NCBI GenBank assembly: GCA_017461425.1
Contig: JAFTXY010000003.1
Coordinates: 1-64,000, forward strand
Source of the DNA: Candidatus Gastranaerophilales bacterium
GTDB taxonomy: Bacteria; Cyanobacteriota; Vampirovibrionia; Gastranaerophilales; Gastranaerophilaceae
DNA length: 64,000 nucleotides
Direction: 5' to 3'
Below are positions 1-64,000 of this stretch, one piece after another (within the stretch, counting starts at the first letter, position 1; each line of letters starts with the position of its first letter). The notes beneath the pieces were generated by a model. The model did not search any database. It saw only the letters and a list, made by a program, of their open reading frames with translations, and was not told where the DNA came from. The translations under genes were made by a program, and so were the position numbers.

Positions 1-22
1 ATATAAGTTAATACATTAAAGA

Positions 23-80
23 ATATAGAGAGTTGATTAAAATCAAAATATGATTTAATCGGCTCTCTATATTTTATTTT
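23..80 (+). terminator. Intrinsic terminator-like hairpin before the lysozyme gene
   Basis: The arms at about 23-44 and 50-70 pair over roughly 20 positions if two G-U wobbles and one bulged A are allowed. A T-rich run (73-80) follows. It probably ends a gene left of the window. It sits only 20 bases before the lysozyme start, so it could also act in that gene's leader. Confidence 0.6.
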
Positions 81-100
81 AAAAATGGAGGATTAAAAAA

Positions 101-976
101 ATGAGCTGGGATGAAAATAAACACCCAAGAGATGATGATGGTAAATTTACTTTTAAGAATGGAGGTGATAATACAAAAAAAGAAAGTCCTGCAAATATTT
201 TGTATGGAAAATCAAAAGCTAAAAAAGAATTAGAAAAAACAACACAAAAAGAAAAATCCAAACTTCTTGATATTTTAGGAGATAAAGCCACTCCTGCTGA
301 TATTTTATATGCTGATAATGACAAATTAAAAGAAAAAATTAAAGAAAATGGGTTGGGAAAAAAACTAAAGGATATACAAGAAACTCCAACTGGTTTTGCA
401 GCAAACACATATATATCAACAAAAGATGATAGGTTAAAAGAATTAAATCAATATAAAACGCCAATTGAAGAACAATACAAAAGAAATAAAGGTTATAGTG
501 AGATCTGGGAAGGTGATGATAATTTTAAAAAAGCTATGGTCAGAATGTTTAACAGAGAAAAAGAATATAATAATAGCAAATATGACCTTGGTGGCGAAAC
601 AAATTTGGGTATTACTATTGGAACTCTTAATGATTACAAAAGAAAACATCCTGATTTTAAAGATGTAGATATAAAAAAGATAACAAAAGACCAAGCTTCA
701 AGAATCTATTATGATGAATATTGGAAAAAATCAGGGGCAGATAAAATTAAGGATAAAGATTTAGCCTATATTCATTTTGATGCAACAGTAAACCATGGGC
801 TTGGAAATTCAAGAAGATTTCTTAAAGAGTCAGGTGAAAATTTTGATAAATATATTGAAATCAGAAAAAAATATTATAATGATATTGTGAAAAATAAGCC
901 TGAACAAGAACGCCATATCAAGGGTTGGATGAATAGATTAAATGAAATTAAAGAAAACAGAGGAAATTTATTTTAA
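101..976 (+). CDS. GH108-type lysozyme (phage-like endolysin)
   Basis: Predicted N-acetylmuramidase that cuts peptidoglycan glycan strands. Around residues 150-170 the protein carries EKEYNNSKYDLGGETNLGIT, which fits the GH108 signature E-G-G-Y...GGxTxxGIT; the first Glu of EKEY lies at the catalytic position. The later HFDATVNHGLGNSRRFL and the closing W-x-N-R segment match the C-terminal peptidoglycan-binding part of the family. A clear GGAGGA (87-92) precedes the ATG. There is no signal peptide, as in phage lysozymes that need a holin. Odd feature: the first 16 residues (WDENKHPRDDDGKFT) resemble a tag common in phage head-morphogenesis proteins, which points to a prophage origin. The roughly 130 residues between tag and enzyme are lysine-rich and unrecognised. 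The 3' end overlaps the convergent neighbour by 9 bases. Confidence 0.85.
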   Translation: MSWDENKHPRDDDGKFTFKNGGDNTKKESPANILYGKSKAKKELEKTTQKEKSKLLDILGDKATPADILYADNDKLKEKIKENGLGKKLKDIQETPTGFAANTYISTKDDRLKELNQYKTPIEEQYKRNKGYSEIWEGDDNFKKAMVRMFNREKEYNNSKYDLGGETNLGITIGTLNDYKRKHPDFKDVDIKKITKDQASRIYYDEYWKKSGADKIKDKDLAYIHFDATVNHGLGNSRRFLKESGENFDKYIEIRKKYYNDIVKNKPEQERHIKGWMNRLNEIKENRGNLF

Positions 977-1495
977 ACTAATGGTCAACATAACCACTTT
1001 ATTTTCAACAAAAAATAATACCCCACAATGACTAAAATTAAAGCCTTCCCACGACCAATTTAAAAAACTTTCATCAATTTTATTAGACGTGTTCTTATTT
1101 AAGAGCACGTTTTTATCTAATTTTAATAATTCTTCTTTTGTTTCAATTTTAATAAACTTTTTATTTTTGTAATTGTATATAAAAACGTCCGGATAGGGGG
1201 CAATGTCTGCTAAGGCGTTTATATCTTGGGTTTTGTATATGTATTTTAATTTTTTAGCAAAATCAAGAGCAATATCTTGTTGCTCTTTTGAATATAAATT
1301 TTTACTTGCACCAATGCATTCATATTTTTCAATATATTTTTCTCTTTGAAATTCTGCTTCTTCCATACTTGGGCACCAATAAAATTCTTCTTTTTTATAA
1401 TCAGGATTAATAATAGTGCTATCAGCTTTTGCAAAAACATAAAAAAAGTTATGCAAAACAAAAGAAAAGAAAAATATAATTAATAGTTTTTTCAT
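968..1495 (-). CDS. Exported hypothetical protein, 175 aa
   Basis: I do not recognise a family. The first 24 residues (MKKLLIIFFFSFVLHNFFYVFAKA) form a lysine-initiated hydrophobic signal peptide ending in an AKA cleavage site. The mature part is mixed alpha/beta with two cysteines (WCPSM and YECIG) that could form a disulfide in the periplasm. It lies alone between the lysozyme gene, whose end it overlaps by 9 bases, and the nusA terminator. The coding call rests on the signal peptide and a full-length open frame. Function unknown. Confidence 0.7.
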   Translation of the reverse strand: MKKLLIIFFFSFVLHNFFYVFAKADSTIINPDYKKEEFYWCPSMEEAEFQREKYIEKYECIGASKNLYSKEQQDIALDFAKKLKYIYKTQDINALADIAPYPDVFIYNYKNKKFIKIETKEELLKLDKNVLLNKNTSNKIDESFLNWSWEGFNFSHCGVLFFVENKVVMLTISLK

Positions 1496-1548
1496 AAATT
1501 AATTATAGATAATTTATTTTTTAATAACAATAGTCAAATATTCAAGCA

Positions 1549-1575
1549 AAAAAGCTCCCAAATGGGAGCTTTTAA
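1549..1575 (-). terminator. Terminator of rimP-nusA
   Basis: An inverted repeat (AAAGCTCCC / GGGAGCTTT) with a 3-4 base loop is followed on the minus strand by a T run. It lies 17 bases past the nusA stop, so it ends the rimP-nusA transcript. Confidence 0.88.
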
Positions 1576-1591
1576 AATTCAAAATTATTAA

Positions 1592-2836
1592 TTATTCTTC
1601 TTCAGAATCCACTTCTTCAACAACATCTTCAACTGTATCTTCTTCATCAATTTCAGTTTGAGAAGTTTCTTCTAAGGCTTCTTGAGCAATTTCATCAATA
1701 ATTTCTTCTTCTTCAAAATATTCTTCATTTTGAACTTCTTCATCATACTGAACTTCTACTGCTCTATTTTCGATTTCTCTTGCTTGGGATTCAGATTTAA
1801 TATCAATTTTCCAATTTGTTAATCTATGAGCAAGACGAACATTTTGTCCTTCACGACCAATTGCCAAAGATAATTGATCATCTGGAACAATAACAAATGC
1901 TTCGTGTCTATCTTCTTCATCAGCAAGAATGTCAACAGAAATAATTCTTGCAGGAGAAAGTGCATTTACAATATATTCAACAGGATCTTCAGAGTATCTT
2001 ACGATATCAATTTTTTCATTTTTTAATTCGCCAACAATTGTTTGAATTCTTGTACCACGAGGTCCGATACAAGCGCCAACAGAATCTACTGATGGGTCAT
2101 TTGACCATACGGCAAGTTTTGTTCTGAAGCCAGCTTCACGAGCGATTGATTTGATTTCAACAATTCCATCTTCAATTTCAGGAACTTCAAGCTCAAATAA
2201 TTCTCTAACAATTTCCGCATGTGCTTGAGAAACAATAACTTGAGGAAGTTTTGATGTTTCTTTAACATCAAGAACAAATACTCTGATACGATTTCCAGGT
2301 TTATAATATTCACCAGGAATTTGTTCACGAGTTGGCATAATTGCATCAGTTTTGCCAATATTAACAATAACTGCTCTATCTGTTCTTCTTTGGATAATAC
2401 CAGTAATTAATGTTCCTTTTTTAGACATAAATTCGTCTAAAACCATTTTTCTTTCAGCTTCTCTGATTCTTTGAGTAATAACTTGTTTAGCACTTTGTGC
2501 AGCAACCCTACCAAAGTTTTCAGGAGTTACTTCAATTTTAACTTCATCATCTAATTCAACATCTTCATCAATTTCTTTTGCATCTTTTAATGAAATTTCT
2601 AAATCTTCATCTTCAACATCTTCAACAACAACTTTAGTTCTGAAGACACCGATTTCACCGTTTTGCTCATCTAAAATTGCTTCAACATTCATCGCATCTT
2701 TATCTTTGATATGTTTTTTATATGCAGCAGCCAAAGCATCACATAAAGAAGCAATTAAAACTTCTTTTGAAATACCTTTTTCACGTTCAAATTGTTCTGC
2801 TGCTTCAAATAGAGCGGTTCCGATTTTAATCATCAT
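1592..2836 (-). CDS. nusA: Transcription termination/antitermination factor NusA
   Basis: RNA-polymerase-associated elongation factor. The order is typical: N-terminal RNAP-binding domain (about 1-125), S1 domain (about 135-200, GIIQRRTDRAVIVNIGKTDA), then two KH domains with SVGACIGPRGTRIQTI and SLAIGREGQNVRLA. A C-terminal tail of about 60 residues is almost purely acidic and replaces the repeat domains of the E. coli protein. Two adjacent ATGs exist (2836 and 2833); the GGAG at 2840-2843 is better spaced for the second. The start overlaps the rimP stop, so the two genes are translationally coupled. A terminator follows directly. Confidence 0.97.
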   Translation of the reverse strand: MMIKIGTALFEAAEQFEREKGISKEVLIASLCDALAAAYKKHIKDKDAMNVEAILDEQNGEIGVFRTKVVVEDVEDEDLEISLKDAKEIDEDVELDDEVKIEVTPENFGRVAAQSAKQVITQRIREAERKMVLDEFMSKKGTLITGIIQRRTDRAVIVNIGKTDAIMPTREQIPGEYYKPGNRIRVFVLDVKETSKLPQVIVSQAHAEIVRELFELEVPEIEDGIVEIKSIAREAGFRTKLAVWSNDPSVDSVGACIGPRGTRIQTIVGELKNEKIDIVRYSEDPVEYIVNALSPARIISVDILADEEDRHEAFVIVPDDQLSLAIGREGQNVRLAHRLTNWKIDIKSESQAREIENRAVEVQYDEEVQNEEYFEEEEIIDEIAQEALEETSQTEIDEEDTVEDVVEEVDSEEE

Positions 2837-3338
2837 TATCTCCTTTATTTTTATTTATTTGAATTTTATCGTTTAATTTTGTGTAATGTATTTTTTCCAT
2901 TGGAATAATATATTCGCTATTTTTATACTCTATTTTTATTCCAAAACTTTCATTGTAATCTAATAATTTTGCTTCAAAAGTTTTATCAGCTATACCTTCA
3001 ACACCGTTTTTTAATTTAATTACAACATCATGATTTTTAAAAATTATATATTCTTTTTCTGATTTAAATTTTCTATCTAACCCAGGAGAAGATACTTCTA
3101 GAAAATATTTAAAAGGAATTAATTCATCCAACATATCCCCTAAACCACGGGACATATTTTCACAATCCAGATGTGAAACGTTATGGTCAGGAGAATAAAT
3201 GAAAATTCTTAAAAAATTGCGATTATTTTCTTTTTCAAACAAAATTTCAAGAGGAATTAAACCATAGCGCATTGCTGTATTTTCAATAACAGGGGTAATA
3301 ACCTCCATTAATTCTCTTTTGTTGAAATGTTCTTTCAT
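2826..3338 (-). CDS. rimP: Ribosome maturation factor RimP
   Basis: Cytoplasmic factor for 30S subunit assembly. The family motif LEVSSPGLDR is present mid-protein, with FLRIFIYSPD and an acidic SHLDCENMSRGL segment before it. The open frame reaches 3377, but I place the start at 3338 (MKEHFNKREL). An AGGAAAGGAT ribosome site sits just ahead of it, and the longer version would begin inside the leader hairpin. At 170 aa it is slightly longer than usual because of a basic tail. It is first in an operon with nusA, a very common bacterial order, and overlaps it. Confidence 0.93.
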   Translation of the reverse strand: MKEHFNKRELMEVITPVIENTAMRYGLIPLEILFEKENNRNFLRIFIYSPDHNVSHLDCENMSRGLGDMLDELIPFKYFLEVSSPGLDRKFKSEKEYIIFKNHDVVIKLKNGVEGIADKTFEAKLLDYNESFGIKIEYKNSEYIIPMEKIHYTKLNDKIQINKNKGDNDD

Positions 3339-3444
3339 AATATCCTTTCCTAGCCTTAATAAAAAAGAAGAACGCAACGTTGTTCGTGCGTCCTAGTTTC
3401 AACCTATTAAACTAGTTGTGAATTAATTTCACGAGTTAATTATA
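3339..3444 (-). promoter_or_regulatory. Promoter and structured leader of rimP-nusA
   Basis: On the minus strand an extended -10 (TG-C-TATAAT; TATAAT at 3439-3444) gives a leader of about 95 bases. The leader holds two adjacent hairpins. One is CUAGUUU/AAACUAG (3409-3415 with 3393-3399). The other is GGACGCA/UGCGUUC (3387-3393 with 3370-3376). The second is followed by a U-rich run (minus strand of 3355-3369) and then by the ribosome site. It looks like an attenuator placed before nusA, whose product acts on termination. Confidence 0.6.
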
Positions 3445-3462
3445 GCATTAATTTCCTTAAAA

Positions 3463-3502
3463 ATAAATCGTTTGTAAAAATTTTATTTACAAACGATTTA
3501 TC
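3463..3502 (-). terminator. Terminator of the serpin-like gene
   Basis: A long inverted repeat (ATAAATCGTTTGTAAA / TTTACAAACGATTTAT) starts a few bases after the stop of the upstream minus-strand gene. It is AT-rich but about 15 bp long, and separates that gene from the rimP promoter. Confidence 0.75.
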
Positions 3503-3506
3503 ATTC

Positions 3507-4535
3507 TTATTTTGTTAACCCTTTTAAATCTTTAATTCTTAAGGCCAGATATGGGTCTTTTTTATTACTATCCACAAGGAATAAAACAAATGTTTTATCA
3601 AAATCAAAATGTCTTATTTGGGTTTCATCAATATGTGGTAATGATAAACTCTTCATAATTAAAGCAGCTTCTGATTTAACTTTTCCACCCTTATTATCTA
3701 AATCAAATTGGATTGTTTCAATTGCTTCTGAGAAATAAAAATTAGTTCCTTTTATTTGTTTATTACAAAGTTGTGGATATTTTTTCTCATCTTTAATTTT
3801 TAAATTAGGCACCTTTAAAGTATCGTTTTCTCCAAATTCTTTGCCTTTAAATCTTCTTTCTTTTCTTTGCATTTGAGAATATAATTTTTTAAAATTTGAG
3901 TTAGATTCAGTTCTATATAAATAAACCTCATCTCCTGTTTTTGTTAATAACTTAACAGCATAATCATTCATGTTGTTATAAAATAAAACATCCAAATTTT
4001 TATTCAAAATATCATCAGAATTTTCTCTTATGCCAAAAAATTCATACTCTTCTTTAGAATTATTAAAAGAAGCTTTTTCTAATTTATCAAATTCATTATT
4101 GAATTCAAATTCTTTTTTCAACATTGCATATGCATAATAATTATCAGGTCTTTTTGTCCAATCAAGAGTATCTATAATATCTGATGTTTCATTAAATTTT
4201 TCTTTAATATCTTTTTGGATTTTTTCTTTTGCTGCTGGCTCAACTTCGCCATAACTTGTGTAATAAGAAGATTCATTCAGCATATCTTTATTAAATTCTT
4301 CTTTATTCAAACCTTTTAATTCAGCAGTTTGTCTTTCTTTTACAAAAATAACATCCTTTTTTAAAATATTATTTTTCATATCGTTAAAAACAAGTTGGAA
4401 TGTTCCAACCCATAATTTATTTGGACTATTTGATTTTGTTGAAAATAATGTCAAAATATCCAGTTCAGACGTTGCGCAAATTCCGCAACCACATATAAAC
4501 AACCCGCTTAATAACGCCAATAGTGTTTTTTTCAT
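3507..4535 (-). CDS. Exported serpin-like protein
   Basis: Start set at 4535 (MKKTLLALLSGLF...), 10 codons inside the longest frame, because GGAGAAG lies just before it. The N-terminus is a signal peptide; ICGC near residue 18 could be a weak lipobox. The C-terminal part resembles a serpin. FYFSEAIETIQFDLDNKGGK matches the strand before the hinge, and FVLFLVDSNKKDPYLALRI matches the closing strand (PFLFLIRDxxTGxxLFxGRV). If so, it would be a periplasmic or surface protease inhibitor. The hinge after EAA is not the usual small-residue run, so inhibitory activity is doubtful. The serpin assignment is from motif memory only. It is divergently transcribed from the U32 gene across 59 bases. Confidence 0.6.
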   Translation of the reverse strand: MKKTLLALLSGLFICGCGICATSELDILTLFSTKSNSPNKLWVGTFQLVFNDMKNNILKKDVIFVKERQTAELKGLNKEEFNKDMLNESSYYTSYGEVEPAAKEKIQKDIKEKFNETSDIIDTLDWTKRPDNYYAYAMLKKEFEFNNEFDKLEKASFNNSKEEYEFFGIRENSDDILNKNLDVLFYNNMNDYAVKLLTKTGDEVYLYRTESNSNFKKLYSQMQRKERRFKGKEFGENDTLKVPNLKIKDEKKYPQLCNKQIKGTNFYFSEAIETIQFDLDNKGGKVKSEAALIMKSLSLPHIDETQIRHFDFDKTFVLFLVDSNKKDPYLALRIKDLKGLTK

Positions 4536-4594
4536 AAACTTCTCCTTCTTGACTAATTTTACCATACAAATGTTTTTTATGATAAAATTAGCCT

Positions 4595-5821
4595 ATGAAC
4601 GAATTATTGATGCCTGCTGGCAGTATTGAAAAAATGAAATACGCATTTGCATATGGTGCAGATGCTGTTTATCTTGGTTTAGTTGATTTTTCATTAAGAG
4701 CCTTAAGAAAAGGTGAACTAATTGATGAAAGTAATCTAAAAACAGCAGTTGAAATTGCAAACTCGCTAAACAAAAAAGTTTATTGCACTTTAAATATCTT
4801 TGCATACGATAAAGATATTAATAAATTATACGACTCAATAGAAATCATAAAAGATGCAAAACCACATGCGCTTATCATAAGCGATTTTGGTGTTTATAGA
4901 GTCATTAAAAACAATATTCCAAATATTGATATTCATATATCTACTCAAACAAATATCCTAAATTCACAAACTGTTAAATTCTGGCAGGATATGGGCGCAA
5001 CAAGGGCAATTCTTGCACGTGAATTATCCTATAAACAAATTGAAGAAATTAGAAAAAATTGTCCAGATATGGAACTTGAAATGTTTGTTCACGGTGCACA
5101 ATGCATGGGCTATTCGGGCAGATGTTTGTTATCTGATTATATGACAAAAGGTGAACGTCAAGCAAATCAAGGGAATTGTGCTCAAGCTTGCAGATGGAGT
5201 TATAAACTTTTAGAAGAAACAAGACCAAATGAATATTTTGAAATAGTTCAAGATGATAAAGGTTCTCATATTATGTCTACAAAAGATTTATGCCTTGTTC
5301 ATCACATTAAAAAACTATGCGATTTAGGAATTGATTCATTCAAAATTGAAGGAAGAACAAAAAGCCTGTACTATGTTTCAGCTGTTTCTAAAGCATATAG
5401 ACAAGTTATAGATGGAAAATTGGATTCCGTAACCGCATTTGAAGAATTAAAAAAAGTTGGTAATAGAGGATATTGCGAAGGATTTTTCCTTGGTAATAAT
5501 GATTCATCTTGTTATTCGTATGATATTTCAAAAGGACTTGCAGGAGCGGATTTCTTGGGTATTTTTCAAAAAGAAATTTCTGAAAATACATATGAACTTT
5601 TAATTAAAAACAAAATTTTATTAAATGACGAAATCGAAATCATTACCCCAAATTATTCAACAATAGCTCGTGTTAAAAAAATTGAGCACACTAGAAAAGG
5701 CGAAGTTGATACCGCAAATACAAATGATGAAATCATGATTGAATTTGATTGTAATGATAATTCTTGGAAACAAGAGGCACAATATGCTCTAGCTAGAACA
5801 AAAGGAATGAAGGAATTTTAG
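4595..5821 (+). CDS. U32 family protein (TrhP-like tRNA hydroxylation)
   Basis: Belongs to peptidase family U32, whose characterised members with this architecture (TrhP/YrrO) take part in 5-hydroxyuridine formation at tRNA position 34 rather than proteolysis. The N-terminus MNELLMPAGSIEKMKYAFAY with GADAVYLG is the TIM-barrel start of the family. The signature region around residues 165-205 has four spaced cysteines (GAQCMGYSGRC ... GNCAQACRW), suited to an iron-sulfur cluster. At 408 aa it has the length of the single-subunit TrhP type. The next gene starts one base after its stop, suggesting co-transcription with yqeG. Confidence 0.9.
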   Translation: MNELLMPAGSIEKMKYAFAYGADAVYLGLVDFSLRALRKGELIDESNLKTAVEIANSLNKKVYCTLNIFAYDKDINKLYDSIEIIKDAKPHALIISDFGVYRVIKNNIPNIDIHISTQTNILNSQTVKFWQDMGATRAILARELSYKQIEEIRKNCPDMELEMFVHGAQCMGYSGRCLLSDYMTKGERQANQGNCAQACRWSYKLLEETRPNEYFEIVQDDKGSHIMSTKDLCLVHHIKKLCDLGIDSFKIEGRTKSLYYVSAVSKAYRQVIDGKLDSVTAFEELKKVGNRGYCEGFFLGNNDSSCYSYDISKGLAGADFLGIFQKEISENTYELLIKNKILLNDEIEIITPNYSTIARVKKIEHTRKGEVDTANTNDEIMIEFDCNDNSWKQEAQYALARTKGMKEF

Positions 5822-5822
5822 T

Positions 5823-6302
5823 ATGCTATTGAAACCAGATTTTAACATAGAATCAATTTATGATATCGATATAATTGAACTAAAAAAAATGGGAATAAAA
5901 GGACTATTTTTTGATTTAGATTCAACTTTAATGAAATCAAAAAGCGGAACATTTTCTTTTAGGACAATTCAATTTTTGAACGATTTAAAAACAAATTTTG
6001 AACTTGCAATAATTACAAACAACAAAAACATCAATTATATCAATAGAGCAAAATCACAAATTGATATTCCTGTTTATCATAGAGCTAAAAAACCAGATAC
6101 AAAAGTGCTTTTAAAAGCATGTAAGGATTTAAATCTTGACCCATTAAATGTTGCAATGATAGGAGATAGACCCTTAAGTGATATTTTGGGTGGAATTAAC
6201 GCAAATATGGCAACAATTTTAGTTGATTCAATTTCAAAAAACGATGAAAATTTCATCGTACGTTTTGCAAGATTTTTAGAAAGATTAACTATTTCAAAAT
6301 AA
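5823..6302 (+). CDS. YqeG family HAD-IIIA phosphatase
   Basis: HAD-superfamily phosphatase. Motif I is FFDLDSTLM (DxDxT), motif II is ITNN, and motif IV is MIGDRPLSDILGG. The N-terminal PDFNIESIYDID segment and 159-residue length are typical of YqeG, conserved in Firmicutes and cyanobacteria and related to phosphatidylglycerophosphate phosphatases; the substrate here is unknown. It lies one base after the U32 gene, so probably the same operon. Its last 14 bases overlap the convergent secG end. Confidence 0.88.
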   Translation: MLLKPDFNIESIYDIDIIELKKMGIKGLFFDLDSTLMKSKSGTFSFRTIQFLNDLKTNFELAIITNNKNINYINRAKSQIDIPVYHRAKKPDTKVLLKACKDLNLDPLNVAMIGDRPLSDILGGINANMATILVDSISKNDENFIVRFARFLERLTISK

Positions 6303-6510
6303 AACCAAGCATAAAGCTTGAAACAACAAAAAGTCCAACAAAGAAATAAGTAACTTTGTTTAAGCCTTTTTCTGTTGATTTTTGAGATGAAAATAATTGA
6401 CTTGCAGCACCAATTGATGCGATTCCATCGCCTTTTGGAGAATGCAATAAAACTAAAATAACACTAAATACTGCGCCAATTATTTGTAATGTATAAAAAA
6501 ATGTAGTCAT
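6289..6510 (-). CDS. secG: Preprotein translocase subunit SecG
   Basis: Small inner-membrane subunit of the SecYEG channel. At 73 aa it has two membrane helices (about 3-20 and 52-72) joined by the conserved loop with SPKGDGIASIGAASQLFSSQ. The family pattern (LxSxKGDGL...G...F) is clear. It is a single gene between the gyrB terminator and the convergent yqeG. Confidence 0.9.
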   Translation of the reverse strand: MTTFFYTLQIIGAVFSVILVLLHSPKGDGIASIGAASQLFSSQKSTEKGLNKVTYFFVGLFVVSSFMLGFILK

Positions 6511-6578
6511 CTAAAAATCCCTTTAATTGCTCATTAATTTCAAAATAACATAAACAATATTTTTTTGCATGTTTTATT

Positions 6579-6611
6579 AAAAAATCGCCCCCATTTTGAG
6601 GGCGATTTTTA
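6579..6611 (-). terminator. Terminator of gyrB
   Basis: A perfect stem (AAAAATCGCCC / GGGCGATTTTT) with a T run on the minus strand lies 13 bases past the gyrB stop. Confidence 0.92.
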
Positions 6612-6623
6612 TAAATTTATTAA

Positions 6624-9098
<2,475 letters not shown>

Positions 9099-9110
9099 TT
9101 ATTTAATAAT

Positions 9111-9140
9111 ATTGTACTATAAAATAAGGCTAAAACGCAA
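9111..9140 (-). promoter_or_regulatory. gyrB promoter
   Basis: The minus strand reads TTGCGT, 18 bases, TACAAT (9135-9140 and 9111-9116), about 37-42 bases ahead of the gyrB ATG. The fit to sigma-70 consensus is moderate. Confidence 0.5.
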
Positions 9141-9250
9141 GTTTTAACAAACATGTAAACCATTTTTAATTTTAATTTTTTATCAATAAATATCTAAAAA
9201 GCTAATGCTTTTAATTTTCAATAAAATATATTATTTTACTTAATCGGTTT

Positions 9251-9345
9251 ATTTATCTTCTTGTCTTTTCTTTTCTTTCTTTTTCCTTCAAGCGCCAGAA
9301 TGAAAAGAAAGAAAAGACAAACAAAAGAAAGAAACTTCGGCTTGA
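9251..9345 (+). repeat. Dispersed hairpin repeat, copy 1
   Basis: Pyrimidine-rich arm (CTTGTCTTTTC...TTTTCC), a core TTCAAGCGCC, then the purine-rich complement (GAAAAGAAAGAAAAGACAA) and a second AAAAGAAAGAAA run. Related copies lie at 9553-9640 (inverted) and 48388-48455. This gap between gyrB and the MnmC-like gene (9075-9682) holds the gyrB promoter and two repeat copies. I see no gene in it. Confidence 0.6.
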
Positions 9346-9552
9346 AGTAATGATTAATGCTTTCGTTCAAAATTAATTCCTCAATAAAACAGTCGAGGTT
9401 TTGAACACCTTAAAAAATAATTTCTTTATTTTTTTAATTAAATTAGTTTATCGTTCAAAATCCTCTCCGAATTTATTGTTTTGTGGAATTAATTTTTCAC
9501 TGATTTAATATAAAATTTTAGTTTTGCTTTGCAAAACTATTAACTTGAGGCT

Positions 9553-9640
9553 AGCCGCCTTTCTTTTTCTTTTGGTTCCGTTTTCTTTTTCTTTGATCGG
9601 CGATTGAACAAAGAAAAAGAAAATGAACAAAAGCTTTAGC
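9553..9640 (-). repeat. Dispersed hairpin repeat, copy 2 (inverted)
   Basis: The arms TTTTCTTTTTCTTTG (9581-9595) and CAAAGAAAAAGAAAA (9609-9623) are perfect complements. Read on the minus strand the loop is TTCAATCGCCGATC, matching the core of copy 1 (TTCAAGCGCC). Copies 1 and 2 therefore face each other across about 200 bases. Confidence 0.6.
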
Positions 9641-9682
9641 TTTTTATAGATTAATATATTCTTTTTAATAAAATAATATATT

Positions 9683-10477
9683 TTATTTAACAACAGTCTT
9701 TAAATACCCACTCAGGGTTTGTAATTTTGAATTATTAACTTCATTATCTCGATTTTTTATAATTTCTTCATGAGATAAATTTAAATCCTTATCTTTATAT
9801 GTTATTGCTGATTTTGTATTTAATTTTCCTAATTCAAAAGAAATCAAAGGGTTTTTGATTAAATTTTTATCAAACGATGCAACGGTACCAATAATTTTAT
9901 TATCAACAATAGTTTGTCCTAAAAATAATCCCATTTTACATAAAGCATTCAAAACAGGTTTAGAATGATTGTATGTACAATAAATTCCATTATCCTTTAA
10001 TTTTGATGCCACCAATTTTATAAATTCTTCACTCCATAATATTGATTGTTTATGCGGAGCAAAACCATCATGAAAAATAATATCGTATTTTTTATCAATT
10101 TTTTTTATTGCACTTCTAGCATCTTCAATATAAAAATGAATAAAATCTGATTTTTGCAAATTATCTTTTATAATTTGGTTTATTTTTTCATCATAATCAA
10201 ATTCATAAGATTTAGAAACTAACTCATTATCAATTTCTATACAATCAATTGAATTGATATTTGAAAAATTTTCTATCGCACATTTTGTATTATATCCAAT
10301 TCCATAACATATATCCAAAATATCTAAAGAACGATTATTCAAAATTAAAGCAGGGGCAATAAATTTTTCATACGCTTCTTTTTTTGCACCAAACTTTGAA
10401 TGATAAACTTCATTTAATTCTTCATTATATAAACCGATTGAACCATCTTGTGTTTTAAATGTTTTAATATTTTTCAT
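9683..10477 (-). CDS. MnmC-like tRNA methyltransferase domain protein
   Basis: Resembles the methyltransferase half of MnmC, which makes the last methylation of 5-methylaminomethyl-2-thiouridine at the tRNA wobble base. Evidence is DGSIGLYNEELNEVYHSKFGA near the N-terminus, a SAM-binding ILDICYGIGYNT, the acidic CIEID after strand 2, and HDGFAPHKQSILWSEEFI. No FAD oxidase domain follows, so it is the stand-alone type. The frame stays open to 10516, but those extra codons lie in the ftsZ terminator hairpin. I therefore place the start at 10477 (MKNIKTFKTQ), which has only a weak ribosome site. About 55 C-terminal residues are unrecognised. Confidence 0.78.
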   Translation of the reverse strand: MKNIKTFKTQDGSIGLYNEELNEVYHSKFGAKKEAYEKFIAPALILNNRSLDILDICYGIGYNTKCAIENFSNINSIDCIEIDNELVSKSYEFDYDEKINQIIKDNLQKSDFIHFYIEDARSAIKKIDKKYDIIFHDGFAPHKQSILWSEEFIKLVASKLKDNGIYCTYNHSKPVLNALCKMGLFLGQTIVDNKIIGTVASFDKNLIKNPLISFELGKLNTKSAITYKDKDLNLSHEEIIKNRDNEVNNSKLQTLSGYLKTVVK

Positions 10478-10482
10478 CTTAG

Positions 10483-10514
10483 TAAAAAATGAACCAAGGC
10501 TTTCACCTTGGTTC
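10483..10514 (-). terminator. Terminator of ftsZ
   Basis: Perfect 9-bp stem (GAACCAAGG / CCTTGGTTC) with a six-base loop, followed on the minus strand by a run of six T. It begins 20 bases past the ftsZ stop and rules out the longer start of the MnmC-like gene. Confidence 0.88.
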
Positions 10515-10533
10515 AATCTATATTTTCTTTAAA

Positions 10534-11736
10534 TTATAAACGATTTTTTGGATTTAAAAACTCAGGAATATCTAATGAATTTCCTGTTGGAGCAGGAGCA
10601 TGCTCTCTAGTTTTTTCTTCTGTTGCTGTTGGCATGCCAAATGAGAATGAAGAAGCATTACCACCAATTCCAGATGCGCTAAATCCGCCGAATAACCCTG
10701 CTGCAGTCATTTTGTTTTCATTGGCTGATGGAGCAGAAACTTCTCCATTTTTCAATTCAAAACCAGTTGCAATAATTGTAATTTGGATTTCTCCTTGAAT
10801 TCTATCATCAACAACTGCACCAAATATAACTTCAGCATCATCAGCAACTGCGTCATGGATAACGCTAGCAGCTTCATTAACCTCAAACAATGTCATATCA
10901 GGACCACCTGTAACATTCATAATGATACCAGTAGCACCATTAATTGAAGTTTCAAGAAGTTTAGAATCGATTGCTAATTTAGCAGCTTCTAAAGCTCTAC
11001 CTTCACCAGAAGATTTACCGATACCCATTAATGCAGAACCTGAAGACTGCATAATTGTTTTAACATCGGCAAAGTCAACGTTGATTAATCCGCCAACAAG
11101 GATGATGTCTGAAATACCTTGAACACCACATAATAGAACTTCATCAACAACAGAGAAAGCATCTTTAAATGTTGTTCTTCTTTCAACAACTTCCATTAAT
11201 TTATCATTTGGAATAACGATTAGGGCATCAACATTTTCTTTTAATTTTTCAAGACCAGCTAATGCTTGTGCTAAACGTTTTTTACCTTCGAATTTAAATG
11301 GTTTTGTAACAACACCGATTGTTAAAGCGCCCATTTCTTTAGCGATTTTAGCAACTACAGGAGCAGCACCAGTTCCAGTTCCGCCACCCATACCAGCTGT
11401 AACAAATACCATATCAGCACTATCAAGAGCGACTGTGATATCTTCTCTAGATTCTTCAGCAGCTTTTTCACCAACTGAAGGATTTCCACCAGCACCAAGA
11501 CCATTTGTTAATTTAGTACCTAATTGTACTTTTCTTGGAGCGCTAGACATTTCTAACACTTGAGCATCTGTATTCATTGCCCAAAATTCAACACCGCTTA
11601 ATCCTGAAGCTATCATTCGGTTAACTGCGTTTCCACCGCCACCGCCGACACCTACTACTTTAATGTTTGCATTTGAAGAATATCTAGGATATTCAGCAGG
11701 TTGTCTGTCATAATTATCTAGTTTGAACTTATCCAC
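10534..11736 (-). CDS. ftsZ: Cell division protein FtsZ
   Basis: Tubulin-like GTPase that forms the division ring. The nucleotide-binding segments [15 protein letters not shown] and [14 protein letters not shown] (signature loop) are intact. [14 protein letters not shown] and the T7-loop region ([13 protein letters not shown]) are also present. After the core (about residues 15-325) comes a linker of about 60 residues and a conserved-looking tip ([13 protein letters not shown]), the probable FtsA/SepF-binding peptide. The start is GTG at 11736, with GAGGG seven bases upstream. ftsA and ftsQ are not adjacent, so ftsZ is transcribed alone here. Confidence 0.97.
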
Positions 11737-11843
11737 TTATTAGCCCTCTTAATATACTTTTAATTTAACTATATTTTAAAAATTTTTAGATGTAAAGAAT
11801 TTCTACTTAAAGTATGCGCTAAATTTAACATAAATTCAAATTT

Positions 11844-12002
11844 GCATGCGAAGCCAGTGTGAAACAAAGGCAAACGTAGAGTTTGACTTTGTGTAACAGT
11901 TGATAGGCGACGTGGGACGAAGTCCCTCAGGAGCATGCGAAGCCAGTGTGAAACAAAGGCAAACGTAGAGTTTGACTTTGTGTAACAGTTGATAGGCGAC
12001 GT
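11844..12002 (+). repeat. Tandem 70-bp palindromic repeat, two copies
   Basis: Two apparently identical 70-base units (11844-11913 and 11933-12002) are separated by 19 bases that hold the small hairpin GGGAC-GAA-GTCCC. Each unit contains an inverted repeat, CAAAGGCAAAC / GTTTGACTTTG, around GTAGA. Base composition is much less AT-rich than the surroundings. The gap 11737-12161 otherwise contains only promoter-like sequence. A weak open frame on the minus strand is a by-product of the duplication. Confidence 0.85.
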
Positions 12003-12027
12003 AGAATATCGCTTGCAAGCAAAGCTC

Positions 12028-12056
12028 TTTTCAAAAAGATAAAAATACTATATAAT
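12028..12056 (+). promoter_or_regulatory. Possible promoter for the 104-aa protein gene
   Basis: TTTTCA (12028-12033), 17 bases, TATAAT (12051-12056). The transcript would carry a leader of about 100 bases before the ATG at 12162. The -35 match is weak. Confidence 0.4.
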
Positions 12057-12161
12057 TTTAAAGTAAACTTTTGTAAATATGCGTGTAAAAAATATCACTT
12101 TATTTTTTGAGCTCACTTTAATTAAGCATCAAACGCATAACAAAACAAATCAGAGGTTAAA

Positions 12162-12476
12162 ATGAATTTTAAAAATTTTAAAATTGTAAGAAAATTAAAA
12201 GATATCAGTCCAAAACTTAAATGGGCTATGTTTTCTAAATTTCAAGAGTGCAAAATTGCTTCAAGATATATTGATTATTTAATTCCTGAAGATAAAAAAG
12301 ATATAAATAAAGATAACGAAAAACTTGAAAAAATGGTTCGTGACACTTTAATTAAAGAATTTTCTCCAAAAATTAAAGACATGAAATCATTTGATTTACT
12401 CGTTGATGCAACAGTTCACAACATTAAACAAAAACAACTTCGTGCTATGGGCGATTACGAAGAAATTGAACTATAA
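12162..12476 (+). CDS. Hypothetical protein, 104 aa
   Basis: I do not recognise it. It is a basic, mostly helical cytoplasmic protein without signal or membrane segments. AGAGGT lies eight bases before the ATG. It is convergent with the DUF815 gene, with three bases between stops. The charge pattern (KxxKxxK runs, then an acidic end) suggests a small helical bundle, perhaps nucleic-acid- or protein-binding, but nothing in the sequence proves that. Confidence 0.65.
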   Translation: MNFKNFKIVRKLKDISPKLKWAMFSKFQECKIASRYIDYLIPEDKKDINKDNEKLEKMVRDTLIKEFSPKIKDMKSFDLLVDATVHNIKQKQLRAMGDYEEIEL

Positions 12477-12478
12477 AA

Positions 12479-13654
12479 TTAAATTGCAACATGGGCAAGT
12501 AAATTATCAATTAATTGTTTAGCTATTCTTGGACTTCTTGTACCTTTTATAAGAGCAAGTCTTTGCGCTTTTTCAATTAAATGTTTTTCACTTAAATCAA
12601 TATTGTTATCTCTTGCAAGTTTTATAACAATATCAAGAAATTCTTCATTCGTTGGTTTTTCAAATAATATTGTTATTCCAAACCTTTCAGACAATGAATT
12701 TATTTCGTTCATAGTATCTTTTAAATGAATTTCATCACCCATTCTTGATTGGAACGATTCTCTAACCAAATGTCTTCTATTTGTTGTTGCATAAATAACA
12801 GCATTTGATGGGCATTGTATTAAAGAACCCTCTAAAACCGCTTTCATAGTAGAAAAAGTATTGTCTTCATCATCAAATGAAATATCATCTGCGAAAATTA
12901 TGAATTTCAAAGGAACATCTTTTAATTTTTCATAAAGTTTATCTAAATTTATCAAATTCTTTTTAAAAATTTGGACAATTCTAATATCGTTAAATTCATT
13001 TAATAATGCTCTAACGCTAGATGATTTTCCACATCCTGCATCTCCATATAATAAAATATTATTAACTTTTATACCATCTAATAGTGCTTTTGTATTGTCA
13101 TAAAGAATTTTCTTATGGTTTTCATAACCTTTTAAATCGCTAAAACGAAGATTTTCGTTAATTTCTACAGGTTTTATTTCTAAATCATTATCAAAAATAA
13201 ACGCTCTATTATATTCAAACAATTTGTCAATATAAACTTTTTGAACTTTAGTATCTTCTAATTCTATTTGCGCTTTTCCACAAATATATTCGGGCAATTT
13301 TTCAATTAAAGCATCAAATTGTGAATATTTTCTTTTTAGTTCGTCTTTTATATCACAATATTCAATTTTTGATAATTCTTTAAGAATATCTATTTCATTT
13401 CTAATCTGATTTTCATCATCGATATTTTTTCTTGAAATTAAAACAAGATTTTTTAAATATTCTGATAAATTCTTTTCAGAAGTTGAATTCAAAGATTCCA
13501 CAAAATCGCAATATTTTTTTAAAACTTCATCAATATTATCACTCATTGTTAAAGAAGCCAAGAAGCTAATAAAATTTTTTATAACCCTATCCTCTTTTAT
13601 AGCTTTAAAATTCAGTAAAAAATGAGTTGATAAATATTTTTCTTTTAATTTCAT
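12479..13654 (-). CDS. DUF815 family AAA ATPase
   Basis: P-loop ATPase of the DUF815 family, function not established. The Walker A is LLYGDAGCGKSSSVRALL, Walker B is KFIIFADDISFDD, a sensor-type stretch is AVIYATTNRRHLVRESF, and the C-terminal part holds a sensor-2 arginine (GTRSPRIAKQLIDNLL). The N-terminal 170 residues are helical and variable. The start lies one base after the glgX stop, so it is in the glgX transcript, possibly with the DUF1015 gene as well. Confidence 0.88.
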   Translation of the reverse strand: MKLKEKYLSTHFLLNFKAIKEDRVIKNFISFLASLTMSDNIDEVLKKYCDFVESLNSTSEKNLSEYLKNLVLISRKNIDDENQIRNEIDILKELSKIEYCDIKDELKRKYSQFDALIEKLPEYICGKAQIELEDTKVQKVYIDKLFEYNRAFIFDNDLEIKPVEINENLRFSDLKGYENHKKILYDNTKALLDGIKVNNILLYGDAGCGKSSSVRALLNEFNDIRIVQIFKKNLINLDKLYEKLKDVPLKFIIFADDISFDDEDNTFSTMKAVLEGSLIQCPSNAVIYATTNRRHLVRESFQSRMGDEIHLKDTMNEINSLSERFGITILFEKPTNEEFLDIVIKLARDNNIDLSEKHLIEKAQRLALIKGTRSPRIAKQLIDNLLAHVAI

Positions 13655-13655
13655 C

Positions 13656-15779
13656 CTATTTTTCCATAAATATTGCCAATGCCTGCGGATTTAGCACATA
13701 TCTTTCTTCGATTTGTTCTTTTGTGTCAAAACTAATATTTGAAAAATCAGAAGTATCAATACATTTAAACCATGTTTTTCCAATAAGATTTTCAGGCAAA
13801 GTTATTGTCATATTATTATCGCCTTTGCTTGAAGCGATGTAAATTCTATTTTGAGATGAATTGATTAAAACTCCAAAGAATAAATCTAATGGATTGTTCC
13901 AATAACCAGAATTATAATAGTCCGCAATTTGTCCGTTATCATAATGATATGTTAAAGATTTAATAAATTCATTACTTCTAAATATTGAATTTTCATTTCT
14001 GAATTTTATTAAATTTCTAATATATTCCATTGTGCGATTTTCAAATGTATCTTTTTTAACCGCCTTATCCCAATTTAGATAATTTGTACCATCGTCTTTG
14101 TTATAGCTATTATTATTACCATTTTTTGTATGCATTATGATATCTCCAATCTGAATCATTGGAGTTCCGTATGATGCAAATAAAAATACAAGCTGTTTTC
14201 TTATAGCATTTTCTTGTTTGTATGCATTATTATCATAATCTCCGCATATTTCCCAAGTTGAACCACCTTGAGTTGATGAGCTTTTTTGTCTAAAATTATT
14301 TAAATCATACAACGTAAAGCCATCATGTGCTGCTATATAGTTTATTGATTTATTTTTTCCATTAAATCTTGAATATGTTCCCTCAATAATATCTTTCATG
14401 TTATTAGGAGTTACTTCATTTGGTCGCAATGTGATTTTTCTAATTGTATCTCTTGAAATATCATTCCATTCTGCCCAATACGAAGGGAAGTTTCCTAATT
14501 GATAACAATCTTTTCCGCCACATGTCCATGGTTCAGCAATTAAAACAATGCCTTTTTGAGCTTTAGAAAAATCATCCACAACGGAGATATTTTTTTCTTC
14601 TAATTTTTCTTTTAATCTTGCAGCAAGTGAATTTATATGATCATATATCTCTTCACATTCAACATTGTGTTCTAATAACGCAGCAGCCAAATCAAATCTA
14701 AATGCATCAACTCCTTGATTAACCCAAAACTCCAAAGAATCAACAATTAAATTCAAAGCTCCATCATTACTTATATTAAAATCGTTACCGCAACCAGAAT
14801 TTGAACGATAATAGCCATTTTTATAAACTTTATAATAAGAAGAATTATCTATTAATGCATACGAAAACAAATTAGCATCATCAACATTATGGTTTACTAA
14901 ACCACCCTCGCCAGTATGATTATAAACCATATCAAGACAAACTTTTATATCATTTTTATGAAATTCATCAATCATTTGACGAAACTCATATAATAAATTC
15001 CCAAAACTTTTATCATAAGCATATTTTCTCGCCAAAGTAAAATAACCTAATGGCATATAACCCCAATGATTTGTTCCATTTTGTTTAGAATCAAATTCAT
15101 TCAATGGCAAAAATTCAACCATTGTAATTCCAAGATTTTTAATATTTTTTGCAAATCGCATAGCGCCTTTATAAGTGCCTTTTTCGGGAATATTTATATT
15201 TTGGGTTAAATCTTTAATATGAACTTCACCAATTATTTCAGAATTAAAGGGACGAGGCGAAATTTGTGCTATATTTTCATCTTTTTTTGGAGAAAACACA
15301 GATTTTATCGCCCATTTTGAATTATCAATCAAATGAAAATTAGCGCCTGAGCGAAACATATTAAACCCAGGATTAACATCTGATGGCAAATGTGATAATT
15401 CCTTTGAATATGGGTCATACGCAATTTTATTTGGATTAAACCTATTATTTTTATCATCAAATTTTGATTTAAAGCCAACACTTGAACCAGGTTCAAATTT
15501 ATCATCATATTCCCAATTAGGACCAAAAACACGATAACCATAGAAAACAGGTCGTTTTTTACAATTAAGAATATAATCTTTAACTGTTGTAGACCAAATA
15601 TCGTTTTCTTCTTTTTTCATATCTAAAACCATGACAGGATTTTCACCCTGAATTGAATCAAATATGCAAAGTTTAATCATTGTCGCATTTTTTGAATACA
15701 CCCTAAACTCTACACTTTTGGTTTCTTCGATATAATTTGCCCCTAGCGGGGTTTTGTCTTTGGTTGTGATACTTTCCAT
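13656..15779 (-). CDS. glgX: Glycogen debranching enzyme GlgX (isoamylase type)
   Basis: Cleaves alpha-1,6 branches of glycogen or limit dextrins. An N-terminal CBM48-like domain (about 10-120) precedes a GH13 barrel with VCLDMVYNHTGEG, GVDAFRFDLAAALL (nucleophile Asp), IAEPWTCGGKDCYQLGNF (acid/base Glu) and NYIAAHDGFTLYDL. A GTG at 15788 also opens the frame, but AAAGGTG is well spaced for the ATG at 15779. It lies between the DUF1015 gene upstream and the DUF815 gene downstream, all on one strand with almost no gaps. No other glycogen gene is in the window. Confidence 0.93.
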   Translation of the reverse strand: MESITTKDKTPLGANYIEETKSVEFRVYSKNATMIKLCIFDSIQGENPVMVLDMKKEENDIWSTTVKDYILNCKKRPVFYGYRVFGPNWEYDDKFEPGSSVGFKSKFDDKNNRFNPNKIAYDPYSKELSHLPSDVNPGFNMFRSGANFHLIDNSKWAIKSVFSPKKDENIAQISPRPFNSEIIGEVHIKDLTQNINIPEKGTYKGAMRFAKNIKNLGITMVEFLPLNEFDSKQNGTNHWGYMPLGYFTLARKYAYDKSFGNLLYEFRQMIDEFHKNDIKVCLDMVYNHTGEGGLVNHNVDDANLFSYALIDNSSYYKVYKNGYYRSNSGCGNDFNISNDGALNLIVDSLEFWVNQGVDAFRFDLAAALLEHNVECEEIYDHINSLAARLKEKLEEKNISVVDDFSKAQKGIVLIAEPWTCGGKDCYQLGNFPSYWAEWNDISRDTIRKITLRPNEVTPNNMKDIIEGTYSRFNGKNKSINYIAAHDGFTLYDLNNFRQKSSSTQGGSTWEICGDYDNNAYKQENAIRKQLVFLFASYGTPMIQIGDIIMHTKNGNNNSYNKDDGTNYLNWDKAVKKDTFENRTMEYIRNLIKFRNENSIFRSNEFIKSLTYHYDNGQIADYYNSGYWNNPLDLFFGVLINSSQNRIYIASSKGDNNMTITLPENLIGKTWFKCIDTSDFSNISFDTKEQIEERYVLNPQALAIFMEK

Positions 15780-15791
15780 AGTTTTCACCTT

Positions 15792-17036
15792 TTATCTAAG
15801 CGGGTTGATAACAATTCCTGATAATAATTTTGGATAAAAATAAGTTGATTTTTGAGGCATACGAAACCCATTTGATGAAACATCAATAATATCTTGCATT
15901 TTTGGATATGCCATTATGAAGCAAGCGCTTGCTTTGCCTTTTGTGATTGAATCAAATGCAACAGGCTCTTGTTTTTCATATTTAATACCATTTTGAGCCA
16001 TTAATTCATCTTGCGAATAGGCTAATTCACCTTTTAAAATTAATTCATGTAAAACCATTAAATCAAGTTTTTGCAACACATTTGGCGCATCAACATTTTT
16101 TTCCATATCTTTTTTTAATTTTAAAATGTAATAGTTTAAATCGTTTCTAATTATTAAACCTGTTGTTATTTGTTTTTGGTTTTCTATTTCTATTTTTTCC
16201 AAAAAACTTTCTTTATCAGAAACAACTTCAATATCGTAATACTTAGAAACTTTTTCTAATAAAGTTTTACCATCGATTTCTTTTTCAATAATTCTATGGG
16301 TAGGATAAATTACTAAATTTTCATCAGCGGCATTTGTAAAATAACTCATTACATATTTTGCATATTCATTATCATTATGCGCTTTTGAATAGTTCATAGA
16401 TGTTTCATATCTATGATGACCATCAGCAATTAACAAAGTTTTGTCTGACAATGTTTGTTGAACTAATTTAATATCTTCAGTGTCATCAATTAAATAAACA
16501 ATATTTTGTACGCCCAAATCATCAATAACATCCATATATGGTTTTTGTGAGAAATATTTTTGCGCCATTTTTTCAATTTTTTGTTCTTTATCGTTATAAA
16601 CCATGAATATTTGAGAGAAAAATGCGCCACATGCCTCAACAAGATTTAATCTATCTTGTTTTGGTCCGCCCATTGTATATTCATGAGGAAGAATTTTTTT
16701 AGATTCAAAATCTTCTATTTTGTTTCTTGCAATAAATCCTTTTCTTTCAATAGTTTTGCCTTTTTCATTTTTATATCTTTGAACAATATAAAAAATGGAT
16801 GGTTTTTGGGTATGTACTAAAACTTCTTTATTTTTCCAATCTTCAAAATATTTTGAAGCATCAGAATATCTATTTTCACCTTTTGTTAAAATTAATTTAA
16901 CTATATTAAATTCACTTCTTGAATATAAATCGTCTTGATATTGACTATCAATAACATCATAAGGTGGTGCTATAACATCTTTTATATTAACTTTTTCTTG
17001 ATTATATACAATTGCATTAATTGGTAATACTTCCAT
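15792..17036 (-). CDS. DUF1015 family protein
   Basis: Matches the DUF1015 family: an early APPYDVID motif, a DGHHRYETSM motif near residue 210, and a final GFRMPQKSTYFYPKLLSG. The molecular function of the family is unknown; it is often found near serine or 2-hydroxyacid metabolism genes, which are not seen here. At 414 aa it has normal length. A GGGGA ribosome site precedes the ATG. It is first in the run DUF1015-glgX-DUF815. Confidence 0.9.
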   Translation of the reverse strand: MEVLPINAIVYNQEKVNIKDVIAPPYDVIDSQYQDDLYSRSEFNIVKLILTKGENRYSDASKYFEDWKNKEVLVHTQKPSIFYIVQRYKNEKGKTIERKGFIARNKIEDFESKKILPHEYTMGGPKQDRLNLVEACGAFFSQIFMVYNDKEQKIEKMAQKYFSQKPYMDVIDDLGVQNIVYLIDDTEDIKLVQQTLSDKTLLIADGHHRYETSMNYSKAHNDNEYAKYVMSYFTNAADENLVIYPTHRIIEKEIDGKTLLEKVSKYYDIEVVSDKESFLEKIEIENQKQITTGLIIRNDLNYYILKLKKDMEKNVDAPNVLQKLDLMVLHELILKGELAYSQDELMAQNGIKYEKQEPVAFDSITKGKASACFIMAYPKMQDIIDVSSNGFRMPQKSTYFYPKLLSGIVINPLR

Positions 17037-17205
17037 TTTATCCCCTGTCTAATAATATTTATAAATATATTCTAGCTTTTTTTGGTTTTTAAGTAAAACT
17101 TTAAAACAGTTTTTAACATTTGTAACATTTCTATAAGTTTGAGCAATTTTACTTAAAAAAAATACTTTATTAACATGTGTAAGGTTTATAAGGTTAGTGA
17201 TTAGT

Positions 17206-18150
17206 ATGGCAGAAGCACTTAGCATGATTGGCTATGATTCTATGCCTGTTTATCAAATAGGAAGCTATCCAGACAACCAAGAAATTAATAAATCAGCATT
17301 CTTGGAAGACAAACTGGAAGATGTTAAAGATAAACAAGGTATTTTAGGTAAAGCTTGGAACGGAATTAAAGAGCTTACAACATTAGGTGTAAGTGAATCT
17401 GATTGCGAAAACATGCTTGCAAAATATAACGCAGGAGAAGTTTCTTTTGAAGAAGCTGTTCAATATATAGAAGATTACGATAAAAAACAATCTAATGGTT
17501 CAGGATTATTATCAAATATTATAACCGGTGTTGTTTCAATTGCTTTTGCAACAAATAAAGTTCAAGAACTTAATAAATTAGTTACAGACCCAAAAAATTT
17601 AGTCAAACTTGGTATGGGAAATTCTGCAAAATACGGTTCACCAATTGGTGCTTTAGTTAAAACCGGACTTGGAATTTTAGATAGAGCAACTAATGATGTT
17701 GAAGGCGATGCATTAAACGGAAAACAATTAGTAAAAGATGTCGTATCAGGCGCTACAACAGGTATGACAAGTGCTGTCGCATCGGGTGTCGGAACAGGAA
17801 TTAAAGCAGGTAATTTTGGCTTATCAGTAAGAAATGGTATTAAATGCGGACTTGAATGTGGTGCATTATCAGGAGCTGCAAGCTATATGACTGATGTTGC
17901 TTTAGATGATAAAGAATTTAACATTAAAGACCTTGCACTAAATACTGGCACATCTGCAGCAGTCTCAGGAGTAGTAGGAGCAGGTGTAGGTGGTGCAATG
18001 TTTAAAGCATCAGGAGCATCCTCTTTTATTAATAATGCTTTAGTTGGAAACGCAAGAAACACTACGCAAATTATAGCGGCGGATGCTACAACAAGTACAA
18101 TAAGAAAAATTGGCGGTGCCGAAGTAAAAGATTTATTAAATATAGCATAA
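17206..18150 (+). CDS. Hypothetical glycine/alanine-rich protein
   Basis: Unrecognised. Two halves are visible: an acidic helical N-terminal part (about 1-105) and a C-terminal part (about 110-280) full of small-residue repeats (GATTGMTSAVASGVGTGIKAG; GTSAAVSGVVGAGVGGAMF). The latter look like glycine-zipper helices able to insert in or span a membrane. No signal peptide. A GTG at 17197 is an alternative start; the ATG at 17206 seems more natural though its ribosome site is distant. It stands alone between the DUF1015 gene and a bidirectional terminator. A membrane-active or secreted effector-like role is possible but unproven. Confidence 0.65.
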   Translation: MAEALSMIGYDSMPVYQIGSYPDNQEINKSAFLEDKLEDVKDKQGILGKAWNGIKELTTLGVSESDCENMLAKYNAGEVSFEEAVQYIEDYDKKQSNGSGLLSNIITGVVSIAFATNKVQELNKLVTDPKNLVKLGMGNSAKYGSPIGALVKTGLGILDRATNDVEGDALNGKQLVKDVVSGATTGMTSAVASGVGTGIKAGNFGLSVRNGIKCGLECGALSGAASYMTDVALDDKEFNIKDLALNTGTSAAVSGVVGAGVGGAMFKASGASSFINNALVGNARNTTQIIAADATTSTIRKIGGAEVKDLLNIA

Positions 18151-18152
18151 TT

Positions 18153-18179
18153 AAAAAACCGCATTTAATGCGGTTTTTT
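18153..18179. terminator. Bidirectional terminator
   Basis: Perfect stem AAAAAACCGCAT / ATGCGGTTTTTT with a TTA loop and T runs on both strands. It lies between two convergent genes, 3 bases from each stop, and can serve both. Confidence 0.92.
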
Positions 18180-18182
18180 AAT

Positions 18183-19529
18183 TTATCCTCTTTTTTTCAA
18201 AATTATTATAAACTTATCAATTAATTCAGATAACATCATTGAAACTCTTCTGTAATCAAGAATTGTGAAATCAATTGTTTCTGTTTCAAATAATCTTCTT
18301 TGGTCATCATCCATAATTGTCAAACGTACAAGCGCATGTTCAATTCCATCATATTCAATTGCCATAGAAGCGCTAACATCCCCTGATGAAACGCTAAATA
18401 AAGATTTTGTTCCTGTATATGAATTAATAGCTAAATCTTGTCCTTTAATTTTCAAAATATTTTCATATTTTTTGAACACAGGCGCAACAACAACTTTTAA
18501 TTTTCTTGTATATGCTTGATTGAATAATTTTATACTATTTTTATCAAAGCTATTTTGTTGTTCTTTATCTGTTGATTCAATATCTGTTTCTCTAAATGAA
18601 TTTGAAATATTTTCTCTATCAATAGCTTTTAATCCAGATTCAAGAGAAATTTTTGGTTTTGGTGCATTTGAATAAAAATCAGAAGCAACTATTAAAGAAT
18701 TTGTATTTTCGCAAGCTTTTTCTAATGCATCACTAAGCGCTGTAACTATATCTTCAAATTTTTGGTCTTGAACTTCAACAACACCAGCATTGGCACCACA
18801 ATCAATTCCAAGCTTGTTGTTTATTCTTTCAAACACGCTATAAGCGCCATTTAATTTTGTTTTTTGTAAATATATGTAGAACTGATCAACATCTTTTATA
18901 ACCACCGAATCATTCATACGAATTGATTGTTTTAAGACAGTTATAAAATCTTTTGGATTTCTATAATTTGGATATTTTTTATCCGGAGAAATCAATAAAA
19001 TACAGGCACGTTGAGAATACTTTTTAGATTGCGCAATTTCATTTTTCAAGAAATCATCGCAATATTTTTGCGTATAAACTCCAGTTTCAGATTGAACAAC
19101 TCCAAGATTTGTTAAAAAATTCATACGAGATTCGATATTTAAATTTAATTCATTTTTTTGCAAACACCAAATAACTCTTATTAATAATTCATAATCAATA
19201 ATAGGCATAAATAAAACATCGGAAATGCCTGAATCAAAAGCTTCAACAACAACTTCTCTAGAACAATTTTCATTAATTAATAAAATTGGAAGATTTTTAT
19301 ATGTTTCTTGTTTTTTTAATTTTTTAATTAAGTTAATTGCATGAACATTATTATTATCGCAATGCAGAATTAAAACATTTGGATTGAAACCGTCAAACAT
19401 ATTATGAGCTTCTTCAACAGAACAAGATTTAATCTTATCTAAATTTCTTAATAAAACAAGCTTTTGAGAAATTTGGCTTACAAGCTCTTGTCTATCACTC
19501 ACTATTACAACGGTATTTATATCAGCCAT
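18183..19529 (-). CDS. Pseudo-receiver / degenerate GGDEF regulatory protein
   Basis: Residues about 1-125 have a response-regulator fold, but the phospho-acceptor Asp is replaced by His (VLILHCDNNN) and the first acidic pair is SD, so phosphorylation is unlikely. Residues about 135-270 resemble a GGDEF domain whose active motif is KDVDQF, so no cyclase activity is expected. The last 120 residues are unrecognised. It sits at the edge of the chemosensory cluster with the glycosyltransferase and CheA-type genes, and shares architecture with the protein at 25605-27047. It is probably a protein-protein or output adaptor. Confidence 0.75.
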   Translation of the reverse strand: MADINTVVIVSDRQELVSQISQKLVLLRNLDKIKSCSVEEAHNMFDGFNPNVLILHCDNNNVHAINLIKKLKKQETYKNLPILLINENCSREVVVEAFDSGISDVLFMPIIDYELLIRVIWCLQKNELNLNIESRMNFLTNLGVVQSETGVYTQKYCDDFLKNEIAQSKKYSQRACILLISPDKKYPNYRNPKDFITVLKQSIRMNDSVVIKDVDQFYIYLQKTKLNGAYSVFERINNKLGIDCGANAGVVEVQDQKFEDIVTALSDALEKACENTNSLIVASDFYSNAPKPKISLESGLKAIDRENISNSFRETDIESTDKEQQNSFDKNSIKLFNQAYTRKLKVVVAPVFKKYENILKIKGQDLAINSYTGTKSLFSVSSGDVSASMAIEYDGIEHALVRLTIMDDDQRRLFETETIDFTILDYRRVSMMLSELIDKFIIILKKRG

Positions 19530-19686
19530 TGACTTAATATTACTCCAAATTAATTCTACTTATCTATTACAATACTACAAAAAACAAGTTTTGAAAAAAT
19601 TTTTTACAAATAATAATACTTTTTTGAAAAATAAATTCCTGTAAAATGACGACGACAACATAAAAGCATTCTGATAAAATGCGACT

Positions 19687-21084
19687 ATGAAAGATTTTTT
19701 TAAAAACAACAAAGTAATTTTAACAATAATATTATTACTAGGACTTGCCTTAAGGCTCTGGAATTTAAACAAACCAGAAGGACTTTGGAATGACGAATAT
19801 ATAACATATTCAATTTCAATGCTAAAATTCCCATTTGATTTTTTTGAAGGGATAAAAACAAATTGCCATGCTCCATTACATTATTTTTATTTAAAACTTT
19901 GGATGGCAATTTTTAGAGATTCTGATTTTATGCTTAGATTATCCTCATTAGTTCCAAACCTTTTGGGATGTCTTGTTATGTATAATGTTGGCAAAAATTA
20001 TCAAACAAAAGATTCATCAATAAAAATAGGCTTGACATGCGCATTAATAGGAGCAATAAGCTCATTTTTAATATATTTTTCACAAGAAGTAAGAATATAT
20101 TCAATGATATTTTTACTTTCTTCTTTAATTCTTTTATATTCAATAAAAATGTATGAATTTCCTTGCAAAAAACATGCTTGGTGGCTTACATGTTTTTCTG
20201 TTTTGTTAATATTAGAACATACTATAGGCTTTGTTTTTGTAATATTCAATACATTTGGCTTGTTGGCATTTCGTCAAAGAGGCAAAAAGAAAAATAACGA
20301 CGATTTTTATATTCCAATCGTTTCTGGCTTAATATTATGTTTGCCAATAATACCATTTCTATTCAGAATTTTTGCTCATCCAACATATTTTTCACAATGG
20401 TGGGCACCATTTAGCTGGTCTAAAATATTTTTCTATTTCACAGATTTATTCTCGCCAGTCCTAAAAAATATTACAAATGCACCTGTTAGTTTTTATCATC
20501 AAATAATACATAACGATACAATAAATATTGGCTTCGTATTATTTGCCTTAATACCTGCTTTAATTGGTTTAATTTTGATAATTAAATCAAACATAGATTC
20601 TAAAAGAATTAATAAATATTTATTATCAGTATTCATAGCTACATTTTTGACTATTTTAATAACCTCAATTGCAGGTAAAATAATATTTTTAACAAAATAT
20701 TTAACAGAATTATATCCAATTTTAATCTTAATGGCGGCAATTGGTTGGACTCAAATATATTCAAGAAACACAAGAATTATGCTTGCAACTGTTTATATTT
20801 TTATGAGTTTATTTTATATCGTTGTTTCGCACACATCTGCAATAAAATTAACTCGTGAAGAAGGTCATAAATTACCTATTATTGCAATGGAAGAAATGAA
20901 CATCAAGCAAAATGACAAAGTTTTATTTCTTTTTTACCCAAAAACATACTTTTCAAAATACTTTGATAACGAAAAATACATAGCAACATCAATTGATAAA
21001 TATAATTTCCCTTATGTCTTTGAAAATGGCGATACTTATCAAGCCTATAAAAATGGGCATGATGATTACAAAGTTTTTTTTTAA
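19687..21084 (+). CDS. ArnT/PMT-type membrane glycosyltransferase (frame ends early)
   Basis: Polytopic glycosyltransferase using a lipid-linked sugar (PMT_2/GT83-like). An N-terminal helix is followed by LRLWNLNKPEGLWNDEYITYS, which has the family acidic motif in the first periplasmic loop, then by HAPLHYFYLKLW and about ten further membrane helices. The frame ends at a TAA inside a run of nine T (21074-21082). In the -1 frame, 97 further codons without a stop continue to 21374, reading as a normal soluble tail. The product is therefore about 100 residues shorter than the intact form would be. A sequencing error, a recent mutation, slippage or phase variation are all possible. Confidence 0.82.
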   Translation: MKDFFKNNKVILTIILLLGLALRLWNLNKPEGLWNDEYITYSISMLKFPFDFFEGIKTNCHAPLHYFYLKLWMAIFRDSDFMLRLSSLVPNLLGCLVMYNVGKNYQTKDSSIKIGLTCALIGAISSFLIYFSQEVRIYSMIFLLSSLILLYSIKMYEFPCKKHAWWLTCFSVLLILEHTIGFVFVIFNTFGLLAFRQRGKKKNNDDFYIPIVSGLILCLPIIPFLFRIFAHPTYFSQWWAPFSWSKIFFYFTDLFSPVLKNITNAPVSFYHQIIHNDTINIGFVLFALIPALIGLILIIKSNIDSKRINKYLLSVFIATFLTILITSIAGKIIFLTKYLTELYPILILMAAIGWTQIYSRNTRIMLATVYIFMSLFYIVVSHTSAIKLTREEGHKLPIIAMEEMNIKQNDKVLFLFYPKTYFSKYFDNEKYIATSIDKYNFPYVFENGDTYQAYKNGHDDYKVFF

Positions 21085-21374
21085 ATGAGAAAAACGAAAA
21101 TAAAATCCACAAAAGATTAGACGATAGAATTTTAAAAAACACCAAAAAAGGCGAAAAATTATTCATAATTGACCTCGAGAGTGTTAGCATTTTTCCGCCC
21201 GACAAATTAGAGGAATTGATAAAAGATGAAAAAAGATATAAAAATACTCCATTTTTATATTTAGTTGCTTCTTATGCAAGAAATGAATCAATAAATTGGG
21301 CAAACAAAAATTTTAAATATCTAGACAAGAGATATAAAGGCGCTTGGGCAATTTATTGTTTTGAATTTATTTAA
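21081..21374 (+). pseudogene. Out-of-frame C-terminal tail of the glycosyltransferase
   Basis: From codon TTA at 21081 the frame stays open for 97 codons to TAA at 21372-21374. It encodes coherent protein (LDDRILKNTKKGEKLFIID ... YLVASYARNESINWANKNF ... AWAIYCFEFI). This joins directly to the upstream glycosyltransferase if one T is added, or if the ribosome slips back one base on the T9 run. It ends 4 bases into the convergent CheA-type gene, the usual tight spacing in this genome. Confidence 0.75.
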
Positions 21375-24300
21375 ATATTAATATTTAAAAGCTTTTCAAT
21401 AGATGCAAGTAATTCTTCTTGCTTAAATAAATTCTTTTGAATATATTTTGCAACTTTTGTTTCTTCAATTTCTATTTGATAATCATCTTTTGGCTCTGAT
21501 GATACGACAATGACTGGTGTTTCTTCATAATTTTGCATTTTTCTTAATTCGCCAATAAATTCAAAACCATTCATTTCTGGCATTTGAATATCAGAAATAA
21601 CTAAATCATATTTTGCTTGTTTTACTTTATCTAGAGCATTAATTGGATTTGTTGCCGTTGAAACATTGTATCCATTATTTGATAAAATATTTTTCTGCAA
21701 AATTCTTGTTGTATGAGAATCATCGACAATTAAAATCTTATATTTAAAATTATCTTGTGTTTTTACAATGCCGTTTTTAGTGATAATTTTTGTTTTAATT
21801 TTCTTAGAATTAATTGTGTTAATAATATCACCAACGTTCAAAATCAAACAAGCTTCGCCATTCGCAAGAGTTGTTATTCCTGAAATATGTTTAACCTTGT
21901 ATAATGGTGGTGCTAATTTTTTATGAACAATTTCTTGGTCAGATATCAATTTTTCAACAATAATACCAAAAATTGTATTGTCTGTTTCAATAATCATTAA
22001 AGTATATTTATTTGTTTCACGTGGAACATTTTCATAATTTAGAATTTGAGAAAGTGTATAAATTGATATTGCGGCACCATCATAAATATAATAATTATGA
22101 TTATCTTTTTCAAAAACTTCATCAGCATTAACTCTGACTATTGTTTTAATTACAGAATTTTCTATTGCCCACAATTGTCTTTGTTCTTCAATAATAAATA
22201 CTTTTTTAGTAGCAACTGTTGCAGGAAGAATAATTCTAACGATTGTACCTTGATTTAATTGAGAAAAAATATCAATTCTGCCTTGCAAATGATTAATTTT
22301 GTTGTTTACAATATCAAGCCCCAATCCACGTCCAGATAATTCTGTTACAAAATTTTCAGTTGAAAAACCAGGATAAAATATCAAATTAGTTAACTCATCA
22401 TCACTGATTGCGCCTAATTCTTCTTCTGTTAATAATCTTTTTTCAAGAGCTTTTTGCTTAATTTTTTCAATATCAAGCCCTCTGCCGTCATCTTTAACAT
22501 CAATTACAACTTTATTATCTTTATGAATTGCAGTAATCTCAATTTTGCCTATTGGATTTTTGCCCAATGCTTTTCTTGTTTCAACATCTTCAATACCATG
22601 ATCAATAGAATTTCTAATGATGTGCATTAAAGGAATTTTCATTTCTTCAATAATGGTTTTATCGGCCGTAATATCAGAGCCATTTATAACTAAATCGATT
22701 TTTTTATTTTTATCACGAGCAATATTATGCACCATGCGTGGAAACAATTGGAATATTGTTGATAATGGCAAAATTCTCATATTTTTTACCATTGTTTCTA
22801 TTTCGGATGTTGTTGAATTCAATTTTGTTTCTGATTCTTGAATTTGTTTAAACAGATTTGATGTTTCTTTAATTAAACTTGCAATTTTATCATTATGCAT
22901 TTCACATAACGAGCAAAGTTGTTTATTATATGCAATAACTTTTCTATAATCATGCCCTTCTTCAATAATCGGATTGGACAAATATTTTTTATCAAAATAT
23001 TTTATATAATATCCCATTCTTGCAAAGTTTTTTTGCCACTCAATTAAATCATTATTTATTTTTCTAACTAGTGATAACTGTTCGTTTGTTTTAATTTTTG
23101 ATACGATAAGCTCCCCAATTTGCCCAACTAAATTATCAAGCTTTAAAGAATCTACTCGAAGAGTTTTAATTTCGGAATTTGTAATCGTATTTAAAATATC
23201 TTTTTGTGTAAGTTCAGAATTTTGGCTTTTATTTCTATGGTCTTTTGTGTTAAATTTGACCATTTTTCTAACCATATTTAGTTTCGTTAAAACTTCTTTG
23301 ATATTTTCTTGATTATCATCTTTTAATGCTGATAAATTTTCTTTAATGGCAAGCGCTACATCTCTTGTCACAGAAACATTATTGTCTTTAAACACATTTA
23401 AAATATCTTTGATTTCTATACCGATATTTTCATAATCGGTTTTTGGGTTTTGAATAATTAAAGAATCAATTAAATCAACAATATCAGGCAAAAAACTTAA
23501 ATTTAGTTCCAAAAGAGGGATTTTTTGAATAATTTCTTCAATTTTATCGTTTCTCATCTGCAAAAAAGAAATTTCTTTTACTTGCTGAATTTCTTTTTTC
23601 GCTTCTTGTTCTAACTCTTTTTTTATTTCTTCTTTTGGCAATTCTTTTTCATTTAATTTATTTTCAACAATTTCATAATAATCTTTTTTCTCAATATGCT
23701 CTTTATTTGCGTAATTTGTAATCAGCTCTATTAAGGCGATTATATTTGAATTTAAATCTAAAAACTCCAACGCTTTATTGTCTGACGTTCTAAATTTATC
23801 AAGCGCATTAACAATATTTCTTGCTGCGTTTTTAAATGAATTAATTGATGGTTCATCAATATTTGATATTAAATTTAAAAACTCACTAACACTTGATTCA
23901 ATTACATATATACTTTCATAATCATTTTTTTGTCTTGCTTTTGAAACAATATATAAAACATCAATTATGATATCTTCTATTTTTGCAAATTTATTTATAA
24001 ACTCCTGTTTATAAGGATTTAAATCTTCATTTTTTAAAACAATTGAATCTTTTTGCTCATTTTTTTTAGAAATATTTTCTAATTTTTGGATATACAATGG
24101 AACATCAGGACTTTTATATTCTTCTTTTTGAGCAACGGTTTTATTTATTAAAAAAGAAATAAATTCCAGACACTCTGAAATAATATCTGTTATTTCAGAA
24201 GTTAAAACCAATTTATTCTCTCTTACAAGAGAAATAATATCTTCTATTTTGTGAGCTATATTTTGAATATCTTCAAAACCAAGCATTCTAGCAGAACCTT

Positions 24301-24460
24301 TTAGGGAATGAGCATCCCTAAATAAATGCATCGCAAGTTCTGCATTAGAGCTATCTTTTTCCAACATTAAAAGCTTTCCATCCATGGAAGAAATAATCTC
24401 CATGGATTCTTGTTGGAAAATATTTAATATTTCATCTAGCTCTTCTTTTTGAAATTCCAT
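21371..24460 (-). CDS. CheA-type hybrid histidine kinase with C-terminal receiver
   Basis: Chemosensory kinase of the PilL/ChpA/FrzE type. Domains in order: an Hpt domain with phospho-accepting His51 (DAHSLKGSARMLG); about 300 residues of helical linker; a dimerisation domain; and a HATPase with MHIIRNSIDHGIE, DVKDDGRGLDI and GRGLGLDIVNNKI. A CheW-like domain and a receiver with ILIVDDS and LVISDIQMPEMNGFEF close the protein. All catalytic motifs are intact. GAGGC precedes the ATG. The chemoreceptor gene lies just upstream on the same strand, 19 bases away. No CheR or CheB is in the window, so adaptation enzymes are elsewhere or absent. Confidence 0.93.
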   Translation of the reverse strand: MEFQKEELDEILNIFQQESMEIISSMDGKLLMLEKDSSNAELAMHLFRDAHSLKGSARMLGFEDIQNIAHKIEDIISLVRENKLVLTSEITDIISECLEFISFLINKTVAQKEEYKSPDVPLYIQKLENISKKNEQKDSIVLKNEDLNPYKQEFINKFAKIEDIIIDVLYIVSKARQKNDYESIYVIESSVSEFLNLISNIDEPSINSFKNAARNIVNALDKFRTSDNKALEFLDLNSNIIALIELITNYANKEHIEKKDYYEIVENKLNEKELPKEEIKKELEQEAKKEIQQVKEISFLQMRNDKIEEIIQKIPLLELNLSFLPDIVDLIDSLIIQNPKTDYENIGIEIKDILNVFKDNNVSVTRDVALAIKENLSALKDDNQENIKEVLTKLNMVRKMVKFNTKDHRNKSQNSELTQKDILNTITNSEIKTLRVDSLKLDNLVGQIGELIVSKIKTNEQLSLVRKINNDLIEWQKNFARMGYYIKYFDKKYLSNPIIEEGHDYRKVIAYNKQLCSLCEMHNDKIASLIKETSNLFKQIQESETKLNSTTSEIETMVKNMRILPLSTIFQLFPRMVHNIARDKNKKIDLVINGSDITADKTIIEEMKIPLMHIIRNSIDHGIEDVETRKALGKNPIGKIEITAIHKDNKVVIDVKDDGRGLDIEKIKQKALEKRLLTEEELGAISDDELTNLIFYPGFSTENFVTELSGRGLGLDIVNNKINHLQGRIDIFSQLNQGTIVRIILPATVATKKVFIIEEQRQLWAIENSVIKTIVRVNADEVFEKDNHNYYIYDGAAISIYTLSQILNYENVPRETNKYTLMIIETDNTIFGIIVEKLISDQEIVHKKLAPPLYKVKHISGITTLANGEACLILNVGDIINTINSKKIKTKIITKNGIVKTQDNFKYKILIVDDSHTTRILQKNILSNNGYNVSTATNPINALDKVKQAKYDLVISDIQMPEMNGFEFIGELRKMQNYEETPVIVVSSEPKDDYQIEIEETKVAKYIQKNLFKQEELLASIEKLLNINI

Positions 24461-24479
24461 TTTCTTGCCTCAAGCAAAA

Positions 24480-25538
24480 TTAAAATATAGATTGCTTCAA
24501 GTCATCAGAATTTGATTCTATTTTTTCTCGAATTGAATCATTTTCAATAACAATTTTTTTACTTTCTTCAACAAGCTCTGAAATTTCTTTTAAATAATCT
24601 CTTGTAGCGCTTGAATCTGAATTGATTTGTTTTGATGAATGGATAATATTTTGTACATTTCTAGAAATATCATTCATTACATTAATCAATTCTTCAATAT
24701 TCTCACTAATTATATGAGCAAGCTCTAAACCTGATTCGATTTCTTTTGTGCCTTCTTCTGTTGCTAATACAGTTGAATTTGCGGTTTGTTGAATATCGTT
24801 AATTAAAGAAATAATTTTTGTTGTAGCTTGTTTAGATTCGTCAGCAAGTTTTCTAATTTCTGATGCAACAACAGCAAAACCTTTACCATGTTCTCCTGCA
24901 CGAGCAGCCTCTACAGCTGCATTCAATGCTAGTAAGTTTGTTTGTTCAGCAATATCTTCAACAAGACCAATTGTTGATGAAATCGATTGTACAAAATCAG
25001 ATAATTCTAAAATCAATTCAGCAATTGTTTGAATTTTATGTCTAATAGAAAACATTTTTTCAATATTTGTTTTAACTGCGCCATATTCATTATTTGTAAA
25101 ATTCAATGATTTATCGGTCTTTTCCTGAGTTTCTGTTGTTAAATCACTCATTTCGGTTGAATATTTTTCTAAATTATCAACCAAATCTTGAATACTTCTG
25201 ATTTTAACTGAATAAACAGAGTTGTTTTCTCTTTGATAATTATTTTTAGCTTGAAATTCACTCATTCCTTGTGCCGTTTTTTCAATAACAGAAGAAATCA
25301 ATTTATCAACAGGAGCTTTTACAGCTCTTTTGCTAAATTCAAACAATAAGCTCATAATTACGAAGCTAGTAACCAAAACAATGATTAAATCATAATTATC
25401 GAAATTTAAAAATTTAACAAAATAAAATATTGCACACAATACAATAAAAAGAATTGATGAATCAAATACCTGTCTTTTGATTAACTCTCTTGTAATATTT
25501 ACTTTTGCATTTTCTTTATTATTTACTTCTTTTGACAT
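24480..25538 (-). CDS. Methyl-accepting chemotaxis protein without sensor domain
   Basis: Two membrane helices (about 28-45 and 52-68) are separated by only a few residues (NFDNYD), so there is no periplasmic ligand domain. The cytoplasmic signalling tip [32 protein letters not shown] is intact and is the binding site for CheW and CheA. It may sense membrane state, or relay from a partner, like PilJ-type receptors. It is the first gene of a two-gene unit with the CheA-type kinase and is divergent from the receiver protein gene at 25605. Confidence 0.93.
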
Positions 25539-25604
25539 ATTCCACCCTTGAATAAAAAAATGTATAATACATATTATATAAAAATATATCCAATAAGTTA
25601 AGTT

Positions 25605-27047
25605 ATGATGAAAAAAGTAATCATTATAGATGATAGTGCAACTTCGCTTAATCTCTTAAAAACAACTTTTGCAAAAAATTCCTGGGAAGTATACGGCGCA
25701 CAAAATGCAAAAATTGCTTATGAGATGATTTATGATGTTGCTCCGGATATTATAATAACCGATGCTATAATGCCTGTTATGGGCGGTTTTCAGCTTCTTA
25801 AAACAATAAGAGACGATGATGCAATTTCAAAAATTCCCGTTATCGTATATAGCATCCTAAACGAAAGCAATGCAAAATTTTATATCCACGAAGAATTAAG
25901 CGAGTATTTTTTAAGAAAAGATGATAACGTTGATGAACTCTTAAAAATGGCAATTGAAATTACAAATAAATACCCACTTGATGAAGATTATAAAAAAAAT
26001 ATTTTAACCGTTGGTTTAAACTTCGCAAAAACTCTATATAAAAAAGAGGAAGAAACACAAATAATTCAAAAAGAAGCTCAAGAAGAAATTATTGAAGATA
26101 ATATTCAAAAAAACATCGATGAAGAAGAGTTAAACAAAATTTTTAAAGAAAATTATGATTTTCATTATAGTGATGAAAAAATATTTTCTGAAATTTTTAC
26201 AATTTTGTATCCTCTTTTAGAATACGATTTATTCACAATTAACGTATATTCATACGAGAAAAAAGAACAAAGTGTATTTTTTGATATAAGAGATATTATT
26301 TTAAGCCCTATTTTCCAAAACAAAATTTTAACTAAATATAATGCTCAAGATATTATTTTATTTAAAAAATATGCCCCAAATCTTAAAATGATTATTAATG
26401 AAGACGAATTTTTCTCAAAAATAGAATTTAACTTTGAATACAAAGAAGTAAATATAGCAAATGTCGCCATATATTCAAAAGATAAACAGAAATGGCAAAA
26501 CGAACACAATATAGAAACAATTAAAAATATCTTATATAAATTCTTTAAAGCAAGATATATCAATAAAAATAGCTTAAACAATAAAAAAGAAACTTATCAA
26601 AACAGATATTCAAGTAATAAACTTGATATTAACTTCTTAAATAAATTTGATGAAACCCAAAAAGAAGATTTATATCTAGGAATTGTTGAAGTTGTTAATT
26701 TTTCTGAAATCGAATCAAGCCTATCAGAAGAAGAATTAGATATAATTAATTCTAAAATTTCTGAAAAAATCATAAATTATCTAGAAAAAGATGAACAAGT
26801 ATACAAAAATGATAAAGATGAATACATCATCGTAATTTTTGCAAAAGATGAAAAACAGGCAAAACATAAATTTATGTATATTGCAAATACTCTAAACCAA
26901 ATTTCATATGAGTCATATTCTCCTGAAGTTGTCATAGGAGTAAGCAATTGCAATATATCAAATAGTTTCAACACATACGAAGCGCAAAAAATTGCACGAA
27001 ACGCACTTGATTTAACCTCAAAACAAGAAAAAGTGGTAATAAAATGA
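25605..27047 (+). CDS. Response regulator with degenerate GGDEF-like C-terminus
   Basis: The N-terminal receiver (about 1-120) is intact: acidic pair IIIDDS, phospho-accepting Asp53 (IIITDAIMP). The middle 200 residues are acidic and helical without a known domain. The last 130 residues look like a GGDEF fold, but the motif reads NDKDEY, so catalysis is unlikely. A second ATG follows at 25608. The stop overlaps the start of the CheW gene (ATGA), so the two are coupled. It is a likely target of the CheA-type kinase. Confidence 0.82.
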
Positions 27048-28084
27048 ATGAAAACCAATTAGCCCTAAAAAATACTTTTTTAAATATAGAAGAAGAAAAC
27101 AACAACGAAAACTATACATTAATCGAAATAGCAAACAAAAAATATGCTATTAAGACAGAGAATGTATTAGAAATTGTCAAAATTATTGAACTAGAATTTC
27201 CAGATAAACTTCCTGATTGCATTTTAGGGATGATAAATTACGAAGATAAACCAGTTGGGGTAATAGATTTAAGGGAAATTTTTAAAAACGAAAGAATAGT
27301 ATACGACCTTAACACAAAAATCATTGTAATAAAATTAAAATCACAGGTAACCGCAATAGTTTGCGATAATGTTATCGATATTACAAAATTAAATAAAAAT
27401 AAAATCTATCCTCTTCCATACCAAAAAGATACTGATTTTTATCAAGGAATATATACAAAAAGCGACAAAACAAATATCTATGTATTAGATATGGAAAATA
27501 TTGTTAAATACATAGAAAATAATCGTGAAAGCTTTAATAATGATGGTTCTGGCAGAAATTATCTTGTTGGCGACGAAGAATCAATAGAAATTTTAAAAGA
27601 AAGAAGAAGCTTTTTAATAAAAGTTACCCAAGAATTACAAAATAACACTCCATTATATGATATGGGAGTTTCATTCATAATAAATGACGTTAAATACTAT
27701 ATAACAATGGCAAGTGTTAAAGAATTTCATAAGGTCAATAATTCAAAATTTATTAAAGTCCCAAACACGCCAGCATACATCAAAGGGTTAATAAATATAA
27801 AAGGTGATTATACAACTGTTTTAGATATAAGAAAATTCTTTAATACCTCGGCAACTAAAATCAAAGAAAAATCTACAATAATTATTTTAAACTCAAACGA
27901 ATTTAAAATCGGAATTTTAGCAGATGAAATATGCGAAAATATGAATATTGATTTTGAAGAAATTCTTCAAAATAGACTCCAAAAAGATGATAATAAAATG
28001 CTTGAATTTGTCAAAGACGGAGAAATTTATCAGGTTTTAGATGTCGAAAAATTATTCCAAGATGAAAGGCTTACAATCGCTTAA
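27044..28084 (+). CDS. Double CheW-domain coupling protein
   Basis: Two CheW-like domains in tandem. The first is about 15-155 (ENYTLIEIANKKYAI ... GMINYEDKPVGVIDLREIF). The second is about 195-340 (VSFIINDVKYYITMASVKEF ... GLINIKGDYTTVLDIRKFF). It would bridge chemoreceptors and the CheA-type kinase; fused double CheW proteins occur in pilus-type chemosensory systems. The start overlaps the preceding stop. Its last 33 bases overlap the convergent MAF gene. Confidence 0.9.
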   Translation: MNENQLALKNTFLNIEEENNNENYTLIEIANKKYAIKTENVLEIVKIIELEFPDKLPDCILGMINYEDKPVGVIDLREIFKNERIVYDLNTKIIVIKLKSQVTAIVCDNVIDITKLNKNKIYPLPYQKDTDFYQGIYTKSDKTNIYVLDMENIVKYIENNRESFNNDGSGRNYLVGDEESIEILKERRSFLIKVTQELQNNTPLYDMGVSFIINDVKYYITMASVKEFHKVNNSKFIKVPNTPAYIKGLINIKGDYTTVLDIRKFFNTSATKIKEKSTIIILNSNEFKIGILADEICENMNIDFEEILQNRLQKDDNKMLEFVKDGEIYQVLDVEKLFQDERLTIA

Positions 28085-29977
28085 ACCTTGTTTATATAAT
28101 TTTAAAACATCTTGAATTCTATTAAATTCATATTGTTGTCTTTTAAAATTTTCTTTCATTGCTTCAATATTTGAAAAATCACCCATTGTTAATAATTCAT
28201 AGAAGCTGTAAATATGCAAAGTTGCAATTTCTATAAAATCTTTAACTTCTCTTTTTTTGTATATTAAATTCAAAATTTCTTTATATTTTGCAATTAATTT
28301 TTGTGCATTTGGTGTAATTATTTTTTTAATTTCCAATTCTTTTATGATTTTTTGAACAATGTTATTAATTTCAGCAAAATAATCATAAAAAGAATCAACT
28401 TCTTTTGACATTTTTTCTACTTTATTTTTTGCATATTCTTTATCAAAATTAGCATTAATATTAGATAAATCTATTTTTTCTATTTTTTCTAAATCATTAA
28501 TTATTTCTAATAATTTTTTATTTTCAAAACCATTTATCTGGGCAGCACCAGTTGATGAATTTATTAATTCAATTTCTGGTTTTTCTTCTTTTATTCTTTT
28601 TGCAATTTGCTCAAATTTTTCAATAAATAAAGCATATCCTGTTTGAGTTGGAATATCTTTTCCTTCTTGAGATTTTACAGTGTATAAATTTTTATTTAAA
28701 AATTCTATATTATTTTTTGCAATTTCTCTTGATAATTCATCAGAATAACCATTTGCCTTAAATGACATTGCATATGATTCAAAATCTGCTGCTTTAATTA
28801 CATATTTTTTCTCATTTTCATCATAAATACATTCCAAATCACCATATTGGCTACCTTTTGCATAACATGCGCCATCTTTATATGCCAAATCTTGTCCGCA
28901 AACAATTATTTTGTCAAATCCCATCACATAAGCACTCATTAAAGCACTATATGAAACAGTACCAAAAGTTTCTAAATAATCATTTAATTTTAAACAATCT
29001 CTTAACCAAAAATTTAAAAAATTGGCATTGGAAAGGTAATTAAATGTTTTTTTTGTTTCAAAATTAGAAACCAAATTACAACAAAAACCCTCTAAAATAA
29101 AATAATAATCTTTTGGGTCAATCAAAGAAAATTGCGCAGTTGTATTATGTGGCTCTATATCTACTATAAAATCAGGTTTTATATTATTTTGCGCAAGCAA
29201 TTTTACTGTTGGATTTACTGCAAAAATAACAAATTTATCCTGATTTTCTTTAATGATATCAATATTTTCTTTTAAGCTAGGACCTGCTGATAAGCATAGC
29301 GCAGTTTTTCCTTTATAAATTCCTCTTAAATCGGAAATATTAGGGTTTTTGAATATATTTTTTAAATTTAAAAATGTATTTTGATATGCCAAAGGCGCTT
29401 TTTTAAAAAACGTATTTTTATTTGCAACATACAATGCCGATGCTTTTTGCGCAGTATTTAAAACATCTTTAATATCATCAAAAAACAATTCTTTATAAGA
29501 AGAAAGAAATGTTATCGTAATTTCTGTATTTTCATTTGAAATAGATTCAACATGTTTTGTTAGCTTTTCCTTGTCTGAACATAAAATTACATTTTCATGA
29601 AATATTGCATCAATTTCTGCAATTGAAAAAACCAACTTTAAAATATCTAAGTTTGGCTCGTAAATTATTATTTTAGAATTTTTTATATTTTGGTATAATT
29701 CATCTAATAAATACCCCAAACCCAAGCCATACAATAATCTTACAGAATTTTTGTTATCTTTATTTTCTATATTTTTAACAATATTTTTCGCTTCTAAAAT
29801 TGCACCATTTTGCGAATGCAAAGGGATATTGTTAAACAATAAATTATATTCATCTTGACTTGTTTTTATTAATTCTAAATTTGATTTTTCTACATCAAGC
29901 ATTAAAATTTTATCAGCAAGCGTTGAATCATATTTTGATATAGCGTCTAAATTTTTCTGTAATACTTTATTTTCCAT
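28052..29977 (-). CDS. MAF/DUF115 family glycosyltransferase
   Basis: Motility-associated-factor family. The central DUF115 region includes GKTALCLSAGPSLKENIDII, VNPTVKLLAQNNIKPDFIVDIEPHN and MGFDKIIVCGQDLAYKDG. Characterised relatives transfer nonulosonic acids to flagellin; no flagellar gene is seen here, so the target may be a pilin, S-layer or other surface protein. A TTG at 29983 opens the frame, but the ATG at 29977 is the likely start. No ribosome site is visible, and only 30 bases separate it from the divergent gene at 30008. The neighbouring chemosensory genes fit a surface-motility role. Confidence 0.88.
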   Translation of the reverse strand: MENKVLQKNLDAISKYDSTLADKILMLDVEKSNLELIKTSQDEYNLLFNNIPLHSQNGAILEAKNIVKNIENKDNKNSVRLLYGLGLGYLLDELYQNIKNSKIIIYEPNLDILKLVFSIAEIDAIFHENVILCSDKEKLTKHVESISNENTEITITFLSSYKELFFDDIKDVLNTAQKASALYVANKNTFFKKAPLAYQNTFLNLKNIFKNPNISDLRGIYKGKTALCLSAGPSLKENIDIIKENQDKFVIFAVNPTVKLLAQNNIKPDFIVDIEPHNTTAQFSLIDPKDYYFILEGFCCNLVSNFETKKTFNYLSNANFLNFWLRDCLKLNDYLETFGTVSYSALMSAYVMGFDKIIVCGQDLAYKDGACYAKGSQYGDLECIYDENEKKYVIKAADFESYAMSFKANGYSDELSREIAKNNIEFLNKNLYTVKSQEGKDIPTQTGYALFIEKFEQIAKRIKEEKPEIELINSSTGAAQINGFENKKLLEIINDLEKIEKIDLSNINANFDKEYAKNKVEKMSKEVDSFYDYFAEINNIVQKIIKELEIKKIITPNAQKLIAKYKEILNLIYKKREVKDFIEIATLHIYSFYELLTMGDFSNIEAMKENFKRQQYEFNRIQDVLKLYKQGLSDCKPFILE

Positions 29978-30007
29978 AGTCAATATGGTAGCATTAGATA
30001 GGTAATT

Positions 30008-30607
30008 ATGGCAAACATTAAAAACAAAATCACACTATTTATCTTATTTTTGGGAATGTTTTTTTTCAATATTCAAACATTCGCTAATGAAAATATTCCT
30101 CAAACAAAATTAGATAATTATGATGAAATTTATGCTAATTTAAAGGAAGCTGATTTTGATTATATTTTTGGAATTGACCCGCATCAGGCTGATGAATATA
30201 CAGTTTATATGAGATCGCCTTATCCATTATTTAGAAGTGGGGTCAATTTAATTTTTAAATCAAAAACAATTCCACCAGGATATTATCTTTTAACCCCAAG
30301 AGAAAAAAACGGCAAAACTTGGGTCTTATTTAAAGAAAACGGAAAAATCTCATATGTAATACCGGTTTATAAAGAAGATGTAGTTTTGGAAACTTTCTAT
30401 GAAGAAAAATTTCCTCGCAAAAAACCAACAACATCTGAAAAAATAAGAAAAAAAACTATGGATTTTATAGGCACAAAATGGGGAAAAAGAAATCAACGAA
30501 CTCCTATACCTGAAGCATATATCGAATTTAATGATGCAGGAATATATTGGGATATGATATTATATTATGGATTAAAAAAATATCATCTCTTATTTAAAAA
30601 AGACTAA
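30008..30607 (+). CDS. Exported hypothetical protein, 199 aa
   Basis: Unrecognised. A signal peptide of about 26 residues (KITLFILFLGMFFFNIQTFA) is followed by an acidic then basic soluble domain with several aromatic residues (YTVYMRSPYPLFRSG; GYYLLTPREKNGKTW). It begins a co-directional run with the NTF2-like protein, lspA and the pseudouridine synthase, with small gaps or overlaps. Probably periplasmic. Confidence 0.75.
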   Translation: MANIKNKITLFILFLGMFFFNIQTFANENIPQTKLDNYDEIYANLKEADFDYIFGIDPHQADEYTVYMRSPYPLFRSGVNLIFKSKTIPPGYYLLTPREKNGKTWVLFKENGKISYVIPVYKEDVVLETFYEEKFPRKKPTTSEKIRKKTMDFIGTKWGKRNQRTPIPEAYIEFNDAGIYWDMILYYGLKKYHLLFKKD

Positions 30608-30619
30608 TAGGATTTACAA

Positions 30620-31504
30620 ATGAAAAAAAATATAATAGCTTTTGGTGTTTTATGTATTTGCCTTAACTTAACTTGTTTTGGATTTAATATGCCTAATTTT
30701 GAATTCAAAAAAAGCGATAAAAGTGAAATTAAAACCCTTTTAAACAAACATAACAAAGCTATGGATTCAAGAGATATTGAAACACTAAAAAGCTTTTATG
30801 ATGAAAGCTATATAAGCTCTGATGGCTTCAATATTGAAGAACAAATATCTATGCTAAAAGACACATATAGCGCATACTCGGATATAGAATATAAAACTAA
30901 AATAAATAACATAACAACTTTTGACAACTGGGCTTTGGTTCAAATGTCTGATGCAACAAGCGCCAAAGTATATCCTGTTAAAGAAAGAAAATATAAAAAA
31001 CAACGTATGGGAATTTTGGAAGGAAAAAGCTCTTATGTTGTTTATTTAAAAAAAGACAAAGACTCTTGGAAAATAATCTCAGACGATATTTTAATGGAAG
31101 AAACCACTTTAAAATACGGAATAGCAAATAAAATCAACATGGATTTAATTACCCCCGCTTTTGTAAAAAACGGAAAAGAATATGATTTATCTCTAAAAAT
31201 GAACAAGCCAAGTGATATTATTGCACTTGCTTCTATTTCAAGAGAAGAAATTACGTATCCACCAACAGATAATGGTGAAAAATTCAGAAAATTCCCAGAA
31301 TCAGGAGATTTGGAAAGATTAGTTAAAGCAAACAACAAAAATCTTGATGAATACGCAGTAGCTTCTGTTGGTTTTACAAAAGTTTCCATTAATGAAGAGC
31401 AAACAAAAGCAAGAATTGAAGTCTTGGGTATGGCATATATTATGAAAAGAATAAATATGGAAAAACCAAGGATGACAAAAAACGAGGTTAAAGAAAAAAT
31501 TTAA
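30620..31504 (+). CDS. Exported protein with NTF2/SnoaL-like domain
   Basis: A signal peptide (about 1-23) precedes a segment of about 120 residues that fits the NTF2-like (DUF4440) pattern: IKTLLNKHNKAMDSRDIETLKSFYDESYI, a middle region with FDNWALVQM, and a strand ending DSWKIISDD. Such domains in secreted proteins usually bind small ligands or partner proteins. The C-terminal 130 residues are unrecognised and contain SREEITYPPT. AGGAT lies seven bases before the ATG. Its stop overlaps the lspA start by one base. Confidence 0.75.
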   Translation: MKKNIIAFGVLCICLNLTCFGFNMPNFEFKKSDKSEIKTLLNKHNKAMDSRDIETLKSFYDESYISSDGFNIEEQISMLKDTYSAYSDIEYKTKINNITTFDNWALVQMSDATSAKVYPVKERKYKKQRMGILEGKSSYVVYLKKDKDSWKIISDDILMEETTLKYGIANKINMDLITPAFVKNGKEYDLSLKMNKPSDIIALASISREEITYPPTDNGEKFRKFPESGDLERLVKANNKNLDEYAVASVGFTKVSINEEQTKARIEVLGMAYIMKRINMEKPRMTKNEVKEKI

Positions 31505-31998
31505 TGAAAGATAAAAAAGCTTTTTTGTTTTATTTTCTAATGAGCATTATTTTTCTTGATTTTGGAAATCAAATTAAAAAAATAAGCTACAATCCATACA
31601 TAGAAAACCATTCCAATCCTATTTTTTCTATATCCCATACAACAAATCAAGGGGGAGCTTTTGGCGTTTTTCAAAATCATACAAATCTTCTTGCAATTTT
31701 TGGAATAATAGCAATAGCTTTAATAACTTTTTATGTATACAAAAACATAAAATTCAGCGATAAAACCGCCCTTTTATCGATAACCTTATTCACAGCAGGA
31801 GCTTTAGGAAATTTAATTGAGCGAATTACTAACGGTTATGTTATTGATTATATAAAATTAAATTTTATTGATTTTCCGATTTTCAATATGTTTGATATTC
31901 TGATTTGCTTAGGAATATTTATTTATGCTATTTTTGTATTAATTGAACAAAAGAAAGTTATAAATGAACAAAAACTTCAAAATAATTCAGATAAATAA
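31504..31998 (+). CDS. lspA: Lipoprotein signal peptidase LspA
   Basis: Inner-membrane aspartic peptidase that removes signal peptides from prolipoproteins. Four membrane helices are visible. NQGGAFGVFQ, GALGNLIERITNGYVIDYI and FPIFNMFDILICLG carry the conserved Asn and the two catalytic aspartates (YVID and MFD). The usual Asp of the LIDR segment is Glu here, a conservative change outside the catalytic pair. At 164 aa it is normal. Start and stop overlap both neighbours, so it is in an operon with the NTF2-like and RluA-type genes. Confidence 0.92.
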   Translation: MKDKKAFLFYFLMSIIFLDFGNQIKKISYNPYIENHSNPIFSISHTTNQGGAFGVFQNHTNLLAIFGIIAIALITFYVYKNIKFSDKTALLSITLFTAGALGNLIERITNGYVIDYIKLNFIDFPIFNMFDILICLGIFIYAIFVLIEQKKVINEQKLQNNSDK

Positions 31999-32944
31999 TG
32001 AAAACGATATTCAAAAAAGATTGGATATCTTTTTAGTTGAATTTTTTGAAAATAAATTCCCAAGAGCAAAAATTGTATCTGCTATTGAAAAAGAATTGTT
32101 TCATATTAACAAAAAAACTACAAAACCATCTCATAAACTAAAACTAAATGATTTGATTGAATTTGATTTAGATAAGTTAAATTTATTTTTAAATCCAGAT
32201 ATGACGCTTATCGCTTGGGATTTTAAATTAGATATAAAATATGAAGACGATGATTTATTAGTTATAAATAAACCAAAAGAAATGCTTACTCATCCAACAA
32301 AATATGACAGGGAGCACACTCTTTGCAATGCTCTTTTAAATCATTGCAAAGATAATTTATCAAATATCGACCCCGATAGACCAGGAATTATTCATAGATT
32401 AGATAAAAACACAGCAGGACTCATCATTGTTGCAAAGAATAATGAAGCCCATGAAATTTTATCTCAACAAATTAAAGAAAAAATAGCAAAAAGAAAATAT
32501 CTGGCAATTGCGCTAGGAGAATTCAAAGAAAAACAAGGAATTATAAATAAGCCTTTAATACATTATTTAAAAGATGATGTCAAAATGACAATAGCAAAAG
32601 AAAATGAAGGATTAAATGCAATCACGCATTATAATGTTTTAGAGGAATACAAAGGTGCGTCATTAGTTGAATTAGAGCTTAAAACAGGAAGAACTCATCA
32701 AATAAGAGTTCATTTGGCTTCGCAAAATAATCCGATTTTTGGAGATAGTTTATATGGCGCCAAAAGCTTTATGCGAAACGAATTTTATAATCTAAAAACA
32801 ACAGAACAGCTTTTACAAGCATATTATATTTCTTTTATTCATCCAAAAACAAATAAAACAATGGAATTTGAATTAAAAGAATGCGAATTTTCAAAAGATT
32901 TTATTAAAGTTTTAAATTTTTTAAGGAGTAAAAATGAACATTAA
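31964..32944 (+). CDS. RluA/RluD-type 23S rRNA or tRNA pseudouridine synthase
   Basis: An N-terminal S4-like RNA-binding domain (about 15-75, QKRLDIFLVEFFENKFPRAKI) is followed by the catalytic domain with PGIIHRLDKNTAGLIIVAKN, the motif carrying the nucleophilic Asp, and LKTGRTHQIRVHLA. The start overlaps lspA by 35 bases; no later ATG in this frame leaves the S4 domain whole. Target position in rRNA or tRNA cannot be read from sequence alone. lspA-rluD adjacency is common in bacteria. Confidence 0.93.
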   Translation: MNKNFKIIQINNENDIQKRLDIFLVEFFENKFPRAKIVSAIEKELFHINKKTTKPSHKLKLNDLIEFDLDKLNLFLNPDMTLIAWDFKLDIKYEDDDLLVINKPKEMLTHPTKYDREHTLCNALLNHCKDNLSNIDPDRPGIIHRLDKNTAGLIIVAKNNEAHEILSQQIKEKIAKRKYLAIALGEFKEKQGIINKPLIHYLKDDVKMTIAKENEGLNAITHYNVLEEYKGASLVELELKTGRTHQIRVHLASQNNPIFGDSLYGAKSFMRNEFYNLKTTEQLLQAYYISFIHPKTNKTMEFELKECEFSKDFIKVLNFLRSKNEH

Positions 32945-33167
32945 TTTAGAATTATACGATATTTGCTATATGCTTATTGGATTTATTTTTTCAAGCATTT
33001 TATTTATGTTTTATTCTTCAAGATTAAAAAAAGAAATTAAAATCCTAAAAAGACAATATGAAAAAAAATCAATCGGAGCTGATGATTCTTCATTAAAAGT
33101 TAAAGCATTGGAAAATAAAATCAAAACTCTTGAAACTGCTCTTAAAAAACAAATGGAAAACAATTAA
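32934..33167 (+). CDS. Small membrane-anchored coiled-coil protein, 77 aa
   Basis: One membrane helix (about 9-28) is followed by a charged coiled coil (residues 29-74, KKEIKILKRQYEKK ... LENKIKTLETALKKQ). A good AAGGAG precedes the ATG, and the start overlaps the previous stop by 11 bases. The layout recalls LapA-like envelope proteins, but no specific family is recognised. Last gene of the run starting at 30008. Confidence 0.75.
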   Translation: MNINLELYDICYMLIGFIFSSILFMFYSSRLKKEIKILKRQYEKKSIGADDSSLKVKALENKIKTLETALKKQMENN

Positions 33168-33169
33168 AA

Positions 33170-33245
33170 GGTCAGATGTTTTTAGTATAAACCTATCCCA
33201 AAAGCAACTAATTAACACTAAATAAGGTGATAGGAACATCTGACC
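33170..33245 (+). other. Structured element with long inverted repeat
   Basis: GGTCAGATGTT (33170-33180) pairs exactly with AACATCTGACC (33235-33245). CCTATC (33192-33197) pairs with GATAGG (33229-33234) directly inside it. TTTAGT (33181-33186) could also pair with ACTAAA (33217-33222), which would make a pseudoknot. It starts two bases after the stop of the small membrane protein gene. It may be the operon's terminator, though no clear T run follows, or a structured RNA. Confidence 0.5.
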
Positions 33246-33292
33246 CATTTATATATTAAACATTTTTAATACTAATTTCATTAGACAAAAGT

Positions 33293-34540
33293 CTAATTGT
33301 TTTTAGCATCTTTTATTTTAAAAGCGCAAATTAATTCTATAAAGCTTAATATTAAAAATAATCCAAATACAAGTAAATATGCCTTATTTGAATATATTAG
33401 CAAATTATTTTGTCTAACTGGTTCAAAAACATTCATCAACATGCCAGATACCATTCCCAAAAAACCAACCATCATAAAAAATGCGAAATTCTGAATAGAA
33501 ACAGCAACTGAAGATATTTCATATTTATTATAAATATGCAAAGTCAAAATCAACAGCGGAGAAATGCTTCCGATAAAAGCAGGAACGCATAATATCAAAG
33601 CTATAATTTTTGAATGAACATTAAATATTAAAAATAACGAAACTAAAAGCATTGAAAGAAAAGATAAAATACCGACAGTTTTGAATATCGGAGAACGACG
33701 ATTATTCAAACATCTTGAAATAAAAGCTGTAATTGTACCGGAGCAAGCTGAAATTAAAGCCATCAAAGATAATACCAAAGCAGCATGATTAACTTCAATA
33801 TTGCAAAAATCCTCTAAAAACTTCTTTCCAATAACACTTTGCAAAACATAATAAATACCATAATTAATGCTTCCAAAAATATACAAAACCAAATTTTGTC
33901 TATTTAATAACACTTCTTTAAATGGCACAAAAGAAAACTCAACTTTTTTTTCAATATGAACAGGTTTAAATATAAACAAAGAAATCAAATACACTAAACA
34001 CAAAAATACAGTAAAAAATCCAAGTGCATACATTGAATTTTTCCAACCAAAATTATTTGCACAAGCAACAAAAGGCGCATTTGCAACAATTCCACCACTA
34101 TATCCAATAAAAAGGATATAAGAAACTGCTAATGAAAAATTTTTATCTTTTGCATATTTTTTAACTTCACGAATAGTGCTTAAATAAAAAGTTGCAGCCC
34201 CAAACCCAACCAATGCTCTTGATAAATATAAACCAATTAAGTTTTCAGAATGCGGAAAAACAATCGAGCCAATAGCGAACATAATAGCCCCAAGAGCAAT
34301 GACCCTAAAACCGCCAATTTTGTCCACCATTAAACCAACAACAAGCTGAGTCAATGCATAAATATAACAAAATATCGCTCCTAAAAACGTAATTTTGGAA
34401 GCATCTATATTAAAATCACCTTGTAATAAATCAAAAATTGCCCCAGGAACACCTGCTCTTTGAATATTTGCAAGAAAATAAAATGTCGTTGCAATTATTA
34501 TTAAAATTAGTCTTAAATTGTGTTTTTGATGTAATGTCAT
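33293..34540 (-). CDS. MFS transporter
   Basis: Twelve membrane helices and the major-facilitator loop after helix 2 (GLMVDKIGGFRVIALG), with LSRALVGFGAATFYLS in helix 4, are typical of the family. Substrate unknown. At 415 aa it has normal length. It is followed by a small hairpin on the minus strand (TTAGAC-TTTT-GTCTAA, 33281-33296). The DUF486 gene lies three bases upstream on the same strand, so they are probably one unit. Confidence 0.9.
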   Translation of the reverse strand: MTLHQKHNLRLILIIIATTFYFLANIQRAGVPGAIFDLLQGDFNIDASKITFLGAIFCYIYALTQLVVGLMVDKIGGFRVIALGAIMFAIGSIVFPHSENLIGLYLSRALVGFGAATFYLSTIREVKKYAKDKNFSLAVSYILFIGYSGGIVANAPFVACANNFGWKNSMYALGFFTVFLCLVYLISLFIFKPVHIEKKVEFSFVPFKEVLLNRQNLVLYIFGSINYGIYYVLQSVIGKKFLEDFCNIEVNHAALVLSLMALISACSGTITAFISRCLNNRRSPIFKTVGILSFLSMLLVSLFLIFNVHSKIIALILCVPAFIGSISPLLILTLHIYNKYEISSVAVSIQNFAFFMMVGFLGMVSGMLMNVFEPVRQNNLLIYSNKAYLLVFGLFLILSFIELICAFKIKDAKNN

Positions 34541-34542
34541 AA

Positions 34543-34881
34543 CTATTTTTTAAATATAAAAAATACTGCCAAAACTATAAATATAAATCCAATTAAATAG
34601 TTCCATTTAAATTGCTCTTTAAGATAAAAAACACTAAATAAACTAAAGATTATTAATGTTATTACTTCTTGGATGGTTTTTAATTGAACAACATTGTATA
34701 CCTCATGCCCAAATCTATTTGCAGGAACCTGAAAACAATATTCCAAAAATGCTATTCCCCAAGAAACAAGTATAACAATCCATAAAGCAGAGTTTTTATG
34801 CCTTAAATGCCCATACCAAGCAAATGTCATAAAGACATTTGATATAACCAGCAAAAGAATTGGATTAATATATTTAAACAT
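34543..34881 (-). CDS. DUF486 family membrane protein
   Basis: 112 residues with four membrane helices of the DMT/EamA-half type. The conserved DUF486 features are NVFMTFAWYGHLRH, a WGIAFLEYCFQVPANRFG stretch and a helix with FYLKEQFKWNYLIGF. Function unknown; likely a small transporter subunit or dimer. Co-transcribed with the MFS transporter. Confidence 0.88.
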   Translation of the reverse strand: MFKYINPILLLVISNVFMTFAWYGHLRHKNSALWIVILVSWGIAFLEYCFQVPANRFGHEVYNVVQLKTIQEVITLIIFSLFSVFYLKEQFKWNYLIGFIFIVLAVFFIFKK

Positions 34882-34903
34882 ACCTATATTTTAATACAAA
34901 AAA

Positions 34904-35872
34904 TTATTCAAAATGCATAATGTATGTCATATCTGCATTTTTTAACACAGATAATGGCTTATTTTTCCATAATTTTAATTTTAAATATCCTGTATCAATT
35001 ATTGTAAATACCATATCTTCTTGGTATGGAGAATAATTATTACAACCCTCTTTTAAACCACAAGAATATCCTTTATGATAATATCCTTGCATTCGGTACA
35101 ATCTTCTTTCAATATTATTTTGCCTATCTTTAAAAAATAAGCCCATACTTTCAGGTGCATATACCCAATTATATCCAAAGTCTCTTGCATTTGTTTCATC
35201 TGGATACATGGTTACTTCTTGAAATTTTGGATGATGTTTTTTAAAGGCAGTTATATCAAAAAATGCCTCTATGGTTCTTTCTTTTTTATTCCATAAAATT
35301 TTTGTCGGATGAAAATAAGAAGTTGTAGAAAAATTATTTTTATCTATCCCCTCGTTAAACTGTGGAACAATAAAACTCAACAATAATTCAGGATTATTTA
35401 TACTAATAGAGTGCCTTGAATCGCCAAGACCAACATTGGGATTATTTTTTACACCATTTTTTGCTATTTCATATGCGCTTATCCAAGCTAAATCATCTTC
35501 TATTCTATATACATCTTCATTTGGAGAATAATTTTTTAAATGAGAAAAAACTAAAGAAGAATTAACGTATTTTTTTCTTTGAGCAAAAATATCTTTTCTA
35601 GATAAACCAGATAGTTTAGTCATAGGGTTAATTTTTATTTCTTCTTTTTGTTTTGCTTGAACAACATAACTTTGATTTGAAGATATAGATGAATCAACGT
35701 CGTTATTTTGCAAAATCAAATATGCAAAAGTAAGAGGCAACAATATAATAATCAAAGTCCACAATGCTTTTCTTAATCCTAAAGGATTTTTATAAAAACA
35801 ATTCGGGCAAATTTTTGTTTTTTCTATAAAAACTTCACCACACAAAGGACATTTTGTTGCTTTATCATTCAT
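34904..35872 (-). CDS. Zinc-ribbon membrane-anchored hypothetical protein
   Basis: An N-terminal zinc ribbon (CPLCGEVFIEKTKICPNC, about 8-25) is followed by one membrane helix (about 35-53) and an extracytoplasmic domain of about 250 residues with an odd CGLKEGC pair. The C-terminal domain is unrecognised. The topology suggests a ribbon inside and the large domain outside. Upstream gap 35873-35985 contains a divergent promoter. Function unknown. Confidence 0.75.
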   Translation of the reverse strand: MNDKATKCPLCGEVFIEKTKICPNCFYKNPLGLRKALWTLIIILLPLTFAYLILQNNDVDSSISSNQSYVVQAKQKEEIKINPMTKLSGLSRKDIFAQRKKYVNSSLVFSHLKNYSPNEDVYRIEDDLAWISAYEIAKNGVKNNPNVGLGDSRHSISINNPELLLSFIVPQFNEGIDKNNFSTTSYFHPTKILWNKKERTIEAFFDITAFKKHHPKFQEVTMYPDETNARDFGYNWVYAPESMGLFFKDRQNNIERRLYRMQGYYHKGYSCGLKEGCNNYSPYQEDMVFTIIDTGYLKLKLWKNKPLSVLKNADMTYIMHFE

Positions 35873-35929
35873 AAAAATTTTTTATCATACTTAAAATGCA
35901 TTCAAAACATCTTTTTGAATTATTTTAAT

Positions 35930-35959
35930 TTGTCCTTAAGAGAAATATATGCGTATAAT
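35930..35959 (+). promoter_or_regulatory. Promoter for the HExxH protein gene
   Basis: TTGTCC, 18 bases, TATAAT, ending 26 bases before the ATG at 35986. AGAGGA at 35976-35981 is the ribosome site. Confidence 0.6.
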
Positions 35960-35985
35960 ATAAATAAGGAATTTTAGAGGAAATT

Positions 35986-36606
35986 ATGAAAAAAATATTT
36001 TATAGCATATTAATTGTTGTTTCATTTCTGTTTTGTAACTGTTATGCAACAGATAATGAAGCACTATACAAAAAATATAAAGATGTTTCAGATGATATAA
36101 ACATCATTAATGCGCTTGAATTATTGGATGGGACAACAGGAAAATATTCAAAAGAAGCGATTTTAGGTAAAAATCTTTCAAATCGTCCTATAAAAATTGA
36201 ATTTTTAAATTTATCTACAATCAACCCAATGTACACAAACTTTGATGCCTTAGGTTGGAAAAGAAAGAAAAATCTTTTTATTTATATAAATGAAAAGCAT
36301 AAAGATGCTCCAATTGAAGCATTAAGTGCAATTTTAGCCCATGAAGCAATACATCAGGATGAGCATAACTCCTTAAATGAAGAAACTTATGCTTGGACAT
36401 TAGAAGCTGCTGTTTGGACTCAATTGAGCGAAGATAAACCTGAATTAGAAAAAATTTCGCACCCGTTAGTCGAGCGCGAAAGTGTTATTAAAAAGTTATT
36501 TGTTAGAGGAAACTACACAAGCAAATATATTAATAAATTTGTTATTACAAACAAAGGATATCAAAATTTGCCTGAACGTTCCTATGGATTCGAAGAATTG
36601 CTTTAA
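35986..36606 (+). CDS. Exported putative metallopeptidase, 206 aa
   Basis: A signal peptide of about 21 residues is followed by a compact domain carrying ILAHEAIHQDEH (HExxH at residues 119-123) and EETYAW 9-14 residues later. The latter supplies the third zinc ligand Glu in many gluzincins. No other family signature is recognised; the length suits a minimal zincin. Probably secreted or periplasmic. Its stop directly abuts the stop of the convergent 51-residue gene. Confidence 0.75.
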   Translation: MKKIFYSILIVVSFLFCNCYATDNEALYKKYKDVSDDINIINALELLDGTTGKYSKEAILGKNLSNRPIKIEFLNLSTINPMYTNFDALGWKRKKNLFIYINEKHKDAPIEALSAILAHEAIHQDEHNSLNEETYAWTLEAAVWTQLSEDKPELEKISHPLVERESVIKKLFVRGNYTSKYINKFVITNKGYQNLPERSYGFEELL

Positions 36607-36762
36607 TTATTTTCCATATGAGTTAATATAACGAGAAGCAAGATGAGAAAAATAAGACGCTCTAAATTCTTCACTTGCAACGTTTTCAACAACTGATGGA
36701 AGAATAACTAAAAACGTATAAACAATTAATCCAAAAAATACAAGACTCAACATTTCAATCAT
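36607..36762 (-). CDS. Small membrane protein, 51 aa
   Basis: A 52-codon frame too short for usual cut-offs. It starts MIEMLSLVFFGLIVYTFLVI, a single membrane helix, followed by a hydrophilic tail (VVENVASEEFRASYF ... INSYGK). GAGGT precedes the ATG with good spacing. The stop meets the convergent gene exactly, with no unexplained gap. Codon use resembles the neighbours. No family recognised. Confidence 0.65.
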   Translation of the reverse strand: MIEMLSLVFFGLIVYTFLVILPSVVENVASEEFRASYFSHLASRYINSYGK

Positions 36763-36863
36763 TATATAACCTCTTTTTTATCATCCTTATATTATTCATG
36801 ACGGTTTTGTTTAAAGAAAACTTTAGGTTTTTATTAAAAGATTAATAATTCTTAACAAACCTA

Positions 36864-39704
36864 TTAGTCATCCAGTTTACTTGGGTCAAAGATATAGAAA
36901 TCAGATAATTCAGATAATTTTCTTACATTATCTTCTACACCGCTACCACCATCACGAGTTACAAATGTTCCATTTTCATAATCTACAGAAACAATAATAC
37001 CCATATGGCGTTTTTCTCCATATGAAAATATCATGCCTGGTTTTACATTTTTCATTGCTTCTGCGTCAGCCTTCTTACCAGAACCTGCTGCATTAACAAC
37101 CGTGCAACCGTTATCGATGAAATGTTTCTCAACTTCATCAGATAATTCTACAGTTATTTCTATTCCAACTTCTTTCAAAGCAGCTCTTACGTAATATATA
37201 CAAGTATCTTGCTTTTTGCCTTCTTCTTTTACGCTATATTTATCACTTGCAGTAACAATATCTGCTAATTGCTTATCATTATTTTGAGCTCTATTTGCAT
37301 ATTCAACCATGTCTTTTCTTCCTTTATCAACCGTTTTATATGCTTCTTCACCATATTCTTTTGCTTCTTCTATAATTTTTTCTTCTGTTAAACCAAATGT
37401 TGGAGAGCCAGAAAGTAAAAGCAAAGCGTCATTTTGAGATTTCTTTAGAATTTCTTCTTTTTTCTCATCAGTTAATTCTGCTTCATCAGTTGGTATATAT
37501 TGTTCTTGAAGTACAGCCAATAAAAGCTTACTATAACCACCACCATAAGAAGAGAATACTAAATATGCAGCTATTTGTTCAGAAGATTCAAGCTTTTGCG
37601 ATTTTGTAATTAATTCTACAATTTTAGCATCATCTTTATCTATAATATTGCCTTCTGCATCTCTTGTTACGCATGCTTCAAAATCAGCAGCCAATTTTTT
37701 AATATTAGCAGGGTCTAATAAGGCATCTCTCATTTTAACATCTTTGCCGGCACCTGTTTCTGTAGCTGTTTTATCTCCTGCAGCCACTACAAAACTCATG
37801 TATCTGCCGACAGAACCATACATTTCTTCTATGAATTTCTTATCGTCTTCATCTAATTTTTTATATTTTTCATAAATTTCTTTTGCTTCAGCTGAAGCTT
37901 CAGATTCAGATAATTCTCCATTAACCAATCTGCTTACTTCGTCTTGAAGTACAATCATTTTGGCATTTTCTTCGGTAACTTCTTCTTTAACTTCAACTTT
38001 TGTATCTTTACCAACTAATGTTGTGTAATCAAGAGCAGCTAATTTTTCATTTTCTTTTTCGTCTAATTTTTTATCTTCTTCTGTTGAACCATCAACTGGT
38101 CTTTGAAGCGATTGAGTAATATAATCTTTATCGCTTATAGATGTATCTGTGGTTTCTACACCATCATATGTTTGTAGGGCAGCTCTTGCACTTGCTTCAT
38201 CAGGAGAACGTTTAACTATTTGAATTTTATTTAATTGAACAACGTCATCTTTGACTTCTGTCATGATTTCGTTTTTCAACGCATTATATTTATCACAAGC
38301 TTCTTTATATTTTCCACTTGCTTCTTGATATGCAGCCACTGCATCTAAATACGCTTTATCTTCTTCTGTATCAAATTCTGCTTTTAATGTTTCAACTTTT
38401 TGTTGTGCAGCAGTTAAAGCAGTTTCTGCGTCTGTTTTAGCAGTTTCCGCTGTTTGCAATTGTGTTTCTAAATCTGTTTTTTGTGTTTCTAAATCCGCTT
38501 TTTCTTTTTCTTGGAATGCTTTATCTGCTTCTAGTTCTTGGATTTGATTTTTTATTGCATTATTTTGAGAAATAATTTTTGCTTTATCTGTATCAGAAAC
38601 ACTTTCACCAGATGGAACATCTTGAATTTGCCCTTTTAAATCAGCGATGCTATTTTCAATTTGCCCAATTGTTATATCATAAGTTCTTATTTGGCTATCA
38701 GCAACCGCAACTTGAGTAGTTAAATCATTAACTGTTTCAACAGCATTACTATAAGCTTCTGTTTTTGCTTGTTGATCTTCAATTGCTGTTGTCATTTCAT
38801 CAGCTTTAGCTTGTTTTTCTTGCGAAAGCTTTCCTTTTTCTGTTTCAACAGTAGCTTTTGCAGTTTCTGAAGTAGTTTTTGCAGCCTCTTTATCAGCGGC
38901 TGCTTTTTGTAATGCCTCTCTTTTAGCGTCAGGAATATTACTCATTTGAGATAATGGATTTGTTCCATCCAGTGCCCCTGTTAAATCTTTTGAAGAAAGT
39001 GCAGCAAGAGCACTAATTGATGAAACTGAATCTGTAACATAATTTTGCACTTGAGATGAAGTAGAATTAAATGCTTCTGTTACATCCATGTCATCAAATT
39101 CTACAAATTTTGGTCCATCTTCTTGTTGTTGCTCGTCGTTTTTATTTGGATCCTGAGTTCCGCCACCAGGACCAGGGCTATTTTGAGGTTGCATTGCTTG
39201 ATAAGCTTTTTCAACTTCTCCAAGTTCTTGTGTTAAATCCACATTATTATCATTCAATAGTTGTTCAAAATCTTCTGTTGATAAAACACCATCTTCACCG
39301 GCAGCCTTTTCAAAGAAATTTTTCAATTCTTCTGCTGAAATATCATTTTTATCAGCCTCTATTTCTTCAGCCGTTTTACCTTCTGTTTCAATAACATTTA
39401 TTAAATCTAAAATTGTATCATTAGACATAACAACGTCCATAAGCTGCAACATTGCTTCTTCTTTTTGAGAAACTCCGCTCATTTTTTCAATTTGTGCAAA
39501 AATTGAAACATCAGCAGCGCCTTCTGTCGTGGTTAAACGATGGTCAAATGTATCTTCAAATTCTTCCCAATCAATTTTATCGCAAGCAATTTTTAAATCT
39601 CTAAGAGCATCAGCCTTATCATAACTTTCAGCACCATTGATTTTTGCTTTATAATCAATGATATTTATCATTCTTTGCACTAATACGCTAATATCGTTTC
39701 CCAC
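36864..39704 (-). CDS. 946-aa coiled-coil protein with possible CHAP/NlpC-like end
   Basis: Acidic N-terminal region with an EF-hand-like stretch (GEDGVLSTEDFEQLL, about 135-150) and a short proline/glycine linker. A long coiled coil follows (about 270-460; repeated AxxAxTxxE and QIQELEADKAFQEKEKADLE), then a helical middle. The last 120 residues contain DTCIYYVRAALKEVG, then KPGMIFSYGEKRHMGIIVSVD and a strand VTRDGG. The Cys...His...strand order is that of CHAP or NlpC/P60 amidases. No signal peptide. Start is GTG at 39704; an ATG 11 codons later is possible. A peptidoglycan-active or secreted surface protein is my inference; the domain call is tentative. Confidence 0.7.
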   Translation of the reverse strand: MGNDISVLVQRMINIIDYKAKINGAESYDKADALRDLKIACDKIDWEEFEDTFDHRLTTTEGAADVSIFAQIEKMSGVSQKEEAMLQLMDVVMSNDTILDLINVIETEGKTAEEIEADKNDISAEELKNFFEKAAGEDGVLSTEDFEQLLNDNNVDLTQELGEVEKAYQAMQPQNSPGPGGGTQDPNKNDEQQQEDGPKFVEFDDMDVTEAFNSTSSQVQNYVTDSVSSISALAALSSKDLTGALDGTNPLSQMSNIPDAKREALQKAAADKEAAKTTSETAKATVETEKGKLSQEKQAKADEMTTAIEDQQAKTEAYSNAVETVNDLTTQVAVADSQIRTYDITIGQIENSIADLKGQIQDVPSGESVSDTDKAKIISQNNAIKNQIQELEADKAFQEKEKADLETQKTDLETQLQTAETAKTDAETALTAAQQKVETLKAEFDTEEDKAYLDAVAAYQEASGKYKEACDKYNALKNEIMTEVKDDVVQLNKIQIVKRSPDEASARAALQTYDGVETTDTSISDKDYITQSLQRPVDGSTEEDKKLDEKENEKLAALDYTTLVGKDTKVEVKEEVTEENAKMIVLQDEVSRLVNGELSESEASAEAKEIYEKYKKLDEDDKKFIEEMYGSVGRYMSFVVAAGDKTATETGAGKDVKMRDALLDPANIKKLAADFEACVTRDAEGNIIDKDDAKIVELITKSQKLESSEQIAAYLVFSSYGGGYSKLLLAVLQEQYIPTDEAELTDEKKEEILKKSQNDALLLLSGSPTFGLTEEKIIEEAKEYGEEAYKTVDKGRKDMVEYANRAQNNDKQLADIVTASDKYSVKEEGKKQDTCIYYVRAALKEVGIEITVELSDEVEKHFIDNGCTVVNAAGSGKKADAEAMKNVKPGMIFSYGEKRHMGIIVSVDYENGTFVTRDGGSGVEDNVRKLSELSDFYIFDPSKLDD

Positions 39705-39840
39705 GTTACACCATATTTCCTATTAATCTTCCTTATATTCGGTTTCGTCAAAACAGCTTTTAATCTTTAATATTTCAGGAAAAAAATTTTAAAATCGTTA
39801 CAATTTGTAATATAATAATTTTAAATTCTTGAGGAAATTT

Positions 39841-40710
39841 ATGAAAAAAATAATCTTGTTATTAATTTTATTTAACTTATCATTTTGCGCAAAAGCGTAC
39901 GATTACAGCTCTTTTTGTGCACCAGAACCTATTTCTAAAAATATAAGCGGAAATATATTAAGCTTAATTGGACTTAATTTTTTAAGTAAAAATATAATAG
40001 AATCACAAATTACGCATGCAGTTAAAAAAGAATTGAATTCAAAAATTAAAATAAATTTAGATAATTTTTATGGCGTAAATATTTTAAGCGGAAAATTTAA
40101 ATCACTTGAAGCAACAAGCAAAGAATTTAATTTTGATGGATTTTATTTTTCAAATTTAAAAGTAAATACAGTTTGCCCGTATAATTATGTATCCATTAAA
40201 AACAAAGAGCTTGTTTTTATGGAAAATATGGCATTAAAATATTCAACAGAAATTACACAAGATAACATTGACAAAATTATAAATTCTTCATTCTATCAAA
40301 ATTTAATAGATAAAATGAATTCAAATAAAATTATTTCTAAAGCAATCAAAATTCAAAATTCAAATATTCAAATTAAGGATAATGACTTAATTTTAGATTA
40401 TAAAATTGTTCCAAGCGAAAAAACAGATTTATTATCTTCAATAATCAAAAACTATATTAAACCAGCCAATATCAAAATTAATGCTAATTTAAAAGCAAAC
40501 AATGGCAAAGTAGAATTATGTAATTTAAGTTTAAATTCTAAAACCAACAAATATAACGATTTGTCTTCAATAATAAATCTTTTAAATCCTCTTTCATACA
40601 ATTTAGATATAAATAAATCAAATAAAGGCGAATTAAAAGTTGAAAATGTTGAAATAAAAGATAACAAAATTTATCTTGATGGAATTGTTTTAATCAAGAA
40701 AAATGGATAA
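39841..40710 (+). CDS. Exported DUF2993/LmeA-like protein
   Basis: Resembles DUF2993 (LmeA-like, tubular lipid-binding fold), common in cyanobacteria and Actinobacteria. After a signal peptide (about 1-21) come VKKELNSKIKINLDNFYGVNILSGKFKSLE and FDGFYFSNLKVNTVCPYNYV, then repeated beta-strand pairs. A likely role is lipid binding or transfer in the envelope. The frame opens at TTG 39829, but the ATG at 39841 follows GAGGA and begins the signal peptide. A TATAAT (39811-39816) lies upstream. Convergent with the kinase gene, one base between stops. Confidence 0.75.
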   Translation: MKKIILLLILFNLSFCAKAYDYSSFCAPEPISKNISGNILSLIGLNFLSKNIIESQITHAVKKELNSKIKINLDNFYGVNILSGKFKSLEATSKEFNFDGFYFSNLKVNTVCPYNYVSIKNKELVFMENMALKYSTEITQDNIDKIINSSFYQNLIDKMNSNKIISKAIKIQNSNIQIKDNDLILDYKIVPSEKTDLLSSIIKNYIKPANIKINANLKANNGKVELCNLSLNSKTNKYNDLSSIINLLNPLSYNLDINKSNKGELKVENVEIKDNKIYLDGIVLIKKNG

Positions 40711-40711
40711 A

Positions 40712-41467
40712 TTATTTTTTAATTAAAAATCCAAAAACAGAAGAATTATCTTTATTTGAATTTGCTATAACTTGCCAATTATGCGCATTTATAAGCTTTT
40801 TTGCAATATTTAAATTTAAATTCATTCCAAGTTGATTAAAATCACAAAGACTTTTCTTGTCTTCAAAAAGGCTTTTTATTTTTTCTTTTGTCATATAAAT
40901 TGATTTATTTTTAGCACAAAAAGAAATAGATTTTTTATCTTCTTTAACAAAAATTTCAATATCGCTTTTTTCAAAACCAAAAGACAAAGAGCTCGCTAAT
41001 AAATTCATTATAATTTTTTGTATTAACTTTCTATCGGCACTAAATTCAATGTCATCTTTTTTATTTGTTTTTATTACTATATTTTGCTCTTTATCTTTTG
41101 CTAAATTTTCAAACAAACTGCAACAATTTTGAATTTGTTCTATTATATTAACTTTTTCAAGCTTTAATTGGGGTTTTTGTGTTTCATATTTTGCCAAAAA
41201 AATCATATTTGAAACAACATCCAATAAAAAAGAATTTGAGTTTAAAATTTCTTCAATTATTTTTCTTTGAAGAGATGAAATTTCACCAAAATTATTATTC
41301 AACAATAACTCTAGTGTTTGAATTTGCGCTAATAATGGGGTTTTAATATCATGATTTAAGACGCACAAAAATTTATTTTTTTCGTCTTTTAATTTTTTAT
41401 CATATCTATTTTTTAATCGAGAAATTTTTTCTTTATATTTTCTTATAAAATTCTTTTTGAAAAACAT
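40712..41467 (-). CDS. Histidine kinase with degenerate ATPase domain
   Basis: No membrane helix or sensor domain. A basic coiled N-terminus (1-32) leads to a HisKA domain with FLCVLNHDIKTPLLAQ (phospho-accepting His39 intact). The ATPase half keeps the fold order but has lost key boxes. The N box reads NLLASSLSFG, the DxGxG box is replaced by CAKNKSIYM, and GLGL is GMNLNL. Autophosphorylation therefore seems unlikely, while dimerisation or phosphatase action is possible. It follows the NarL-type regulator by six bases on the same strand and is its probable partner. Confidence 0.85.
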   Translation of the reverse strand: MFFKKNFIRKYKEKISRLKNRYDKKLKDEKNKFLCVLNHDIKTPLLAQIQTLELLLNNNFGEISSLQRKIIEEILNSNSFLLDVVSNMIFLAKYETQKPQLKLEKVNIIEQIQNCCSLFENLAKDKEQNIVIKTNKKDDIEFSADRKLIQKIIMNLLASSLSFGFEKSDIEIFVKEDKKSISFCAKNKSIYMTKEKIKSLFEDKKSLCDFNQLGMNLNLNIAKKLINAHNWQVIANSNKDNSSVFGFLIKK

Positions 41468-41473
41468 TTTTAC

Positions 41474-42139
41474 CTAAAATATATTTGCTCTAACCGCTTT
41501 TACTGCTGCTTGCACCCTATCTTTAACGGATAATTTTGTTAAAATATTTCCTACATGAGCTTTCGCAGTATTTGTTGAAACAATTATTTCTTTTGCAATT
41601 TGCGAATTTGTTTTTCCCTCTATTAACAACTTAAGGACTTCCAATTCTCTTAGTGTAAGGTTATTTTTCAATTTTTTATTTTCATATAAATTATCTAAAT
41701 CATAGGATTTTGGTTTTGGAATTGATGATAATACAAATTTTGCAATTTCTTTATCGAGCCATAATTGCCCTTTATTAACCATTTTTATTATATTTTTCAA
41801 ATCTACATTAGAATCATTTTTTAAAACATATCCACAAGCTCCACAAGCCAAAGAGGCAGAAACACTCGCTTTGTCATTATATTGAGTCAGCATTATAACT
41901 TTTACTGAAGGGAATTTATCATGGATTATTTTTACAGCTTCAATTCCGTTTATATCGGATAATTCAATATCCATAAGAATTATATCCGGTTCATTTTTAT
42001 CTAAAGCCCTAAAACAATCTTTTGCGTTAGAAAAATCGCCAATAACCGAAAATTCGCAATCATCAGCAAAATATCTTTTGTTTGCTATTCTTGTTAACAA
42101 ATAATCATCAACAACATATATAGTAATTGGTTTTTTCAT
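41474..42139 (-). CDS. NarL/LuxR-type response regulator
   Basis: Receiver domain (about 4-125) with IYVVDD, Asp57 (IILMDIELSDINGIEA) and a Thr/Lys pair (MLTQYND, YVLKND). A LuxR-type helix-turn-helix follows near the end (LTLRELEVLKLLIEGKTNSQIAKEI, then NTAKAHVGNILTKL). The start is set at 42139 after GAAGAG; the frame continues 11 codons further upstream without a site. It forms a pair with the adjacent kinase and lies downstream of tmk and the TPR gene. Confidence 0.9.
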   Translation of the reverse strand: MKKPITIYVVDDYLLTRIANKRYFADDCEFSVIGDFSNAKDCFRALDKNEPDIILMDIELSDINGIEAVKIIHDKFPSVKVIMLTQYNDKASVSASLACGACGYVLKNDSNVDLKNIIKMVNKGQLWLDKEIAKFVLSSIPKPKSYDLDNLYENKKLKNNLTLRELEVLKLLIEGKTNSQIAKEIIVSTNTAKAHVGNILTKLSVKDRVQAAVKAVRANIF

Positions 42140-42200
42140 AACTCTTCGCTTCAAACTTATGATAAAAAACAATCTCTAATATGTATATTACCCAACTCGG

Positions 42201-43904
42201 CTATTTAAAAATTTCTTCCATTATTGAAAGTGTTTCTTGAATTTTTTCTTGATTATTTTCTAAGTAATAAAATTTGATTTTTTGGGTGTACAACATTGGC
42301 TCTTGTGGATATTTTTTTATACCTTTATCAAGTATTTTTAGTGCTGAATCAAACCCATTTATTTCATAATATACTTGTGATAAATCTAGATATTCTTCTA
42401 TTTTATTTGGTTTGTATTTTTTTATTTGAGATAGATACACTTGGGCGTCTTTGTCATAAATTTGATTTTTATTCAAATTATATAAATAATATTTATACAT
42501 AATACTATCTTTGTCAAGTTCAGTTTTATGTATTAACACCTTTACAGCAGAATAATCATCATTTTTTAAATATGCATTTAATAAATCAATATCAATTTTT
42601 GACTTAAGTGCTCTATCATTTGATAATTCTTTTGCATCTTTAAAGTTTATTATTGCTTGAGAATATTTTTTTAATATAGTATTAACTTTTCCTAATTCAT
42701 AGTAATAAACAGGGTTTTCATCTTTAATCAAAGCTTCTTTTAAATATTCTTGAGCTTGTTCATAATCCCCTTGTTTTTCGCAAATTTTTGCCAGCAAAAA
42801 TGAATTTATACTTGCGTTTTGATTTATTAAAGTCATTTTTCTAACCAATGGCAAAATTTCTTTTAATTGACCTAATTCAATCAAAGAATAAATATATCCA
42901 TAGTAACCCTCATAAAACATATCATTAACATTTACTAGTATTTCAAAATATTTTTTAGAATTCGTATAATCTTCTTTTGCTAAATAAAAATTTCCAAGTT
43001 CTAATAGAATTTGTTGGTTATTAGGATTTATCTCATATGCTTTTAAGCAAGTTCGCTCATAATTTTCTTCATTATTGCTTAATTTATAAATTTTTGCTTG
43101 ATAATAAAGCGCTTGAATATCATTTGGATTATTTTGCAAAATATCATCAATCATTTTTTGAGCTTCAAATATTTCATTCTTTTTAATAAATGAATCAATC
43201 AACATAATTGATATATCGATATTTGAACTATCTAGCGCAATACATTTTTTTAAATATTTTATTGCTTTATCAATATCTCCAGAAAAATATGCTTCATACG
43301 CAAATGTTGCATACATTTCTTTTGACATATCTGGAATATCAGAAATATTTAAACTTTTAGCAAGATTGGTTTTTAATAAATCATTATTATAAATCAAGGC
43401 GAGATTTAGATATTCTTTTGCTTTCTGCTCTTTATTCATAATATGTGCAACTTTTGCTTTAATAAAATATGCGCTTGATGATTTTGGATTTATTTTTAAC
43501 ATCATATCTGCATATAATTCAGCTTCTTCAAAATCGCCAGACTCGAAATACATTGCTGCCATATCAAAATAATCTTCAATATTATCATTATTATTGATAT
43601 TAAAATCGAGCTTTTCTATATTTTTTTCGGATAATGTTAATTCATATGCTTTTTTAAAACATTCCTGTGCTTTATTTTTTTCATTTTTGGTTTTTTGATA
43701 TATTTTTGCAAGCCAAAAATATGCATCTTTATCGTTAGGATTGTTACTCGTATAGCTTAAAAAATAATTTTTAGCTGCTTGTAAATTATTTCTTTTGTAT
43801 AAATCAATTCCATAATTAATATCCCATAGCAAGCTTGCTTGAGCATTATTTACAAGCAAAGAAAAAATAAAAAATATTAATAGTTTTTTTATTTTTTTAT
43901 TCAT
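42201..43904 (-). CDS. Exported TPR-repeat protein, 567 aa
   Basis: A signal peptide of about 23 residues is followed by at least ten tetratricopeptide repeats over nearly the whole length (for example KDAYFWLAKIYQKTKNE, PVYYYELGKVNTILKKYSQAI, IEEYLDLSQVYYEINGFDSALKIL). It would serve as a protein-interaction scaffold in the periplasm. Its start overlaps the tmk stop (ATGA), so it is co-transcribed with tmk and perhaps with the two-component genes below. Confidence 0.88.
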   Translation of the reverse strand: MNKKIKKLLIFFIFSLLVNNAQASLLWDINYGIDLYKRNNLQAAKNYFLSYTSNNPNDKDAYFWLAKIYQKTKNEKNKAQECFKKAYELTLSEKNIEKLDFNINNNDNIEDYFDMAAMYFESGDFEEAELYADMMLKINPKSSSAYFIKAKVAHIMNKEQKAKEYLNLALIYNNDLLKTNLAKSLNISDIPDMSKEMYATFAYEAYFSGDIDKAIKYLKKCIALDSSNIDISIMLIDSFIKKNEIFEAQKMIDDILQNNPNDIQALYYQAKIYKLSNNEENYERTCLKAYEINPNNQQILLELGNFYLAKEDYTNSKKYFEILVNVNDMFYEGYYGYIYSLIELGQLKEILPLVRKMTLINQNASINSFLLAKICEKQGDYEQAQEYLKEALIKDENPVYYYELGKVNTILKKYSQAIINFKDAKELSNDRALKSKIDIDLLNAYLKNDDYSAVKVLIHKTELDKDSIMYKYYLYNLNKNQIYDKDAQVYLSQIKKYKPNKIEEYLDLSQVYYEINGFDSALKILDKGIKKYPQEPMLYTQKIKFYYLENNQEKIQETLSIMEEIFK

Positions 43905-44518
43905 AATCTTTCGTCAATTATTTTTTTAACTTGTTTGAAAACATCTTCAATGCTTTGATTTGCATCAATCACCTTTATTCTTTCGGGATATTTTTTTGCT
44001 AATTCCAAATAACCAAATCTAACTTTTTTATGAAATTCCAAACCCTCTTTTTCAAGTCTATCTTTAGTTTTACCAACTCTTTGTTGAGCAATTTCAGAAT
44101 CAACATCAAAAACAAAAGTTAAATCAGGTTTATAACCTTGTGTTGCAATATTGTTTAATAAATCTATTTTTTCGATATCGCCACCACGAGCATAGCCTTG
44201 ATATGCAACAGTTGAATCAATATGTCTATCGCATAAAACTATTTTTCCTTCTTCAACATTTTTCAATACAATTGTTTCAATATGCTGAGCTCTATCTGCC
44301 AAATATAAAAATAATTCACATACATCGCTGACAAAACCTTCATGATGCAATAAAATTTGTCTTAAAGATTTTCCTATATCAGAACCCCCTGGTTCAAGTG
44401 TTACAACTGTTTGTCTTGATAAATCATTTAAATAATTTTTCAATAGTTCAATTTGCGTTGTCTTACCACAACCATCCGCACCTTCAAATGTAATAAATAA
44501 GCCTTTTTTATTTTCCAC
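43901..44518 (-). CDS. tmk: Thymidylate kinase
   Basis: Phosphorylates dTMP to dTDP in thymidine nucleotide synthesis. The P-loop is FEGADGCGKTTQIELL, the DR(H/Y) motif is CDRHIDSTVAYQGYARG, and the lid region has KTKDRLEKEG. At 205 aa it has normal length. The start has only a weak ribosome site. Coupled to the TPR gene by a four-base overlap. Confidence 0.96.
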   Translation of the reverse strand: MENKKGLFITFEGADGCGKTTQIELLKNYLNDLSRQTVVTLEPGGSDIGKSLRQILLHHEGFVSDVCELFLYLADRAQHIETIVLKNVEEGKIVLCDRHIDSTVAYQGYARGGDIEKIDLLNNIATQGYKPDLTFVFDVDSEIAQQRVGKTKDRLEKEGLEFHKKVRFGYLELAKKYPERIKVIDANQSIEDVFKQVKKIIDERL

Positions 44519-44603
44519 GATTACAATCCTCTGTTTGATAAAATTATATCAAAGTCATATTATATTTTGTATTTTTTAACAAAATTTTTGTAAATAAAAT
44601 ATT

Positions 44604-45026
44604 TTAATCTCTTTCAATATAATTATATGGCTTACATAAACCAGTATTTGTCATTTGATTATTAAGATTAATATCCCCAAGAAATAAAACACCAAGAACT
44701 CTATTGTATTTATCTACACCTTTAAACTCAAAGTAAATGGGCTTATCTGCATCAAGAGCATTTACAAGATAATTTTTTGCCCTTTTCCCTCTCTTTAAAA
44801 CTTCTTCGATTGTTATTTTATCGCAATATGCTTGATAATATGCTCTATGGATTTTTGATGTTTCATAACAATCTATTTTGTAAAAACGAATATCAAATTT
44901 ATTTCCAGAATCAAGTTTTACTCTAATTGTATCGCCATCATATACTTTATCTATTTTTATTGGAATTTTTGAAGCAAAAACTGGTGACAAAAATAATATA
45001 CAAATAACTAATAAAATTTCTTTCAT
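44604..45026 (-). CDS. Exported thermonuclease (SNase-like)
   Basis: Staphylococcal-nuclease fold. A signal peptide (about 1-18) is followed by IKIDKVYDGDTIRVKL, the active-site Arg and Glu region RFYKIDCYETSK, and the second Arg in VDKYNRVLGVL. The catalytic residues appear intact, so it should be a calcium-dependent secreted nuclease. At 140 aa it is the core domain only. The XRE gene lies upstream in the opposite direction. Confidence 0.9.
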   Translation of the reverse strand: MKEILLVICILFLSPVFASKIPIKIDKVYDGDTIRVKLDSGNKFDIRFYKIDCYETSKIHRAYYQAYCDKITIEEVLKRGKRAKNYLVNALDADKPIYFEFKGVDKYNRVLGVLFLGDINLNNQMTNTGLCKPYNYIERD

Positions 45027-45039
45027 AATTTTTTATAAT

Positions 45040-45075
45040 GGACTGACATTCCTGTTAATTATTTGAATGATAGTC
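45040..45075. promoter_or_regulatory. Operator-like inverted repeat upstream of the first XRE gene
   Basis: GGACTGACATTC...GAATGATAGTCC is an imperfect palindrome between the thermonuclease and XRE genes. Its first 16 bases (GGACTGACATTCCTGT) recur with two changes at 45300-45315, ahead of the second XRE gene. This suits shared autoregulation. Confidence 0.55.
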
Positions 45076-45087
45076 CAATATTAGCAT

Positions 45088-45297
45088 ATGTGTCAAGCAG
45101 CCAGAAAAATTTTATCTAAAAACATCAAAAAATACAGAGAAAAAGCCAAACTAACAAAAGAGGAATTATCACTATCTATTGGTTTTGATAATTCTTATAT
45201 CTCAAAACTTGAAAAAGAAAAAATTAATACCTCAATTGATACACTAGAAAAAATAGCAAAAATACTAAATATACATATTAAAAATTTATTTGAATAA
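45088..45297 (+). CDS. XRE-family DNA-binding protein, 69 aa
   Basis: A single helix-turn-helix (KNIKKYREKAKLTKEELSLSIGFDNSYISKLEKE) fills the protein, as in Cro/SinR-like regulators. There is no further domain. It is paralogous to the next gene, and both follow a related operator-like sequence. It may also act on the divergent thermonuclease gene. Confidence 0.85.
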   Translation: MCQAARKILSKNIKKYREKAKLTKEELSLSIGFDNSYISKLEKEKINTSIDTLEKIAKILNIHIKNLFE

Positions 45298-45299
45298 TT

Positions 45300-45315
45300 G
45301 GACTGTTATTCCTGT
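45300..45315 (+). promoter_or_regulatory. Second copy of the GGACTG...ATTCCTGT element
   Basis: GGACTGTTATTCCTGT lies 33 bases before the second XRE start, matching 14 of 16 bases of 45040-45055. It probably binds one or both XRE proteins. Confidence 0.5.
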
Positions 45316-45347
45316 ATATATTTAATTACTGGAACGAAAATAGGAAT

Positions 45348-45566
45348 ATGAATCAAGATTCTAAAATTATCATTGCTAACAACATTAAAAAACTCAGAGA
45401 ACAAGCAAAGCTTACACGAGAAAAGCTTTCTTTAATTTTAGAACTAGAAAATTCATACATTTCCAAATTAGAAAATAAAAGAATTAACATAACAATTGAT
45501 AAGTTAGACAAGATTGCAAATTATTTTAATATTAAAACATTTGAACTATTAATCCCACGAGATTAA
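45348..45566 (+). CDS. XRE-family DNA-binding protein, 72 aa
   Basis: Helix-turn-helix NNIKKLREQAKLTREKLSLILELENSYISKLENK, closely related to the previous 69-residue protein. AGGAAT precedes the ATG. A tandem duplication followed by divergence is likely. Confidence 0.85.
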   Translation: MNQDSKIIIANNIKKLREQAKLTREKLSLILELENSYISKLENKRINITIDKLDKIANYFNIKTFELLIPRD

Positions 45567-45586
45567 ATTAAACAAAACAATATTAG

Positions 45587-46309
45587 CTATCTTTTAACAG
45601 CTCTGATTCCTAAATTTATCCACCCATGGTCATAACCACGACAATCAGAATTATTCATTTTTTCGATATTTATAAACCCGTTTTTCTCTAATAATTCTGA
45701 TAAATATCTATAACTAAAAGTGCTCAAATGAACATTATAATGGTTATTTGCATCAGATGTTCTACCATCTCCATATGCAAACATTCTTCCATTAAACCAA
45801 ACACAAGAATCTTTTTGTTCGTTAAAGCGATACCAGCCATCTTTTTGATAATCAGAATTTATATTGTTTTCTGCATCACAAAACGCTTGTGCTATTTTTA
45901 AACCATCAGGAACCCAGATTTCTATAATACCATTTGGTTTTATAATTCTATTTATTTCTTTAATTGTAAAATCCAATTTATGCCAAAAAACATGTTCTAA
46001 AACATGGGACATATAAATTAAATCAAAACTCTCATCAGAAAAAGGAAGCTTTTTGCCTAATTTTCCAATATAATCTGTTTCATTTATTAAAAAAGCATTC
46101 AAGGTTTCAAAATTTTTTATTCTTTTTTCACCAGGTCCAATTTCTAAATAACGGTTTTGTTTTTTAGAATTTATTATTAATTTTATTGGTTGAATTGTAT
46201 ATTTATAAATAAATGTGCATAATTTTACAAAAAATGTTATTTGAATATTTATATTCGTTTCATTTTTTCCTAAAATACTATAAATTTTTCTTCTGATTTT
46301 ATTTATCAA
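45587..46309 (-). CDS. Class I SAM-dependent methyltransferase
   Basis: The SAM-binding motif YLEIGPGEK and the later LPFSDESFDLIYMSHVLEHV with KPNGIIEIWVPDG are typical of type-11 methyltransferases. It has a basic N-terminal helix and no transmembrane segment. The substrate is unknown; such genes often modify sugars in surface-glycan clusters. It lies two bases after the phosphoribosyltransferase-HAD gene and is probably co-transcribed with it. Confidence 0.88.
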   Translation of the reverse strand: MINKIRRKIYSILGKNETNINIQITFFVKLCTFIYKYTIQPIKLIINSKKQNRYLEIGPGEKRIKNFETLNAFLINETDYIGKLGKKLPFSDESFDLIYMSHVLEHVFWHKLDFTIKEINRIIKPNGIIEIWVPDGLKIAQAFCDAENNINSDYQKDGWYRFNEQKDSCVWFNGRMFAYGDGRTSDANNHYNVHLSTFSYRYLSELLEKNGFINIEKMNNSDCRGYDHGWINLGIRAVKR

Positions 46310-46311
46310 AA

Positions 46312-47238
46312 TTATCCCCTATAATATTCATCTGTTGACACACAAATTACTTCTTTTTTGCTTAATTGGGCTATTTTTTTAGCTTGATTATCATCAGATT
46401 CAATAAATAATCTGCATTCTTTTAAGTCCTTAAATATTTTTGCCTTAAAATCGGCATGACAATTAAGCTCTCTTCTTGTTCTTGCATCAGACAAATCTAA
46501 CATAAAAAGATTTTTATATTTTATATTGTGTTTTTCAAGCCAAGCTTGAGTTTGAATTCTGTATTTTTCAAGCCTTGAAGTGACAATAGAATGAATTTCA
46601 TAATTTGGAATAAATAATGGTTTCGCATTTAAAATAAAATTAACGTATTTTTCGCCATCATCATTTTCTTCTTCTGTTGGATTTACACACAAAACTCCAT
46701 CTAAATCATAACAAGATTCCATTGCTCTTTCATGATTTAAATAATTCCATTGAAATAATCTTGGTTGTTCGATTTTTTCAAAATAATAATCAACCATTTT
46801 TTGAGTTTCATTTGTAGCATAAATTGCACAATATAAAATTTCATATTTTGTTAAATCTATTTTTTCTAAAGTTTTTTTTACTTTTTCTAAAGCTTTACCA
46901 GTACTTATTGAATCATCGACAACTAGAACAGTTTTTCTTTCTTTATTATTTTTTATAAAATTTCTATCGCCTTGCGTTAGTTCAATATTATTTAAAAATT
47001 CATTCAAAGAACAAACTTGCTTATTTAAAAACAAAGCAATAATATAAGCAGGAATTATTCCAGAGCGAGGAATACCAACAATTAAATCGATTTCTGGCAA
47101 TTTATGAATATTATTTCTTATTAAACTTGCCAAGTTTTGAAAAGTTCTAAAGGAAACATTACGAATCTTTTCTTGATTTTTTTTGATAATTTTTTTAATT
47201 AAATTTTTTGCTTTACGAAAAAATGCATTTAAATTCAT
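46312..47238 (-). CDS. Phosphoribosyltransferase-HAD fusion protein
   Basis: The first half (about 40-160) is a type I phosphoribosyltransferase: DLIVGIPRSGIIPA and the PRPP loop TVLVVDDSISTGKAL. The second half begins with a HAD motif I (CYDLDGVLC, about 163-171) and carries IHSIVTSRLEKYR and FIESDDNQAKKI as the later HAD elements. Such fusions occur in polysaccharide and phage gene clusters; the substrate is unknown. The methyltransferase follows directly. The fusion could make and dephosphorylate a nucleotide or sugar intermediate. Confidence 0.82.
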   Translation of the reverse strand: MNLNAFFRKAKNLIKKIIKKNQEKIRNVSFRTFQNLASLIRNNIHKLPEIDLIVGIPRSGIIPAYIIALFLNKQVCSLNEFLNNIELTQGDRNFIKNNKERKTVLVVDDSISTGKALEKVKKTLEKIDLTKYEILYCAIYATNETQKMVDYYFEKIEQPRLFQWNYLNHERAMESCYDLDGVLCVNPTEEENDDGEKYVNFILNAKPLFIPNYEIHSIVTSRLEKYRIQTQAWLEKHNIKYKNLFMLDLSDARTRRELNCHADFKAKIFKDLKECRLFIESDDNQAKKIAQLSKKEVICVSTDEYYRG

Positions 47239-47291
47239 AAATTAATTATAAGAAAAAATATAGCGAAATGCGATAATTTCTTTTAATGATA

Positions 47292-47663
47292 TTATTGTTC
47301 AAGGATGTTGTTTTGCTTTGACTTTCTGCCTCTTTTGGATGTTTTTATAATATTTTCATTTTCGTTTATTTTATTTTTAAATGAAACCCGAACAATTAAA
47401 TCCATATACTCACTAGGTTTGATTTTAAATTCTTTTAATATGCCAAGAATAATCTTAACTCCGGATAAATTTAGCGCTAAGTTTCTTGTTAAATATAAAA
47501 TCAATTTTGCTTTTTCTAAATCATTATAGCTATATAATCTTCTATTTCCGATTGATCTTTTAGACGTTAATATTCCTTCTTTATCATAAATTCTTAAAGT
47601 TCTTTGATGAACACAAAGAATTTCAGAAATTATACCTATGGTTAGTATTGGTTTATTGTGCAT
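47292..47663 (-). CDS. MerR-family (HspR-like) transcription regulator
   Basis: The winged helix-turn-helix LTIGIISEILCVHQRTLRIYDKEGIL with RRLYSYNDLEKAKLI is MerR/HspR type. There is no ligand-binding domain beyond a basic tail. The start is set at 47663, after the best ribosome site in the window (AGGAGGA); the longer frame from 47723 runs through the operator region. It is divergent from the XRE gene at 47734, with two ATAGGTGGT repeats between them. Confidence 0.85.
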   Translation of the reverse strand: MHNKPILTIGIISEILCVHQRTLRIYDKEGILTSKRSIGNRRLYSYNDLEKAKLILYLTRNLALNLSGVKIILGILKEFKIKPSEYMDLIVRVSFKNKINENENIIKTSKRGRKSKQNNILEQ

Positions 47664-47689
47664 TATTCCTCCTTTTAAATTGCTCCCAT

Positions 47690-47733
47690 ATAGGTGGTAG
47701 AGAAAAATATAAAAATACACCAAAATAGGTGGT
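47690..47733. promoter_or_regulatory. Operator-like ATAGGTGGT pair
   Basis: ATAGGTGGT occurs at 47690-47698 and 47725-47733 between the divergent MerR and XRE genes. The second lies in a small palindrome (ACACC...GGTGT) and touches the GTG start. It probably controls both genes. Confidence 0.5.
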
Positions 47734-47967
47734 GTGGATAAAGATAAAACAAGACATCAAAAAGCACATATTATCTTGGGACAAAATATAAGACAAATTA
47801 GAGAATCTAAAAAATTATCTCAAGAAGAGCTTGGCTTTCAAATAAAAAGTGCTCGAAACTATATTGGCTGCATAGAGCGTGGTGAAAAATCGCCCAGTCT
47901 TGATATTATCTTTGATATTGCCAAAGCTTTAAATTGTAAAGTTGGCATATTATTTAAAGAAATCTGA
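47734..47967 (+). CDS. XRE-family DNA-binding protein, 77 aa
   Basis: Helix-turn-helix GQNIRQIRESKKLSQEELGFQIKSARNYIGCIERGEKSPS. The start is GTG at 47734, directly after the AGGTGGT element, with no better start upstream. If that element is an operator, bound protein would block its own translation start region. Divergent from the MerR-family gene. Confidence 0.83.
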   Translation: MDKDKTRHQKAHIILGQNIRQIRESKKLSQEELGFQIKSARNYIGCIERGEKSPSLDIIFDIAKALNCKVGILFKEI

Positions 47968-48033
47968 ACTCCTCCTTCTTTTTTGTAGGTTTTTTACAGC
48001 ACCATCAACAATCATACAAAATATGATGTAATT

Positions 48034-48312
48034 ATGCAACAATCCTGTGAACAAATTGAAAAATTTAATAAAGTTATTGGCGAGATTATTATTGAATTAA
48101 GAAAAAAGAATAACAATATTTCAATTAATAATTTTTGTCGTCAATTTGATTTTGACAGGGGAAATTTTAGTAAAATCGAACGAGGAAAATTGAGCTGTAG
48201 ATTAATTACCATCTATAAAGTATGCGAGGCTTTTAACATAAAATTTTCTGATTTTGCAAAAATACTTGAAGAGAAATTAGGTGAAAATTTTAATTTAATT
48301 GATTTTGAATAA
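48034..48312 (+). CDS. XRE-family DNA-binding protein, 92 aa
   Basis: Less typical helix-turn-helix: GEIIIELRKKNNNISINNFCRQFDFDRGNFSKIERGKLSCR, then a short helical tail. No clear ribosome site. It follows the 77-residue XRE gene by 66 bases, a pair of small regulators in series. Confidence 0.75.
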   Translation: MQQSCEQIEKFNKVIGEIIIELRKKNNNISINNFCRQFDFDRGNFSKIERGKLSCRLITIYKVCEAFNIKFSDFAKILEEKLGENFNLIDFE

Positions 48313-48387
48313 TTTTAATAATGCTCTTTTATAGATTTTGGCAGCATCTATAACTCTATAATCATTTTCAAATTTTCATCATAATTA

Positions 48388-48455
48388 ATTTATCTTTCTT
48401 GTCTTTTTTTCTTTTTCAAGCGCCTATCAAGAAAAGAAAAAGCGAATAAAAGCAT
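48388..48455 (+). repeat. Dispersed hairpin repeat, copy 3
   Basis: CTTTCTTGTC...CTTTTTCAAGCGCCTATCAAGAAAAGAAAAAG shares the TTCAAGCGCC core and the pyrimidine/purine arms of the copies near 9.3 and 9.6 kb. Confidence 0.6.
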
Positions 48456-48487
48456 AAATAATTTATTAGTAACCAAACATCAATGTA

Positions 48488-48560
48488 CTGGATTGCTTCG
48501 CTTCGCTCGCAAAGACGATAGCATCCGTCACTGCGAGGGTGTAAGCCCGTGGCAGTCCAG
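48488..48560. repeat. REP-like palindromic repeat
   Basis: CTGGATTGCTTCGC...CGCAAAGACG and CGTCACTGCGAGG...GTGGCAGTCCAG are imperfect inverted halves around a short centre. The element is far richer in GC than the flanks. Sequences of this type (CTGGATTGC...GTCATTGCGAGG) are widely scattered palindromes in bacterial genomes. The gap 48313-48633 holds only this and repeat copy 3. Confidence 0.75.
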
Positions 48561-48633
48561 AAAATTCATGGTGTTAATTGATGCAGTTGAATCTTAATTT
48601 TTTTATTATAAACTTAAGCCATGGAGAATATTC

Positions 48634-49609
48634 ATGCAATTAGAGAGAGAGAGAGAGAGATTACTACCTTGACTTTGTCAAAGGAATTTTAGTAATAAGT
48701 GTTGTATTAATTCACACTGCTTTTTGTTCTGGGACGAGCTATGTTCCCAGTTTTATGAGAGAAATAGTTTTAGCTCTCGATGTTCCTTTGTTTTTCTTTA
48801 TAACCGGATGTGTTATTTCAAAACACCCAAACATTAGCCCTTTGAAACAGCTATTTAAATTTATTTTACTATTCTTCCTTGGTGTTTTATTAATTCAAAT
48901 TTGTTTATTACATATTAGCTTACCAAAACTAATGAAAACAATTTTCTTAATATCAGCTGATACGCCAAAAGTAATTTCAGTTAAATGGTCATATTGGTTT
49001 GTACCAATGTATGTAATAGCTTTATTATATTCAAAAACTATTATTCAATATTTTAAAAAATGGTTTAGTTATTTTTTACTTGCAGGAATTCCGATTTTCT
49101 ACATAGTTACTTGGATTATAAATAAAACTGTGACCCTTAATTGCCTTGGATTGCCTGTTCAAAGTTTTTTGTTTTATATATGGTTAATTTTATTTGGTTA
49201 TGAAGTATATAAATTTAAACAAAAAAAATTCTGGATTTTTATTGCGATTGGAGCATTGATAACAACTATTTGCTTCTATAGTTTTGTTCCAGATTTAGTA
49301 ATGCAAAAATGCAAATTTCCAGTTAAACTGCCATATTTTGCACTATCATTAATTTCAATAAGTGCTACAATGTTTTTTGCAAGAAATGTAAAATCAAATT
49401 TTATAAGCAAAATTGGTGAAAATGCAATTTATTATTATTTTTCACAAGGAATTGGCGCATCTATTATATTTAATATTGCTAAATTACCCATTGAAATTTG
49501 GCAATTGAAATTTATATTATGTTTTTCTATAAATCTATTAATTACGATAATTTTAGGTTATATTTTTTCATTAATTTATCCAAAATTTGAAAAATTATTT
49601 ATAAAATAA
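48634..49609 (+). CDS. Acyltransferase 3 family membrane protein, frame off at (GA)9
   Basis: Integral-membrane O-acyltransferase, usually acetylating surface polysaccharide. The family start DYYLDFVKGILVISVVLIHT is encoded at 48659-48718, followed by about nine helices to 49609. The first ATG (48634) has GGAG seven bases upstream but is followed by nine GA repeats (48643-48660) that put it out of frame, meeting TGA at 48670. Ten repeats would join it to the full protein. A second ATG (48621) would be in frame with eight. As it stands only the internal ATG at 48755 opens the frame, losing the first helix. Either a phase-variable gene in its off state or a pseudogene. Confidence 0.8.
48643..48660 (+). 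repeat. (GA)9 simple-sequence repeat at the start of the acyltransferase gene
   Basis: Nine perfect GA units directly after the first three codons of the acyltransferase frame. Dinucleotide tracts of this length are prone to slipped-strand mispairing, and each change of unit number shifts the frame. Confidence 0.93.
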
Positions 49610-49640
49610 CTAATTTTATTTTCACAAGCATTATACATAT

Positions 49641-50636
49641 ATGAAACTTCAACCAACAAATTTCATATATAATAAAACTTCGCTTGCTTTTAATGCTCAA
49701 AAAGCTTCTTTTCTAAAAAGAAGAACAAAAAACAACGAAAATCACGTTGTACAAAGAGAAAATCCATCTAGAAGCGATGTTGCAAGATATGCTTTTATTA
49801 AATTAATGGATGCACAAAATGAATATTTCAAATCTTTTGTAACCAAAAAAGGCAAATTAACAAAAGAAGAATACGGAGAAATAAGAGATAAGCATCCATA
49901 TATAATTTCAAGAAGCTATCAAATATGTGAAAACAGAAGTGAATTAAACCCAATATCTACCCCAAAAATTCTTGCAAATGCAGCCAAAACACTTAAAATT
50001 TATTACGACAAAAAATATGGAAAGGATGGATACAAAATTCTTTCCATCGGCACAAGTCCGTCTCCAATCACAGAAGCAATGCAGCTTTTAGATTGTGAGG
50101 TTATTTTTGCACCAATTACAAAACTAAGAGATTCTATAAACAAAAAACCTATGGCAAAGCAATATTCAAATATTTCAACACTTATGCGATATTGCACCAA
50201 AAAAGGACTTGCAAAAGATAAGAACAAAAAAATTATCGTTCTTGATTATTCATACACAGGTGAATCATTAAGAACAATGAAAAGAATTTTGCTTGAAAGA
50301 GGCGATATCAAAGAAGAACAAATTAAGCTTCATTCAATAATTAATGATTTAAGAACTTGCAGTGAAAATAAAGATTATTCTTGGGTAAGCGGAGAAGATA
50401 TTTTTAAAATAGAAATGGATATGACCGAATCAAAAATGATGAACATGTCTAATGTTCCTCATTTTTATATGGATGAAAACAAGGCAAAAGAAGACGAGAT
50501 TTGGACAATTTATTCTAAATATAAAATTAATAGTGAAATTTTTGATGATTTTGACAACCATTCAACCCCAACAGGCAGAGCCTGGGCATTATGTATTGCG
50601 CATGAATTATTAAAATGGACCCATCCGCTTTTTTAA
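49641..50636 (+). CDS. Hypothetical protein with phosphoribosyltransferase-like motif
   Basis: Not recognised as a whole. Residues 132-145 (KILSIGTSPSPITE) and 198-210 (IIVLDYSYTGESL) have the spacing and form of the substrate and PRPP loops of type I phosphoribosyltransferases, though the usual DD is DY. The N-terminal MKLQPTNFIY ... SLAFNAQ resembles the beginnings of the proteins at 50762 and 51474. No signal peptide. Function unknown. Confidence 0.7.
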   Translation: MKLQPTNFIYNKTSLAFNAQKASFLKRRTKNNENHVVQRENPSRSDVARYAFIKLMDAQNEYFKSFVTKKGKLTKEEYGEIRDKHPYIISRSYQICENRSELNPISTPKILANAAKTLKIYYDKKYGKDGYKILSIGTSPSPITEAMQLLDCEVIFAPITKLRDSINKKPMAKQYSNISTLMRYCTKKGLAKDKNKKIIVLDYSYTGESLRTMKRILLERGDIKEEQIKLHSIINDLRTCSENKDYSWVSGEDIFKIEMDMTESKMMNMSNVPHFYMDENKAKEDEIWTIYSKYKINSEIFDDFDNHSTPTGRAWALCIAHELLKWTHPLF

Positions 50637-50761
50637 TTATTTTGCATGATTAATTATTTGTATTTGTATTGATATTATGCTACACTACTAAAAAATTTTA
50701 AAATTATTGGCATTATTTATAGATTTTGTTGTTGGTAATATAGACGCTGTGCGAGGTAAAA

Positions 50762-51133
50762 ATGAGAATATCTTTTACAGGAATTGATTTAAAATCAAAG
50801 GTTAAAGAAATCAAACAAAAACAAGACAAAAAAATTATTGAAAATATACATACTAAATGGGATAGAAAAAAATGCAACGCCGCACTTTTTGGTATAGGCT
50901 CTGTTGCAGCAAGTTCTCTTTGTACGCCAATTATTACTAAACAACTTTTATCAAAAACCAGTATAAAAACGCATCCAATATCATTAGATGCAAGAATTGG
51001 CATAGGAATACTTGCTTTAGGAGTTTTGTCCGGTCATTTATTTAATAAAATAGATGAAAAGAAGAATACAAAACTTGGTGATTTTACTTATATGCTATTT
51101 AACGGTCCAAAAGCAAAAGAAAAACAAAATTAA
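50762..51133 (+). CDS. Small two-helix membrane protein starting MRISFTG
   Basis: 123 residues: the short N-terminal motif MRISFTG, a basic helical region, then two probable membrane helices (about 42-64 and 79-97, RIGIGILALGVLSGHLF). No known family. GAGGTA precedes the ATG. It is convergent with the possible 63-residue gene at 51139. Confidence 0.65.
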   Translation: MRISFTGIDLKSKVKEIKQKQDKKIIENIHTKWDRKKCNAALFGIGSVAASSLCTPIITKQLLSKTSIKTHPISLDARIGIGILALGVLSGHLFNKIDEKKNTKLGDFTYMLFNGPKAKEKQN

Positions 51134-51138
51134 TCTAA

Positions 51139-51330
51139 TCATAATTTATTCACATTTTTCAAAAAATACTCGTCAAATAAATTATATTTTTTCATTAATC
51201 TTTCCAATTGTTCTTTGTTCTCATATTTTAGGTTATCATTGTTTTCTAAAATTGATAGAACTTTAATAAGTTTATCAATATCTATATCAATATTTTTCGT
51301 TGTTTCTAATATTTTATATTTAATTTTCAT
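51139..51330 (-). CDS. Possible small protein, 63 aa
   Basis: A charged helical frame (KLIKVLSILENNDNLKYENKEQLERLMKKYNL) with no clear ribosome site. Gene-like because its end fits tightly against the convergent gene. It could be a chance frame. Confidence 0.4.
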   Translation of the reverse strand: MKIKYKILETTKNIDIDIDKLIKVLSILENNDNLKYENKEQLERLMKKYNLFDEYFLKNVNKL

Positions 51331-51473
51331 AACAAATTAATTTTTATTATATATATAATTTTAATTTATATTATTATAAAATATTTAAATAAGCAAGATT
51401 TTTATTTGTTTCATTCATAGCAACTTTTTTTGTTTATACATTTTGTTTAAATGTAGCTATTAGAAAGATTTTT

Positions 51474-52370
51474 ATGCATATTTCCCCAATCAATTTTTTA
51501 TCATTCCAAAATAAAAAGAACTATCAAACCAAGAAATTTAATAATAATTACATGCTTCCATATGATAATGTATCTTTTTCGGGTAAAAAAAATGTCCAAG
51601 AACAGCCAGAACATGTTCAAAAAAGCATATCTTTAGGTAAAAAAATAATAAAATTTGCAAGAGTCAATCAACTATCGTATCCAACATTAGAAAAAATTTT
51701 AAATGAAAATTCGCCTGTACCTATCCATGTTGATGATATAAAAAATGATACCCATTTAGCAGCATTTTCAGGAAAACCTGTCGCTCATATGCTTCCGTTA
51801 TATAATTATGACTTTAAATTAACCGCAGCAAACATATATTTAGGTACAATCCCGCAAACTTCAAAAGAAGAAACTGATTTCATTGCAAATGTTGCCCACG
51901 AATATTCACACGTTCTACAACGAGCAGCCGATGAAGATTATTATGGAATTACAAAATACGCAAAAAAACCAGAAGAAATAACTACAATAGCAAGAGCGTC
52001 ACAGTCATTACTAAATGAGCTCACGCAAATGTGCCAACAAAAACTTTTTACTTGCGAAAAAGATGTAAAAGACACGATAAATTCAATATTAACAAATAGA
52101 TTTGATATCAATAAATCATTAAACGGACTTGATTTTGATAAATTGATTACCGATGCGGCTTTTATTTTATGTTTACAATTACATAAAGACCCAAATGATA
52201 TGAAAAATGCGATAAAAGATTGGATTGCAAAAGAAGCACAAAATGAAAAAGAAGCATACACTGTTACATTAGGCGTACTTGAATCTTCTAAACATGATCC
52301 GATTATAAAAGCAAAAAGAATATTAAATAAAGAACTCTATTCGTATATTAATGAGGCAGTAAAAAAATAA
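51474..52370 (+). CDS. Putative zinc metallopeptidase (HEYSH)
   Basis: Residues 139-148 read NVAHEYSHVL, an HExxH zinc-binding helix, after a strand AANIYLGTIP. Apart from this no family signature is recognised, and the third ligand cannot be placed. The N-terminus has MHISPINFLSF and, at residues 32-37, NVSFSG, resembling its two upstream neighbours. There is no signal peptide. Ends just before a terminator-like hairpin. Confidence 0.7.
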   Translation: MHISPINFLSFQNKKNYQTKKFNNNYMLPYDNVSFSGKKNVQEQPEHVQKSISLGKKIIKFARVNQLSYPTLEKILNENSPVPIHVDDIKNDTHLAAFSGKPVAHMLPLYNYDFKLTAANIYLGTIPQTSKEETDFIANVAHEYSHVLQRAADEDYYGITKYAKKPEEITTIARASQSLLNELTQMCQQKLFTCEKDVKDTINSILTNRFDINKSLNGLDFDKLITDAAFILCLQLHKDPNDMKNAIKDWIAKEAQNEKEAYTVTLGVLESSKHDPIIKAKRILNKELYSYINEAVKK

Positions 52371-52381
52371 ATTAACTATTA

Positions 52382-52419
52382 GACTTAAAGACTCACATTG
52401 AACGAGTCTTTTTTAAGTC
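52382..52419 (+). terminator. Terminator after the HEYSH gene
   Basis: AAGACTC / GAGTCTT stem with a nine-base loop and T run, inside a wider GACTTA/TAAGTC pair. Twelve bases past the stop codon. Confidence 0.8.
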
Positions 52420-52456
52420 TACACCAGCATTGATGATTTTATAACGTGGGTACTGG
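52418..52456 (+). repeat. 39-bp direct repeat, copy 1
   Basis: TCTACACCAGCATTGATG...ATAACGTGGGTACTGG. The second copy is at 53407-53445 with one substitution. Each follows a terminator hairpin, and the ends (CCAG/CTGG) are complementary. Confidence 0.85.
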
Positions 52457-52464
52457 AAGGATAG

Positions 52465-52965
52465 TTATTTTACATTTAATGTCACATCATTAACTGTGTG
52501 CATTATTTGGTATCTACCAGCTTCAATTTTACCGTCATCGCCCTTAATTAATAAAAGCGGGAATAAGAAAAACCAACCTATATTTGCCCATTCTCTACCT
52601 GTTCCTTTGTTTTGCATTATTCCACGCAAGTATATTTGTTGATTATCTTCAGCAATTAAAGAAAAATTACCAACTTGAACTTCGCCAGGCAGACCTAAAA
52701 TAAAATTATTTTTCTTTTTTATAATTTGACCTGTTACGTTTGTTCCAGATTTAATAACAACTTTATTATTAACTCTTACATTATCTTGAACGATAAAATC
52801 AATAATATCATTCTCGCTTACTTCATCAGCATCTATTTTATTTTCTAAATATACCGCAACTGGTGTGCCAGATGGAACTAATATACTTGTTGCAAAAACT
52901 GCATTTTGCAAAATTAGCATATTAAATAAAAATACTAGTAATAATTTTGACATAATTTTTTTCAT
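52465..52965 (-). CDS. Exported beta-rich hypothetical protein, 166 aa
   Basis: A signal peptide (about 1-24) is followed by a pattern seen in many small secreted proteins: VPSGTPVAVYLENKIDADEV, then NDIIDFIVQDNVRVNNKVVIKSGTNVTGQI, a beta-barrel-like segment of unknown role. A hydrophobic stretch near residues 127-140 (IGWFFLFPLLLIKG) may anchor it in a membrane. The start at 52965 has GGAG upstream; the frame opens four codons earlier. Divergent from the XRE gene at 53073 across an operator-like palindrome. Confidence 0.75.
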   Translation of the reverse strand: MKKIMSKLLLVFLFNMLILQNAVFATSILVPSGTPVAVYLENKIDADEVSENDIIDFIVQDNVRVNNKVVIKSGTNVTGQIIKKKNNFILGLPGEVQVGNFSLIAEDNQQIYLRGIMQNKGTGREWANIGWFFLFPLLLIKGDDGKIEAGRYQIMHTVNDVTLNVK

Positions 52966-53002
52966 ACAATTCTCCATAAACAGACTTTTAATTTTTATTT
53001 AC

Positions 53003-53037
53003 TGACTTATAAATCAGTATACTAGTATTATAAGTCA
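53003..53037. promoter_or_regulatory. Nested palindromic operator between divergent genes
   Basis: A 10-bp inverted repeat (TGACTTATAA / TTATAAGTCA) surrounds a perfect central palindrome ATACTAGTAT. It lies in the 107-base gap between the exported protein and XRE genes, the classic position for a repressor site. Confidence 0.65.
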
Positions 53038-53072
53038 TTTTTTAAAACTGTCAATTTCGCTAGACTGTTTAT

Positions 53073-53291
53073 ATGGACAGAAAAGAAATTATTACATTAT
53101 TTGCACAAAATTTAAGGGCTGAACGCGCTAGAAAAAATTATTCTCAAGAAAAATTAACTGAACTTGCAGAAATCAGTCCTGAATATTTAGCAAGAATTGA
53201 AAAAGAAAAGTATAGTCCATCATTAGTAACTATTGTTAAATTAGCATTAGCACTTGAAATTGATTTAAATAAATTAATGCCATTGAGATAA
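53073..53291 (+). CDS. XRE-family DNA-binding protein, 72 aa
   Basis: Helix-turn-helix QNLRAERARKNYSQEKLTELAEISPEYLARIEKEKYSPS fills the protein. Probably represses itself and the divergent exported-protein gene via the palindrome at 53003-53037. Confidence 0.87.
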   Translation: MDRKEIITLFAQNLRAERARKNYSQEKLTELAEISPEYLARIEKEKYSPSLVTIVKLALALEIDLNKLMPLR

Positions 53292-53372
53292 TTTTTTTTA
53301 ATTTTAATTATATTTTATACCGCAATGACACGAAAATGACACAAAGTGAAAAAATGGCAAAATTTACACAAT

Positions 53373-53400
53373 AAAAAAGAGAGCTAAAATGCTCTCTTTA
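53373..53400 (+). terminator. Terminator-like hairpin after the XRE gene
   Basis: AAAGAGAGC / GCTCTCTTT stem with a six-base loop, preceded by an A run and followed by TAT. It lies about 80 bases past the XRE stop. Confidence 0.7.
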
Positions 53401-53406
53401 TCTATA

Positions 53407-53445
53407 TCTACACCAGCATTGATGATTTTATAACGTGGGTGCTGG
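53407..53445 (+). repeat. 39-bp direct repeat, copy 2
   Basis: Same sequence as 52418-52456 with G for A near the end, giving a perfect CCAGCA / TGCTGG hairpin. The gap 53292-53684 otherwise holds the hairpin above and the decayed frame on the minus strand. Confidence 0.85.
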
Positions 53446-53467
53446 AGTGGTGATTGTTTTTTGCAAT

Positions 53468-53690
53468 TTAATTTTTATTTTCAATATAAACAAAAGGTAT
53501 TTTAAGTTTATTTTGTCCTAAAAGAAATTCCATATAATCAAAAACAAATTTTTCCATTTAAAATTAATTATCATTCCAGAATAACATTCTTTAATTGTTA
53601 TAAAATCAACATTACTTTTTAAAAAATTAAATAAGAATTTTTTTGTTTTCTTTTGGTAACTTTAAAAACAAACAAAAATAAATCTTGTTT
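53468..53690 (-). pseudogene. Decayed coding fragment, unknown
   Basis: On the minus strand three adjacent frames join into a plausible protein tail if two frameshifts are allowed: LKLPKENKKILI, then SNVDFITIKECYSGMIINFK, then MEKFVFDYMEFLLGQNK with IPFVYIENKN and a stop at 53468-53470. No family recognised. It probably marks a gene lost when the mobile element decayed. Confidence 0.4.
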
Positions 53691-54265
53691 GTTACTTTCA
53701 AGAATTTCCTTTATATTTTCCAAGAAGAATTTGACAAACAAATTGATGAAGCTATACAAAAAGTTGTTATTGATGAAAAACTTTCAGGTTACATTAATAC
53801 GCTTCTAGAAGAAAGTTATAAAGAAATGCAAATCGACACCAAAGAAAAGCAAGATTATTTTCTCGAAGAAATGAAAAAAGCAGAAACTCGTAAAGATAAA
53901 TTACTAGACATGTACATGGATGGTGATTTAAGCAAAGAAGTTTGGGTGCAAAAAAAGAATCTTGTGAAAAAGCCATAAATACATATAAAAGTCAGTTGGA
54001 AGTAATGAAATTAAACAATAATCAATTTATTAACGAGGGTGCAAACATTATTGAATGTTTAAGACAAGCATATAAAATGTACAAACAACAAACAACAGCA
54101 GAAAAACGCAGATTATTAAATGTTATGTTTGAGAAAATGACAGTAAAAAACAGAATTATCAATTACACTTACAAAAAACCATTCTGTTATTTTGCTCAAT
54201 GTAATACGTCTAATGCAGATGAAATAGTTGAGTTTATTAAGCAGAATATTATTTTAAATAATTAA
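53685..54265 (+). pseudogene. Large serine recombinase remnant (C-terminal part, frameshifted)
   Basis: Two overlapping frames form the C-terminal coiled coil of a large serine recombinase. The first gives EEFDKQIDEAIQKVVIDEKL ... ETRKDKLLDMYMDGDLSKEVW. The second gives CEKAINTYKSQLEVMKL ... QTTAEKRRLLNVMFEKMTV with a closing YKKPF. The pattern DLYxDGxISKEEW...EKRxLLxxxFxKIxV is typical of this family. The frame breaks at an A7 run (53950-53956), where one extra A restores it. The N-terminal catalytic resolvase domain and the zinc-ribbon part are missing, so it cannot be active. Confidence 0.78.
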
Positions 54266-54345
54266 AAAAAAATTAAATTTTGAAGACTTTTTATAAAAAA
54301 GTGATACCATAACCTTATTAAAATTTCCTAAAATTTGCAGGGGGT

Positions 54346-56328
54346 ATGATGAAACTTAACAAATTTAGAATTCAAAATTACAAATCTATAGTAGATACAG
54401 GAATTTGCTATTTAAATCAAGATTTAACAATTATGGCAGGCATGAATGAATCAGGGAAATCTTCCATCTTGGAAGCTATTCGCGATTTTGATGTAAATAA
54501 AGCGATTGTTAATGACGCAATAAGAGTTAAGGAAGATACTGGAAAACCTTTAGTAACTTTATATTTTACGCTTAATGAAGATGACGTCGAGAATTTTTGT
54601 GCAGAATTAGACTTAGAAGAAAATGAAGACACTGCTGAATTAAAAAATTATTTAAAAAATAATGACATCGGTATAACTAAAGATATTGAAGGTGAATATA
54701 GTTTAGATGAAGAATTTACAGAATTTATATCAATTATTTTTCAAAAAAATTATAAAAATTTTTATACCTCTTGCTCATCACAGATAAAAAAATTAAAGAA
54801 TTTTGAAGAACTAAAATCAATTGATTTTAGTAAAGTTAATGCTAAATCAAATTTAATTCAAGTTTCATTTCTTGTAACGGCAATAAACAAAATTATTAAA
54901 CCTACTAAAAAAGTAAATTCTGTTGATAGTACTGGAAAAACGATTGTTAAAGAGGTTTCTGTTGAATCTGGCATTGATGAAAACACTGTAACTTCAATTA
55001 ATGAAATAATAACATCTATCAATGATACAAGAATTAAGACATTTAATCAGTTTTACTCACATAAATTTGTTGAGTCATTAATAGACATTGTTAAAAGCTA
55101 CTTGCCAAGAATTATGTTCTTTTCTTCATTTGATGATATTTTAAATTATGATGTTTTAATCCAAGATTTACAAGAAAAAGAAATAAATGTAGAACTATGC
55201 AATATTGCAGGTATTGATATCGAAAAACTAAAAAAAATGATTGAAAATGAAGATTACCAAAGAGTTACAAATTATCTTGGTGATAAATCTGCCAAAATTT
55301 CAGCATCTTTTAAATCGGAATGGTTACAAGATGAAATAACGATAGCTTTTACTACTAATAAAGAACTAATGCACTTCGGTATAAAAGAAGAAGGAGACAC
55401 TGCAACTTATAGAGCAGAACAAAGAAGTAAAGGTTTTCAATGGTTTTTATCTTTTTATATAAAACTCAATGCCGAAAATAATAAAAATACTAACATTATT
55501 CTAGTAGATGAACCTGGCTTGTATTTACATGCTAAAGCACAAGAAGATGTATTACATTTATTGGAAAAATTAAGCAAAGATGATAAGGATACTTCTGTTA
55601 TCATTACAACACACTCACCTTATTTAATAGATATTGATAATCTTAATCGTATTTTATTAGTAGAAAAAGACGACATTAAAGGTACACAAGTTGTAAAACC
55701 ACATAAAGGTGCAACAAAAAATACTTTAACACCAATAATTACAAAAATGGGATTTGATATCGCTAAATCAAATTTTATCAGAGAAAAAAATGTTCTCTTA
55801 GAGGGTATCTCTGATTACTATTATTTACAAGCATTTAAGAAAATTTTAAGTTTTGAAGATTACCTTAAAAATGTTAGTTTTATTCCCGCAGTAGGAGCCT
55901 CTCAAGTCCCTCAATTAGCTTCTTTTTGTATTGGTTGGGGATTAAAATATGTAGCACTATTTGACCATGACGGAGAAGGTGAAAATAACGCAAAAACAAT
56001 TTTAGACAATTTAAAAGAACAAGCTTCAATTGCTTTTATTTGCGATGAAGATAAATGTGCTATTGAAGATTTGTTTACGACTGCTGATTTCAATTCTCTG
56101 CTATTAAGTAAGATTGATAGCAAAAATGATGATACTAGTATTACAAATACAAAATATCTTAAAGAAAATAAAATTGATAAGGTTTTATTAGCTAAGATGT
56201 TTTGTGATAATGCTAATAATTTAAAAATTAAAAATTTTGATAAAAGCACAGTAGATAAATTTAAAAAATTATTTAACAATATTTTTAAAACTTTAGATAT
56301 AAAAATCAAAACAAATAAACAAGATTAG
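54346..56328 (+). CDS. OLD-family ATPase-TOPRIM nuclease
   Basis: Overcoming-lysogenisation-defect family endonuclease. An ABC-type ATPase spans the first 440 residues: Walker A AGMNESGKSSILEAI (about 31-45), Walker B IILVDEPGLYLHAKAQ, and an H-loop VIITTHSPYLIDIDN. The C-terminal TOPRIM domain follows, with VLLEGISDYYYLQAF and the metal-binding ALFDHDGEGENN. GGGGG precedes two ATGs (54346, 54349). There is no UvrD-like helicase beside it, so it fits stand-alone (class 1) OLD rather than Gabija. Members act in anti-phage defence. It lies between a dead recombinase and tRNA-Arg, consistent with cargo of an integrative element. Confidence 0.9.
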   Translation: MMKLNKFRIQNYKSIVDTGICYLNQDLTIMAGMNESGKSSILEAIRDFDVNKAIVNDAIRVKEDTGKPLVTLYFTLNEDDVENFCAELDLEENEDTAELKNYLKNNDIGITKDIEGEYSLDEEFTEFISIIFQKNYKNFYTSCSSQIKKLKNFEELKSIDFSKVNAKSNLIQVSFLVTAINKIIKPTKKVNSVDSTGKTIVKEVSVESGIDENTVTSINEIITSINDTRIKTFNQFYSHKFVESLIDIVKSYLPRIMFFSSFDDILNYDVLIQDLQEKEINVELCNIAGIDIEKLKKMIENEDYQRVTNYLGDKSAKISASFKSEWLQDEITIAFTTNKELMHFGIKEEGDTATYRAEQRSKGFQWFLSFYIKLNAENNKNTNIILVDEPGLYLHAKAQEDVLHLLEKLSKDDKDTSVIITTHSPYLIDIDNLNRILLVEKDDIKGTQVVKPHKGATKNTLTPIITKMGFDIAKSNFIREKNVLLEGISDYYYLQAFKKILSFEDYLKNVSFIPAVGASQVPQLASFCIGWGLKYVALFDHDGEGENNAKTILDNLKEQASIAFICDEDKCAIEDLFTTADFNSLLLSKIDSKNDDTSITNTKYLKENKIDKVLLAKMFCDNANNLKIKNFDKSTVDKFKKLFNNIFKTLDIKIKTNKQD

Positions 56329-56338
56329 TAGAACACTT

Positions 56339-56363
56339 TAAAAGCCACTTATATAGTGGCTTT
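56339..56363 (+). terminator. Terminator of the OLD-family gene
   Basis: AAAAGCCAC / GTGGCTTTT stem with a seven-base AT loop, 10 bases past the stop codon. Confidence 0.85.
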
Positions 56364-56440
56364 TAGTGTTTTTAATAGTAATTATACAAAACTACAGAAT
56401 TTTCTTTAATCGAACACGCAAAAACGTTGTAAATACAAGA

Positions 56441-56464
56441 AAAGAGCCACTCAGGTGGCTCTTT
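56441..56464 (-). terminator. Terminator beyond the tRNA 3' fragment
   Basis: AAAGAGCCACC / GGTGGCTCTTT hairpin. On the minus strand it would follow the tRNA-like 3' fragment at 56476-56496, just as another terminator follows the intact tRNA. Confidence 0.75.
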
Positions 56465-56475
56465 TTATTTAAAAA

Positions 56476-56496
56476 TACCCTGGATGCGATTCGAAC
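56476..56496 (-). repeat. Partial copy of the tRNA-Arg 3' end (possible att site)
   Basis: 21 bases identical to the T-loop-to-3' end of the tRNA gene at 56625-56645, in the same orientation, after which the sequences diverge. The T-stem partner strand is missing, so it is not a tRNA. Such 3'-end duplications are left by elements that integrate at tRNA genes. Confidence 0.8.
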
Positions 56497-56588
56497 AGGG
56501 ACCCCATTTTAAAATAATCTACCAAAACCGCAATATGCTTGCAGTAATGGGGGATGCTGAGAAGAGTCATCTTGGTGGACTTAAACGC

Positions 56589-56617
56589 AAAAAAGACCCG
56601 CTTAATGTGGGTCTTTT
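56589..56617 (-). terminator. Terminator of tRNA-Arg
   Basis: AAAAAAGACCC / GGGTCTTTTTT stem with a T run on the minus strand, seven bases past the tRNA 3' end. Confidence 0.88.
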
Positions 56618-56624
56618 TTAAGTC

Positions 56625-56698
56625 TACCCTGGATGCGATTCGAACGCATGACCTACTGCTTAGAAGGCAGTTGCTCTATCCAGCTGAGCTACCAGGGC
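56625..56698 (-). tRNA. tRNA-Arg (anticodon UCU)
   Basis: 74 bases on the minus strand fold as a full cloverleaf. The acceptor stem is GCCCTGG/CCAGGGT, the D-arm is GCTCAGCTGGATAGAGC, the anticodon stem ACTGC/GCAGT holds loop CTTCTAA (anticodon TCT), and the T-arm is ATGCG-TTCGAAT-CGCAT. The discriminator is A; CCA is not encoded. It reads AGA codons, which should be frequent in so AT-rich a genome. Confidence 0.95.
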
Positions 56699-56752
56699 AT
56701 ATCTATGCTGTATCAATATAATAACAAATAAAATAAACCTTGCAAGTATTTT

Positions 56753-58459
56753 TTAAAATATTGGTATATCAATCTTAAAAATTGTTTTGAAATCAGGCTC
56801 GTTATCTAATTTTCCACTTTCAAAATCAATTTTTCCTCTATGTTTTTCAATAATTTTAGTACAAATCGCAAGCCCTAAACCCGTGCCTTGCCCTTTTTTC
56901 TTTGTTGTATAACCTGCTTGAAAAACTTTTTCATAATCTTCTAAAGCAATACCTTTACCATTATCAAAAATGCTTACACGCAAATAATCATCAACAATTT
57001 CAGTTTTAAGCTTTATTTTTCCAATATAATTAGAATCCTTTGCTTTAATATCCTCAATAGAATGAACTGCATTCATCAAGATATTTAAGAAAACTTGATT
57101 TAACATATTCGGATAACAATTTATTAAAGATAATTCTGAATAATCTTTAATAATTTCAAACCCATTTTTAATTTTATGATGTATCAAATCTAAAGTTAAA
57201 TCTAATTCTTGATTAATATTTGCTTCTTGTTGAGTTGTTTCATCTAATCTAACAAAACGTTTCAAAGATTGAACAATTGTAGTAATTCGCTTAATTGCTT
57301 CTTTATCGATATTATTAATCTCTTTAAGCATATCAAGAGCATTTTCGCTATATTTAGAAAAAACTTTTTCCATCATTTCATTATTCGCATTGATTGCACC
57401 CAAAGGAGTATTAATCTCATGTGCAACAGAAGCAACTAATTGACCTAAGGAAGCCATTTTTTCTGAATTTATCAATTGTAATTGCGTTTCTTTTAATTCT
57501 TTAATAGCGTTTTCTAACTCTTCTTTCTTTTGAGAAATTTGATGAAATAAACTTGCTTGCATTAATGAAGAAGAAACAACCATAGAAATACCAACCAAAA
57601 GTTCTCTCTCTAATGCACCAATCTCTTTTTTGGGAGTAAAAATAACCGCAATGCCATATAATTGTTCGTTTTTCAATATAGGCATAATGATTCTTGTTGT
57701 AGAATTCAACAAAGGAATAGAAGCGCCTTCATGTTCTTTTAAACAAGCTTGGATAGAATTTTCACCCGCATGCAATTCATCAATTAGAGTTTTTGAATAA
57801 ATAACTTTTTCATTAATTTGAGGCGCATAAACTTCAGGATATGTATATTTAATAACAAATCCATCTTTATCAAACTCTGCAAAATAACTTTTACTTGCGC
57901 CAAAAACGATGCTCAATTCTTTTAAAGACTTTTCAATTAACGTTTTAATATCAAGCTCATTTTTAATACTTATAGAAATTCTATTCAAAAGAGCCATTTT
58001 AACTGCTTGATTTTGCGCTTTTGAATTTGTTGAAGCAAATTCTATATTTTGAATTCTTAAACGCTCATTTTCTTCTTTTAATCTTTCTGTTTGAAGTTCG
58101 TTCGTAATATCGTAAAAATAAACAATCCTATATCTTTTTTTCACGCTAAAAGCTTTTATCATAAAATGATAAAATTTATCTTCTTCTTTTTGATAAGTTG
58201 CAAATGTTGTAAAATTATAATCTTTATTAATTGCACTTGTGATTGGATTATATGTTCTCAAATCTTCAGATTTTAAAAAACACATCTGATATGAAAATTT
58301 GTAACTAAGCTTGTTTAAACAATCACAACCCTGAACATTATTAAAATCGGCAAAAATCTTTTTAAAAGAAAGATTATGATACAACACATCCATCTTTTTA
58401 TCATAAATAATGATTGGCTCTTCAAGATTATGATAAAAATTTATAAGCGCATTACTCAT
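56753..58459 (-). CDS. Soluble sensor histidine kinase (PAS-like, GAF)
   Basis: Domains in order: a PAS-like domain (about 1-120), a short coiled coil, a GAF-like domain (about 165-315, with FGASKSYFAEFDKDGF), then a coiled coil. HisKA follows (MASLGQLVASVAHEINTPLGAINA, phospho-accepting His), then an intact ATPase domain (NQVFLNILMNAVHSI, VSIFDNGKGIAL, GQGTGLGLAICTKII). There are no membrane helices, so it senses cytoplasmic signals. The coiled-coil protein gene is 12 bases upstream on the same strand; no response regulator is adjacent. Confidence 0.92.
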   Translation of the reverse strand: MSNALINFYHNLEEPIIIYDKKMDVLYHNLSFKKIFADFNNVQGCDCLNKLSYKFSYQMCFLKSEDLRTYNPITSAINKDYNFTTFATYQKEEDKFYHFMIKAFSVKKRYRIVYFYDITNELQTERLKEENERLRIQNIEFASTNSKAQNQAVKMALLNRISISIKNELDIKTLIEKSLKELSIVFGASKSYFAEFDKDGFVIKYTYPEVYAPQINEKVIYSKTLIDELHAGENSIQACLKEHEGASIPLLNSTTRIIMPILKNEQLYGIAVIFTPKKEIGALERELLVGISMVVSSSLMQASLFHQISQKKEELENAIKELKETQLQLINSEKMASLGQLVASVAHEINTPLGAINANNEMMEKVFSKYSENALDMLKEINNIDKEAIKRITTIVQSLKRFVRLDETTQQEANINQELDLTLDLIHHKIKNGFEIIKDYSELSLINCYPNMLNQVFLNILMNAVHSIEDIKAKDSNYIGKIKLKTEIVDDYLRVSIFDNGKGIALEDYEKVFQAGYTTKKKGQGTGLGLAICTKIIEKHRGKIDFESGKLDNEPDFKTIFKIDIPIF

Positions 58460-58471
58460 AATAATTTAAAA

Positions 58472-59107
58472 TTAAAGTTCTTCTGTTTCTTTTTTTGAAT
58501 ATAGACCAAATGCCAATGGAGTAAAAGAAGCCATTTCTTTTTTAAGAATGAACACTTGTTTATTTAATGTATTGACTTGTTGTCTTAAATTTTCATTTTC
58601 AGTTTTAGCACGAATTAATTCAACAATGATCTCATCAAAACCATCCATTTTTTCGCTTAAAACTTCACTAATTCGGTTTACTAAATTATTTTCTAAATTA
58701 GTAATTTGATTTTGCAATTGCACTGTTGCAGCTGCTGCCGTAGGAATAGGTGATAACATTTCATTTTTAATTCTATTTTTAGCTTTAGTTAAAAAATTAA
58801 CTTTCTTTTCAGCACTATCCATTACAACAGGGGTTTCTTCTTGTTGTGCTTTTTCAATTTTTACTTCAACATTTTGTTTAATTTCTTGACTTTGAGAGTA
58901 TAATTCTTTCATTTTTTTAAGCATATTTACGTCTTCTTTTGTAAAATATGCATTTCCTATTGAATCTGTTTTCGGTTTCAAACATGCTTTTTTGCAAAGA
59001 GTTACAACTTCTTCGATATCGCTATTTAAAATAATCTCTAGTTCTTCTACGTTAATTTTTTCTTCTGTTTGCAGCTTCTTTACTGTATTAAATAACGATT
59101 CTTGCAC
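58472..59107 (-). CDS. MerR-like winged-helix protein with coiled coil
   Basis: The first 70 residues have a MerR-like layout (INVEELEIILNSDIEEVVTLC, then GNAYFTKEDVNMLKKMKELY). The last 100 residues form a long coiled coil (LQNQITNLENNLVNRISEVL ... ENLRQQVNTLNKQVFILKKEM). The family is not recognised. It may be a DNA-binding or scaffold protein acting with the adjacent kinase. Confidence 0.65.
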   Translation of the reverse strand: MQESLFNTVKKLQTEEKINVEELEIILNSDIEEVVTLCKKACLKPKTDSIGNAYFTKEDVNMLKKMKELYSQSQEIKQNVEVKIEKAQQEETPVVMDSAEKKVNFLTKAKNRIKNEMLSPIPTAAAATVQLQNQITNLENNLVNRISEVLSEKMDGFDEIIVELIRAKTENENLRQQVNTLNKQVFILKKEMASFTPLAFGLYSKKETEEL

Positions 59108-59216
59108 GAATCTCTCCCCTATAAATTTAATATATACTCTCTTAAAATATTATAAATTATAATTTCTGAAAGGTAAAATATGTTTCAAAAATGTTATAAA
59201 ATTTAATATATAAATT

Positions 59217-59240
59217 AAAAAGCGGGCTTAACCCGCTTTT
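59217..59240 (-). terminator. Terminator of the parvulin gene
   Basis: AAAAGCGGG / CCCGCTTTT stem with a four-base loop and T run on the minus strand, directly past the stop. Confidence 0.9.
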
Positions 59241-59241
59241 A

Positions 59242-59613
59242 TTATTGTTTATCGATAACTTTAATTAAATGCCATCCGAATTGTGTTTGAACAGGCTCTG
59301 TAACTTTTCCTGCTTCACCATCAAATGATGCAACTTCAAATTCTTTTACCATCATTCCTCTGCCAAAATATCCTAAATCTCCACCTTGCATTCCTGATGG
59401 GCATTTAGAAAATTGTTTTGCAGCTTCTTCAAAAGAAATTTCATTTTTTTCAATTTTTTGTTTCAAGCTATCAGCTTCTTGTTTAGATGCAACTAAAATA
59501 TGTGCTGCTCTAACTTGATTAAATTCATTACTCATTTTTGCTCCTAACTTTGCTGTTGTAGTAAAAATCATACCTATCATTAAAACTAAAATTAATAAAT
59601 ATTTTTTTAACAT
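59242..59613 (-). CDS. Parvulin-type peptidyl-prolyl isomerase
   Basis: PpiC domain over the last 95 residues: VRAAHILVASKQEADSL, FSKCPSGMQGGDLGYFGRGMM, then FGWHLIKVID. It catalyses proline isomerisation. The first 25 residues form a signal peptide (KKYLLILVLMIGMIFTTTA), so this form would be exported. GAGGAG precedes the ATG at 59613. A second start with its own AGGAG lies inside at 59535 (MSNEFNQVRAAHI) and would yield a 98-residue cytoplasmic parvulin. It is transcribed away from the 6S RNA gene. Confidence 0.92.
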   Translation of the reverse strand: MLKKYLLILVLMIGMIFTTTAKLGAKMSNEFNQVRAAHILVASKQEADSLKQKIEKNEISFEEAAKQFSKCPSGMQGGDLGYFGRGMMVKEFEVASFDGEAGKVTEPVQTQFGWHLIKVIDKQ

Positions 59614-59629
59614 ATTTTCTCCTCAATAC

Positions 59630-59660
59630 TTGATAATATTATCATAAAATATGTTATAAT
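59630..59660 (+). promoter_or_regulatory. Promoter of the 6S RNA gene
   Basis: TTGATA, 19 bases, TATAAT with an extended TG motif (TG-T-TATAAT). Expected start near 59667. Confidence 0.65.
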
Positions 59661-59666
59661 GTAATT

Positions 59667-59849
59667 AGCCGCGCGTGAGTTTGCAATTTTGTTCCTACAT
59701 TTAATCTAAAAGGGAGAGAAAGCTCAGTTGCGTTAGCCGGTGTGATGAAGTATACCTACAAGAAATTGTTTAAAGGAAATGGATGCACCCTGGCACTCAC
59801 CCACCTGTCCATTCGGCAGGAAACAAAATTGCTTGCGCGCTGGCTTTTA
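59667..59849 (+). ncRNA. ssrS: 6S RNA
   Basis: About 183 bases forming one long irregular hairpin. The ends pair (GCC-GCGCG...GCAATTTTGTT with AACAAAATTGC...GCGCGCTGGC). The 3' side of a large central bubble carries CACCCACCTG, a small stem-loop (CCTG...CAGG), and the closing strand, the layout of the 6S 3' bubble. Inner pairing GCC-GGTG / CACC-CT-GGC forms the upper arm. ATACCTACAAGAAAT resembles the E. coli apical strand. The RNA mimics an open promoter to bind RNA polymerase. A T-rich stretch follows. No protein frame fits here. Confidence 0.72.
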
Positions 59850-59905
59850 TCAAACAAAACCAGTATTTTTCTTTACTTTGAATAAAAAAATATTAAAATA
59901 TAGAT

Positions 59906-60502
59906 ATGAAAAAACTTTTTTTATTTAGCTTTGTTTTTATGTCTTTTTTGTTTGCAAAAGCAGAAATGCTTGATGTTGACTATAATTTTATCGACACAGC
60001 TTTTGATGGAATACAACCTGTTACAAACAAACAATTTGAAGACACAATCAATAGAATGACTCCACAACCCGTTGATAACACATTTGGCGGAAAATTAAAA
60101 GCATTTTTATTTGGTCGAAAATATGGGGTTGAACCGCAACCAAAAGGTCAAGATAAAGAAATAGATATTGGCGGAGAAACAAAAGCGATCCAGGATATAA
60201 AAAATGGAGTTTATTATATTACCTTGCTAGCTTCTGTTATAGGAGTTGATGGCAATGTAATTCCATTAGGAAATTATAAAATTCAAGAAAAATTAATAAA
60301 TAATAGACCTATGTTGGTTTTTTATCAAGGTCACAAAGAATATGGAATGTTAAAATTACAAAAATTTGAAGACAATCTTAAAAAAGAGAACGATTTAACA
60401 TATTCAAGAGTTGATATTTTAAATAATGAAACCTTAAGAATAGTTTATGCAACAATATCTGACACGCAATGCGCTATTGCTAAAGTATATTTGCAAAACT
60501 AA
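59906..60502 (+). CDS. Exported hypothetical protein, 198 aa
   Basis: A signal peptide of about 19 residues is followed by an unrecognised soluble domain. It contains QPVTNKQFEDTINRMTPQPVDNTFGGKLKAFLFGRKYG and a repeated beta pattern (GVYYITLLASVIGVDGNVI). No clear ribosome site. It lies between 6S RNA and ssb in the same direction. Confidence 0.75.
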   Translation: MKKLFLFSFVFMSFLFAKAEMLDVDYNFIDTAFDGIQPVTNKQFEDTINRMTPQPVDNTFGGKLKAFLFGRKYGVEPQPKGQDKEIDIGGETKAIQDIKNGVYYITLLASVIGVDGNVIPLGNYKIQEKLINNRPMLVFYQGHKEYGMLKLQKFEDNLKKENDLTYSRVDILNNETLRIVYATISDTQCAIAKVYLQN

Positions 60503-60547
60503 ATTTTGCATAATATAATTTACATAAAGCTAATGGGAAGGTATTTT

Positions 60548-60886
60548 ATGAATAGTGCAATCTTAGTAGGACGTGTTGGACAAGATCCTGAAATCAAATA
60601 TTTTGAAAGCGGAAAAAGCAAAACAACTTTTTCAATCGCTGTTGATAGATGGAACGCAAAAACAAAACAAAGAGAGGCTGATTGGTTTAATATCCAATTA
60701 TGGGACAAAAAAGCAGAATCAGCTGCAGAATGGGTTAAAAAAGGTTCTATGGTTGCTATAGAAGGCAAAATTATGGTTTCTAAATGGCAATCTCCGGACG
60801 GCGAAATGGTCGAAAGATACCTTATCAATGCAACAGATTATAGCTTTGTTGGAAGTAAGAAAGATTCACAAACAGCAAGTGTATAA
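60548..60886 (+). CDS. ssb: Single-stranded DNA-binding protein
   Basis: The OB-fold protein begins MNSAILVGRVGQDPEIKYF and keeps the family pattern FSIAVDRW...ADWFNIQLWDKKAESAAEWVKKGSMVAIEGKI. The start at 60548 follows GGGAAGG; the frame opens 14 codons earlier without support. At 112 aa it is short and ends in DSQTASV: the acidic DDDIPF-like tip that binds partner proteins is missing. A second full-length SSB may exist elsewhere. Confidence 0.93.
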   Translation: MNSAILVGRVGQDPEIKYFESGKSKTTFSIAVDRWNAKTKQREADWFNIQLWDKKAESAAEWVKKGSMVAIEGKIMVSKWQSPDGEMVERYLINATDYSFVGSKKDSQTASV

Positions 60887-60888
60887 CT

Positions 60889-62190
60889 ATGGCTTTAATT
60901 GATTCAACAATCATAATTGCCGATGACCTTACAGGAGCTAATGATACAGCTTTACAATTTTTCAAAAAAGGTTCAAGCGCAAAAATAATAATTGACTGTA
61001 ATCAAGATTTTTCTGAATTAGAAAATGCTGATGTATGGTCAATTTCGACTGAAAGTAGAAATATTGACAAAGAAACTGCTGTTGATAGAGTACTAAAAGT
61101 TTGTGAAATTTTAAAAGAAAATTTAGGAACAGAAACATTTTATAAAAAAATTGATTCAACTTTAAGAGGAAATACAGGGCTTGAAATAATTGCAATGCTA
61201 GAAGCCACTAAAAAAGATGCTGCAATTGTTGTCCCTGCATATATTGAAGAAGGAAGAACAACAATTGGCGCATACCAACTTTTGAATGGTTTACCAATTG
61301 AAAGAACACAATGCGCACTAGATCCTAAAGCCCCAATTTATGATTCATTTATTCCTGATATTTTAAAAAAAGATTTAAATTCTCAATTGCACGATATTAT
61401 TGATTCTATTGGTTTAAATATCATTGCAAAAGGCGCTGGTCCTATTACTTTAAAATTAAACGAATTAATTCAAAAAGGCAAAAAAATAATTGTAATGGAC
61501 GCTATGTCTAACACAGATTTAGAACAAATTACTCTTGCTATGGACAAAAGCAGTTATGATATCTTGCCTTGCGGAAGTGCAGGATTAGCTAACGCAATAA
61601 ATAAAACTAACGAAATCCAAGAGAAAAAACATATTGAACATCTTCCAAAAACAGCTAGACTTGTAATTTCAGGTTCTGCTACACAATTAACCCATAATCA
61701 AATTGAAAAATTAAAAGAAGAAAAGAAAGATGCCTTTTTTGTTGATTTAACAATAAAAGACATAATAGAAGAAATTAAAGAAGAATTAATTGAAGAAATT
61801 TGCGAAAAATTATCTCAAGGAATTGATGTTATTATACATTCATCAAACATCAACAAAGAAATTTTAGATGATGAATTATCTTCTCAATTAATTGATGCTG
61901 GCATCACAAAAGACGAATTTCCTAGCAAAATAACAGATTTTCTATCAGATTTAACATATGAAATCAATACAAAAGCTGACTTTATTTTAATAATGGTTGG
62001 CGGAGAAACATCATATAAATGTGCTTTAAAAATTAATTCTTCGTATTTAGAAATCTTGGACGCAATTATGCCCGCAATTCCATTATGTATCGATATGCAT
62101 GGAAAAATTATAGTTACAAAATCTGGCAATTTTGGTCTAAATTCTACCCTTGTTGATATTTTAAATTATTTTGATAAGTTAAAACAATGA
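60889..62190 (+). CDS. DUF1537 family four-carbon acid sugar kinase
   Basis: Phosphorylates C4 sugar acids such as threonate or erythronate (OtnK/DtnK group). The N-terminal domain has IIADDLTGANDTALQFFKKG and KIDSTLRGNTGLE; the C-terminal domain has ILMVGGETSYKCAL and GNFGLNSTLVDIL. It is immediately after ssb and overlaps pdxA by four bases. DUF1537-pdxA2 pairs degrade D-threonate via its 4-phosphate, which suggests the pathway here, although the exact substrate cannot be read from sequence. Confidence 0.9.
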   Translation: MALIDSTIIIADDLTGANDTALQFFKKGSSAKIIIDCNQDFSELENADVWSISTESRNIDKETAVDRVLKVCEILKENLGTETFYKKIDSTLRGNTGLEIIAMLEATKKDAAIVVPAYIEEGRTTIGAYQLLNGLPIERTQCALDPKAPIYDSFIPDILKKDLNSQLHDIIDSIGLNIIAKGAGPITLKLNELIQKGKKIIVMDAMSNTDLEQITLAMDKSSYDILPCGSAGLANAINKTNEIQEKKHIEHLPKTARLVISGSATQLTHNQIEKLKEEKKDAFFVDLTIKDIIEEIKEELIEEICEKLSQGIDVIIHSSNINKEILDDELSSQLIDAGITKDEFPSKITDFLSDLTYEINTKADFILIMVGGETSYKCALKINSSYLEILDAIMPAIPLCIDMHGKIIVTKSGNFGLNSTLVDILNYFDKLKQ

Positions 62191-63077
62191 AAAATTATAA
62201 AATAGCAATTACAACTGGTGACAAAAAAGGCATAGGAAAAGAAATAACTAAAAAAGCCTTGGATTTTTTAATGCCTGATAAAAAAGAAGTTGTAATTATT
62301 GGTGAAAAAATTGATGTCGATTATGATTTTATAGAAATACACGAAGAAAATAATGGAAAATTCTGCTATAAATCATTAGAAACAGCTTGTTTATTAGCAA
62401 AAGAAGGCAAAATTAAAGGACTAACAACCTCTCCAGTTTCTAAAGCACAACTTTACAACGCAGGATATTGTTTTAACGGTCAAACAGAAGTTATTGAAAA
62501 ACTTTTGGCACACGATAATCAAAAAGCACAAATGATTTTTATTGCAGAAGACTTAAAAGTAATGCTATTAACTCGTCATTGCGCACTAAAAGATATTAAA
62601 TTAGACATTAATGAAATAATTGAACAAACAAAAATTTTAAATAATTTTTTAATCGAAAAATATAATCTTGAAGACCCAAAAATCGCTCTATGTGCACTAA
62701 ATCCCCATTGCGGAGAAGAAGGAATTTTAGGCAGAGAAGAAATTGATATTTTAAAACCTGCTGTTAAAAAATTAAATGAATTAAAAATAAATATAACAAA
62801 CCCAATAAGTGCAGATGCGTTATTTGCACGTATTGGAAAGGAATATATAAACAAAGAAAAGCTAAGTTATGATGCAATTTTATCCTGCTATCATGACCAA
62901 GGTTTGTGCCCTATAAAAGCTCTTGCATTTGATAAAGCAATCAACACAACAATTGGATTAGATATTATAAGAACATCTCCATCATCAGGTACAGCCTATG
63001 ATATAGCTGGCAAAAACATTGCAAATCCAGATAGTATGATAGAAGCAATTAAACTTGCACTAAAATTATCTAATTAA
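62187..63077 (+). CDS. pdxA: PdxA-family 4-phospho-sugar-acid dehydrogenase
   Basis: PdxA oxidises 4-phosphohydroxy-threonine in vitamin B6 synthesis; PdxA2 oxidises threonate 4-phosphate. Start IAITTGDKKGIGKEI; metal ligands appear as LTRHCAL, ALNPHCGEEGI and YHDQGLCPIKALAF. The substrate-contact motif normally GHTE reads GQTE (FNGQTEVIE), an unusual His-to-Gln change. At 296 aa it is about 30 shorter than usual. Coupled to the kinase gene by ATGA, so the PdxA2-type role is favoured. Its last eight bases overlap the convergent purB. Confidence 0.88.
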   Translation: MKNYKIAITTGDKKGIGKEITKKALDFLMPDKKEVVIIGEKIDVDYDFIEIHEENNGKFCYKSLETACLLAKEGKIKGLTTSPVSKAQLYNAGYCFNGQTEVIEKLLAHDNQKAQMIFIAEDLKVMLLTRHCALKDIKLDINEIIEQTKILNNFLIEKYNLEDPKIALCALNPHCGEEGILGREEIDILKPAVKKLNELKINITNPISADALFARIGKEYINKEKLSYDAILSCYHDQGLCPIKALAFDKAINTTIGLDIIRTSPSSGTAYDIAGKNIANPDSMIEAIKLALKLSN

Positions 63078-64000
63078 ATCTATTAAAAATAACTTCAATG
63101 TTTTTTAGGTATTTTTCTTGATTGAAGCATTCTTTTATTTCATCTTCTGAAAGATGTTTTTTCATATTTTCTTTAAAGTTTCCGCCGTTATTAAATGCAT
63201 CATGTGCTTCTTTTTGAACAATTTTATATGCTTCTTCACGAGTCATATTGTGTTGCGTTAATTGCAACAGGCAACTTTGCGAATAAATAATACCGCCAAA
63301 TTTATCAATGTTATTCAACATATTTTGTTCTTTTATAACAAGATTTTCTAAGACCCCGCAAAAACGATTTAACATGTAATCTATTAATATGGTTGAATCA
63401 GGGAATATTACTCTTTCAACAGATGAATGTGAAATATCTCTTTCATGCCATAGGGCAATGTTTTCCATAGCAGATACCGTATTGCTTCTTAAAATTCTTG
63501 CTAAACCAGATAGATTTTCGCTTGCAATAGGGTTTTTCTTGTGTGGCATTGCGCTAGAGCCTTTTTGTCCATTTGAAAAACCTTCTTCAACTTCAGCTAC
63601 TTCAAACCTTTGAAGATGCCTAATTTCAATTGAAAAATTCTCAATCACTGCCCCAATTAAAGATATTGCTTGAATATATGATGCATGTCTATCTCTTGCA
63701 ATAACTTGAGTTGAAATTTTTGCTGGTTTTAATCCTAAAATTTCACAAGTTTTTATTTCAATTTCAGGATTTATATTGGAATATGTTCCAACAGGACCGG
63801 AAATTTGCCCAACCAAAATATCATTGAGCACATAATTAAATCTGTCTTTTGCACGAGTTAACATGTCTAATAAATTTAAAAATTTAAAGCCTAATGTAAT
63901 AACTTCTGCAGCAATCCCATGACTTCTGCCAAGGCAAACTGTGTTTTTATGTTTAAAAGCCAAATTTTTAACAACTTCAATTAATTTATCTAAATCATCA
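63070..64000 (-). CDS. purB: Adenylosuccinate lyase (3' part, runs off the window)
   Basis: Fumarase/aspartase-superfamily lyase acting twice in purine synthesis. The signature GSSAMPHKKNPIASENLSGLAR carries the catalytic serine loop; TVCLGRSHGIAAEV and ARDRHASYIQA are the other conserved segments. An apparent start at 63963 is a TTG inside the gene: the frame continues upstream to the edge of the window (DDLDKLIEVVKNL), so the N-terminal part lies beyond 64000. Confidence 0.94.
   Translation of the reverse strand, partial: DDLDKLIEVVKNLAFKHKNTVCLGRSHGIAAEVITLGFKFLNLLDMLTRAKDRFNYVLNDILVGQISGPVGTYSNINPEIEIKTCEILGLKPAKISTQVIARDRHASYIQAISLIGAVIENFSIEIRHLQRFEVAEVEEGFSNGQKGSSAMPHKKNPIASENLSGLARILRSNTVSAMENIALWHERDISHSSVERVIFPDSTILIDYMLNRFCGVLENLVIKEQNMLNNIDKFGGIIYSQSCLLQLTQHNMTREEAYKIVQKEAHDAFNNGGNFKENMKKHLSEDEIKECFNQEKYLKNIEVIFNRFN

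What the first reader, a model, noticed from the sequence alone, without database searches (positions are those of the whole stretch)
48621..48670. (GA)9 repeat switches a surface acyltransferase; two ATGs serve two of three frames
A dinucleotide repeat directly after the start codon puts the acyltransferase out of frame. With 10 units the ATG at 48634 (good GGAG site) is in frame. With 8 units the ATG at 48621 is in frame. With 9, as here, neither is. This is the design of contingency loci (compare lic genes of Haemophilus with several upstream ATGs). A REP-like palindrome lies just upstream.
Basis: partly seen in the sequence, partly recalled or inferred. Interest (0 to 1): 0.8.

Follow-up and report, generated by a model that had tools for sequence, protein, structure and literature searches.

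The report
GA-repeat switch on gut acyltransferase gene
In an uncultured, probably gut-dwelling bacterium related to cyanobacteria, a run of nine GA units next to the start of an enzyme gene puts the gene out of frame, and the layout suggests that gaining or losing units would turn the enzyme, which probably decorates sugars on the cell surface, on or off.

Summary
(AG)9 lies at 48642-48659. ATG 48634 is in frame with the acyltransferase at 7, 10 or 13 units, ATG 48621 at 5, 8 or 11, neither at 9. The tract is an outlier: the next longest AG run in the window has 4 units. The gene matches Pfam Acyl_transf_3, keeps the K-X10-H motif, and shows pN 0.24 against pS 0.68 with its nearest tractless relative. 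The genus is Candidatus Gastranaerophilales. A 39% identical homologue in another species has (AG)12 before the same Arg-Asp codons, is in frame, and also has two ATGs serving two frames; ten of twelve further homologues read have no tract. Elsewhere in the genus a GA tract differs by four units between copies with near-identical flanks. Most likely this is a slipped-strand ON/OFF contingency locus, caught OFF. Switching is not shown: no reads or second strain were available. The mechanism is known; lineage and locus are new. Less ordinary: of 47 long GA runs in 296 genomes, 24 sit at gene 3' ends, 17 of these in glycan-type genes, and 12 of 28 ORF-borne runs are in acyltransferases.

The parts
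48642..48659 (+). (AG)9 dinucleotide tract (9.5 copies to 48660)
   Evidence: Sequence; TRF 100% match
48621..48623 (+). distal ATG, in frame with the acyltransferase at 5, 8, 11 units; no Shine-Dalgarno-like sequence upstream
48623..48626 (+). GGAG, Shine-Dalgarno-like site 7 bases before ATG 48634; shares its first base with the distal ATG
   Evidence: sequence
48634..48636 (+). proximal ATG, in frame at 7, 10, 13 units
48644..49609 (+). acyltransferase reading frame (321 aa open behind the upstream TAG, stop at 49607-49609); Acyl_transf_3, out of frame with both ATGs at 9 units
   Evidence: PF01757 41.3 bits; open frame
48670..48672 (+). TGA that ends the product of ATG 48634 at 9 units; context CCT TGA C
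48690..48692 (+). TAG that ends the product of ATG 48621 at 9 units
48680..48715 (+). K-X10-H motif near the N-terminus (KGILVISVVLIH)
   Evidence: motif described in PMC9558356
48488..48560 (.). imperfect palindrome, single copy in this draft genome

Best explanation
A simple-sequence contingency locus. Replication slippage adds or removes AG units in a tract grown out of the Arg-Asp codons (AGA GA-) that begin the acyltransferase domain. Units of 2 bases against codons of 3 give a three-state cycle: in frame with the good start (ATG 48634), in frame with a weaker start (ATG 48621), or with neither. The assembled state, 9 units, is OFF. When ON, the enzyme carries a short Arg-Glu run at its N-terminus and acylates a glycan or lipid-linked sugar. 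Shown: tract, frames, intact gene, a second such locus in frame, and tract length difference between near-identical copies elsewhere in the genus. Inferred: slippage at this tract, reversibility, use of the second ATG, and substrate.
For: Tract far above chance. Gene intact: Acyl_transf_3 over 298 residues; R/K-X10-H in 13 of 13 subfamily proteins aligned; against the nearest tractless homologue L118 the window row has no gap and the L118 row one 2-aa gap, pN 0.24 and pS 0.68 over 313 codons. Same design elsewhere: G026:C58 has (AG)12 just before R-D, in frame (348 aa), with a second ATG in another frame. L118 reads MTEYVQTRDYYLD from CAAACAAGAGATTATTAC where the window has (AG)9ATTACTAC, so the tract sits on the Arg-Asp codons. 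On the tree the two tract genes are not sisters; two changes are forced by well-supported branches. Both lie in a subfamily found in 9 of 288 family genomes. Instability in the lineage: L041 (12 units) and L044 (16 units) share 60 of 60 bases upstream and 393 of 400 downstream. In the genus, 7 of 11 long GA runs lie in Acyl_transf_3 genes, though there are only 64 such matches, 61 over the cut-off, in 28 genomes. Precedents: (AG)12 OFF and (AG)10 ON in a Mycoplasma methyltransferase gene (PMC3498834, abstract and passages); phase-variable oafA acyltransferase of Haemophilus (PMC9558356, PMC3938747, passages).
Against: No length variation was seen at this tract itself. Most ORF-borne GA runs in the family (24 of 28) are called at 3' ends, where slippage changes only a tail, so GA growth on such genes need not mean ON/OFF selection. 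MutS_I is present in 28 of 28 genus genomes, which should slow dinucleotide slippage. Of 12 further distinct homologues whose 5' end was read, 10 have no GA tract there, one of them in the same genus (G016); one contig (L119) is cut off there and only G026 has a tract. The second-ATG layout has a 12-25% chance of arising by accident. CA runs of similar length are also found in 18 of 288 genomes, so long dinucleotide repeats are not confined to such genes.
Confidence: 0.7

Rival explanations
1. A gene on the way to loss: the tract expanded by neutral slippage, knocked the gene out of frame, and it is now decaying, with no selected switching.
For: The gene is out of frame in the only genome held; no second strain; it stands alone, away from the UbiA-GtrA neighbours seen in two relatives.
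Against: No other lesion in 315 codons; motif intact; pN well under pS against L118, although that covers the whole branch and not only the time since inactivation; a second tract at the same place, on a separate branch, is in frame.
Confidence: 0.15
2. GA microsatellites are a general by-product on glycan genes of this family (tolerated where the product keeps working), and the window case is a tail-type tract that happened to arise at the 5' end.
For: 24 of 47 runs are at ORF 3' ends, 17 of these 24 in genes with glycan-type Pfam domains; AG repeats read as Arg-Glu in all three frames, so a tail tolerates slippage.
Against: A 5' tract does not tolerate slippage; both 5' tracts before intact acyltransferases fall in one small subfamily and at the same codons.
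Confidence: 0.08
3. The gene is still expressed at 9 units, at a low level, by a +1 frameshift at CCT TGA C: ribosomes from ATG 48634 that slip one base at the proline codon enter the acyltransferase frame (MQLERERERLLP then DFVKGIL). The tract would set level, not ON/OFF.
For: The out-of-frame product ends at CCT TGA C and a +1 step there lands in the right frame. The resemblance to the release-factor-2 frameshift site is from memory.
Against: The motif arises automatically from the conserved Leu-Asp codons; no stimulatory signal was looked for; AGA is the commonest arginine codon (67 of 87 in eight window ORFs), so rare-codon slippage is unlikely.
Confidence: 0.04
4. Assembly or sequencing error in the unit number.
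For: Draft assembly only; reads were not available.
Against: 18 bases is far shorter than a read, and dinucleotide length errors of this kind are uncommon in short-read data (general knowledge, not tested).
Confidence: 0.03

Closest known systems
oafA of Haemophilus influenzae (phase-variable LOS O-acetyltransferase)
   Same: Acyltransferase-3 protein whose reading frame is switched by a simple repeat (PMC9558356, passages); some strains carry an allele with no repeats (PMC3938747, passages), as most relatives here do.
   Different: Tetranucleotide GCAA in the middle of the gene (PMC2651432, passages); here a dinucleotide at the 5' end. Unit numbers were measured across isolates there, not here.
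lic genes of Haemophilus influenzae
   Same: Repeat close to the start with more than one initiation codon; seen here only as the title of the lic2A initiation-codon paper in a reference list, the rest recalled.
   Different: CAAT tetranucleotide; LPS genes in a pathogen; start use tested there (by title). I could not open the lic2A paper.
MmyCI mod gene of Mycoplasma mycoides subsp. capri
   Same: Same repeat unit: (AG)12 out of frame, (AG)10 in frame and active (PMC3498834, abstract and passages).
   Different: Cytoplasmic methyltransferase; tract inside the coding region.
Salmonella oafB-type O-antigen acetylation under phase variation
   Same: Phase-variable acyltransferase-3 gene acting on surface sugars (PMC9558356, passages).
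   Different: Epigenetic (DNA methylation-dependent) switch, no repeat named in the passages seen.

Membership tests
Simple-sequence contingency locus (slipped-strand phase variation) | Perfect short repeat longer than chance within or next to the 5' coding region | tested here: met
   (AG)9; expectation 1.2e-7 per window
Simple-sequence contingency locus (slipped-strand phase variation) | Unit number decides whether the full reading frame joins a start codon | tested here: met
   Frame arithmetic in silico; expression itself not tested
Simple-sequence contingency locus (slipped-strand phase variation) | Coding region otherwise intact | tested here: met
Simple-sequence contingency locus (slipped-strand phase variation) | Unit number varies between cells or strains | tested here: inconclusive
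   No second strain of the species; homologue in G026 has 12 units but the tracts lie on separate branches; a length difference was seen at another GA tract in the genus
Simple-sequence contingency locus (slipped-strand phase variation) | Switching is reversible and frequent | not testable with these tools
   Needs reads or culture
Acyltransferase-3 (Pfam PF01757) | Profile score over the curated cut-off | tested here: met
   41.3 bits against 31; no NCBIfam match and no solved relative by sequence up to E = 1
Acyltransferase-3 (Pfam PF01757) | R/K-X10-H motif (first membrane segment in OafA/OafB) | tested here: met
   KGILVISVVLIH; motif present in 13 of 13 rows; membrane topology itself not predicted
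Acyltransferase-3 (Pfam PF01757) | RXXR motif in the first cytoplasmic loop (given as an example of a shared motif in PMC9558356) | tested here: not met
   No RXXR in that stretch in any of 13 rows; 11 of 13 have KQxx[KR] there instead. A subfamily trait, not decay; the Pfam score, not this motif, is my ground for the family name
Surface polysaccharide O-acetyltransferase | Acts on a surface glycan | not testable with these tools
   Suggestive only: homologues behind UbiA and GtrA genes in G016 and in L121, a public record whose locus reads the same as G039; by eye no glycan cluster beside the window gene
REP-type repetitive palindrome | Many copies in the genome | tested here: not met
   One copy in this 77.7%-complete genome at E<=1e-3; partial copies in 4 of 27 other genus genomes

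The most novel reading that the evidence does not exclude
In Gastranaerophilales, GA microsatellites are a lineage-wide device on surface-glycan genes with two forms. At the 5' end of an acyltransferase they act as a three-state switch. At the 3' end of unrelated glycan genes they encode a length-variable (Arg-Glu)n tail that reads the same in all three frames, framed by a shared DNA junction in front of a conserved next gene (often, by eye, an MsbA-like exporter), and mark a place where whole genes are exchanged.
Probability: 0.3. Interest if true: 0.75.

Novelty: new member of a known kind. Interest (0 to 1): 0.5.

Why it matters
Repeat-driven phase variation is best documented in pathogens (general knowledge); a 2025 review speaks of the restriction of multi-locus phase-variable genomes to pathogens and offers intermittent selection during host colonisation or biased databases as reasons (PMC11868660, passage). 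This would be a case in an uncultured, non-photosynthetic cyanobacterial lineage. I found no paper on it: lineage name with 'phase variation' gave 0, with simple sequence repeats 1 (a rabbit diarrhoea study by its title and abstract), with capsular polysaccharide 2 (a toxicity study and a microbiota review by title and abstract); one search was loosely worded and only 10 of its 921 hits were seen. The state of the switch can be read from metagenome reads by counting GA units, so the claim is testable without culture. The concentration of GA runs on acyltransferases and other glycan genes suggests a broader habit that I did not find described.

Tried and rejected
Homologue search by single protein in genome contigs and viral contigs found nothing; the alignment query found 10 loci. 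REP hypothesis: one copy in the own genome. A looser palindrome pattern was badly spaced and does not match the window copy; I disregard it. Mismatch-repair loss as a cause of long repeats: rejected, MutS_I in 28 of 28. GA as the only long dinucleotide in the family: rejected, CA runs occur in 18 of 288 genomes; my pattern there began with D, which includes A, so its counts are per register, not per run, and its list of places is cut for some genomes. Promoter-like site on the + strand within 250 bases upstream of the starts: none; the whole scan gave 6 sites against a mean of 9.7 in shuffles. 'Two ATGs' as strong evidence: rejected, 12-25% by chance. Rare-codon frameshifting: AGA is the common arginine codon. 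In one search the run in L045 was called 5'; by eye it lies between an N-terminal piece and a radical SAM piece that are in different frames, so I count it as internal. One homologue locus (L127) was not read in frame and is left out of the count of 12; its DNA at that place shows no GA run either. Structure prediction was not run. A search for gut-microbiome work on repeats and phase variation was seen as a listing only.

Full report
What is there. The window carries a perfect (AG)9 run at 48642-48659. ATG 48634 has GGAG (48623-48626) 7 bases upstream; ATG 48621 lies 13 bases further up, has no such site, and shares a base with the GGAG. The acyltransferase frame is open from 48644 to 49609. 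With 9 units the product of ATG 48634 ends after 12 codons and that of ATG 48621 after 23. With 7, 10 or 13 units the first, and with 5, 8 or 11 units the second, runs through to 323-330 aa. The finding is right in each of these points.

Is it chance? A first-order model of the window expects 1.2e-7 such runs per window. The other AG runs in it are of 2 (273), 3 (12) and 4 (1) units, none of 5-8. GAG is a minor glutamate codon here (31 against 321 GAA in eight window ORFs), so the tract is not explained by codon preference. That two ATGs serve two frames is less special: 25% of random upstream sequences would do it here.

What gene and organism. The protein matches Acyl_transf_3 (41.3 bits, cut-off 31) and has the R/K-X10-H motif (motif in PMC9558356, passages). 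None of the 13 aligned subfamily rows has RXXR in the stretch after the FFF block; 11 of 13 have KQxx[KR] there. It has no NCBIfam match and no solved relative by sequence. Two genomes of the same genus, G016 and G026, have contigs of the same length and the same locus as public records named Candidatus Gastranaerophilales, so the window's genome belongs there. Of the 10 public loci, 5 bear that name; the others are a sheep-rumen bacterium, Commensalibacter and three Akkermansia MAGs. The own genome is 1.45 Mb in 18 contigs, 77.7% complete, with two more Acyl_transf_3 genes.

Relatives of the gene. Alignment search found the subfamily in 9 of 288 family genomes at E<=1e-20, own included, and in 10 loci of genome contigs, five of them the same loci. 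That gives 12 further distinct homologues whose 5' end I read, and one (L127) that I did not read in frame. One, G026:C58, has (AG)12 before R-D-C-F-I-D and is in frame as 348 aa, again with a second ATG serving a second frame. One (L119) is on a contig that begins at that very place. The other ten have no GA tract there, among them G016 of the same genus. The nearest, L118 (60% identity), has CAAACAAGAGATTATTACCTTGAT where the window has (AG)9ATTACTACCTTGAC: the tract has grown on the Arg-Asp codons. On the tree of 13 proteins the window gene is sister to L118 and the G026 gene groups with L119 and G210; two changes are needed. G210 has instead a run of 12 G near its 3' end, in frame.

Is the gene alive? 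Against L118 the window protein needs no gap in its own row and one 2-aa gap in the other; pN 0.24, pS 0.68 over 313 codons by a simple count. This covers the whole branch, so it argues against old decay, not against recent loss.

Do GA tracts change length in this lineage? At this locus I could not test it. At another GA tract of the genus, L041 (G011) has 12 units and L044 (G013) 16, with 60 of 60 bases identical upstream, 393 of 400 downstream and 1443 of 1500 in a gapped alignment. MutS_I is present in 28 of 28 genus genomes.

Census. I looked for AG runs of 7 units or more in 296 genomes: 288 of the family (20 of them from the genus) and 8 more of the genus. There are 47 runs in 37 genomes. 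By script: 24 at the 3' end of an ORF, 15 intergenic, 3 at a 5' end, 1 internal, 3 internal antisense, 1 at a 5' end antisense. Of the three 5' calls, L045 is better read as internal, so two are 5' tracts before an intact acyltransferase: the window and G026. The 28 sense-strand ORFs by Pfam: 12 Acyl_transf_3, 3 glycosyltransferases (one, L079, below the cut-off), 2 Caps_synth, 3 radical SAM, and one each of hexapeptide, nucleotidyltransferase, formyl transferase, aldo/keto reductase, sigma factor and EcoRI-type methylase; 2 had no match. Of the 24 at 3' ends, 17 have what I call glycan-type domains (10 Acyl_transf_3, 3 glycosyltransferases, 2 Caps_synth, hexapeptide, nucleotidyltransferase). 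In the genus alone 7 of 11 runs are in Acyl_transf_3 genes, of which there are 64 matches in 28 genomes (61 over the cut-off), about 2.3 per genome. CA runs of 7 units or more occur in 18 of 288 genomes, so GA is not the only long dinucleotide.

The 3' tracts. Unrelated genes end in ...(ER)n shortly before a stop. Several share DNA such as AAACCCGCATGGCTGT(AG)nTAATCCCTCTA. In G182 two contigs have the same next gene (100% over eight successive 60-base windows) but unrelated genes before the tract, with 10 and 32 units; in G013 two loci share 97% over 60 bases before the tract, 72% over the next 60, and then fall to background. This looks like a junction at which genes are swapped, but I did not test it further.

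Mechanism. Best supported: slipped-strand changes in a 5' dinucleotide tract that switch the acyltransferase, with the assembled population mostly OFF. Precedents are the (AG)10/(AG)12 methyltransferase gene of Mycoplasma mycoides (PMC3498834, abstract and passages), whose authors themselves call its phase variation not yet fully shown, and phase-variable acyltransferase-3 genes, oafA of Haemophilus with GCAA in mid-gene (PMC2651432, PMC3938747, PMC6479036, passages). It works like these; by the features I could test it fits the kind, but variation at the locus itself is not shown, so I call it a candidate contingency locus.

Limits. One genome per species was available; metagenome scans were not; substrate, expression and second-start use are inferred. 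Literature: searches found no paper that, by listing, title or abstract, treats phase variation or simple repeats in this lineage; most subscription papers are not in that library.

Noticed in passing
L039, L041, L043, L044, L046, L079, L081-L084, L086-L088, L101, L102, L104, L105, L133 and others: GA tracts of 7-38 units at the 3' end of unrelated genes, many of glycan type, give (Arg-Glu)n C-terminal tails, several with a shared DNA junction and, by eye, an MsbA-like exporter gene next (not scanned); in G182 and G013 gene bodies differ while the junction or next gene is shared.
   Followed up: partly
L138-L140, L143, L148-L158: 15 of the 21 (CA)n runs that I read lie about 60-100 bases from the opening of a divergent small frame that looks by eye like a Cro/CI helix-turn-helix regulator (not scanned against Pfam), a possible repeat-tuned promoter.
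   Followed up: no
L091, L093, L094, L095, L097, L103, L107: A conserved, mostly intergenic element, hairpin-like by eye then AAATAAACACGAGGATATTA(AG)7-8TAT or TAA, in seven genomes of five genera.
   Followed up: no
L108 (G071:C8), tract at 3084-3099: (AG)8 inside an EcoRI-type adenine methylase gene; the reading frame ends 44 bases after the tract, short of the end of the profile (305 of 345), which may be a phase-variable DNA methylase.
   Followed up: partly
L045 (G021:C43), tract at 4055-4078 of the reverse strand: (AG)12 between an N-terminal piece (no Pfam match) and a radical SAM plus hexapeptide piece that are in different frames: a second candidate OFF gene in the genus.
   Followed up: partly
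L113 (G210:C167) reverse strand 1611-1622: Run of 12 G in frame near the 3' end of a homologue of the window acyltransferase.
   Followed up: no
G004:C98:2500-3503: Two overlapping Acyl_transf_3 matches, one with stops inside, possibly a frameshifted gene.
   Followed up: no
window 48670-48672: The OFF product ends at CCT TGA C, from which a +1 slip enters the acyltransferase frame.
   Followed up: partly
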